A stretch of DNA of 31,322 nucleotides from a virus. Position numbers and translations under genes: made by a program. The stretch covers positions 1-31,322 of IMG/VR virus record IMGVR_UViG_3300034012_001634. One strand, 5' to 3'. The notes beneath the pieces are model-generated. The model was given only the letters and a program-made list of their open reading frames with translations. It was not told the DNA's origin and ran no database searches. This document shows positions 1-31,322 of the stretch, one piece after another (the first letter of the stretch is position 1; the number at the start of each line of letters is the position of its first letter).

Positions 1-863
1 CCAGAGGTCACGCGCCCTTTTGCGTCGGTTGTTACCTTTGTGTATGTACCAGCCGTTCCAACACTTGCCAGCGTTGCGGTGCCGGTGACATTCGCCGAGC
101 CGTTAAACGAGGCGCTTGTCCACGTTAAGTCGCCGGTCATTCCGATCGTGCGACCCGTCGTGAGCGTTGCCGCGCTGCCGGTGGTGCTCTGGTTAAAGGT
201 CGGCCACGTCTGCCCGGCGGCAAATGTGATCGCTCCCGTCATGGTGCCGCCCGCCAAGCTTAACGGCGTGTAGCCGAGCGCGGTGGTGACGTTGCTTGAG
301 GTCAGCTCGCCGCGGATCGTCGCCGAGCTTTTGTTCTCGACGTTACCAAGACCGACGTCGCTCGATGTGAGAGTGACCGCGCCGGTGCGTCCTGCGACGG
401 AGGTGACCGCGTCGGAGAAAGACATCACGCCCGTCGAGCTGTTGTAGCTCAACGAACCCGAGGCGGAGATTGAGGCGCGAGCTCGAGCCTGGGTGAAGTA
501 GAGATTCGTCGATCCTTCAGCGAGCGAGTCGGTCGAACCAGGCGAGGCGCTGATCTCGATGTAGGCCGATCCAGTCCATCGGTAGGTTTTGTTCGCGTCG
601 ATCGTGACGTAGATCTTGCCCGTCTCGCCCGTACCAGGGAGCGACGCAAAGTTCGCGACCTCGACAACATCGTCCACATAGGACGGAAGCTGCGCGGACG
701 GAACTTTCCCGGCGGCATCGAGCGAGGCGTAGCCATTGGCGACGCCCTTGTTCGATGCGACCTCCTTCTGCCCGAGCTCCGTATTGAGCCCGGTGAAGTT
801 GTCGTCGACTTCCTGGTGAGTAAGAGCAGAGCCCTTACCGGAGCGAGTGACGATCGTTGCCAC
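1..863 (-). CDS. Tail-fibre-like protein, 3' end cut by window edge
   Basis: At least 287 residues are present and the frame is open at the left edge. The GTG start at 863 follows a GAGGA box about 10 nt upstream that overlaps the end of the preceding gene. The protein shows phrases typical of phage fibre and short-tail-fibre proteins: an N-terminal segment with LDAAGKVPSAQLP, then YFTQARAR, SVAGRTGAVTL, DVGLGNVENKS, ALGYTPLS, and near the break GTYTKVTTDAKGRVTSG. These are Thr/Ser/Gly/Ala-rich beta-repeat elements of receptor-binding fibres. I infer an adsorption role. The position is odd: it lies downstream of the capsid and before the head-tail connector, not next to the tail-tip genes. 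It may be a second fibre, a head fibre or a decoration protein. Confidence 0.8.
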   Translation of the reverse strand, partial: MATIVTRSGKGSALTHQEVDDNFTGLNTELGQKEVASNKGVANGYASLDAAGKVPSAQLPSYVDDVVEVANFASLPGTGETGKIYVTIDANKTYRWTGSAYIEISASPGSTDSLAEGSTNLYFTQARARASISASGSLSYNSSTGVMSFSDAVTSVAGRTGAVTLTSSDVGLGNVENKSSATIRGELTSSNVTTALGYTPLSLAGGTMTGAITFAAGQTWPTFNQSTTGSAATLTTGRTIGMTGDLTWTSASFNGSANVTGTATLASVGTAGTYTKVTTDAKGRVTS

Positions 864-869
864 GTTCGA

Positions 870-1301
870 TTATTCCTCGGAGATCGTGAGGGTGCTCGAG
901 GCGAATTCCGGGATGATCAAGTTCGACACAGCAAGCGACGCGGTGAGCGCGCCCTTGTAGAGAATCTTCCCTGCGCCGCTCGAGGCCGTACCGACCGCGA
1001 AGTGAGAGATCGTGTTCGAGCCCCCGGTGCATTGCGGGAACGTAATCGCCGCGGCGTTTGTGACCGAGTTATTCGTCACGGTCCAGCCGACGGACGTGCG
1101 CGCGACTGCGACGCGAGCGTAGCCGGTATAGGTCGCCTCGCTGGTCGTCTGCGAGCCCGCCTCGCCTGGATCGGCGGTGTGCAGCGACACAAAGAGGCTC
1201 GTATTTGGTGCGGTTACTGCGTTGTCTGCCAGGTTGGCAATCGCCGTTCCCTGGAAAAACAGCTTCATCAGGTCATTCTCGAATGTATTGCCCTTGGACA
1301 T
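870..1301 (-). CDS. Conserved small phage structural/tail-fibre-associated protein
   Basis: This 143-aa protein begins MSKGNTFENDL and contains SLHTADPGEAG, YTGYARVAV, GWTV and HFAVGTASSGAGKILY. That is a recognisable small phage protein family usually labelled tail fibre protein or hypothetical in head-module contexts. A strong AGGAGAG box stands a few bases upstream of the ATG. The Thr/Ser/Ala-rich composition with alternating hydrophobics suggests an all-beta fold. It lies between the glycosyltransferase-like gene and the fibre-like gene, and the fibre gene starts 6 nt after its stop, so the two products may be assembled together. The exact function (decoration, adaptor or fibre base) is not shown by the sequence. 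Confidence 0.8.
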   Translation of the reverse strand: MSKGNTFENDLMKLFFQGTAIANLADNAVTAPNTSLFVSLHTADPGEAGSQTTSEATYTGYARVAVARTSVGWTVTNNSVTNAAAITFPQCTGGSNTISHFAVGTASSGAGKILYKGALTASLAVSNLIIPEFASSTLTISEE

Positions 1302-1314
1302 TTTTTCTCTCCTG

Positions 1315-1908
1315 TTAGATCACGTCTCGGAGTGCTGCCCGCGGGAAGCATTCAAGCGCCGAGTCGCGTGTTGCGTTGTAAATCTCGAACTCTGGATGAC
1401 GTTGCGCCGCCTCGTTAAAGGCGGACGCGAAGACCTGATACGGCGAGCCCTTATTGAGCGCGCCTGGATGATCACCGAACCAATGCCGCCTCGAGCCCGA
1501 CATCTTCATGTCAAAGCCGAGCAGGACGATCGGCGCGCAGCTCGAGAGGACGGCAATGTTCAATGCCTGGAATCCCGAGTTGTCGCCGCGATGTATGCGA
1601 CCAGGCTCGAGCGAGAAGCCCTGCCGATCGACGCTCTCGATGTAATGCAGGCGCCACCGTCGAGCGGCTCCGGCGTCCTGCGTCACTCTTAATCCTTGAA
1701 AGCTCGGCGCGCCCTGGTGGAGATCCCACCATTCCAGGTCCGCGGCGTAGAGCACGTCGGCCCAGGGTGCGAGCTTGTAGTTGTCGTTGACGACGATCAC
1801 CGCCGCGCGTTCGCGACAGTAGTCGACGTCTTCTGCGGTAAGACTAGGTCCGCTCGCGACGACGACGCAGCGACGGCCCCGCAGTCTCGCGAAAGGGTTC
1901 CGGCGCAC
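1315..1908 (-). CDS. GT42/DUF115-like Rossmann-fold protein, putative glycosyltransferase
   Basis: About 197 residues from GTG 1908; the frame stays open to a TTG at 1998, but that extension lies inside the preceding gene and reads like its shadow. The N-terminal CVVVASGPSL is the nucleotide-binding GPSL loop seen in DUF115/MptE-like and CST-type (GT42) sialyltransferase proteins. Further on are APWADVLYAADLEWWD, then GDNSGFQALNIAVL and IVLLGFDM, matching the second conserved block of that superfamily, and a late IYNATRDSALECFP segment like the end of the GT42 domain. Family knowledge suggests sugar transfer or sugar-nucleotide binding. Its place in the head module suggests modification of a virion protein or of host glycans, which is inference. 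Start uncertain. Confidence 0.7.
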   Translation of the reverse strand: MRRNPFARLRGRRCVVVASGPSLTAEDVDYCRERAAVIVVNDNYKLAPWADVLYAADLEWWDLHQGAPSFQGLRVTQDAGAARRWRLHYIESVDRQGFSLEPGRIHRGDNSGFQALNIAVLSSCAPIVLLGFDMKMSGSRRHWFGDHPGALNKGSPYQVFASAFNEAAQRHPEFEIYNATRDSALECFPRAALRDVI

Positions 1909-2092
1909 CGCCGAGCGCCTGGTGTTCTTTTGGTCCTGGGAGCTCCGGGATCTTTCCCTCTCGAGCTGCCCACCCGTTAAGAAGCGCGACGTCGGCAAGC
2001 TCGCCCTCGAGCTCGTCGCCGACTGCGTAGTCGCGCGCGTGATATGCGCCGTCCGGGACGCCCCGGAAGGGATGCGTGACGATTATCTTCAT
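1844..2092 (-). CDS. Small head-module protein, unknown function
   Basis: An 82-aa protein starting MKIIVTHPFRGVPDG, with an acidic middle (GDELEGELADVALLNGWA) and a basic Arg-rich tail. The N-terminal half resembles small proteins often found just after major capsid genes, which may bind the capsid or act as head-completion factors; this is a weak family impression. The ATG sits only 7 nt after a long hairpin that follows the capsid gene, and no clear Shine-Dalgarno box is visible, so translation may depend on the hairpin state or be weak. Its 3' end overlaps the start of the GT42-like gene. Confidence 0.6.
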   Translation of the reverse strand: MKIIVTHPFRGVPDGAYHARDYAVGDELEGELADVALLNGWAAREGKIPELPGPKEHQALGGAPEPFRETAGPSLRRRRERT

Positions 2093-2099
2093 GCGGAAA

Positions 2100-2129
2100 C
2101 CAGGACGGGAGGTCGCCCTCCCGCCCTGG
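2100..2129 (-). terminator. Strong hairpin after the major capsid gene (attenuator or mRNA-stabilising)
   Basis: On the minus strand a 13-bp stem (one G-T wobble) closes a GCGA tetraloop, starting 14 nt after the capsid stop codon. Only three T residues follow, then CCGC and the next ATG. The weak U tract makes full termination unlikely. A partial terminator, or a 3' stabiliser that raises capsid mRNA relative to downstream genes, fits better. Confidence 0.6.
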
Positions 2130-2143
2130 GTGCTCCTAGCTTA

Positions 2144-3361
2144 TTAGGCCGCAGCGATCTTCAAGACCTTGACCGCCTGGTTGTCGGTGACCTTGCCACC
2201 GACGCGCTTGCGGAAGATCCACTTCACCTGACCCGGCGAGGTGACTTCATCCATCGTCACGCGAAGGCCGACGAGGTCGACGATCGTGTAACCCGCACGG
2301 AAGTCTCCGAAGGCGATCGGGAACGCATTCGCGGCCACATCGGCCATGTCCTCGTTCTCGACGACCGCGTAACCGAGCAGGGTGCTCGGCATTCCAGCCG
2401 CAAGGCCCGGCGCCCAGAGGTAGTTCCCCTCCGAGTCCTTGAACTTGCGAACCGACGCGAGGACGCCCTTGTTCATCATAAACCGAGCGTTCGCGCGGTA
2501 GCCCGCCTTCAGCTTGTGGATCAGGGTGATCAAAGCGTCCGACGGGTTGGAGGCCGCAAAGTCCGCAGCCGCGCCCGAGAGCACGAACTGGTGCGAACCA
2601 AACGCCAGGCTCGCATCGTCGTTCGCGCTCTTCGTGGCGACCATCAAGCCGGTCGGCTTGTTGGTGCCGTTGCCAGAGGTGAATGCAGTCCCTTCAGCCG
2701 CAGCGAACGCCACCGACACCGAGTTCGTCAGCCATCCGGCGACATCGAAGAAGATGTCGTTGAGCGACTCTTCCGAGGCCTTCGGGTAGGCGTAGAGGGT
2801 GCCGAACGTCGGAGCCACTTCGCCGAGCTGCGGCGTGTTGCTCTCCGAGCGGGCGCCGTTCTCACCGGCCCAGGAGGTGCCCGTACCGAGCGTGTCGACC
2901 AGGATCTTGTAATCCGGGCTCGACGCGGTCACTACGTTTGCGACCTGGCGCATCGGCGAGACGTTGGTGAGCTGCGTCACGATCGCGCGGGAGATCTCCT
3001 CGGGAACGGCATAGCCGCCCGCCGCAGAGCCACCCGAGCCGGTCGTGTAGACGGCCTTGCGCTCGGCGTCCTGGAGAGCAGCGATCGCCTTCTGGTCGCG
3101 CGGGCTGCGGATGTAGTTCACGAAGGCTGACTTGTGCTCGTCGTCCTTCTTGCCCTCGCCAGCGCCAGCGATCGTGATGCGACCGAGCTTGACGTTCACT
3201 TCCTCGAGCGACTTCTGAACCTTGGCGAACTCTGCGTCAGCCTTGGCCTCGAACTCCTTGCGCTCGCTGTCCGAACGCTTCTCGAACACCTCGCGAGCTG
3301 AACGCTCGTCGGTGACTACTTTTGCGAGCGCATCGACGGCGCTCTTCACTTCGATTGACAT
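2144..3361 (-). CDS. Major capsid protein, HK97 fold
   Basis: A 405-aa protein. Residues 1-65 are charged and predicted helical, like the HK97 delta (scaffold) domain. The mature part begins near the Gly/Ser-rich TTGSGGSAAGGYAVPEE, followed by SPMRQVANV, YPKASEESLNDI and FTSGNGTNKPTGL, which are signatures of the phage_capsid family. A late segment with TLLGYAVVENEDM and FGDFRAGYTIVD matches the A-domain. The preceding prohead protease would cut between the delta domain and the mature core, probably around residues 95-115 (inference). GAGGTAATCAAA directly before the ATG is a strong ribosome site, shared in form with the tail-tube gene. The family assignment is secure. Confidence 0.97.
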   Translation of the reverse strand: MSIEVKSAVDALAKVVTDERSAREVFEKRSDSERKEFEAKADAEFAKVQKSLEEVNVKLGRITIAGAGEGKKDDEHKSAFVNYIRSPRDQKAIAALQDAERKAVYTTGSGGSAAGGYAVPEEISRAIVTQLTNVSPMRQVANVVTASSPDYKILVDTLGTGTSWAGENGARSESNTPQLGEVAPTFGTLYAYPKASEESLNDIFFDVAGWLTNSVSVAFAAAEGTAFTSGNGTNKPTGLMVATKSANDDASLAFGSHQFVLSGAAADFAASNPSDALITLIHKLKAGYRANARFMMNKGVLASVRKFKDSEGNYLWAPGLAAGMPSTLLGYAVVENEDMADVAANAFPIAFGDFRAGYTIVDLVGLRVTMDEVTSPGQVKWIFRKRVGGKVTDNQAVKVLKIAAA

Positions 3362-3400
3362 TTTGATTACCTCAAAGAATTAATGGCTAAATGGTTCCGC

Positions 3401-4057
3401 TCACTTTGACGCGAGCTCCTCGACCGTTCGCTTGATGTGATCGGCGAGGTCGTTCTCTGCTGTGTCCTCGATCTCTGCGTCACACAGAGCCGAGTCACCG
3501 AAGCCATGCGCTGTTATTTGCTTGGCTTCTTTGCGAGAGAATCCGGCGTCACGCAGGAACCTCTCGAAATCTTTGGGCGAGCTGATGTCGCTCGCTTTAA
3601 CGCCCGTGATGCGGGCCTCGGAATTGGCCGGGAATGTCACCGGCGAAACTTCCCAGAGCTGAACGTCGGTCAGGATTCGCGAGTCCTGCTCGCGGTCCAC
3701 CTGGTATGACCGAGTCGTGTATCCGATCGAGAGCCCGGTCAGAGCGCCGAGCTTGATCAGCTCGCGCGCCTCGTTACCGCGCTGCGTGTCGGCGAGCTTG
3801 CCCTTCACAAAGAGCCCGCGATCGTCTTCGCGCATTTCGGTCCAGACACCGATCGGCTCTTCTGGGTTGTGCTGCCAGAGCATCGCAGGCATCCGGCCGG
3901 AGGCTTTCGCCTCCTCGAGCGACTTCGAGAACGCGCCAGGCGCGACGACGTCGCTGTAGCTGTCGAGGTTGCCGAAGACCGAGCCGTAGCCCTCGATCAC
4001 TCCAGAGTCGTCGACCGCTTTGATCTCGGCGACGACCTTCAATCGTTTCGTTTCCAT
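3401..4057 (-). CDS. Prohead protease, HK97 gp4-like (S78 family)
   Basis: 218 residues from ATG 4057, chosen because a GAGGA box stands 8 nt upstream; an alternative ATG at 4072 overlaps the portal stop as ATGA but has no Shine-Dalgarno sequence. IEGYGSVFGNLDSYSDVVAPGAF is the typical beginning of the family (split here around residues 22-43). The catalytic His is visible as His63 in LWQHNPEEPIG and the nucleophile as Ser110 in GALTGLSIGY; WEVSPVTFPAN follows. The enzyme matures the prohead by removing capsid delta domains. The C-terminal 60 residues (DFERFLRDAGFSRKEAK onward, ending in an acidic helix) are typical of scaffold-like tails in this family. Confidence 0.95.
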   Translation of the reverse strand: METKRLKVVAEIKAVDDSGVIEGYGSVFGNLDSYSDVVAPGAFSKSLEEAKASGRMPAMLWQHNPEEPIGVWTEMREDDRGLFVKGKLADTQRGNEARELIKLGALTGLSIGYTTRSYQVDREQDSRILTDVQLWEVSPVTFPANSEARITGVKASDISSPKDFERFLRDAGFSRKEAKQITAHGFGDSALCDAEIEDTAENDLADHIKRTVEELASK

Positions 4058-4068
4058 TGTCGTTGTCC

Positions 4069-5292
4069 TCATGCCGCGCCGTTCGGCGCGACGTCTGAAT
4101 TCGGCGGCATTCCTGCCGCGGTCATGTTGAGCGGTTGCAGATACACCTCGCCTGCGTCGATCGGGTTCATATCCTCGAGACGGCGGACGTCGTTCACCGA
4201 GAGCCATCCCCAGTTCCGCCCGATCGCGTAGGCGTCATAGCGCGACTTCAGATCGCCGCGCAGGAGCGCCTCGGGTGAGAGCTTCGAGAAGTAGGTGTTC
4301 GGCGCCGTGATCAGATCGCGCGAGATTGACTGCTCCCATCGCGCCATCCAGGGACCGATGCAATGTCCCAAGAAATCGAGCGACTGGTGCTCGATGTTCG
4401 AGAACGTCGCGCGCGACAGATCACCGATCAGGTGCGGCGGAACGCGGAACAAGCCCGCGATCTCCGAGCGTTGGAACTCGCGCGTCTGTAGGAACTGCGA
4501 GTCGTCATTCGAGAGCGAGAGCCGCTCGATCGACATCCCCTCCTCGAGGAGCGCCGTCCGTCGAGCGTTACCGCTTCCGGCGTAGGCGGAGTTCCAGGTC
4601 TCCTTCAGTCGCCCGGCCGCTTCTGCGGAGAGCTTCTGCGGATGCTTTAAGACGACGCCAGGCGTCGCGTCGTTTCGGTAGAACCGGCCCGCGTATTCCT
4701 GGGTCGCGTAGGCGACACCGATCGAGTCGCGTCCAGACTCGATGACACCGACCGGCTGTACACCGTCGCGCGTTCGATAGCGAAGCGTGAACACCTCGTC
4801 GGCGCGCAAGGCGATCCGGTCGCCGTCCTCACGTTGAAGCTCGTAGACGAGCTGCATATCCGGGAGCTGCTTGATAGTGATGCGATCCGGGTGAATCGGA
4901 ATCAGCTCGTCTACGATGTTCGAGGCGCGCGAGCGCCAGTTGATATACGCGAACCCGGCCCCGCGAAGGAGCGCGTGTTCGGTCAACATTTCGCGGAACT
5001 CCTGCGAGGTCTGCCAGGAGTTCGGTCGGTCGTGAATAAGGATCTGGAGCGGATGCTCTGCGGCGCGCTCGCGACCACCATCTGCTCGGCGCCGGTACAT
5101 ATTGAGCGGCATCGAGCCGATCGTCTCGGCGATGACGCGGACGCAAGCGTAGACCGCAGCGACGCGCATCGCGGTCTGCTCGTTGACGTGGACGCCCGAG
5201 GCGGAATTCGTGCCCTCGAGGCGCATGATCAAACGGTCGAGCGCGGTCTGTCCTGCGCTCTTCCGTCGCATGATTCGATCTATCCAGGACAC
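4069..5292 (-). CDS. Portal protein, HK97 family
   Basis: 407 residues from GTG 5292, with a GAGG box 5 nt upstream. Phage_portal family features are clear: AVYACVRVIAETIGSMPLNMYRR near the N-terminus (residues about 47-69), HPLQILIHDRPN, LLRGAGFAYINW, ESGRDSIGVAY, GVVLKHP, FQRSEIAGLFRVPPHLIGD and FSNIEHQSLDFLGHCIGPWM. It would form the dodecameric vertex through which DNA is packaged and to which the connector binds. It lies between large terminase and protease, the canonical position, with a stop codon 11 nt before the protease start. Confidence 0.97.
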   Translation of the reverse strand: MSWIDRIMRRKSAGQTALDRLIMRLEGTNSASGVHVNEQTAMRVAAVYACVRVIAETIGSMPLNMYRRRADGGRERAAEHPLQILIHDRPNSWQTSQEFREMLTEHALLRGAGFAYINWRSRASNIVDELIPIHPDRITIKQLPDMQLVYELQREDGDRIALRADEVFTLRYRTRDGVQPVGVIESGRDSIGVAYATQEYAGRFYRNDATPGVVLKHPQKLSAEAAGRLKETWNSAYAGSGNARRTALLEEGMSIERLSLSNDDSQFLQTREFQRSEIAGLFRVPPHLIGDLSRATFSNIEHQSLDFLGHCIGPWMARWEQSISRDLITAPNTYFSKLSPEALLRGDLKSRYDAYAIGRNWGWLSVNDVRRLEDMNPIDAGEVYLQPLNMTAAGMPPNSDVAPNGAA

Positions 5293-5302
5293 AGAAACCT
5301 CG

Positions 5303-6835
5303 TTAGATGGTCAGGATGCCGCGCTCTTCGTAGACACTTGGCCCGTCGAGCTTGGGTGCGGCCTTCGCGTAGGCGCCGATCGCCATTGCGAGAGCGACCA
5401 TTCCGTCAATGCGGCCGGTCGCCTTTGCTTTGTCGAGTTTGCGATTCCCGGCGGCGTCTCGAGTTGCGACTGCGTTCGCAGCGCACCAGGTCAAGACGGG
5501 GTGTCCGCCGTGATGAATGCGCTCGGCCATCAGTTCGCCCTCGAGCGCATCGAGCGCCGGAGCCATGTCGCGGTAGCCCTGGCCGAACTCCACCAGGGGA
5601 AGCTCGCGACCGAGCCGCGACAGCTCGGTCTTGAACACATCCATCCGCCACCGATCGAAGGCGATCGCGGCGACGTCGTAGTCGTCGCAGAGTTGGCAAA
5701 GCTGCTCGGCGACGACGGCGTAGTCGATTGACGCCCCCGGCGTTGCGACCAGGTATCCGCGATCACGCCATACGTCATACGGTGCCCGGTCCCTCGAGGC
5801 CCGGTCCGTCAATCCCAGGCTCGGCGCGAAGAATGTCGGCTTCGTGTGCCAGTTGCCGCGGCCGTCCCTGGTCACAGCGACGAGCGCCGTCAGGTCGTTA
5901 CGCGCGGAAAGGTCGAGCCCGATATAGACCGGGTTCTCGTAGAACGCGGCCTCGTCCGGCTCGGCACCGTTGCGTAACCAGATCGCTCGAGGGACGAACG
6001 GCGAGGTCTGATCGACGCGCTGATTCAAGACGAGGTTCCGATAGGAGCTCTCGCGCGACGGCATTCGCTTCGCCGCTGCGGCCTGCTCTCGGACCTCCGT
6101 CGGATTTAGAAAATCACCGAAGGCGGGATTCGCCGCCCTCATCGCGTCATCGGAGAACGGGTCCATTGACTCGTCCGCCGAAAACATGAATAGCTTCGTC
6201 TTCGGATCGGCGCCGCTCTTCGCGTCGTCGATCAGCACCGAGAGCAGATCCGCGTCGGTCGGTGCCTGCGTCGAGATCACAATCGAGAGCGGCTCCGCCT
6301 GGGCGCCACTCGCGGTCTCGAGCGCTTCGTACAATTCGCTGCGCGGTCCCTTTACCTGGCCGAGCTCGTCGTGCACGGTGAACACCGGCGAGAGGCCGTA
6401 GGCCGTCGACGCTTCAGCCGACAGCGCTCGATATAACGTGCCGAGCTCCTGACAGTAGAGCTGCTTCGCCGTGTCGCGTATTGCGACGACCGCATTCAGA
6501 TCCGGCGACATCCGCACGATCTTCGCGGCGAGCGCGAAGAGTATCGCCGCCTGGTCTCTCGACTGTGCGGCCGAAAAGAGCTGCGAGTTCGCTCGAGCTT
6601 CTGGTCCGCATAGGTGGAGTAGTAACAAAAACGCGGAGATCGAGGTCTTGCCGTTTTTGCGGCCGAAGCTCACGATCGCTCGTCGCGTCGGCGAGTCGTA
6701 GATCCCGCGGATGATGTCTCGCTGCCATTCGCGCAGCTTGACCGGCTGACCTACCAGGGCGCCTTCCGGCACCCGACAGGTCGCCTCAATCCAGGCGACG
6801 TTCCGATCGCCTCGAGCTAGGCTCCGAACTCCCAC
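5303..6835 (-). CDS. terL: Terminase large subunit
   Basis: 510 residues from GTG 6835; the frame is open for another 95 codons upstream but that part is a shadow of the small-subunit gene. The ATPase domain shows the Walker-A-like GRKNGKT at residues 58-64 and HDELG at 155-159 as Walker B with the catalytic Glu. The C-terminal nuclease domain begins with YIGLDLSARNDLTALV (Asp308), followed by AIAFDRWRMD and GRIDGMVALAMAIG carrying further metal-binding acids. It is a Terminase_1-type motor that cuts and translocates DNA into the prohead. It overlaps the small-subunit gene by 19 nt, which suggests translational coupling. Confidence 0.95.
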   Translation of the reverse strand: MGVRSLARGDRNVAWIEATCRVPEGALVGQPVKLREWQRDIIRGIYDSPTRRAIVSFGRKNGKTSISAFLLLLHLCGPEARANSQLFSAAQSRDQAAILFALAAKIVRMSPDLNAVVAIRDTAKQLYCQELGTLYRALSAEASTAYGLSPVFTVHDELGQVKGPRSELYEALETASGAQAEPLSIVISTQAPTDADLLSVLIDDAKSGADPKTKLFMFSADESMDPFSDDAMRAANPAFGDFLNPTEVREQAAAAKRMPSRESSYRNLVLNQRVDQTSPFVPRAIWLRNGAEPDEAAFYENPVYIGLDLSARNDLTALVAVTRDGRGNWHTKPTFFAPSLGLTDRASRDRAPYDVWRDRGYLVATPGASIDYAVVAEQLCQLCDDYDVAAIAFDRWRMDVFKTELSRLGRELPLVEFGQGYRDMAPALDALEGELMAERIHHGGHPVLTWCAANAVATRDAAGNRKLDKAKATGRIDGMVALAMAIGAYAKAAPKLDGPSVYEERGILTI

Positions 6836-7227
6836 GGCTTCTTCGGCGCCGCGCGATCGCTTGCGGTCGCTGCGGCTCGAGCGCCGTATCGGCTCTGCTG
6901 CGTGAGCCGCATCTTCGTCGCCAGGCTCGCCAGTTGTCCGCCGATCTTCGTCTGTAGGTTGATCAGGCGGTCGTAGTCCTCGAGGCATTCCGGGCTCACC
7001 TCGCGCAGCTTGCGCGCGACGCGCCGGGATTCCGCGGCCATCGAGCAGTAGTGCTCGAGGAGCGGAAGGTTGTCTGGACCGAACCAGTCCGCAGGCTTTG
7101 AAGAAACGATCTCTCGCCAAATCGCGCTCTCGTCGTCTCCCAGGCGATCAGGAGGTGCGACCCTTTCGTGGGGTGCGACTCTGACGACAGAGAGCCCCTC
7201 GGAGCTTTTACGGCCGCGCTGTAGCAT
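6817..7227 (-). CDS. Terminase small subunit (P27-like)
   Basis: 136 residues from ATG 7227; AAGGA lies 8 nt before it. DDESAIWREIVSSKPADWFGPDNLPLLEHYCSMAAESRR is the typical core of P27-type small terminases (residues about 31-70), followed by a long helical segment (SPECLEDYDRLINLQTKIGGQLASLATKMRL) and a basic tail ending in PKKPWEFGA. It should recognise the packaging site and hand DNA to the large subunit. The position directly upstream of the large subunit and downstream of an HNH gene matches HK97-like cos phages. Confidence 0.9.
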   Translation of the reverse strand: MLQRGRKSSEGLSVVRVAPHERVAPPDRLGDDESAIWREIVSSKPADWFGPDNLPLLEHYCSMAAESRRVARKLREVSPECLEDYDRLINLQTKIGGQLASLATKMRLTQQSRYGARAAATASDRAAPKKPWEFGA

Positions 7228-7312
7228 TCCTGGAATCCTTGCCGATTAGCAACGAAAACACACGCGCTCGGTGTCCGAGCCTCGAGCCGTAGAGATTTGA
7301 CCCTCCCCTCCC

Positions 7313-7654
7313 TCATCGCGAAAAATTCCAGGGGTGGCCGGGATCTAGTGGCGAGCCCGAGGTGTCACATCCTCGAAGCGTTCCGGTCTGCTCGAGCTCG
7401 GCTTTCGCGCCGTTGTGGCACGGCTCGCAGAGCGGTTGCCAATTCGTCGCGTCCCAGAAGAGCTTCTCGTCGCCTCGATGTGGCGTGATGTGATCGACGA
7501 CCGATGCCGCCGTCACTCTCTCGAGATCCGCGCAGTACACACAGAGCGGATGCGCTGCCAGGTAGGCCTGGCGTGCTGCTTTCCACTTGCGACCGTAGAG
7601 ACGATCGCGATGTGCTTCCCTCGACCACAGTCGAGGTTTCGATAGTTTCGTCAT
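7313..7654 (-). CDS. HNH endonuclease, packaging-associated
   Basis: 113 residues from ATG 7654 (an ATG at 7714 would extend it by 20 residues into the preceding gene). The HNH fold is visible: CVYCADLER as the first zinc Cys pair, VVDHITPHRGDEKLF with the catalytic DH, then the Asn of ATNWQPLCEPCHN with the second Cys pair and final His/Asn. Stand-alone HNH proteins next to small terminases are required for cos cleavage in HK97-type phages (gp74-like). It therefore probably works with the terminase and not as a homing enzyme. The C-terminus ends in LDPGHPWNF, common in this subgroup. Confidence 0.92.
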   Translation of the reverse strand: MTKLSKPRLWSREAHRDRLYGRKWKAARQAYLAAHPLCVYCADLERVTAASVVDHITPHRGDEKLFWDATNWQPLCEPCHNGAKAELEQTGTLRGCDTSGSPLDPGHPWNFSR

Positions 7655-7667
7655 GCAAATGTGCACA

Positions 7668-8117
7668 TCAAGCGATTTTCTGTGACCAGGTATCCGCCAC
7701 ACAGAGCGCGCCATACATCGCGGTCCGAAAGCGACGCAGGAGCGTCTGGTACTGACCTGGGCTCATTCGCAGGCGTCGAGCTCGAGCTTCGTTCGGTTCA
7801 TCTCTCGGCGTGAGGTAGGTGACCTCGACAAGCTGCGCCCAGTTATGACGTCCGCGGCATAGATCGGTGACGCACCGCTCGACGGTGACCACGTCTCGCG
7901 GCCATGTGTGATCCGGGGTGTAGCCGCCTGGTGAGTTGATGCCGAGCACAATCTCTCGCAGGAGCTTGGTGCTGATCGACTCGCGCGGATAGCCCAGCTC
8001 TCCGAGGCGATCTCGAGCGAACCTCGCCCATTGATACATTCGCCAATCGACGAAGGCGGTCACGTCGGTCGCGTTCCTGGGTTTTCTCTCGTATGCGTCG
8101 GCTGCGGCGGTGCTCAC
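7668..8117 (-). CDS. Putative late-gene antiterminator/transcription regulator (Q/ArpU-like position)
   Basis: 149 residues from GTG 8117, whose GTGA overlaps the RusA stop. The protein is basic and helical, with repeated Trp/Arg residues (VDWRMYQWARFARDRLGELGYP), a central TPDHTWPRDVVTVERCVTDL and a C-terminal helix-turn-helix-like stretch RRLRMSPGQYQTLLRRFRTA. The last element is similar to the sigma-like HTH at the end of ArpU/Q-type antiterminators. Its place after the replication genes and RusA, directly before HNH-terminase, is where lambdoid phages carry Q. The call rests mainly on position and the C-terminal helices; the exact family is not certain. Confidence 0.6.
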   Translation of the reverse strand: MSTAAADAYERKPRNATDVTAFVDWRMYQWARFARDRLGELGYPRESISTKLLREIVLGINSPGGYTPDHTWPRDVVTVERCVTDLCRGRHNWAQLVEVTYLTPRDEPNEARARRLRMSPGQYQTLLRRFRTAMYGALCVADTWSQKIA

Positions 8118-8509
8118 GGTTCCGATCCCCTGCGTGTCGTGAAGGTGGTCTCCGAGGTGTACGGTCGAATGACGACCTCGACCTTCCCGCCTGGGAAGAC
8201 CGGACCGCGAATCACGCGGAGATCGTCGATATTGCTGTCGTCCTCGATCACGCCTGCGGCGACGACGGCATCGAGGAGCGCCTTCTGTAGGTTGTCGAGG
8301 TCTCGCCTGCGTCGGTCCGGCGGATACGCCAGGAGCTCGACCTTGAGCGGTCCGCCGATCTGCTCGAGCGGGACGCCCTGGTCGCTGATAGCCTCGATCG
8401 CGGCCTTCCGATACGCGCGACCTCGAGCACCGATCACCATGCGCCCGCGAAAGTTGCGCCAGTAGTGATTCACCGAAGGCGGGAACGGAAGTGTGAACTC
8501 GATTGCCAT
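8114..8509 (-). CDS. rusA: RusA-family Holliday junction resolvase
   Basis: 131 residues from ATG 8509, in TGATG overlap with the preceding small gene; GTG 8512 is an alternative. PFPPSVNHYWR at residues 8-18 is the RusA signature. The metal-binding cluster is seen in PPDRRRRDLDNLQKALLDAV and GVIEDDSNIDDL, containing the conserved Asp residues of the active site. RusA homologues resolve four-way junctions as dimers and are common in lambdoid prophages, where they process recombination or replication intermediates before packaging. It fits with the RecT/YqaJ pair on the other strand. Confidence 0.95.
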   Translation of the reverse strand: MAIEFTLPFPPSVNHYWRNFRGRMVIGARGRAYRKAAIEAISDQGVPLEQIGGPLKVELLAYPPDRRRRDLDNLQKALLDAVVAAGVIEDDSNIDDLRVIRGPVFPGGKVEVVIRPYTSETTFTTRRGSEP

Positions 8510-8634
8510 CACGTCAGCGCGCGAAAGATCCAGGTCGCGACGACCGCGATCGTCCCTACACCGACGCCCAAGATCGCGCCGACGATAACGACCGACGAAA
8601 GCCCTGCGACGATTGCCGTTGCTGTTTTGCTCAT
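8509..8634 (-). CDS. Small single-span membrane protein
   Basis: 41 residues. The start ATG at 8634 overlaps the upstream stop (ATGA) and its own stop overlaps the RusA start (TGATG), so it is fully embedded in the coupled operon. The product is one hydrophobic helix of about 30 residues (AIVAGLSSVVIVGAILGV continuing through AVVATWIF) with a short basic N-terminus. No family is recognised. The overlap pattern is the main evidence that it is translated. Confidence 0.65.
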   Translation of the reverse strand: MSKTATAIVAGLSSVVIVGAILGVGVGTIAVVATWIFRALT

Positions 8635-8768
8635 GCCGCCGCTCGTCCTGGTCGCGTCGAGATCAGTCGCGCAAAGCGCTCAAGCTGCTCGATCGTGAAG
8701 GTGAACTCGCCGTCGACCTCGAGCGCGCCGACCCAGCGCGCAAGTCGCACGATCCTCTCGTTTGTCAT
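8631..8768 (-). CDS. Small protein, unknown
   Basis: 45 residues beginning MTNERIVRLARWVGALEVDG and containing EQLERFARLISTRPGR. The ATG at 8768 overlaps the preceding stop as ATGA and the end overlaps the next ATG in the same way. The sequence is helical and amphipathic. The frame is open farther upstream, but that part is antisense-like Arg-rich translation of the neighbouring gene and is excluded. Function unknown. Confidence 0.65.
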   Translation of the reverse strand: MTNERIVRLARWVGALEVDGEFTFTIEQLERFARLISTRPGRAAA

Positions 8769-9043
8769 ACCTCCGCCTCGTTTGCTGCGTAGCCGGTCAG
8801 CGACACCACCTTCTCGGTCGCGAGTACGTCTGCGAGCAGTCGAGCCGATTGCTCGGTTCGCTCGGATCGGTAGACGCGCCAGTTCCACCACCAGCGCGAT
8901 TTCCCTGCGGGTAGATACTCGACGTTCCAATGAAAATCGTCGCCCTGGGAAATTCGGACGCGCTGAATCGGGACGATGGTCTGCTGCGTTGTCGAGAACG
9001 GTCTCTCTCGCAGCGTCGTTTTTCCGTTTGTTGATTCGCTCAT
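8765..9043 (-). CDS. Hypothetical early-operon protein
   Basis: 92 residues with ATG 9043 and a GAGG box about 10 nt upstream. The middle is strikingly Trp-rich (DFHWNVEYLPAGKSRWWWNW), followed by a helical segment RTEQSARLLADVLATEKVVSL. It lies between the SSB-tailed protein and the 45-aa protein in the replication operon. I do not recognise the family. The aromatic cluster could bind nucleic acid or protein, but nothing in the sequence proves that. Confidence 0.7.
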   Translation of the reverse strand: MSESTNGKTTLRERPFSTTQQTIVPIQRVRISQGDDFHWNVEYLPAGKSRWWWNWRVYRSERTEQSARLLADVLATEKVVSLTGYAANEAEV

Positions 9044-9076
9044 GGGCTGGTTGCCTCGGAAGAGTTCCCGATCGGG

Positions 9077-9346
9077 TTAGAACGGGATGTCGTCGTTGAA
9101 CTCATCGCGCGGAGGCGGTGACGGTGCCGGTGCCGGTGCGCGTTGTTCGTCTTTCGGTCGAACGGAGAGCGAGAAAAACTTTTCCCCTGCGAGCTTCGAT
9201 CCTTCCTTGCCAGTCTTCAGCCATCCCGAGAGCCAATACTCGACGCCGCCGACGTTGATCGAGCCGGAGTAGTCCGGGTGCGTGTCCTTCTCCTTGCGTT
9301 TGTTTTTCGCGAGGAGTCCGCTGTTCGTGTTGTCGTATTGAGGCAT
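9077..9346 (-). CDS. Small conserved replication-operon protein with SSB-like acidic tail
   Basis: 89 residues beginning MPQYDNTNSGLLAKNKRKEK, then HPDYSGSINVGGVEYWLSGW and KFFSLSVRPKD, ending in a Pro/Ala linker and DEFNDDIPF. The beta-rich core matches a small phage family that looks like an OB-fold or DUF736-like domain. The final DDIPF is the classic C-terminal tip by which single-stranded-DNA-binding proteins recruit replication partners. I infer that it acts as the phage single-strand-binding or SSB-mimic protein during replication. A GGAG box precedes the ATG by 9 nt. Confidence 0.75.
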   Translation of the reverse strand: MPQYDNTNSGLLAKNKRKEKDTHPDYSGSINVGGVEYWLSGWLKTGKEGSKLAGEKFFSLSVRPKDEQRAPAPAPSPPPRDEFNDDIPF

Positions 9347-9349
9347 CGT

Positions 9350-9586
9350 CTAGGTCTCCGGTGGGTTTAACGGTGTGCGATATAGACGCTGGAAGAGCGA
9401 CTGCCAGGTCTCGGCGGGTTTTCCTTTGCGCTTGCCTGCGATCGAGAGCGCGCGCTGCTGCTCGAGGATCGCGGTGCGAATCTTTTCGCGGCGCTGCTCG
9501 GCGGTTGTGACGCCGGAGTCCCAATCGAGCGACATCCCAAGGCGTCGCGCCATCCAGGCTTCGGTGATCAGATCCGCGAGTCTCAC
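9350..9586 (-). CDS. Small replication-operon protein, unknown
   Basis: 78 residues from GTG 9586 (GTGA overlap with the end of the helicase-loader-like gene). It contains LADLITEAWMARRLGMSLDWD and a long basic helix EQRREKIRTAILEQQRAL, ending in WQSLFQRLYRTPLNP. Upstream extension of the frame is Arg-rich shadow translation and is excluded. No family is recognised. Coupling to the replication genes suggests an accessory role. Confidence 0.65.
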   Translation of the reverse strand: MRLADLITEAWMARRLGMSLDWDSGVTTAEQRREKIRTAILEQQRALSIAGKRKGKPAETWQSLFQRLYRTPLNPPET

Positions 9587-10077
9587 TTGCCGATCGCTTC
9601 GATCAGTCCGCGGACCGGGTTGTCCTGCGCGAGCTGCGGGAGTTCCTGGCGCGTCTCCGCGACGTCGGCCAGTTGGTCGTAGTGCGAAGCGAACCGCTTC
9701 TCCAGGAACGGGAGCGCATCGACGCTCGACCAGGCGATGATCTTCCATCCGCCGAGCGCCTGGACGGCGCGCTCGACTTCGGGAACGGCGGGTCCGGCGT
9801 GATAGGCGCCCGAGCGAACGTGCTGTAGCGCGATGGCCCACGCCTCGCCTGGTGTCATGCGCTGCGCTTTGCGGAGCTGCTGAAAATGCCAAGGGTTCGG
9901 GAAGTATTCCTCGTGGAGCATCAGGTGTTGCGCTGCCGCGCGAAACTCCTCGATCGACCAGGTACTCATCGCTGCGAACCAGAGCTCGAGCGCTTCCGGC
10001 GTGATCTTTCCGCCGGGTTTCATTTCGGCAAGCGAGACCAGGATGCGAGCCATTTCGGCGCGATCACCCGGCTGCAC
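9583..10077 (-). CDS. Putative helicase loader / G39P-like replication protein
   Basis: 164 residues from GTG 10077, preferred because GGAGAAGG lies 4-7 nt upstream; ATG 10053 is the alternative. The N-terminal 65 residues (ILVSLAEMKPGGKITPEALELWF and EEFRAAAQHLML, PNPWHF) resemble the G39P-type helical domain that contacts replicative helicases. The C-terminal part has PAVPEVERAVQALGGWK and SVDALPFLEKRFASHYDQL, a block common in phage replication accessory proteins placed after YdaU or O-type initiators. I infer that it brings the host DnaB helicase to the phage origin. No ATPase motif is present, so it is not a DnaC-type loader. Confidence 0.65.
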   Translation of the reverse strand: MQPGDRAEMARILVSLAEMKPGGKITPEALELWFAAMSTWSIEEFRAAAQHLMLHEEYFPNPWHFQQLRKAQRMTPGEAWAIALQHVRSGAYHAGPAVPEVERAVQALGGWKIIAWSSVDALPFLEKRFASHYDQLADVAETRQELPQLAQDNPVRGLIEAIGK

Positions 10078-10882
10078 TTGCCTTCTCCAGCCACGCCTGG
10101 GCTGCTGCGATGTTCGTGTCCTGGGCGCGCTTCGCCTTCGTCGGCGGGATCGGCCAGGGTTGCGACCAAGGACGATCGGGATCGCCAAAAAATCTCGCCG
10201 GGTTCAAGACCATCCGGTTCGTCGCCTGGACGTGAGCGGCGTATCGCTCGACGCCTTCGCGCAGATTCTCCCAGGACGCGCCGAGCTCGAGGTGCCTGCG
10301 GATGTGGTGCTCTGCGCTGATCCAGTCCGTGCGGCCTGCGTGGGGCGGGTATGCGCTCTTGATCGCGTCGAGGTGCTGCCGTTCTTCGCCTTCGGCGCGC
10401 GCGATTTTTGCCACCTCAAGCGAAGAGATTACACATGGGGAGTTAGATGTCGTTGGAGATATAGTCTGGTGTCTGGAGTCTGGTGTCTGGATAGGTTGAT
10501 CGTTCGTTGAACGATTCGTAGCACGAGTCGTGCTCGGCTCGTTGCCCTGGCGGTCAGCTCGTCGTCGCGCTTCTCGTTGCTCGGCGATGCGTCGATTCGT
10601 CTCTCGCTGCTCGTCCGCCTTCGCGATTTCGCGCTGGGCTCTCGAGTTAGTCCACCCACCCTCGCCCTGCTCCCAGAATTCCTCGAGGACGCGCTTCACG
10701 GCGTCTCGGTCGAGCTTCGAGACTGCGCCGACGATGCGGCAGAGCTGCGTCATGTCGGACGGGAGCGGACGCTCGGTCGCGTAGTGATGATCGAGGAGCG
10801 ACCTGTATGCGCCGCGCTCGGTTAGCGAGAGGTGCCCGGTGTCGCGTTGGAAGTCGCCGATGTAGTGCTTGTAGAAGTTCAC
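10064..10882 (-). CDS. YdaU/DUF1376-family replication protein
   Basis: 272 residues beginning MNFYKHYIGDFQRDTGHLSL, then TERGAYRSLLDHHYATERPLP, the DUF1376 winged-helix signature, with an AVKRVLEEFWEQ segment. A low-complexity Ser/Thr/Asn/Gln linker spans roughly residues 112-150, and the DNA coding for it carries direct repeats and palindromes, as in the lambda O gene. The C-terminal domain (TDWISAEHHIRRHLELGASW, VERYAAHVQ, RFFGDPDRPW) is typical of phage replication initiators. It would bind the origin embedded in its own gene. It starts by overlapping the Cro-like gene stop (ATGA). Confidence 0.88.
   Translation of the reverse strand: MNFYKHYIGDFQRDTGHLSLTERGAYRSLLDHHYATERPLPSDMTQLCRIVGAVSKLDRDAVKRVLEEFWEQGEGGWTNSRAQREIAKADEQRETNRRIAEQREARRRADRQGNEPSTTRATNRSTNDQPIQTPDSRHQTISPTTSNSPCVISSLEVAKIARAEGEERQHLDAIKSAYPPHAGRTDWISAEHHIRRHLELGASWENLREGVERYAAHVQATNRMVLNPARFFGDPDRPWSQPWPIPPTKAKRAQDTNIAAAQAWLEKASAAG
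10464..10534. repeat. Candidate replication origin: four heptamer iterons and two palindromes
   Basis: Inside the linker-coding part of the YdaU gene, the heptamers GTCTGGT and GTCTGGA alternate to give four perfect head-to-tail copies at 10464-10491 (the 14-mer GTCTGGTGTCTGGA twice). They are followed by palindrome ATCGTTC-GTT-GAACGAT (10499-10515) and palindrome AGCACGA-G-TCGTGCT (10520-10534). A more AT-rich run lies next to them at about 10420-10463. Iterons within an initiator gene are the lambda/P22 arrangement. Role as origin is inferred. Confidence 0.65.
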
Positions 10883-11136
10883 GCCGCCTCCCCGACCTGG
10901 TTCACGCGGCGTCTAGCTCTCGAGTCGCGGATCACGCGCCAGTCGACATCCGGTCGGAGTTCTTCGACCGTGACGATCCCGTTGCTCTCCCGCTCGATGT
11001 TGATCGCCAGCGATTCCGCGGCCTTTTTGTAGCCGTAGCTCACATTCCGCAGATGGCCTCCCGTCGTTCCGACGCGCTCTGCGAAACGGTCGCGCTGCCG
11101 GAGGGTCATGGTTTGAAGGAACTCTTTGAGTGTCAT
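10879..11136 (-). CDS. Cro/YdaS-like transcriptional regulator
   Basis: 85 residues beginning MTLKEFLQTMTLRQRDRFAERVGTTGGHLR (helix-turn-helix within residues 12-40), then AAESLAINIERESNGIVTVEELRPDVDW, which is characteristic of the YdaS/Cro group in which the ELRPDVDW segment is highly conserved. It is divergent from the S24 repressor and is the first gene of the leftward operon, as Cro is. The predicted leftward promoter ends its -10 box only 10 nt before the ATG, so the transcript would have nearly no leader. It probably opposes the repressor and favours lytic growth. Confidence 0.88.
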   Translation of the reverse strand: MTLKEFLQTMTLRQRDRFAERVGTTGGHLRNVSYGYKKAAESLAINIERESNGIVTVEELRPDVDWRVIRDSRARRRVNQVGEAA

Positions 11137-11146
11137 GGCGCCCGGA

Positions 11147-11174
11147 GTATTACCAAAAAGCCATTATTGTTCAA
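11147..11174 (-). promoter_or_regulatory. Leftward early promoter (PL-like)
   Basis: On the minus strand, TTGAAC (11174-11169) is followed after 16 nt by TAATAC (11152-11147). This is a near-consensus sigma70 promoter directed at the Cro-like gene. Its -10 is part of a GGTAATACTCC string that is repeated in the rightward promoter at 11971-11980, so both promoters probably answer to the same repressor. Confidence 0.75.
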
Positions 11175-11211
11175 TACCACACGGTAATTCACCTATAGGT
11201 GAACAATAATG
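11162..11211. promoter_or_regulatory. Symmetric operator region of the genetic switch
   Basis: A 12-bp inverted repeat, CATTATTGTTCA (11162-11173) and TGAACAATAATG (11200-11211), flanks two further dyads: TACC-ACAC-GGTA (11175-11186) and the perfect 16-bp palindrome TTCACCTATAGGTGAA (11188-11203). The TACC-N4-GGTA dyad recurs in the rightward promoter. The region covers the leftward -35 and the repressor start, so it is well placed for autoregulation by the repressor and Cro-like protein. Confidence 0.75.
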
Positions 11212-11216
11212 CGACA

Positions 11217-11885
11217 ATGCAAACCGTGGACATTCAGGAAATCAGACGAGAACGCCTTCGGCGCCTCATCAGCGACGAGTACGGTGGCAATACTTCGCGT
11301 TTTGGGCAGATAGTCGGAAAGAGCCAGAGTCAGCTTTCCGGTACGCTCACATCAAAGAAAGGGTTCGGAGAAAAGCTCGCCCGGCAGATCGAGGCGGCGG
11401 TCGGACTACCTAAAGGATGGCTCGATCGCGTCGACGATGCACAAAACGTCGGAGAAGAAGCGCCGGAGGGATTTGTCGCGGTGAAGAGAGTCAAAATAAA
11501 ACTCTCCGCAGGAGTGATCGGCTGGGCGGTGGAATGCCACCAGGACGAAGCCCCGCCCCTGTTTTTCCGCAGGGAATGGTTCGAGTCGCGAGGCTTTCGG
11601 CCCGATCATCTTGTCGCCGTAAAAGTCGAGGGCCGCTCGATGGAGCCAGGCCTCTATGACGGCGACACGATCGTCATCAACAAAGGCGACACCGCCATCG
11701 TCGATGGCGAGGTCTTCGCCGTGAACTATGAAGGCGAACTTGTAATCAAGCGCCTCCGCCGAGATTCCGGGGAATGGTTTCTCTCTTCCGATAACCCGGA
11801 CAAGCGCCGCTACGGTGATAAGCGATGCGGCGAAGGCGTCGAGATCATCGGGCGCGTCGTCTATAAGAATTCCGAGCGGATCTAG
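11217..11885 (+). CDS. Phage repressor, XRE-HTH plus S24 LexA-like autoprotease
   Basis: 222 residues from ATG 11217; GTG 11199 in the same frame lies inside the operator palindrome and would add 6 residues. Residues 24-68 form the HTH (NTSRFGQIVGKSQSQLSGTL and EKLARQIEAAVGLPKGWLD). The C-terminal S24 domain has the cleavage pair Ala98-Gly99 in LSAGVIG, the nucleophile Ser141 in VEGRSMEPGL and the general base Lys178 in LVIKRLRR. The Ser-Lys spacing of 37 equals that of LexA. All catalytic residues are intact, so RecA-induced self-cleavage and SOS induction are expected. No good Shine-Dalgarno sequence is visible. Confidence 0.95.
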   Translation: MQTVDIQEIRRERLRRLISDEYGGNTSRFGQIVGKSQSQLSGTLTSKKGFGEKLARQIEAAVGLPKGWLDRVDDAQNVGEEAPEGFVAVKRVKIKLSAGVIGWAVECHQDEAPPLFFRREWFESRGFRPDHLVAVKVEGRSMEPGLYDGDTIVINKGDTAIVDGEVFAVNYEGELVIKRLRRDSGEWFLSSDNPDKRRYGDKRCGEGVEIIGRVVYKNSERI

Positions 11886-11948
11886 GTCCGCCTGGCCTGG
11901 TAGCCGCCATCCCGCAATAACCTTTTAGTCAACCATTACCGTCTGTTG

Positions 11949-11977
11949 TTGACTTAATAAGTACCACCCGGTAATAC
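11949..11977 (+). promoter_or_regulatory. Rightward early promoter with embedded operator
   Basis: TTGACT (11949-11954) and TAATAC (11972-11977) are separated by exactly 17 nt, a strong sigma70 promoter. The spacer holds the dyad TACC-ACCC-GGTA (11962-11973), whose right arm enters the -10 box, matching the TACC-ACAC-GGTA dyad at 11175-11186. A repressor bound here would block the recombination operon. A short hairpin GCCGC-AGTTC-GCGGC follows at 11988-12002. Confidence 0.8.
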
Positions 11978-12021
11978 TCCCTAGGAAGCCGCAGTTCGCG
12001 GCCCCTGACTTGGGAGGTTAC

Positions 12022-12222
12022 ATGGACACAGCAATCGACGGGATCATTGCGTTTTCGGCCATTTTGGTCGCTTTCGGCGTCCTGGCCGTGTTCGGCGGGA
12101 TTGTCGAGTATTTCCTCAATCTGATTGACACGCGCCGACGTAACCGTCGCCGCCGCGAGCTTCTGCCTGGCCCGAACGTCCGCTCGCAGCGCCGCGGCCG
12201 TCAATGGCAGGTGCCGCTGTGA
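12022..12222 (+). CDS. Small single-span membrane protein, first gene of the rightward operon
   Basis: 66 residues from ATG 12022, with GGGAGG 4 nt upstream (TTG 12010 is an unlikely alternative). The N-terminal half is one long hydrophobic span (IIAFSAILVAFGVLAVFGGI) followed by VEYFLNLIDT and a very basic Arg-rich cytoplasmic tail (RRRNRRRR). By the positive-inside rule the tail faces the cytoplasm. Being the first product after a repressor-controlled promoter, it could be an exclusion or host-takeover factor, but no family is recognised. Confidence 0.7.
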   Translation: MDTAIDGIIAFSAILVAFGVLAVFGGIVEYFLNLIDTRRRNRRRRELLPGPNVRSQRRGRQWQVPL

Positions 12223-12407
12223 GCTCGGTCGAGTACATCGACCCGCGCGACACTCGAGAAGCTCTCCGTCCCGTTGTCCGCATGGAGCTCGACTCGGACG
12301 TTCCGCTCGGTGAGCTGATTCGCGCCTTGAGCGCATCGGGCCTCTCGCTCTCGACGTTGCACGGCGGAAGGCAGCTTATCCATCGAGCGCCGAAGGAGGC
12401 CGCATGA
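12219..12407 (+). CDS. Small early protein, unknown
   Basis: 62 residues from GTG 12219 (GTGA overlap with the preceding stop; CAGGTG lies about 7 nt upstream); ATG 12204 is an alternative start. The protein contains SSVEYIDPRD and LGELIRALSASGLSLSTLHGGR. The end overlaps the exonuclease ATG. No recognised family. The acidic-helical content and place before the YqaJ/RecT pair suggest an accessory of that module. Confidence 0.65.
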   Translation: MSSVEYIDPRDTREALRPVVRMELDSDVPLGELIRALSASGLSLSTLHGGRQLIHRAPKEAA

Positions 12408-13015
12408 TGGAGCAGCGATCGGCGGAATGGTTCGCGGCTCGTCTCGGCTGCGCGACGGCGTCGAAATTTCGCGCGGTTGTCTCGAAGCTGAAGAGCGGCA
12501 AGCCCGCCCAGGCTCGCATCGACTACGCAATCGAGCTCGTGACCGAGCGCTTGAGCGGACAGCCGACTCCGCATTTCACCACCGCGGCCATGCAGCGCGG
12601 CGTCGACCTCGAGCCCGCAGCGCGTATCGAGTACGAATTTAAGAAACGAATCGAGGTGCTCGAGACGGGGTTCTTGCGTCATCCGTCGTTGATGACTGGT
12701 GCATCGCCCGACGGTCTTGTCGGTGACGACGGCCTCATCGAGATAAAAGTCCCGACGAGCACAGTCCACGTTGAGACGTGGCTCAACGGGATGCCGGACG
12801 ACCATATCGCCCAGGTGCAAGGTCAGCTCTGGATCACCGGCCGCGCCTGGTGCGACTTCGTCTCATTCGATGACCGCCTACCGAAAGAGCTCCAGCTCTA
12901 CGTTCAGCGCGTCGAGCGCGACGACGTTTTCATCGCGAACCTGGACCTCGAGGTTCGACAGTTTCTCGCCGAGGTCGACGACCTTGAGCGCCAATTAAGG
13001 GAGAAGGCAGCATGA
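12404..13015 (+). CDS. YqaJ-type (lambda Exo-like) alkaline exonuclease
   Basis: 203 residues. The PD-(D/E)XK nuclease core is visible: SAEWFAARLGCATASKF near the N-terminus, MQRGVDLEPAARIEYE, then TGASPDGLVG with the metal-binding Asp, LIEIKVPTST with the E-x-K pair, and HIAQVQGQLWITGR with the Gln motif of the YqaJ family. It should degrade 5' strands of double-stranded ends to produce 3' single-stranded tails for the RecT protein encoded directly downstream (4-nt ATGA overlap). The pair forms a two-component single-strand annealing recombination system. Confidence 0.95.
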   Translation: MMEQRSAEWFAARLGCATASKFRAVVSKLKSGKPAQARIDYAIELVTERLSGQPTPHFTTAAMQRGVDLEPAARIEYEFKKRIEVLETGFLRHPSLMTGASPDGLVGDDGLIEIKVPTSTVHVETWLNGMPDDHIAQVQGQLWITGRAWCDFVSFDDRLPKELQLYVQRVERDDVFIANLDLEVRQFLAEVDDLERQLREKAA

Positions 13016-13725
13016 CGACAGCGATTCAATCCGTCAGCGTGACGGACATCGAGAAGATGGCGACGGCGGTCGCAAAGTCCGGGCTCTTCGGAGTCCGCAC
13101 ACCCGACCAGGCAATGTCTCTGATGCTGATTGCCCAGGCGGAAGGCCTGCACCCGGCGATCGCCGCGCGGGACTATCACATCATCCAGGGTCGGCCTTCG
13201 CTGAAGAGCGACGCCCTGCTCGCTCGCTTCCAGGCGAACGGCGGGAAGATCGAGTGGATCGAATACACCGACCAGACGGTCGCCGCGAAGGTGTCGCACC
13301 CGCAAGGCGGGACGGTCGAGATCCGCTGGACGTTCCAGATGGCCGAACGCGCCGGGCTCACGAAAAACGCAACCTGGCGCCAGTACCCGCGACAGATGCT
13401 TCGCGCTCGAGTGATCTCCGAAGGCGTTCGCGCCGTGTTCCCTGGGGTCGCGGTTGGCGTCTACACCTCCGAGGAGGTCCAGGACATGACGATCTCGAGC
13501 TCGAGCGCGACGGTCGTCGCCCAGGAGCCGCAGCTCGCCGATCCGGTTCACCTGGTACGCGAGGCACCGGATCTCGAGACGCTGAAGACTCGCTTCCGCG
13601 ATTCGGTAGTGCTCGCGAGGAAGTCAAAGGATCGCGAGCTCGAGGAGTCGCTGAACTACGCGAAGGACGCCAGGAAGGCGGAGCTCGAGGCGATCGTCGT
13701 CGAGCCGCAGGAGGTCGCCGCATGA
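13012..13725 (+). CDS. recT: RecT-family single-strand annealing protein
   Basis: 237 residues. The core KSGLFGVRTPDQAMSLMLIA and QAEGLHPAIAARDYHIIQGR, PSLKSDALLARFQANGGK, then WRQYPRQMLRARVISEGVRAVFPGV match a RecT-like subfamily common in prophages of Proteobacteria. The C-terminal third is acidic and helical (DLETLKTRFRDSVVLARKSKD). It anneals the tails made by the adjacent exonuclease. Overlap with both neighbours (ATGA) indicates coupled translation. Assignment to the RecT superfamily is firm; the narrower subfamily is from memory of similar sequences. Confidence 0.9.
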   Translation: MTTAIQSVSVTDIEKMATAVAKSGLFGVRTPDQAMSLMLIAQAEGLHPAIAARDYHIIQGRPSLKSDALLARFQANGGKIEWIEYTDQTVAAKVSHPQGGTVEIRWTFQMAERAGLTKNATWRQYPRQMLRARVISEGVRAVFPGVAVGVYTSEEVQDMTISSSSATVVAQEPQLADPVHLVREAPDLETLKTRFRDSVVLARKSKDRELEESLNYAKDARKAELEAIVVEPQEVAA

Positions 13726-13904
13726 ACACCGCCCTCGAGAACCTTGTCGCGATGGCCGACCAGGCGAGCTCGCGTCAGCTTGTCGCCGAGGTCGTTCGCA
13801 CCGCCTACGCCCTCGGCAAGTTCGACGCGGTCATCGAGTCGACGCTGACCGAGTTAAACGCGCGCCGCAGAGAACTCGAGATGAATCGGGAGGTGTTGTC
13901 GTGA
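13722..13904 (+). CDS. Small helical protein, unknown
   Basis: 60 residues beginning MNTALENLVAMADQASSRQL and ending in an acidic-basic helix ELNARRRELEMNREVLS. The start overlaps the RecT stop as ATGA and the end overlaps the next GTG start. The whole chain looks alpha-helical and could form a coiled coil. No family is recognised; it travels with the recombination genes. Confidence 0.7.
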   Translation: MNTALENLVAMADQASSRQLVAEVVRTAYALGKFDAVIESTLTELNARRRELEMNREVLS

Positions 13905-14125
13905 CCCAAACGGAACAGATTCGCGCGGCGCTGCTTTCCGGGATTGAGCTGACGCCGCTCACAGCGCTTGATCAGTTCGGGTGCTTTCGCCTCGCCGCTC
14001 GAGTTGCAGAGCTGCGCGCTGAAGGTATGGACATCGAGACCGTCACCGAGACCAGGAACGGGAAAAAGTTCGCGCGGTATCGCGTCGCACAGCCGGTGCT
14101 CCCTGGATTCGAGCTCGTCATGTAG
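13901..14125 (+). CDS. Small winged-helix/HTH-domain protein
   Basis: 74 residues from GTG 13901 (GTGA overlap). TQTEQIRAALLSGIELTPLTALDQF, then GCFRLAARVAELRAEGMDIET and a beta hairpin GKKFARYRVAQPVLPG form the compact helix-turn-helix domain found in many small phage proteins (HTH_39-like). It is short for a full regulator. It may adjust transcription of the rightward operon or act in DNA metabolism. A 69-nt gap with no clear signal follows. Confidence 0.8.
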   Translation: MTQTEQIRAALLSGIELTPLTALDQFGCFRLAARVAELRAEGMDIETVTETRNGKKFARYRVAQPVLPGFELVM

Positions 14126-14194
14126 TCATCGACGATGCGCGCGTCATACCCCCAACGGAGTCCGGCCCCGTCGTGCAAGCCGGAGAGGTTGCAA

Positions 14195-14380
14195 ATGACA
14201 ATCGAACTCGACGAGTGGGACAAAGAGTGGGATCGGACATCTCACACCGTCAGCGAATACCAGAGAGAAATTCGCGAAATGCGCGAGCGGCTGATTTGGT
14301 ATGTCGCGCGGATCAGCGCGCTTGAGACGGAGATTCGGGAGATGCGGAAGAGCGACGCGCGATGGGTGCAGGAGCCATGA
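14195..14380 (+). CDS. Small coiled-coil protein, unknown
   Basis: 61 residues from ATG 14195 with GGAGAGG about 7 nt upstream (ATG 14135 would extend it but lacks a ribosome site). The sequence is charged, with heptad-like repeats in YQREIREMRERLIWYVARIS and ALETEIREMRKS. The end overlaps the next gene as ATGA. No recognised family. Confidence 0.65.
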   Translation: MTIELDEWDKEWDRTSHTVSEYQREIREMRERLIWYVARISALETEIREMRKSDARWVQEP

Positions 14381-14625
14381 CATCAACAGAGAGCTCATTC
14401 TACGCACAAATGTCTGACCTTGAGATTGTCGGCCATGTCGTAGTTATCCCAGACGCGAGCGAGTTGTCGCAGGCGCTTGCGCTTCGCGTATGTCGTCTTG
14501 TTGAAGAGCGCGACAAGGCGCAAAGGATAGCCGCCGATCTTCAGCGAAAGCTGCTCTCGTTACAGCTTGGGATCGCCGAGGACAAGCTCGACGCTTATGT
14601 CGAGATCGTGGAGCGCGCGGCGTGA
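14377..14625 (+). CDS. Small protein, unknown
   Basis: 82 residues from ATG 14377 (ATGA overlap). It starts MTSTESSFYAQMSDLEIVGH, has a beta-like VVVIPDASELSQALALRVC and a helical EERDKAQRIAADLQRKLLSL. The stop overlaps a further GTG start. No family recognised. It is part of the coupled rightward operon. Confidence 0.65.
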   Translation: MTSTESSFYAQMSDLEIVGHVVVIPDASELSQALALRVCRLVEERDKAQRIAADLQRKLLSLQLGIAEDKLDAYVEIVERAA

Positions 14626-14744
14626 GCCCGGCCCTTCGCGAGCTTGTCGAGCTGCTTGCTCGAGCTGCTTACGAACAAATGAAAAGCAATGTTCAAGGCG
14701 TCGAAAAAACGCCAAAGATTCAAGTTTCTTCTGCTGTTCGTTGA
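14622..14744 (+). CDS. Small protein at the edge of the AT-richer segment
   Basis: 40 residues from GTG 14622, which overlaps the preceding stop as GTGA. It begins SPALRELVELLARAAYEQ, a helical phrase typical of small phage proteins, and ends with a more polar NVQGVEKTPKIQVSSAVR where base composition turns AT-richer. Its stop lies 2 nt before the GIY-YIG start. The C-terminal half may have been changed by insertion of the GIY-YIG gene. Confidence 0.5.
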   Translation: MSPALRELVELLARAAYEQMKSNVQGVEKTPKIQVSSAVR

Positions 14745-14746
14745 TC

Positions 14747-15442
14747 ATGTCTGGACCGACTAATCTGTACAGACATTTCGCCGGTGACGGATGTCTGCTG
14801 TATGTAGGGATCAGCTTGAGCGCGATCAATCGACTCGCGCAGCACAGAGAGCACTCGGAATGGTTCCAACAAATCAGAAAAGTTACGATCAAGACCTTCC
14901 CAAACAGAGAAGCCGCAAGAATTGCGGAGTCGTATGCAATAAAGACAGAGAATCCGATCTTTAATCTTCAAAAACGTCAAAAGCGAAAGACTCGGCCGTC
15001 TCGCTCAATGTTTGTTCGCTATGTCGCATTTCACCCGCTAAACCCCTGGTGCTGGTGCGACAATGCGGAGGAATCTGTCGACGAGGACAGCGGAGACTGG
15101 GACCATTGCGAACAGGTTGTAGCCGCCTGCTATAACGAGGACTACATTGCGATGATGGGAATCTGCGATTTTTGCGGCGCTGAAGAATTACTGAATGTGG
15201 CGGATTTTAATTTCGACGGGTTGACTTGGTATGGAGATATGTCCGCTAGTGCGTTTGGCGAGCACGATACCGAGGAGCTTTCTGACTACTGGCATTTTTT
15301 GAGGTCTGTTCCGCCGCACGGAAAAGCATCCGATTACCATTTTTCTTTGAGCGATTACACGGCATGGCCGAAGGACGAGCTTGCTATAGAGCCGATGGAT
15401 GGAAAGCGGCAAAATTTGCATTTTGGGATCGCTGCACCATAA
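14747..15442 (+). CDS. GIY-YIG-domain protein with Cys-rich C-terminal extension
   Basis: 231 residues from ATG 14747. The N-terminal 85 residues are a GIY-YIG-type domain: TNLYRHFAGDGCLLYVGIS holds the first motif pair (L-Y and Y-V-G), SAINRLAQHREHSEWF carries the conserved Arg and His, and REAARIAESYAIKTENPIFN has the catalytic Glu and Asn region. Residues 100-231 are unrecognised and contain CWCDN, HCEQVVAACYN and ICDFCGAEE, a possible metal site, plus aromatic and acidic runs. The gene is visibly more AT-rich than its neighbours, suggesting recent acquisition. It may be a nicking or restriction-like enzyme acting with or near the recombinase. Confidence 0.8.
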   Translation: MSGPTNLYRHFAGDGCLLYVGISLSAINRLAQHREHSEWFQQIRKVTIKTFPNREAARIAESYAIKTENPIFNLQKRQKRKTRPSRSMFVRYVAFHPLNPWCWCDNAEESVDEDSGDWDHCEQVVAACYNEDYIAMMGICDFCGAEELLNVADFNFDGLTWYGDMSASAFGEHDTEELSDYWHFLRSVPPHGKASDYHFSLSDYTAWPKDELAIEPMDGKRQNLHFGIAAP

Positions 15443-15451
15443 GGTGACAGG

Positions 15452-17047
15452 ATGAAAGCCATCGTATACGCCCGGTATTCGACCGAACATCAGACGGAAT
15501 CGACGATCCTCGATCAGCTCCGTCGGTGTCGGGACTACGCAAAAAATCACGGATTAAAGATCGCCGCCGAGTACACCGACGAGGGTATCTCCGGCGCTGC
15601 GATAGGGAATCGACCAGGCGTTCAGAAGGCGCTCGCCGAGCTCGAGCGAGGCGATGTTCTCCTGGTCGTTGATACAACCCGGCTCTCAAGGTCGCAGGAT
15701 CTCGCGCCGTTGCTCACCAGGCTACGGCATCGAGGCATCCGCGTCGTCGGCGTCCTGGACGGGTTCGACTCTGACAGTCGCACCGCCAGGATGCAGGCGG
15801 GTCTCTCCGGGATTATGTCCGAAGAGTTCCGCGCGCAGATTGCCTCGAGAACTCACTCGGCGCTCGATATGAGAGCGCGCCAGGGAAAGGCGACTGGCGG
15901 GAAGTGTTACGGGTACTCGAAGGCGGGAGAGATCATCGAGGCGGAGGCCTCGATCGTGCGCGAGGTTTTTGACCGCGCAGCTCGAGGTGAGGCAATGAAG
16001 GCGATCGTGTCGGATCTGAACCGACGCGGAGTGCCGTCACCGGGCTCGACCTGGGAGCGAAAGGCTCGCCGATCGGACGGTATGTGGCTCGTCTCGGCGA
16101 TTCACTCGATGCTCGGGAACGATCGCTACATTGGCCGGGTTGTGTGGAATCGCTCGATCTGGAAGCGAGACCCAGACACCGGCAAGCGTCAGCGCGTCGA
16201 GCGACCGGAGTCGGAATGGATCGTGACCGAAGGTCCGGCGATCGTTGAGCTCGAGACCTGGGAGAAGGTTCGCGCCCTGGCGACGCCGAGAAAGTTCCAC
16301 AATGGAACGAAAGGGCGCGGTCCGAAGTACATCCTCTCGGGGATTCTGGTCTGCGGGGAATGTGGCGGGAAGTTGGTCGCGACCGGCGCGAACGGTTCCT
16401 GGTACTACTGCGGCACCCGGCACCAGGGAGGCGACTCGGCCTGCTCGATGGCGATCGGCGCCAGGCGGGACGTTGCCGAGGAGAAGCTGCTCGAGCCAAT
16501 TACAAAACAGCTCCTCTCGAGCGACGCGGTCGAGCTGGCGGTCGCAATGATCCGCCAATGGCGGCGGGATGAACGCACGGAGTCGACGCGCCCGGCAGAG
16601 CTCGAGGAGCTTGATCGCCGGATTGCCAAGCTCGAGGCGCAAGTATCCCAAGGGATACTCGACCGGGAGGACATCGCGCCCTCGGTAGCCGCGCTCCTGG
16701 AGCGCCGTCGAGCCCTGCTGGCGAAGTCCTGGCGGAAGGCGAACTCGAGGTCGAACGTCGACCAGGCGGTCGCCGAGGAGGCGTATCGGCAGGCGGTCGC
16801 GAATATGCGAGAGGCTTTGCAGGGACCGGCGGCTCGAGCTCGAGCTGCGGTTCACGAGCTGCTCGGGGACGTTGTGTGCCGTCCCGAGGCTGGAGTCCTG
16901 GTCGCTGCTGTCGCTGTGAATACCGCGCCGCTCATGCGAGCGGCGGGTGTTTCACAGAATGGTAGCGGGGGCTCGCTTCCTTATTATGAAATGGTACCAC
17001 TTGTTCGAGGCGGTCCGCCGTTATTTTCCAAGCTGCTCGCGGCCTAG
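15452..17047 (+). CDS. Large serine recombinase (integrase)
   Basis: 531 residues, ATG preceded by AAGGTGACAGG. The resolvase catalytic domain (1-145) has the nucleophile Ser10 in YARYSTEHQT and the DTTRLSRSQ arginine motif. The recombinase domain follows (GGKCYGYSKAGEIIEAEASI, AIHSMLGNDRYIGRVVWNR). A zinc ribbon is visible as LVCGECGGKL and YYCGTRHQGGDSAC, and a coiled-coil region (ELEELDRRIAKLEAQV) follows. This is the site-specific integrase that makes the phage temperate. The last 27 bp overlap the spanin gene on the opposite strand. The final 25 residues look unlike the family and may be att-derived. Confidence 0.96.
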   Translation: MKAIVYARYSTEHQTESTILDQLRRCRDYAKNHGLKIAAEYTDEGISGAAIGNRPGVQKALAELERGDVLLVVDTTRLSRSQDLAPLLTRLRHRGIRVVGVLDGFDSDSRTARMQAGLSGIMSEEFRAQIASRTHSALDMRARQGKATGGKCYGYSKAGEIIEAEASIVREVFDRAARGEAMKAIVSDLNRRGVPSPGSTWERKARRSDGMWLVSAIHSMLGNDRYIGRVVWNRSIWKRDPDTGKRQRVERPESEWIVTEGPAIVELETWEKVRALATPRKFHNGTKGRGPKYILSGILVCGECGGKLVATGANGSWYYCGTRHQGGDSACSMAIGARRDVAEEKLLEPITKQLLSSDAVELAVAMIRQWRRDERTESTRPAELEELDRRIAKLEAQVSQGILDREDIAPSVAALLERRRALLAKSWRKANSRSNVDQAVAEEAYRQAVANMREALQGPAARARAAVHELLGDVVCRPEAGVLVAAVAVNTAPLMRAAGVSQNGSGGSLPYYEMVPLVRGGPPLFSKLLAA

Positions 17048-17296
17048 CCGACAGCTCGCCAGGGAGCGCACAGAGCGGAGCTTGAGGTTTGCCTCGTCGA
17101 GGCATTCGGTCGCGTCGAGGTAAGCCCTGGCGAGGTCTCCGTTTGTCTGGAGCGATCGCTCCGGGACGACACACTCTGCCGTCAGGTAGTCAGGGATCGG
17201 CGGGCACGTCTCGACGATCACCGAGCGACCAGCGCACCCGGTCAGGGATAGGATCGAGAGCCCAATCGCGGCTCTCCGGGTCGGTCGTCGTGGCAT
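17021..17296 (-). CDS. Rz1: Rz1-like outer-membrane spanin lipoprotein
   Basis: 91 residues with a basic start, hydrophobic AAIGLSILSL and lipobox LTGC (Cys at residue 21), then Pro/Cys-containing CPPIPDYLTAECVVPE and a polar helix. The start lies inside the Rz gene in another frame (107-nt overlap), the classic nested Rz/Rz1 arrangement. It should be lipidated, sent to the outer membrane and paired with the Rz periplasmic domain to fuse membranes at lysis. The 3' end overlaps the recombinase gene by 27 bp. Confidence 0.88.
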   Translation of the reverse strand: MPRRPTRRAAIGLSILSLTGCAGRSVIVETCPPIPDYLTAECVVPERSLQTNGDLARAYLDATECLDEANLKLRSVRSLASCRLGREQLGK

Positions 17297-17555
17297 TGGA
17301 TAGATCCTCGCGTTTCCTATTTGCGGAGCGACGTATCGCTACCAGATCACGCTCGAGGCCGGTCAGGACGAGCTGCTGCTCGGCAAGCGCCTCGGCGAAT
17401 CGTTCGCCCGCCTCCGCCGTCGCGGCCTCCCATCGAGCCCGCTCCGCTTCGACGCCGTTCCCGTAGGCCCATCGGTAAGCCCCGACCAGGAACGCCAGGA
17501 ACGCCAGGAGTGCCACTAGGTACGGGAGGTAGCGTAGTAGCCAGGGAGGAGTCAT
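17190..17555 (-). CDS. Rz: Rz-like inner-membrane spanin
   Basis: 121 residues from ATG 17555 (ATGA overlap with the DUF3310 gene). The N-terminal membrane anchor LLRYLPYLVALLAFLAFLVG (residues 6-25) is followed by a long periplasmic helix WEAATAEAGERFAEALAEQQ and VLTGLERDLVAIRRS. This topology and the nested lipoprotein gene define an i-spanin. It ends in a polar segment with NATTTDPESRDWALDPIPD, the usual conserved end of Rz proteins. It completes host lysis after holin and amidase. Confidence 0.88.
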   Translation of the reverse strand: MTPPWLLRYLPYLVALLAFLAFLVGAYRWAYGNGVEAERARWEAATAEAGERFAEALAEQQLVLTGLERDLVAIRRSANRKREDLSNATTTDPESRDWALDPIPDRVRWSLGDRRDVPADP

Positions 17556-17767
17556 TCGCGCGGGTCTCGGCCGGTGAGCCAGGTGATGTACCAGATCGCC
17601 TTCCCGGCCTCCTGCTCCGGCGCGTCCTTCTTTCCCAGGCGCCAGAGGTAAGCCATCGCGGAGCCCTTGACGTAGCCCTGGAACTCCTCCGGCGTCAGAG
17701 CCGCGCGCAGCGCGTCGATACACTCGATGTCGCCCTGGTAGTGGCTCGGGTTAATCGCGTCCTTCAT
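17552..17767 (-). CDS. DUF3310-family small protein
   Basis: 71 residues from ATG 17767. INPSHYQGDIECIDALRAAL, then FQGYVKGSAMAYLWRLGKKD and EAGKAIWYITWL match the DUF3310 family (NPxHY near the start, Y-L-W-R-x-G-K-K-D near the middle). DUF3310 proteins occur widely in phages and are often called nucleotide-kinase-like, though a function is unproven. Its place between the phosphoesterase and Rz, in ATGA overlap with both, is unusual for what is normally an early gene. Confidence 0.88.
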   Translation of the reverse strand: MKDAINPSHYQGDIECIDALRAALTPEEFQGYVKGSAMAYLWRLGKKDAPEQEAGKAIWYITWLTGRDPRE

Positions 17768-18960
17768 GCCGCCCTCGGGATGGTGATCCATTCGGTCTTC
17801 GATGTGGTCGTGCCGCGTTGCACATAGACCGGCATTCGGAACGTGATGCCGTGTTGCGGGTGCGTGATCCAGAGCGCCTGCTGCGCCGGTTCGACGTCGA
17901 AGTTGTTCGCGTCGGCGTACTCGTCGTAGCCCTTCAGCGTCCCGTTCACGATGAAGCGATTCATGTGAATGTACTGGTGCCAATGCCCGAGGAGCATGAC
18001 GTCGAAGCTCTTGTCGGTCTGGACGTTGCGCGCGCGTTTCTTTTTGTCGCCTCGAGCGATCGGACCGAGCGCGCCGATCATGCCATCGCCGCCCCTAAAC
18101 TGATCGCCGTGCGTGAGGAGGTATCGCGTCCCGAAGATCTTGTAGTAGGCGTCCGGCCCTTCCGGGATTAGAAACGTCACGCGGCGATCGGCCTCGAAGA
18201 CCTTCGCGAGCATCTGGTACAGAAGCCAGTCGAAGTTCGTGTGGTTGCGTCGTTTCGCTCGAGGCTTGCGACTCGTGCGGCCGTGGTTGCCGGTAACGCA
18301 GGGAACGAACACCGCACCGAACTCGTCCGCTAGGGTGCGGATGCACCAGGACAGGACACCGACGAGCTCGATCAGAGCTGGCATCGTCGGCATTTCGTTC
18401 GTCTCCGAGAGCTCCTCGTGAATGTCGCCCGAGAGCATATCGCCGCCCAGGATAAAGACACAGCCGGGATACTTGCCGCCCTGGATGTGCTTCCGCAGGA
18501 GCTCGATCGCGACCGTGATGAAGGTGCGCGCTCTATCCTTTGCGATCTCGACGTTGTACTCGTTCACGCCTCCGATCTCTGCGGGACGAACGACCTCGCC
18601 GAAGTGCCAGTCGCTCGCGAACAGCGTCGGAACGCCTGCGAACTCTGACACCGGCCTCGAGGGTTTCGTAAGCCAGGACGGAGGGTCGACGGATGCGCGC
18701 GAGAGCTTGAAGATCTCATCGCGAACGACTGCGTCGTTCAGCATCTTGCCCTCGAGATCTTTGATGTGAGCTCGAGCGGCGCGAAGCTGCTCCTCGAGGG
18801 TGTGCGGACGTTGCTCCGCTCCTTCGATTTTGTCGACGTGCAGACGGATCGTGCCGGAGTTCACTCCGAGAGCGAGAGCCGTCTGTCGCAAGTTGCGGCC
18901 GTTTTTTAGCCAGGCTGCGTGAACAGCCACCGAGTCGAGGTTCTTCTTTGCTGTTGTCAT
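17764..18960 (-). CDS. HTH-metallophosphoesterase fusion protein
   Basis: 398 residues from ATG 18960 (ATGA overlap with the peptidase gene). Residues about 10-45 are a helix-turn-helix (AWLKNGRNLRQTALALGVNS, then TIRLHVDKI), followed by a coiled helix to about residue 75. The phosphoesterase domain has all five calcineurin-like motifs: SDWHFGE (Asp117, His119), ILGGDMLSGD, VTGNHGR, LTHGDQF and LLGHWHQY. It should be a two-metal phosphoesterase; the substrate may be nucleic acid, cyclic nucleotide or nucleotide, which cannot be told. It lies in the lysis block, suggesting an accessory (moron) gene. Confidence 0.9.
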   Translation of the reverse strand: MTTAKKNLDSVAVHAAWLKNGRNLRQTALALGVNSGTIRLHVDKIEGAEQRPHTLEEQLRAARAHIKDLEGKMLNDAVVRDEIFKLSRASVDPPSWLTKPSRPVSEFAGVPTLFASDWHFGEVVRPAEIGGVNEYNVEIAKDRARTFITVAIELLRKHIQGGKYPGCVFILGGDMLSGDIHEELSETNEMPTMPALIELVGVLSWCIRTLADEFGAVFVPCVTGNHGRTSRKPRAKRRNHTNFDWLLYQMLAKVFEADRRVTFLIPEGPDAYYKIFGTRYLLTHGDQFRGGDGMIGALGPIARGDKKKRARNVQTDKSFDVMLLGHWHQYIHMNRFIVNGTLKGYDEYADANNFDVEPAQQALWITHPQHGITFRMPVYVQRGTTTSKTEWITIPRAA

Positions 18961-19253
18961 TCTGTTTTGAAAGTCGTGAGCGCTTGTTGTAAGAGCGCGC
19001 CCAGGTTGTCGACGAACGCCTCGTCGTGAGAGAGATCGTGGTTCATCATGTCCAGGAGTGCGTGACACAGCTCGTGACAGAAGGTCGCCTGGAGCTGCGT
19101 CTCGATCGGATCTGCTAGGAGGTCGATGCGGAGCTTGTCGGGTATCCAGATTCCGACGTTGCCCTTGCCGTGACGCCATTTTGAGCGCGGAATGACGCGG
19201 ACCTTGATCGTGTGACCGAGGAGCTGGAACTCCTTCGGGATGCCGGTCGCCAC
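18957..19253 (-). CDS. Small zinc metallopeptidase-like protein
   Basis: 98 residues from GTG 19253. FQLLGHTIKVRVIPRSKW and GIWIPDKLRIDLLAD precede QATFCHELCHALLDMMNHDL, which carries the zinc-binding HExxH (HELCH), and a later Glu in HDEAFVDNLGALLQQ that could be the third ligand. The pattern resembles SprT-like or ImmA-like phage peptidases. In the lysis block it may act as an accessory, or like ImmA on the S24 or Cro-like repressors, but nothing shows the target. The ATGA overlap with the phosphoesterase suggests coupled expression. Confidence 0.78.
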   Translation of the reverse strand: MATGIPKEFQLLGHTIKVRVIPRSKWRHGKGNVGIWIPDKLRIDLLADPIETQLQATFCHELCHALLDMMNHDLSHDEAFVDNLGALLQQALTTFKTE

Positions 19254-19257
19254 TAGG

Positions 19258-19485
19258 TTACCGATGCGGGAGCGGTGTCGTCGTAATCGCCCGGAGCGCC
19301 AGGTTCGCAATCGACCCGACGAGCAGAATAGCCGCGGCGACCTGGGCGCCGAATAGCGTCGTCAGGTGAGCGCCGGAGAGCTCGAGGCCTCCCAGGACGG
19401 CGAGCGCGACATTGATCCAGACCGTCCGTGAGCGAATCGCCCCGCGGAGCCAGTCAAGCGACGTGATCTGCGACTCTTCGGTCAT
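19258..19485 (-). CDS. Holin-like membrane protein
   Basis: 75 residues with two hydrophobic spans: TVWINVALAVLGGLELSGAH at residues 21-40 and GAQVAAAILLVGSIANLALR at about 46-65, ending FVTTxP-like as AITTTPLPHR. The pattern SRTVWxNxxLAxLGxxE with a final TTxPL segment is common among small phage holins. It overlaps the amidase gene by 32 nt and follows it in transcription, which is typical of a lysis cassette. It would form the membrane hole that releases or activates the amidase. Confidence 0.8.
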   Translation of the reverse strand: MTEESQITSLDWLRGAIRSRTVWINVALAVLGGLELSGAHLTTLFGAQVAAAILLVGSIANLALRAITTTPLPHR

Positions 19486-19996
19486 TGGCGAATCTCCGTA
19501 GTAGGTTGGAAAGAGCGACGCAGCACGTCGGACGAAGAGTCCTGATGCGGTCGGCGTGATAGATGAACTCCGGCTCGAGAATCAGCGACGCGCATCGAGT
19601 CGCGCGTAGGAAGTAGAGCGGCCCCTTCGACTTGTCTGCCTGGTAGAAGCCAGGCTTGAGGCCTCGGTCCGGTGAGAAGTATTGCGCGAGCACCGCCTGG
19701 ACCTCGCGCCCAAGCAGGAGCCCGCTCGAGCTGCCCGGCATATAGAGCGTCTCGCTGCCCTGCCCTGCGTTCTTCGGGCTCGCGTTGAAATGGATTTCGA
19801 TCGCGAGGTCACTCGAGGTCGCCCTGGCATTGATCCATCGGACCTTTGCGCCGAGCTCACCAGGCGGGACGACGGTCGCGTCGGGCATAAGCCGAGAGAG
19901 CTCCGTCACCCAGGCCTGCGCTTCGGTGTGTTCCACGAAGCCGCGCCAGGCCGCGCCAGGTGCGCGCGGATGGTGTCCGGCGGATAGGAAAAGCAT
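19454..19996 (-). CDS. Endolysin, N-acetylmuramoyl-L-alanine amidase (Amidase_3)
   Basis: 180 residues from ATG 19996, in TGATG overlap with the upstream gene. Zinc-ligand motifs of Amidase_3 are present: LSAGHHPRAPGA (first His), VEHTEAQAW (Glu), LAIEIHFNAS (second His) and SLILEPEFI (catalytic Glu). It has no signal peptide and no separate cell-wall binding domain, so it depends on a holin. It cleaves the amide bond between muramic acid and the stem peptide. Confidence 0.93.
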   Translation of the reverse strand: MLFLSAGHHPRAPGAAWRGFVEHTEAQAWVTELSRLMPDATVVPPGELGAKVRWINARATSSDLAIEIHFNASPKNAGQGSETLYMPGSSSGLLLGREVQAVLAQYFSPDRGLKPGFYQADKSKGPLYFLRATRCASLILEPEFIYHADRIRTLRPTCCVALSNLLRRFANDRRVADHVA

Positions 19997-20256
19997 CAGC
20001 GACGAACGAGAGCTCGGTCGAGCTTGTCCTCAATCGACTTCAGACGCTCTGTCTGGTTCGCAAGCTGCGCCTCGATGACGGCAATTCGCCGATCGGCCTC
20101 CGGCTGGATCTTCACTTGCTCGACGACGTCTATGCGTTTTGAGATGTTCTCCAGACGCTCCGTCATCTGACCGCCCCAGTACACGAGCGCGATCACGAGG
20201 GAAATATCGACCAGGAGAGATCCCGGCGGCACCTTGAGCTTTGCTGCATCAAACAT
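19996..20256 (-). CDS. Membrane-anchored coiled-coil protein, lysis module
   Basis: 86 residues from ATG 20256 with GAGGA 8 nt upstream (GTG 20274 is an alternative within the end of the fibre gene). PPGSLLVDISLVIALVYWGG (residues about 11-30) is one membrane span, followed by a long coiled coil (RLENISKRIDVVEQVKIQPE, AVIEAQLANQTERLKSIEDK). It precedes the amidase and may be an additional holin-type or lysis-timing protein. The topology is the reverse of XhlA (span first, coil second). Confidence 0.7.
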   Translation of the reverse strand: MFDAAKLKVPPGSLLVDISLVIALVYWGGQMTERLENISKRIDVVEQVKIQPEADRRIAVIEAQLANQTERLKSIEDKLDRALVRR

Positions 20257-20260
20257 TGAA

Positions 20261-23200
20261 CTATTCCTCGACACTCACAATGGACACCCTCTGGCTGTTG
20301 TTGCCAGAGCTGAACTGAATCGACCGCGCCGTGATTGCGGCGCGATAGGTGCGATCCGAAAGGCTCGCGTCGTTGTCGGTGTAACTCGCCGAGCCGCTCA
20401 TGTTTTGAGTCCAGATTCGCGCGTAGAGATTGCCCGGATACGGCTCGCTGTCGGTCTCATAAGACCAGCTCCCTGTGACGTTTAGGGTTGCAACCTCGGT
20501 CTCTGCTCCGCTGCCGATCTTTCGGTAGAGCTTGACCGTTGCCGAGATTGAGCCGCTCCCGGTGCCAGTCGACGAGCCTTGCATTTGCGTCCAGTTCCCG
20601 CTGTACGCATAGCTGACCGTGACGACCTTCGGGTCGCCATTGGTGCCGAACGGACCGACGGTGATCTGTGCAGTCGCCGAGAGGTCGCTCGTCTCCCCGC
20701 GGTTTGTAAGAGTGCCCGCCGAGAGTGTTCCGCCGAAATAGGCGGAGCCGTTTGTCTTGAGGTAGTAGGTCGCGTTCGCCTCGGTGCAGCTCGAGAGGCT
20801 TGCGAAGTACGGCCCGTACCATTCGATGAACTGCGAGGTGCTTCCGAACGGCGCGCCGGTGACCTTCATGTAGGAGCCGGTCGTCGTAATCGTGCGGCCG
20901 TTCGTGACGTCGACGCGGAAGCTGTCCGCGGAGTTGCGGATCGTGCCTGCGGTGAGCGTTCCGATGTTTGCCGTGATGCTCGAGAGATCGGAGACGCTGA
21001 TCTTTCCGGCCGTGACCGCTCCCGCGAAGATCTTGTCGGTAGTGACGGCGCCTGCAAAAATCTTCGCAGTCGTGACTGCCTCGTCGCTGATTTGCGTAGA
21101 GATGATCTGCCCGGTGAGATCATCGGTCGGAACCGCCGTCGTCCAGGCGGAGCCGGTGTAGCGGTAGAGCTTCGAGTTCGTCGTCAGGAATACCATCCGC
21201 CCGGCGAATAGGCTCGTCGAAGGAAGCGCGCTGACGATCTCGTAGCCGATTTTATTCTTTGCGACCGTAAAGACCGCGGTATAGGTGACGCCGTTGTAGA
21301 CCGCAGAGAGCGTCAGAGTGCCGACGTCGACCGAGAGAGCCGTGATGCGGTAGTAGCCCTTCGCCTGTCCCGAGACAGGAGTGTTTGTCGCCGTATTGAT
21401 TGTGCCGGTGACGCCCGAGCCCGCGGTCGCCGAGAGGGTCGCGGAGGCCGTGACGTCTGTCGACCCCTGGTAGACCTTGAGCGTACCGTCTGCGCCCGAG
21501 AAGCTCGGGACCGAGCCGTCTGCATAGGCGAGAATCTGGAAAGCGCTTTTCGAGATCTGAATGTTGACCGCGTCCGCGCCGTTCGTACCGTTTGTACCGT
21601 TCGTGCCGTTCGTGCCGTTGGCGCCGTCCTGCGCGAGGAGGCTCGCTGCCGCCCATTCGCCCGAGGCGATTGAGTCGGTGCTGCTCGAGCTGATGGCGGT
21701 TGCGGTTGTGACCCACCGATAGGCGCCGCCCGTTGTCGGCATGGTTTGAGACCATCCGTTATTCACGCCACTCGCGACGCCTGTCGCAAAGGTGTAGGTC
21801 ACGGTCGCCGAAGGCAGAGACGGTGCGCTCGAGCTCGCGGTCCGCTGGAACAGATAGATCGTCGCGGAATTTAACCCGTCGGCGCCATTCGTCCCGTTGG
21901 TTCCGTTCGTACCGTTTGTGCCGTTGCTTCCGTTCGCACCGTTTTGAACGAGGACGACCGGGCTCGCCCACTCGCCCGCGGCAATCGTGTCCGTTGCGGT
22001 ATTCGAGCTTGCAGTCGCCGCGCTGACATAGAGCGGATCGGTCCCTGCCGGGATCGTGGCGCTCCATCCGTTCGTGAGGCCGCTGATCGCACCCGTCGAA
22101 AAGGTGTAAGTCACGCTTGAGGATGGAAGAGCCGGGCTCGATGTGCCTCGCTGATAAATGTAGATCACGGCGCCGTTCAGACCGGCGACGCCCTGCCCTC
22201 CGTCCTGGGAAACCAGAGACGGCGAGCTCCATTCGCTATTCGCGATCGAATCCGTGCTCGAGCTCGAGGCCGCTGTCGCCTGGATCGCCCAAAGGTAGCC
22301 GCCGCCCGAGGACGGGATTGCGCGCGTCCATCCGCTAGGCTGGCCGCTGACCGTGCCGCTCGAGAAGGTGTAGGTCGTCGTCCCTGCGGTCGCGACGCTG
22401 GGAGCGGAGCTGCTCGAGGTGCGCTGATATAGGAACACGGTCGCGGTGTTGAGCCCGTCGATGCCGTTGCTGCCGTTGCTGCCGTTGGCGCCATTCTGCG
22501 CGAGCAGTACCGGCGAGCCCCACTCGTTCGAGGCGATGGTGTCGGTCGAGCTGGAGGAGACCGCCGAGGCGACGATCACATAAAGAGGATCGGTGCCGGA
22601 CGGGATCGACTTCGACCATCCATTCGAGAGCGTTGCCGTCGTGATCGTGCCGGTCGTGAAATCGAAGGTGACGGCGCCCGGATTGTCGCCAGGCGCCGAC
22701 GCGGCTCGCTTGTAGGCGTAGACCTGGGCGACGTTGTTGCCGTTGGTGCCGTTTGTTCCGTTCGTCCCGTTGGTGCCTGCGTTACCCTGCCGCGCCTTCG
22801 TGACCGAGAACACCTTGTCGATCGAGTAGCTCCCGGCGTAAGTCGCGCGGAAGGCGACCGAGCCGGTATCGGCGGACATCGCGCTCACAGAGTACGCGCC
22901 GCTCGAGGCGTTGATCGAGGCGGTGACGTTGGTCTGTCCCAGGATCGAGAACGTGCAGGAGCTCGTGACGTCGGTCGTGCCGACGAAGACCTTAAAGTCA
23001 CCGACCGCAGTCGCAAATGAGCTAACAGTCCCGGCGGAATCTGCCGGTACGGTGACCGCTTCGTTCGTAAGGTAACCGACCAGGGTCGGCGGTTTCGCGG
23101 CGATTGTCACCGAGCTCGAGGTCGAGTTCGGATACCAGTCCGAGCGAACGCGAGCGCGGCGAGTCCTGATCCAGTAGTAGCGGGCGGAGGTGTCGTTCGT

Positions 23201-25942
23201 GACGTGCTGAAAGTCGGACGCGCGACCGTCGAAGATCTTCGTCGCGGTTCCGCGATCGTTCGCGATTGAGGCGTAGAGCTCGACCGAGTCATAGGAGGCG
23301 GGATCGTTCGGGAGCGTCCAGGCGATAAGCGCAAAGCCATCCTGGGCGCTTGCGGTGAGGACGCCGATCGCAGGAGGCTTGCTGTCCTGGTCGGCCGTTG
23401 CGGTCTCCGGTGCCGGGACGAATTGGATGCGAAGGCACGAGCCCGCGAGGGATCGCTCGGAGATTACTGCGGGGTCGGCATAGCCCGCCCAGGGGTCATA
23501 GTTGTCGTCGTATCTTTTGAGCCCCTCGTTATCGAGGAACGTCAGGAAGCCGAGATAGGGCTGCGCGATCGGGACCGCGCCGGTGTTCGCGACGAATCGG
23601 TTTGTGAGATCCGGTGCCGAAACGGCCGAGCCATCGAGGAGCAGGAGCATCGAACCCGGACCGCCCGCGCCACCGGCGCCGGGATAGTATTTGTTCGGGT
23701 TCGCGTTGTGCATCGGCGGCATGACCGACGAGTTGCCGGACAAGTTGATCGTCGCCGACGCGCCGGTCGAAAACCCGCGCGATACTGTGCAGAGGCCCGC
23801 GCCTCCTGCGGCGCCTGTACCGCCAGCGGCGCGAAAATCTACTTTGTTTCCGCTCAAAATGCTGCCGCCAGGACCGCCGCCTGTACCGCGCAGATCAGTC
23901 GGGATTCCGGTCAGAGCGTTTCCCGAGACTTGTAGTTGGAGGTACGGGAAGCTCGCGTGTTTCCCTTGCGTGACGGGAACCGGGAGTGTGAGGAGCTTCG
24001 GGTTGCCTGACTTGTAGGCCGCGTGTGCGTCGATCCCGTCCCACCCGCGCGAGTTTCCGACCCAGCCCGGATTGCCGAGTGTGCTGGTTTGCGGGTTGTT
24101 GTCGTCCGCGACGCCGGGCAATCCGCCGCCGGTGCCGTTGATCGTTCCGTTGATCGTGAGGTAGCCCTTCACGCGGAGCTGCACGTTCCCGCTGACATTG
24201 ATCGTGCACCCTTGCGGGATCGTGAGGTCGCCGTTGTGATACCAGATCGAACCCGCGGCCGTCATGTCGGCGCCGCCTGCGAGCGAATAGGTTCCGACAG
24301 CCATCACGCCTGCGGTGATCGTTGCGACGCTCGAGAGCGGCGTTCCGGTTGCGGTGTAGAAGGCGTCCGGGAGTGCGGTCGTCGCCGTCGTCGGCGAGAG
24401 CGCGGAGGCCGGAGAGGTCGAGCCGAAGAGCTCGAGCTGCACCTGGCCGGTGCGGTGATTGACGGAGATATTTTGGATCTCGAACGCGCGGTCGATGCTC
24501 GAGCCAGTCCCGGAGAAGTCGCGGACGCTCGCGAACTTCACGCGGACGACGTCACCGACCTCGAGCTTGTTCAGCGAATGGACGACCGTGACGGACATCC
24601 GCTCGGGCGGTGAGGCGTAGCGATCACGCAGAGAATCGACAAGCTGAAAGAGCAGCGAGTCGGTCGCGCGTCCGCCGTAGAGTCCCTTGAACTTGAGATC
24701 GAGAGGGTCCGCACGGCCGTGAATAGCGACGGACGTCGCGTCGATCAGCGAGGTCGTGCGGGAGTAGTCGGAGCCGGTCCAGTTCCAGGAGATGCGGAAG
24801 ACATTGTGGACGTCTTCCATGTCGTGCGTGAGCTCGCCGACCTGGATCGAGTTCGATTCGTCGAGCGTTGCGACGGTTCCCGCGTCCGATAGAACGCGCG
24901 CCGCTCGCTTGAGCCCGAGCGCGCCGTCGGCATAGACCGGCATGAACATCCCGAGCAGGCGACAGATTTCCTCCTCGAGGAACTTCTTGCCGTCGGTTTT
25001 CTTTAGACCTTCAAATCGAACGATGACGCCTTGGTCCGCGCCGTCCCATATATCCGAGCCGATGCCGGTGTAGTCCGCGAGACGGATCAGAGCCGCGCTG
25101 ATTCCGAGATGCCAGGTCGACGGGAGAGTTGCGTTGTCGCCGTAGAGAGTGCCGGTGAGGATGGCATAGGCGAGCTTGACGGCCGGGAGCTCGAGGTAGA
25201 CGTGCTCCGAGACCTTCTCGCGACGCGCGGATGGTGTTGCGGCGTCGACGTCGTACTTGCTCGCGATCGTCCCGAGGACGCCACGAGTGCACCCGGTGAA
25301 AGTTGTCGCGGTCTTGCCGGTGTAGCGGATGACCTCGTCGCGGATCTTGATGTAGCCGACGGTCGAGTTCGCGGCGTCCGAATAGCTGGAGCCGTGATAC
25401 ACAGTCGCGAAGCCGCTCGTCGAGCTGACGTAGACGGTCGTGTCCGTCGCGCTTAAAGACTGCGCGAGGGTTGTCTCGGCAAGCGAAAAGATGTCCTTCT
25501 TTGCGGAGCGCTGAACGTCCGCGCAGGAGATCGAGTAGCGCCCGCGGTCGTAGGCCGCCTGGGTGACCTGTTGCGTTCCGACCATGACGAAGTCGTTGAA
25601 CGAGAGCCCGGCGTAGCCCAGGTAGAAGCGCACCTGGCGCTGACGGAGACCGACGTCATCGTTGAGTCGTTCGCGGATCTCTGTCGTGAACTCCGCACCG
25701 ACGTCGACGACGGAGAACGATGCGGAGCCGATCTCGCTGCGGCCCTCGATCGGGTTCAATCGCTGCGAGACGATGGACGGTTCCTGGAGCGCGCCTTGCA
25801 GGACGGTTCCAGGCACGTCGGCGATACCGCTGTGCGAGGTGATGTAGATCGAATCGACGGGGTACTCGATCTTGACTACGAACCGCGGCTCTTTAACCGA
25901 GGACGTATTGAGTACGTTGAAGACTTCGCCGTCGGTACGCAT
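20261..25942 (-). CDS. Central tail fibre / tail-tip hub protein with repeated modules
   Basis: 1893 residues. Residues 1 to about 515 look like a tail-hub domain (KIEYPVDSIYITSHSGIADV, VEDVHN-type segments, DVVRVKFASVRDFS). Residues about 560-830 are Gly/Asn-rich beta repeats, about 850-950 is a fibronectin-III-like domain (FALIAWTLPNDPASYDSVEL), and about 960-1050 an Ig-like stretch. Then four modules of 80-95 residues (YLFQRT ... VTYTF ... NGWS ... SSTDSIA ... EW) are separated by collagen-like (TNG)n blocks near 1051-1071, 1148-1162, 1247-1254, 1331-1356 and 1437-1458. The C-terminus (about 1600-1700) has TTAKIFAGAVTTDKIFAGAV, as in J-like host-specificity proteins. It is expected to form the receptor-binding tail tip. 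Confidence 0.9.
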   Translation of the reverse strand: MRTDGEVFNVLNTSSVKEPRFVVKIEYPVDSIYITSHSGIADVPGTVLQGALQEPSIVSQRLNPIEGRSEIGSASFSVVDVGAEFTTEIRERLNDDVGLRQRQVRFYLGYAGLSFNDFVMVGTQQVTQAAYDRGRYSISCADVQRSAKKDIFSLAETTLAQSLSATDTTVYVSSTSGFATVYHGSSYSDAANSTVGYIKIRDEVIRYTGKTATTFTGCTRGVLGTIASKYDVDAATPSARREKVSEHVYLELPAVKLAYAILTGTLYGDNATLPSTWHLGISAALIRLADYTGIGSDIWDGADQGVIVRFEGLKKTDGKKFLEEEICRLLGMFMPVYADGALGLKRAARVLSDAGTVATLDESNSIQVGELTHDMEDVHNVFRISWNWTGSDYSRTTSLIDATSVAIHGRADPLDLKFKGLYGGRATDSLLFQLVDSLRDRYASPPERMSVTVVHSLNKLEVGDVVRVKFASVRDFSGTGSSIDRAFEIQNISVNHRTGQVQLELFGSTSPASALSPTTATTALPDAFYTATGTPLSSVATITAGVMAVGTYSLAGGADMTAAGSIWYHNGDLTIPQGCTINVSGNVQLRVKGYLTINGTINGTGGGLPGVADDNNPQTSTLGNPGWVGNSRGWDGIDAHAAYKSGNPKLLTLPVPVTQGKHASFPYLQLQVSGNALTGIPTDLRGTGGGPGGSILSGNKVDFRAAGGTGAAGGAGLCTVSRGFSTGASATINLSGNSSVMPPMHNANPNKYYPGAGGAGGPGSMLLLLDGSAVSAPDLTNRFVANTGAVPIAQPYLGFLTFLDNEGLKRYDDNYDPWAGYADPAVISERSLAGSCLRIQFVPAPETATADQDSKPPAIGVLTASAQDGFALIAWTLPNDPASYDSVELYASIANDRGTATKIFDGRASDFQHVTNDTSARYYWIRTRRARVRSDWYPNSTSSSVTIAAKPPTLVGYLTNEAVTVPADSAGTVSSFATAVGDFKVFVGTTDVTSSCTFSILGQTNVTASINASSGAYSVSAMSADTGSVAFRATYAGSYSIDKVFSVTKARQGNAGTNGTNGTNGTNGNNVAQVYAYKRAASAPGDNPGAVTFDFTTGTITTATLSNGWSKSIPSGTDPLYVIVASAVSSSSTDTIASNEWGSPVLLAQNGANGSNGSNGIDGLNTATVFLYQRTSSSSAPSVATAGTTTYTFSSGTVSGQPSGWTRAIPSSGGGYLWAIQATAASSSSTDSIANSEWSSPSLVSQDGGQGVAGLNGAVIYIYQRGTSSPALPSSSVTYTFSTGAISGLTNGWSATIPAGTDPLYVSAATASSNTATDTIAAGEWASPVVLVQNGANGSNGTNGTNGTNGTNGADGLNSATIYLFQRTASSSAPSLPSATVTYTFATGVASGVNNGWSQTMPTTGGAYRWVTTATAISSSSTDSIASGEWAAASLLAQDGANGTNGTNGTNGTNGADAVNIQISKSAFQILAYADGSVPSFSGADGTLKVYQGSTDVTASATLSATAGSGVTGTINTATNTPVSGQAKGYYRITALSVDVGTLTLSAVYNGVTYTAVFTVAKNKIGYEIVSALPSTSLFAGRMVFLTTNSKLYRYTGSAWTTAVPTDDLTGQIISTQISDEAVTTAKIFAGAVTTDKIFAGAVTAGKISVSDLSSITANIGTLTAGTIRNSADSFRVDVTNGRTITTTGSYMKVTGAPFGSTSQFIEWYGPYFASLSSCTEANATYYLKTNGSAYFGGTLSAGTLTNRGETSDLSATAQITVGPFGTNGDPKVVTVSYAYSGNWTQMQGSSTGTGSGSISATVKLYRKIGSGAETEVATLNVTGSWSYETDSEPYPGNLYARIWTQNMSGSASYTDNDASLSDRTYRAAITARSIQFSSGNNSQRVSIVSVEE

Positions 25943-26364
25943 CAGGCCTCCTCGAGGTCAAAGGTGACGCGCATCGCATCCTCGCTCGGCGAGCTGCCGG
26001 TCCCGTCTTGCCGCTCGAGGGAGTAGTTCGCCTGAACACGGCGCACGGTGTAAGTCGTGCCGAGCGACGCGACGGTGCCATACGGTGAGAACGTGAAGCT
26101 CTCCTGGGCCTCGACGGAATGCAGGAACTCCTGGAGCGCGGCGAGCTCGCTCGAGCTTGTCACCATTGCGGAGACTGACCAGGTCATCTTCCCGTAGTAA
26201 TAGAGCGTCTCGGTCTTGTCAGATAGCGTCCGCTGAACCTCGGAGCCAACCTTGCGCCCGATCGCGAGACCGGCCTCAATGACGCGGAGATTTAGCGAAT
26301 ACTGATCGCCGGAGCTATGCCCGGCGATGACGGAACGCTTTGCGGTGTAGACGACTGCGGTCAT
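25942..26364 (-). CDS. Tail protein upstream of central fibre (distal-tail/tail-tip assembly)
   Basis: 140 residues beginning MTAVVYTAKRSVIAGHSSGD, with VIEAGLAIGRKVGSEVQRTL, TLYYYGKMTWSVSAMVTSSS and FLHSVEAQESFTFSPYG. The gene lies between tape measure and central fibre with ATGA overlap on both sides, where siphoviruses encode distal-tail or tip-assembly proteins. The beta-rich domain would fit a distal-tail ring. The family is recognised only by position and general character. Confidence 0.75.
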   Translation of the reverse strand: MTAVVYTAKRSVIAGHSSGDQYSLNLRVIEAGLAIGRKVGSEVQRTLSDKTETLYYYGKMTWSVSAMVTSSSELAALQEFLHSVEAQESFTFSPYGTVASLGTTYTVRRVQANYSLERQDGTGSSPSEDAMRVTFDLEEA

Positions 26365-28226
26365 TAGGTGCCCCCGATGAGTCCGGCTTGTCTGCTGTTG
26401 CCGTTGATAAAGACGACGTCGCGATCATTGATCGCCTCGGAGAGCTGACCGATCAGCCAGTCGGCGGTCTCTCGGCTCGAAAAGACGCTGCCCTGGACGA
26501 CGACCTGGGCGATTCGCGAGGGTTGCTGCTGTTGCAGGCCCGGTGTCTCGCGCGGCATTGCCGCGGAGCTGCTCACCCCAGCGCTCCCCGCAGAGCCACC
26601 CGAAGAGCTGCCGGGCTGCGTCTTGCGAATCTGCGCGACTTGCTTCAAACCGGACGCGATGATGCTCGCGACGGCCGCGATGTTTGCCGGATACGGGACG
26701 TCCTTGTATGCCCGAGCGGCGCCCGCGTAGGTCGAGATGAGCGCCTGGGCAATCGCGAACTTTTTGTCGGATGCGAAGAGCGCACCCATAATCGAAGTTC
26801 CCGCAGAGAACAACGACTCGCGCAAAGTCATTTCTTTGTCGTACTGCTGCGTTTGTAGGTCTTGGTATTCGATACCGAAGAGCTGCGCGAGCTGCCCCAT
26901 CGTGCTGTACTGCCAGGCCGCTTGATCGACCACCCGTTGAATGTGATCCGACTGCAAGGTCTCGAGGTTTCCGTAGTGTTGAACCTTGAGCGCCTCGATC
27001 ATCTGCTGATCGGTCATCATGCTCGTGAGGTCGAGGCCTTGCTGTCGACCGTCGACGCCTTCCATGCGACGCTCGGCAGCGGTCTTCTCACCCGGTCCTG
27101 TCGGTCCGACGACGCTGGTGATTTTCGCGGCGGCAGCGGCGGCTCGCTCTTCCATCTTCCGCGCTTTCTCGTCGAAGATTGTCGCGGCATTGAAGACGTC
27201 ACGCCCGGCCTGGAGAGCGGCGCCTGCGGCTCGCTCGGAATTCGCAAGTGCGCTATTTGCGGATGCGGTCCAAGCGTTCGCCATCTGTTGAGCGCCGTCG
27301 GAAAAGATCCCGACAATGTCAAGCGCCCCGGCGCCGATACCGATCAAAACTCCGCGGATGTGCTCGAACACCGCAATCACCGTCTGCGCGAGCGCCTCGA
27401 CGGCCTTGATCAGCGCGACGACGGTTATGCCGAAGTAGCGGCCCGCCTGGTCGGCGCCTCCAAATGTCTTCATCAGATTCGAGAAGCTATCGAGGAGGAC
27501 ACCCATCGCGGGTGATGCATTCGAGATCATCACGGTCGCAAGGTTTTGGAATGCGGTCCCGACAAACGCGGCCTCATCCTTCATCTGCGCGATGCGCGAG
27601 ATGTCGAGGTCGGTCAGCTTTGCACCCATCTCCTCGAGGCGAACGCCGACTTCATTGATGCCCGAGCTGCCCTCGGCTAAAAGGCCCGCGATGTCCTTCG
27701 CACCCTTGCCGAAGATGTCCTGGGCAGCGGCGGCGCGTTGGTACGGGTTCTCGATTCCCGCAAGCGCATCCGAAATCCGAATGAAGGCCTGGTCGGGCGC
27801 GAGCTGTGCAAGCTCGGCGGCGTTGAGGTTCAGCGAGGCGAAGGCCTTCGAGGCTTCCTTTTGACCGTTGACTGCATCGCCGAGCGTCGATGACATCTTG
27901 GTCAGCGCCGTATTGACGCCGTCGACCGAGCCGCCCGACTGCGTTGCCGCAAGCTGTAGGAGGTTTAGCTGCGCCGCGGACATCCCGAGCTTGTCGCTCA
28001 TGTCCTGGAGTGCGTCCGCTGCCTCGATGCAGCGCCCCGCAAAGGCGACCACCTGGCCGACGCTGAACGCCGCGAGGACCGCACCGCCGACCATCTTCAG
28101 CGACTTATTCAGCGCCGCGACAGCATCGCCGGACGTTTTCATCTGGCGCTGCATCTTGTCGATCTCGGAGCGCATCTGCGCCGAGTCCGCCGCCATTTTG
28201 ACGACTAGGGTGCCTATATCAGCCAT
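26364..28226 (-). CDS. Tape measure protein
   Basis: 620 residues. The N-terminus MADIGTLVVKMAADSAQMRS and EIDKMQRQMKTSGDAVAALN is a typical helical beginning. A hydrophobic stretch (VVAFAGRCIEAADALQDMSD and GAVLAAFSVGQ) is followed by LGMSAAQLNLLQLAATQSGG and AAAAQDIFGKGAKDIAGLLA, common in short tape measures. It has a membrane-like region (VIAVFEHIRGVLIGIGAGAL, about residue 285-310) and a C-terminal IGQLSEAINDRD. At roughly 0.15 nm per residue this predicts a tail near 90 nm. It follows the G/GT chaperones. Confidence 0.95.
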   Translation of the reverse strand: MADIGTLVVKMAADSAQMRSEIDKMQRQMKTSGDAVAALNKSLKMVGGAVLAAFSVGQVVAFAGRCIEAADALQDMSDKLGMSAAQLNLLQLAATQSGGSVDGVNTALTKMSSTLGDAVNGQKEASKAFASLNLNAAELAQLAPDQAFIRISDALAGIENPYQRAAAAQDIFGKGAKDIAGLLAEGSSGINEVGVRLEEMGAKLTDLDISRIAQMKDEAAFVGTAFQNLATVMISNASPAMGVLLDSFSNLMKTFGGADQAGRYFGITVVALIKAVEALAQTVIAVFEHIRGVLIGIGAGALDIVGIFSDGAQQMANAWTASANSALANSERAAGAALQAGRDVFNAATIFDEKARKMEERAAAAAAKITSVVGPTGPGEKTAAERRMEGVDGRQQGLDLTSMMTDQQMIEALKVQHYGNLETLQSDHIQRVVDQAAWQYSTMGQLAQLFGIEYQDLQTQQYDKEMTLRESLFSAGTSIMGALFASDKKFAIAQALISTYAGAARAYKDVPYPANIAAVASIIASGLKQVAQIRKTQPGSSSGGSAGSAGVSSSAAMPRETPGLQQQQPSRIAQVVVQGSVFSSRETADWLIGQLSEAINDRDVVFINGNSRQAGLIGGT

Positions 28227-28515
28227 GCTTCACCATTGCCTCGAGAATGCGGCGCTGCTCCGAGATCTCTTGACCTCGAGGTGCCTGCTTCTTTGTAGGG
28301 ATAAAGTCGGACGGGACGAAAGGCTTGCCGCCCTTCTTCGTGCCTGCTGTGTTCGCCGTCGCCGCGGCAAGCATTCCTGCGCGCCAGCTCTCGATCTCGT
28401 AGCCGAAAGGCTCCATCGAGTAGAAGGCGAGCCAGTAGGTAAACTCGGCAGAGCTCATGCTTTCCATGAGCTCACCGACCGGCCGTCCAAACTGCGCCGC
28501 GAGCCGGAACCACAT
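28219..28515 (-). CDS. Tail assembly chaperone T part (DUF4035-like), made by -1 frameshift
   Basis: The frame continues G across the slippery site at 28539-28545; after a -1 shift translation reads KKLASESELLMWFRLAAQFG and then RPVGELMESMSSAEFTYWLA. This GRPVGELMxSMSSxEFxYW pattern is that of the T protein of lambda-type phages. The listed start is the first ATG (28515), but it is probably not used. The fused product of G and T would span 28219-28877 (about 219 residues). It acts with tape measure and tube protein in tail assembly. Confidence 0.9.
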   Translation of the reverse strand: MWFRLAAQFGRPVGELMESMSSAEFTYWLAFYSMEPFGYEIESWRAGMLAAATANTAGTKKGGKPFVPSDFIPTKKQAPRGQEISEQRRILEAMVKHG

Positions 28516-28535
28516 CAGAAGTTCCGACTCGCTCG

Positions 28536-28877
28536 CTAGTTTTTTGCGGCGATTTCCCTCGCAGCTTCTCCGAGACCCGAGGCCTCGATGATGTGCTTCG
28601 AGATCTCGGCGAGAACGGCGCCGTCGAGGTTTGCGAGATCCTTCGCATCCTCGAACAGGCGCGCTCCGCTCTCGTCACAGAGACCGAGGACCGCGACCTT
28701 AAAGTCGGCCAACGGTTCGCCGCCCTTCTGCGCTTCCGCCGCCATCTGCTGAAGTTGGATGCGCTCGCCGCCCGTTAATCCGCGGACGTAGAGCTTCAGA
28801 CCGCCGACCTCAACCTGGCGCACCGATGCGCGTCGGAAGGTGTCGACGATCTGCGCCTTCAGTAGGTCGCGACTCAT
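28536..28877 (-). CDS. Tail assembly chaperone G
   Basis: 113 residues: DTFRRASVRQVEVGGLKLYV, RGLTGGERIQLQQMAAEAQK, then VAVLGLCDESGARLFEDAKD and a helical end LAEISKHIIEASGLGEAARE. It resembles the short G-type chaperone that binds the tape measure. The gene ends GCA AAA AAC TAG, where the slippery heptamer adjoins the stop. Its ATG overlaps the tail-tube stop as TAATG. Confidence 0.9.
   Translation of the reverse strand: MSRDLLKAQIVDTFRRASVRQVEVGGLKLYVRGLTGGERIQLQQMAAEAQKGGEPLADFKVAVLGLCDESGARLFEDAKDLANLDGAVLAEISKHIIEASGLGEAAREIAAKN
28539..28545 (-). promoter_or_regulatory. Programmed -1 ribosomal frameshift site (A AAA AAC)
   Basis: On the minus strand the codons of G end GCA AAA AAC TAG, so the canonical slippery heptamer A AAA AAC lies directly before the stop codon. 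A one-base slip back enters the open T frame, which is free of stops from this point on. G/GT frameshifting is conserved in siphovirus tail modules, but here the sequence is a textbook form. Confidence 0.88.
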
Positions 28878-29299
28878 TACGGAGTCACCGTCGGCAGAGC
28901 GGTTAGCTCGATCGTCACGTTCGCCACGATCTCGGCGCCTTCAGCCGTCAGCGCGTCGATTTCGAACTTCGTGATATAGCCGCCGAACTGCACCTGATAG
29001 GCGCTCGCATCCGGGAGGATGATCTGATAGTTCGACAGCGTTCCCGCGACGAGCTTCGTCCGCATCGCTTCGTGAGCGTTGTCGGCCGGATCGAAGAGGA
29101 GCTTCAGCTCCACATTCTGCGGATCGTGCGAGCTCATCAGGCGCGTCGGGTAGGACGAGCCCATCGTGTAGGTGTCGACGATCTTGCGAGCGTATCCGCT
29201 CCACTTGATCTCTTGCACCTGGGCAATGGTCGCGAAGGTTTCCGGTGAGGCGGCGTTGCCGACCTTAAACAAGGTGCCGGTCGAAATGTTTGCAGGCAT
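28877..29299 (-). CDS. Major tail (tube) protein
   Basis: 140 residues beginning MPANISTGTLFKVGNAASPE, with IKWSGYARKIVDTYTMGSSY and NVELKLLFDPADNAHEAMRT, QVQFGGYITKFEID, and GAEIVANVTIELT. These are characteristic of lambda-gpV/HK97-type tube proteins (split barrel with a final beta strand). GGAGTAATCAAAATG gives a strong ribosome site. It lies downstream of two tandem terminators and upstream of the G/GT genes. Confidence 0.88.
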   Translation of the reverse strand: MPANISTGTLFKVGNAASPETFATIAQVQEIKWSGYARKIVDTYTMGSSYPTRLMSSHDPQNVELKLLFDPADNAHEAMRTKLVAGTLSNYQIILPDASAYQVQFGGYITKFEIDALTAEGAEIVANVTIELTALPTVTP

Positions 29300-29311
29300 T
29301 TTGATTACTCC

Positions 29312-29333
29312 AAAAAAAACCGCCAGAGGCGGT
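29312..29333 (-). terminator. Intrinsic terminator 2 (upstream of tail-tube gene)
   Basis: On the minus strand, the stem ACCGCC-TCT-GGCGGT is followed at once by a run of T residues (8 in a row counting the last stem base). It ends 12 nt before the tail-tube ATG, so its U tract is next to the ribosome site. Confidence 0.8.
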
Positions 29334-29340
29334 CGTTGTT

Positions 29341-29367
29341 AAAAAAAAACGGCGCCCGAAGGCGCCG
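29341..29367 (-). terminator. Intrinsic terminator 1 with UUCG loop
   Basis: On the minus strand, CGGCGCC-TTCG-GGCGCCG (perfect 7-bp GC stem with the very stable C(UUCG)G loop) is followed by nine T residues. Together with the next hairpin it makes a tandem terminator facing the direction of the operon, 24 nt after the tail-terminator stop. Confidence 0.9.
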
Positions 29368-29391
29368 AACTATCTGCGGTAGCTAACCCAA

Positions 29392-29778
29392 CTATCGAAA
29401 GACGAACTCGAAATCTTGTTGAACGATTCGCATCGTGCGATCACCCATTGCGTCCGCTTGCTCCTGCTGCTGCGAGAGCCTGGACATTAGGACCGTGACT
29501 CCGCTCTGTGTCCCAGACCACCCGTCGAGTCCTGCGCGGATCGCCTCGGCGACCGGCGACACTTGCGCCATTGTTTCGCCGACGGTCTCGATTCGGAGAA
29601 TCGCGCGCTGTAGGAGCGGGTTGTTTCCCAGGGTGCGAGCCATGCCCTGTCCGCTTGTGCGACTGACCGCGATGGCGGGGAGCTGCGGCTCCTGGACGAT
29701 GATCTCACGGTAGACGCGAGACCCGGCGCCGGTGTTCAGCGCGGAGACCTTCGCGATGATTGCGTTCTCGATACTCAC
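29392..29778 (-). CDS. Tail terminator / tail completion protein (DUF3168-like)
   Basis: 128 residues: MSIENAIIAKVSALNTGAGS and VYREIIVQEPQLPAIAVSRT, later PLLQRAILRIETVGETMAQV, SPVAEAIRAGLDGWSGTQSG and a final RTMRIVQQDFEFVFR. The pattern is that of DUF3168 proteins of tail completion (lambda gpU-like location). It overlaps the gp10-like gene by 4 nt (ATGA), and its end precedes the tandem terminators. Confidence 0.88.
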   Translation of the reverse strand: MSIENAIIAKVSALNTGAGSRVYREIIVQEPQLPAIAVSRTSGQGMARTLGNNPLLQRAILRIETVGETMAQVSPVAEAIRAGLDGWSGTQSGVTVLMSRLSQQQEQADAMGDRTMRIVQQDFEFVFR

Positions 29779-30347
29779 GAATCGACGAGCCCCTCTGCGT
29801 CTGCGGCCTTTTTTTGCATTCGACGCTCGAGGCGTGAGAGCCCCTGCGCGAGGATGCGTTGAAACTCCGGGATGATGTCGGTGCGGGTTGCGTTCCAGGC
29901 CGGAGTAAACCAGGGACGCGCCGGAACCTGGCCCGAGCTAGAGCCGCCCTTCCCTTTTGTCTTGTTCCCCTTGCGGAGCCATCCGGTCGAGCGAGTTCCG
30001 ACACGGTGACCGAACTCGATCAGGTGACCGTAGAAAATCCCTTTCCGCTTTCTGTCGTAGTAGACGTTATGCAGCGCCTTCGCTTTCTTGTCTGACTTCT
30101 TCGGCCCGACCTGGACCTCGACGACGTTTGTCCCTCGAGGCTTGACTGTGACAATTCGAACCGACTCGGCGAGCGCGCCCGATCGAGCGAAGCTTTCCGC
30201 GTTCGAGGTTGCCTGGCGCTCGAGCTTAATCAGCGAGCGACGGGTTGCTCGAGTAAGGAGCCGCTTACCGGCCAAAGCATCGAGCTCGGTCAGTCGCGCC
30301 TCGATCTCCTTCAATCCCTCAATGCGAAAATCCGTGATGATTGCCAT
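29775..30347 (-). CDS. HK97 gp10-like head-tail joining protein
   Basis: 190 residues with FRIEGLKEIEARLTELDALA at the start, RRSLIKLERQATSNAESFAR, then GPKKSDKKAKALHNVYYDRK, YGHLIEFGHRVG and SGQVPARPWFTPAWNA, which match HK97 gp10 (the H-L-I-E-F-G-x-x-x-x and P-A-R-P-W-x-x-P-A segments). A long positively charged linker lies between. It takes part in joining head and tail. Overlaps both neighbours by ATGA-type junctions. Confidence 0.93.
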   Translation of the reverse strand: MAIITDFRIEGLKEIEARLTELDALAGKRLLTRATRRSLIKLERQATSNAESFARSGALAESVRIVTVKPRGTNVVEVQVGPKKSDKKAKALHNVYYDRKRKGIFYGHLIEFGHRVGTRSTGWLRKGNKTKGKGGSSSGQVPARPWFTPAWNATRTDIIPEFQRILAQGLSRLERRMQKKAADAEGLVDS

Positions 30348-30673
30348 CAGGTAAATCGCTCGACGCAGAGTAGCTGGAGCTCGCGGTTGCGCTCGTCGCG
30401 ATTGATCACCGACTGGATGTCGAAGTAGCGCGAGCCAAACTTGACGCGATCCTTCGGCGTGAGCGTCACGCCAGAGATCGGACGGATGACGATGCGCGTC
30501 GAGATCTCGCTCTGCATCTGCGCGGCGGCGAAATACTCGCGACCGTTGAGCGGTTCGACAGACGCCCAGACCGTACCGAGCGCCGTCCAGGTCGGCGTCT
30601 GGTCTCCGTACTGGTCGATCGCGTCGGTCGCCCGCTGAACGGTGACCCGATGTCGAAGGCGCCCGGCCTGCAT
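30347..30673 (-). CDS. Head closure / head-tail adaptor (SPP1 gp16-like)
   Basis: 108 residues, MQAGRLRHRVTVQRATDAID, YGDQTPTWTALGTVWASVEP, LNGREYFAAAQMQSE, then ISGVTLTPKDRVKFGSRYFD and IQSVINRDERNRELQLLCVE. This is the typical beginning and end of the Phage_H_T_join family. It plugs the portal-connector complex after packaging. Its position between connector and gp10 is canonical. Confidence 0.95.
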   Translation of the reverse strand: MQAGRLRHRVTVQRATDAIDQYGDQTPTWTALGTVWASVEPLNGREYFAAAQMQSEISTRIVIRPISGVTLTPKDRVKFGSRYFDIQSVINRDERNRELQLLCVERFT

Positions 30674-31248
30674 TAGAACACCTTGAAGGGTGACAGGAGC
30701 GCGGTGAATCCGAGCGGAAACTCGGTGACGATCGTCCCGGTGAGCGTCGCTTCGCGGTTCTCGTAGAGGTGCGCGATCATCAGCTTGATCGCCGCCTTGA
30801 TCGCTGGCGGCACATCCGTCGGCGCACCGTAGCCCGCGACGTAGCGGATGCGGACGTCGTTGATGTGACCTCGAGAGCTCGGCCAGGTCTGGTTATAGGC
30901 CTGGAAGATCTTCCCAGGTTGCGCGAACGGGCCCGCGTCGTTGACGACCTGGTAGGTGTTCGCTGCGAGCGTCTGCGTGTTTCCCTGGACGTCGATGTAG
31001 ATGATCGAGGTCACGCTTACGAGCGGCGCCTTCGGGATCTGAAAGTAGAGCGGGAACTGATCGACCTGGAGTTCCCAGGTCGTATTTACGAACGAGCGCC
31101 CGGTGTAGGCCTCGGCGTATTCGCGCGCGGCCTTCGTGAGTGCGAAGAGAATTTCGTCGTCCTGGTTGCCGTCGATGCGGCAATGTGAGCGCGCCTCTTC
31201 GACCGTTACCGGCTCACCCGTCGGAGCCGTGATCAGGGTGTGGTTCAT
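30673..31248 (-). CDS. Head-tail connector (gp6 / phiE125 gp8-like)
   Basis: 191 residues beginning MNHTLITAPTGEPVTVEEAR, SHCRIDGNQDDEILFALTKA, AREYAEAYTGRSFVNTTWEL, with IRYVAGYGAPTDVPPAIKAA and IKLMIAHLYENREATL, matching the phage gp6-like connector family including the phiE125 gp8 type. Its start overlaps a preceding stop (ATGA). It would bind the portal ring, although here its gene is separated from the capsid by the accessory genes at the left edge. Confidence 0.95.
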   Translation of the reverse strand: MNHTLITAPTGEPVTVEEARSHCRIDGNQDDEILFALTKAAREYAEAYTGRSFVNTTWELQVDQFPLYFQIPKAPLVSVTSIIYIDVQGNTQTLAANTYQVVNDAGPFAQPGKIFQAYNQTWPSSRGHINDVRIRYVAGYGAPTDVPPAIKAAIKLMIAHLYENREATLTGTIVTEFPLGFTALLSPFKVF

Positions 31249-31322
31249 AGTTGTCGCACCTGTACCAGGACCGAGCGGTCCTCAATGCGTCCGCCTGGAG
31301 TCGTCACGCGGTTCGTGATGAG
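31245..31322 (-). CDS. C-terminal end of a gene cut by the right window edge
   Basis: The last 25 codons of a frame open at the right edge: LITNRVTTPGGRIEDRSVLV ending in QVRQL, with its TGA overlapping the connector ATG (ATGA). The overlap and the codon pattern suggest a real gene. It may be the end of the fibre-like gene that is open at the left edge, but a direct join of the two edges is out of frame by one base. Confidence 0.6.
   Translation of the reverse strand, partial: LITNRVTTPGGRIEDRSVLVQVRQL

Follow-up and report, generated by a model that had tools for sequence, protein, structure and literature searches.

The question raised by this locus is whether a phage carries its replication origin inside the gene of its own putative initiator and, if so, which part of it would be bound and which would be unwound. 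The locus lies in a viral DNA stretch of 31,322 nt (IMG/VR record IMGVR_UViG_3300034012_001634, positions 1–31,322), hereafter referred to as the window, where tandem heptamers and palindromes are found within a DUF1376/YdaU-type gene. An earlier note on this DNA had read the heptamers as iterons of a probable origin in the lambda O arrangement. From its genes, the window seems to derive from a temperate phage whose head is of HK97 type. It contains a large serine recombinase of the integrase type (15452–17047), accompanied nearby by genes for RecT-like and YqaJ-like proteins and for an S24 repressor. The YdaS-like gene and the S24 repressor gene are divergent, and in the space separating them a perfect 12-bp inverted repeat (CATTATTGTTCA/TGAACAATAATG; 11162–11211) was found, which is likely an operator. 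Besides, several arrays of 9-nt repeats (21571–22777) were present in a 1893-aa ORF on the minus strand (20261–25942) without a Pfam match.

The YdaU-type protein of the window was found to cover the complete DUF1376 profile (1–86 of 86) with a score of 101.7 bits compared to a Pfam gathering cut-off of 30.1. PF07120 was the only Pfam family detected at E-values up to 0.01, and no lambda O-type family was matched at this level. PHROG families annotated as replication initiation protein showed weak matches (E 0.0033 and 0.0044). The predicted model consists of helices and a short hairpin followed by a disordered linker (Table 1), and the predicted fold of the DUF1376 domain was read as a winged helix. 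A PDB sequence search with the protein gave no convincing match, and a Foldseek search gave no match at E 0.001 or better. With VIA-align, general winged helices were obtained at a best Z of 6.3, including ORC2 and plasmid initiators at Z 5–6, none of them prominent. The gene downstream, with a DUF6475 match that falls below the Pfam cut-off, is a candidate for a helicase-loading partner. Among the relatives, 74 of 92 downstream ORFs were scanned, and the next gene was predicted to encode a P-like loader in 13/74, a DnaB-like helicase in 9–10/74, a protein of DUF6475 or phrog_10105 type in 8–10/74, and a methyltransferase in a few.

The four exact head-to-tail copies of GTCTGGW reported previously were all recovered on the plus strand (starting at 10464, 10471, 10478, and 10485), and the whole element was confirmed to lie within the linker codons of the gene. 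The two palindromes showed the arms of 7 bp and the loops of 3 and 1 nt described for them, and both were shown to be perfect rather than near-perfect. The order given earlier, heptamers and then palindromes, is that of the plus strand; in the orientation of the gene the palindromes come first and the heptamers second. ACGAATCGT is spaced 12 bp from ACGACTCGT, which is the core of palindrome 2, and the type of palindrome 2 (GCACGANTCGTGC) was found again in relatives. As the 7-nt unit is out of step with the codon period, successive copies of the same letters shift through all three frames.

Table 1. Positions in the window of the DUF1376 gene, its neighbor, and the parts of the repeat element.
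Feature	Position	Strand	Remarks
DUF1376/YdaU-type gene, 272 aa, GTG start	10064..10882	-	Matches PHROG 'primosomal protein' families
DUF1376 domain, residues 2–87 matched	10622..10882	-	PF07120, 2.9e-29
Predicted disordered linker, codons 117–163, holding the whole element	10394..10534	-	pLDDT <50
Palindrome 2, AGCACGACTCGTGCT, perfect, arms 7 bp, loop 1	10520..10534	.	
ACGAATCGT, arms 4 bp, loop 1, overlapping palindrome 1	10511..10519	.	Alone not significant
Palindrome 1, perfect, arms 7 bp, loop 3	10499..10515	.	
Junction from palindrome 1 to first CCA	10491..10498	-	Coding-strand letters CAACCTAT
Four tandem heptamers, CCAGACA/CCAGACT/CCAGACA/CCAGACT	10463..10490	- (coding strand)	Codons 131–140 of the DUF1376 gene
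AT-richer stretch directly after the heptamers, candidate part of unwinding region	10431..10462	.	GC 0.45 in 20-nt windows (gene 0.63)
Downstream gene, DUF6475/phrog_10105 type	9583..10053	-	ATG at 10053 read from sequence; listed ORF starts at 10188

Three CCA at a spacing of 7 nt occurred twice in the window, both times in this array, compared to an expected number of 0.07, and no (CCAGACW)x4 was obtained when the gene was shuffled 20,000 times among synonymous codons. The palindrome core ACGANTCGT was not above chance within the window (2 found vs. 1.42 expected), and since the core alone is not significant there, the case for the palindromes rests on the relatives. The GC content was 0.40 before and 0.45 after the array (20-nt windows) compared to 0.63 for the gene; the array itself is hardly AT-rich, its first 20 nt having a GC content of 0.60. 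A search of the window for perfect matches to the DnaA box TTWTNCACA gave none, with 0.27 expected.

A set of DUF1376 genes gathered by protein was used for comparison, consisting of the best 80 loci from each of two domain searches rather than a random sample. The 159 loci were reduced to 154 by dropping five with less than 300 nt after the domain, and to 101 by dropping 53 redundant ones. Within 420 nt after the domain, these 101 genes contained 334 pairs of CCA at a lag of 7 nt, whereas 100 rounds of synonymous shuffles gave a mean of 70 and a maximum of 86. Pairs at other lags numbered 13 at 5, 65 at 6, 9 at 8, and 14 at 9 nt (9–65 over lags 3–6 and 8–13). At least two lag-7 pairs were present in 85/101 genes (shuffle mean 16, maximum 23), and a run of three or more CCA at 7 nt in 83/101 (mean 10.6, maximum 18). 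The number of genes with a run of three is the appropriate measure, as a single pair, found in 92/101 genes, means little when the shuffles give one in a mean of 44 genes (maximum 53). The excess was located in the linker, with 326 pairs in 30.3 kb compared to 6 in 26.9 kb of domain, and no lag-7 excess was seen in the flanks or on the other strand (5 for TGG). Eight of the 101 genes did not contain even two CCA at 7-nt spacing; inspection by eye showed CCA at period 6 in five of these, other units at 7–8 nt in two (L428 and L292), and nothing evident in one. A CCA array of period 6 was observed in L331, L343, L372, L378, and L422, where it is translated into in-frame repeats, e.g., TPTPTP or HSHSHS.

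Common units were CCAGACA, CCATAAA, CCAATAA, CCAAGAA, CCATTAA, and CCAGACT, present in 2–9 copies. The arrays were 82% A+C on the coding strand, which is partly by definition, and the four free positions of the heptamer were approximately 70% A+C compared to 55% in the genes. In 93 arrays the first CCA was preceded by the consensus CTAA (C 0.77 at -4, T 0.75 at -3, A 0.84 at -2, and A 0.75 at -1), and across the family the GC content at the array and its flanks was 7–8 points under the gene average. These sequence comparisons showed that a one-stranded CCAnnnn array after the domain is present in most sampled DUF1376 genes and is constrained at the DNA level, not by the peptide alone. The element noted earlier is real, and it is a common property of the sampled genes rather than a peculiarity of this phage.

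Two scans of viral contigs that were blind to protein gave the same location. Using CCAGACWCCAGACWCCA as query, at least 120 arrays were found; of the CCAGACW arrays listed, 102/120 fell within DUF1376 ORFs, in coding-strand orientation and 92–281 nt past the domain. In the stored stretches of the other 18 loci, neither strand gave a DUF1376 hit; at least three of these loci (L037, L057, and L120) contain a DUF1376 gene truncated where the stored stretch ends, as shown by contig names or lengths that coincide with those of gene-bearing loci. An AT-rich version of the query, repeated ACCANNA, gave at least 121 arrays, of which 109/121 listed were in DUF1376 ORFs, again on the coding strand and 81–360 nt past the domain. 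Of the remaining 12 loci, without a DUF1376 hit on either strand of the stored stretch, five (L548, L583, L593, L604, and L635) were judged by eye to be DUF1376 tails cut by the contig end and the rest to be unrelated repeats. The listed arrays with a full domain represent 79 non-redundant genes of 101 (first scan) and 96 of 107 (second scan). A tie of the AT-rich arrays to other initiators was rejected on the 109/121 listed arrays in DUF1376 ORFs, and a simple microsatellite was rejected because divergent phages agree in the gene, the strand, and the place of the array. When a genome collection was searched with the 17-mer of the first scan, 3/126 listed arrays were in DUF1376 ORFs as detected with a narrow HMM; outside viral contigs, most 17-mer copies among the matches listed lie elsewhere than in DUF1376 ORFs.

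Within the clade of the window, ten sequences were aligned after removal of L012 and of copies identical to kept rows. Third codon positions varied at 1/10 positions inside the array compared to 165/261 aligned codons outside (Fisher 0.001, with relatedness ignored and L012 excluded). Just two array positions were variable, both at position 7 of the heptamer, and one of these changes His/Leu. In L012, which is 77% identical to the window protein, a CATAGC array of period 6 is found where the heptamers would be; when L012 was added back, 8/10 third positions of the array varied and the clade test failed. The sequence of L012 shows that the array is replaceable, in this case by another CCA array of period 6. 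L019, L022, and L026 have kept the CCAGAC units beside unrelated C-terminal parts. Loss of the repeats from homologues that keep the linker, named in the earlier note as evidence against an origin, was looked for: most homologues keep the 7-nt CCA array, with exceptions, of which L012 is the close one. Across homologues, the linker peptide, the palindrome type, and the C-terminal part change while the array mostly stays.

Perfect palindromes, defined by an arm of at least 5 and a loop of at most 3, were enriched upstream of the arrays: 101 were found at -60 to -5 compared to a shuffle maximum of 28. At least one was present between -110 and -5 in 59/93 arrays, and the other 34/93 arrays had no perfect palindrome with an arm of at least 5 within 110 nt upstream. 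Inverted repeats were also more frequent in the 80 nt after the array (188 vs. a shuffle maximum of 121). The palindrome types, which include TGCGAACGCA, AACCCA-TGGGTT, AACCGAATCGGTT, ACGAnTCGT, GTCACGCGTGAC, and AACGnnCGTT, differ in sequence between phage groups, and both heptamer flavors were seen with four of the six named types. Across a tree built from 212 typed domains, 10 changes of heptamer flavor (shuffled minimum 68) and 39 of palindrome type (shuffled minimum 119) were counted. The latter is a rough figure because the types are regular expressions of our own making and 72/284 unique domains were classified as 'other', several of them visibly near a named type. Domain pairs with 60–70% identity shared the palindrome type in 56% and the flavor in 86% of cases. 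Some alignment columns of the domain followed the palindrome type in a comparison uncorrected for relatedness, and they carry no weight here. Soon after the array, C-rich runs followed by a G run able to pair with them were observed in L026, L103, L385, and L396, and a similar stretch is present in E. coli ydaU; such pairs are a possible third part of the origin.

Twelve DUF1376 genes were fetched from named phages, and a strict run of at least three was found in six: Xanthomonas Rb1, Methylophilaceae P19250A, and Moraxella Mcat18 (4 each), Acinetobacter MD-2021a (6), and Thalassomonas BA3 and Vibrio 1.183.O (7 each). The other six showed two CCA only, i.e., Bordetella IFTN2 (mostly period 6), IME-Ap7, AbTJ, Seahorse, ctTUS972, and phPA-G, and in AbTJ and ctTUS972 a strict run is present elsewhere, outside the DUF1376 gene. 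In Vibrio phage 1.183.O, part of the linker repeats (L277, 1861–1890) was annotated by the depositor as a CRISPR spacer, a label that may be a mis-call caused by these repeats. The GC-skew minimum was located within approximately 6% of genome length of the gene in 5/6 named phages (IME-Ap7, Seahorse, BA3, ctTUS972, and AbTJ), P19250A did not follow this pattern, and the distance in the window fragment was 10%; these positions carry little weight, since GC skew is confounded by divergent transcription nearby.

We consider the element to be probably a two-part replication origin inside the phage's own putative DUF1376 initiator gene. Comparison with the relatives gives good support to the lambda O-like layout and the probable origin proposed earlier. 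The assignment of the iterons to the heptamers made there may be wrong, because by position the palindromes match the iterons of lambda and the heptamers its AT-rich tract as described in PMC7466680. By this analogy, unwinding may be the role of the heptamers. The DUF1376 domain, interpreted as a winged helix, would bind the group-specific palindromes as double-stranded DNA, and the complex would melt the neighboring heptamer tract. Protomers, or a partner encoded next door, could hold the coding strand via one CCA per unit, and the replicative helicase would be loaded with help of the variable C-terminal part and the downstream loader or helicase. Confidence in an origin, and likewise the probability of the more specific reading that follows, is slightly lowered by L012, by the six named phages with short arrays, and by the non-random sample. 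A more specific reading, which we put forward tentatively, is a periodic strand-capture code shared by DUF1376 phages. Here, CCA units of 7, sometimes 6, nt would be held as single-stranded DNA, one per protomer, opening the origin in a DnaA-trio-like manner via an unrelated winged-helix initiator, and the palindromes would be swappable specificity cassettes, so that the identity of the origin changes and the unwinding code stays.

The same origin might work with the roles swapped, the heptamers being the double-stranded sites of the initiator and the palindromes being bound by another phage-specific protein or shaping the DNA. The heptamer core is common to domains that differ widely, which would be expected if it were read by the conserved DUF1376 domain, and the faster change of palindrome type than of flavor (39 vs. 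10 changes; 56 vs. 86% shared) also fits this reading. It is nevertheless somewhat doubtful, as the spacing of 7 nt (6 in some genes) lacks helical phasing, whereas 11–12 nt is favored by other linker repeats, and as the iterons of lambda are inverted repeats (PMC7466680). An element acting on the transcript, by antitermination, translation control, or RNA protection, and involving no origin, would explain why the array is strand-specific and, in every DUF1376 ORF that contains it, occurs on the coding strand. We regard it as unlikely given that the array adjoins palindromes varying between groups, that it sits in a replication gene, and that the lambda origin shows a similar order of parts, although none of these points is decisive.

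An operator, an autoregulatory site, or an anchor for recombination at the boundary across which C-terminal modules are exchanged is very improbable. The C-terminal parts of relatives differ completely soon after the array, as an anchor would predict, but no copy of the palindrome core is found in the window outside this element, not even in the divergent regulatory region, and an anchor needs neither a 7-nt period nor palindromes of many types. Selection on the linker peptide only, as low-complexity repeats binding a partner, was rejected on the shuffle comparisons of lag-7 pairs and runs of three, and we judge it to be very unlikely: the 334 pairs and the 83 genes with such runs far exceed the shuffle maxima of 86 and 18, and the encoded peptides are completely different (TPDSRHQT, NHKPLTN, TPTPTP, and HSHSHS). 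In its favor, the protein-fixed shuffles still show a lag-7 excess (mean 70 vs. 15–40 at most other lags) and at least one pair in 44/101 genes, and 76/93 arrays start in the same codon phase.

The earlier statement that the element was undescribed for a YdaU-type protein agrees with our search of the open-access literature, in which no description of repeats in DUF1376 genes was found. Lambda-like origins within genes are known; an array of CCA at 7 nt that most sampled DUF1376 genes share, beside palindromes that change, was not found in that literature. DUF1376 proteins recur in many phages under the label of a domain of unknown function. If the preferred reading of a two-part origin is true, CCA every 7 nt soon after the domain would mark the origin of replication in a large number of phages and prophages, and replication initiation would be suggested as the job of the DUF1376 family. 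The origin would then consist of two parts in which specificity, conferred by the palindromes, is separable from unwinding at the heptamers, and it would offer a case unrelated to DnaA for asking whether a short repeated strand-specific code opens origins.

Among known systems, the element is most readily compared to the origin of lambda (Lambdavirus and Stx phages), which, according to PMC7466680, lies in the middle of O, where iterons, each of inverted-repeat structure, precede an AT-rich tract bound by O as single-stranded DNA. In both cases the repeats are located mid initiator gene, between the putative DNA-binding domain and the C-terminal part. The order in lambda is inverted-repeat iterons, a base-asymmetric tract, and an inverted repeat (by eye), with gene P following, and the order in DUF1376 genes, read in gene orientation, of palindromes, heptamers, and an inverted repeat resembles it. 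The palindromic units of DUF1376 genes are short and approximately 12 bp apart, unlike the 18-bp iterons of lambda; the tract is a 7-nt CCA array, whereas lambda O has a single chance-like CCA pair; and the window protein, unlike lambda O, matches PF07120 alone in Pfam.

The Rac prophage of E. coli K-12, stated in PMC3945230 to have an active origin, oriJ, likewise contains a DUF1376 gene, ydaU, followed by ydaV for a putative ATP-binding protein. The linker of K-12 YdaU contains TGTTCAAACA palindromic repeats, a short array of period 6, and a C-rich inverted repeat and, unlike that of the window, no CCA run (longest 1). A CCA run of three was found in 0/80 E. coli-type loci (L440–L519), which are outside the protein-gathered set and were checked for CCA runs alone. 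Iteron plasmid origins also combine a winged-helix initiator, here by predicted fold, with direct repeats, and the initiators 4pt7, 4pta, and 5kbj were among the structural matches at Z 4.8–5.2, values that unrelated winged helices reached as well. In plasmids, the iterons are longer and mostly located outside the rep coding sequence. The DnaA-trio of oriC consists of short, regularly spaced, strand-specific units beside double-strand initiator sites. The DUF1376 array resembles it in having strand-specific periodic units beside putative double-strand sites, to which binding as single-stranded DNA would be added, and differs from it in a period of 7, sometimes 6, instead of 3 and in the lack of a perfect TTWTNCACA in the window.
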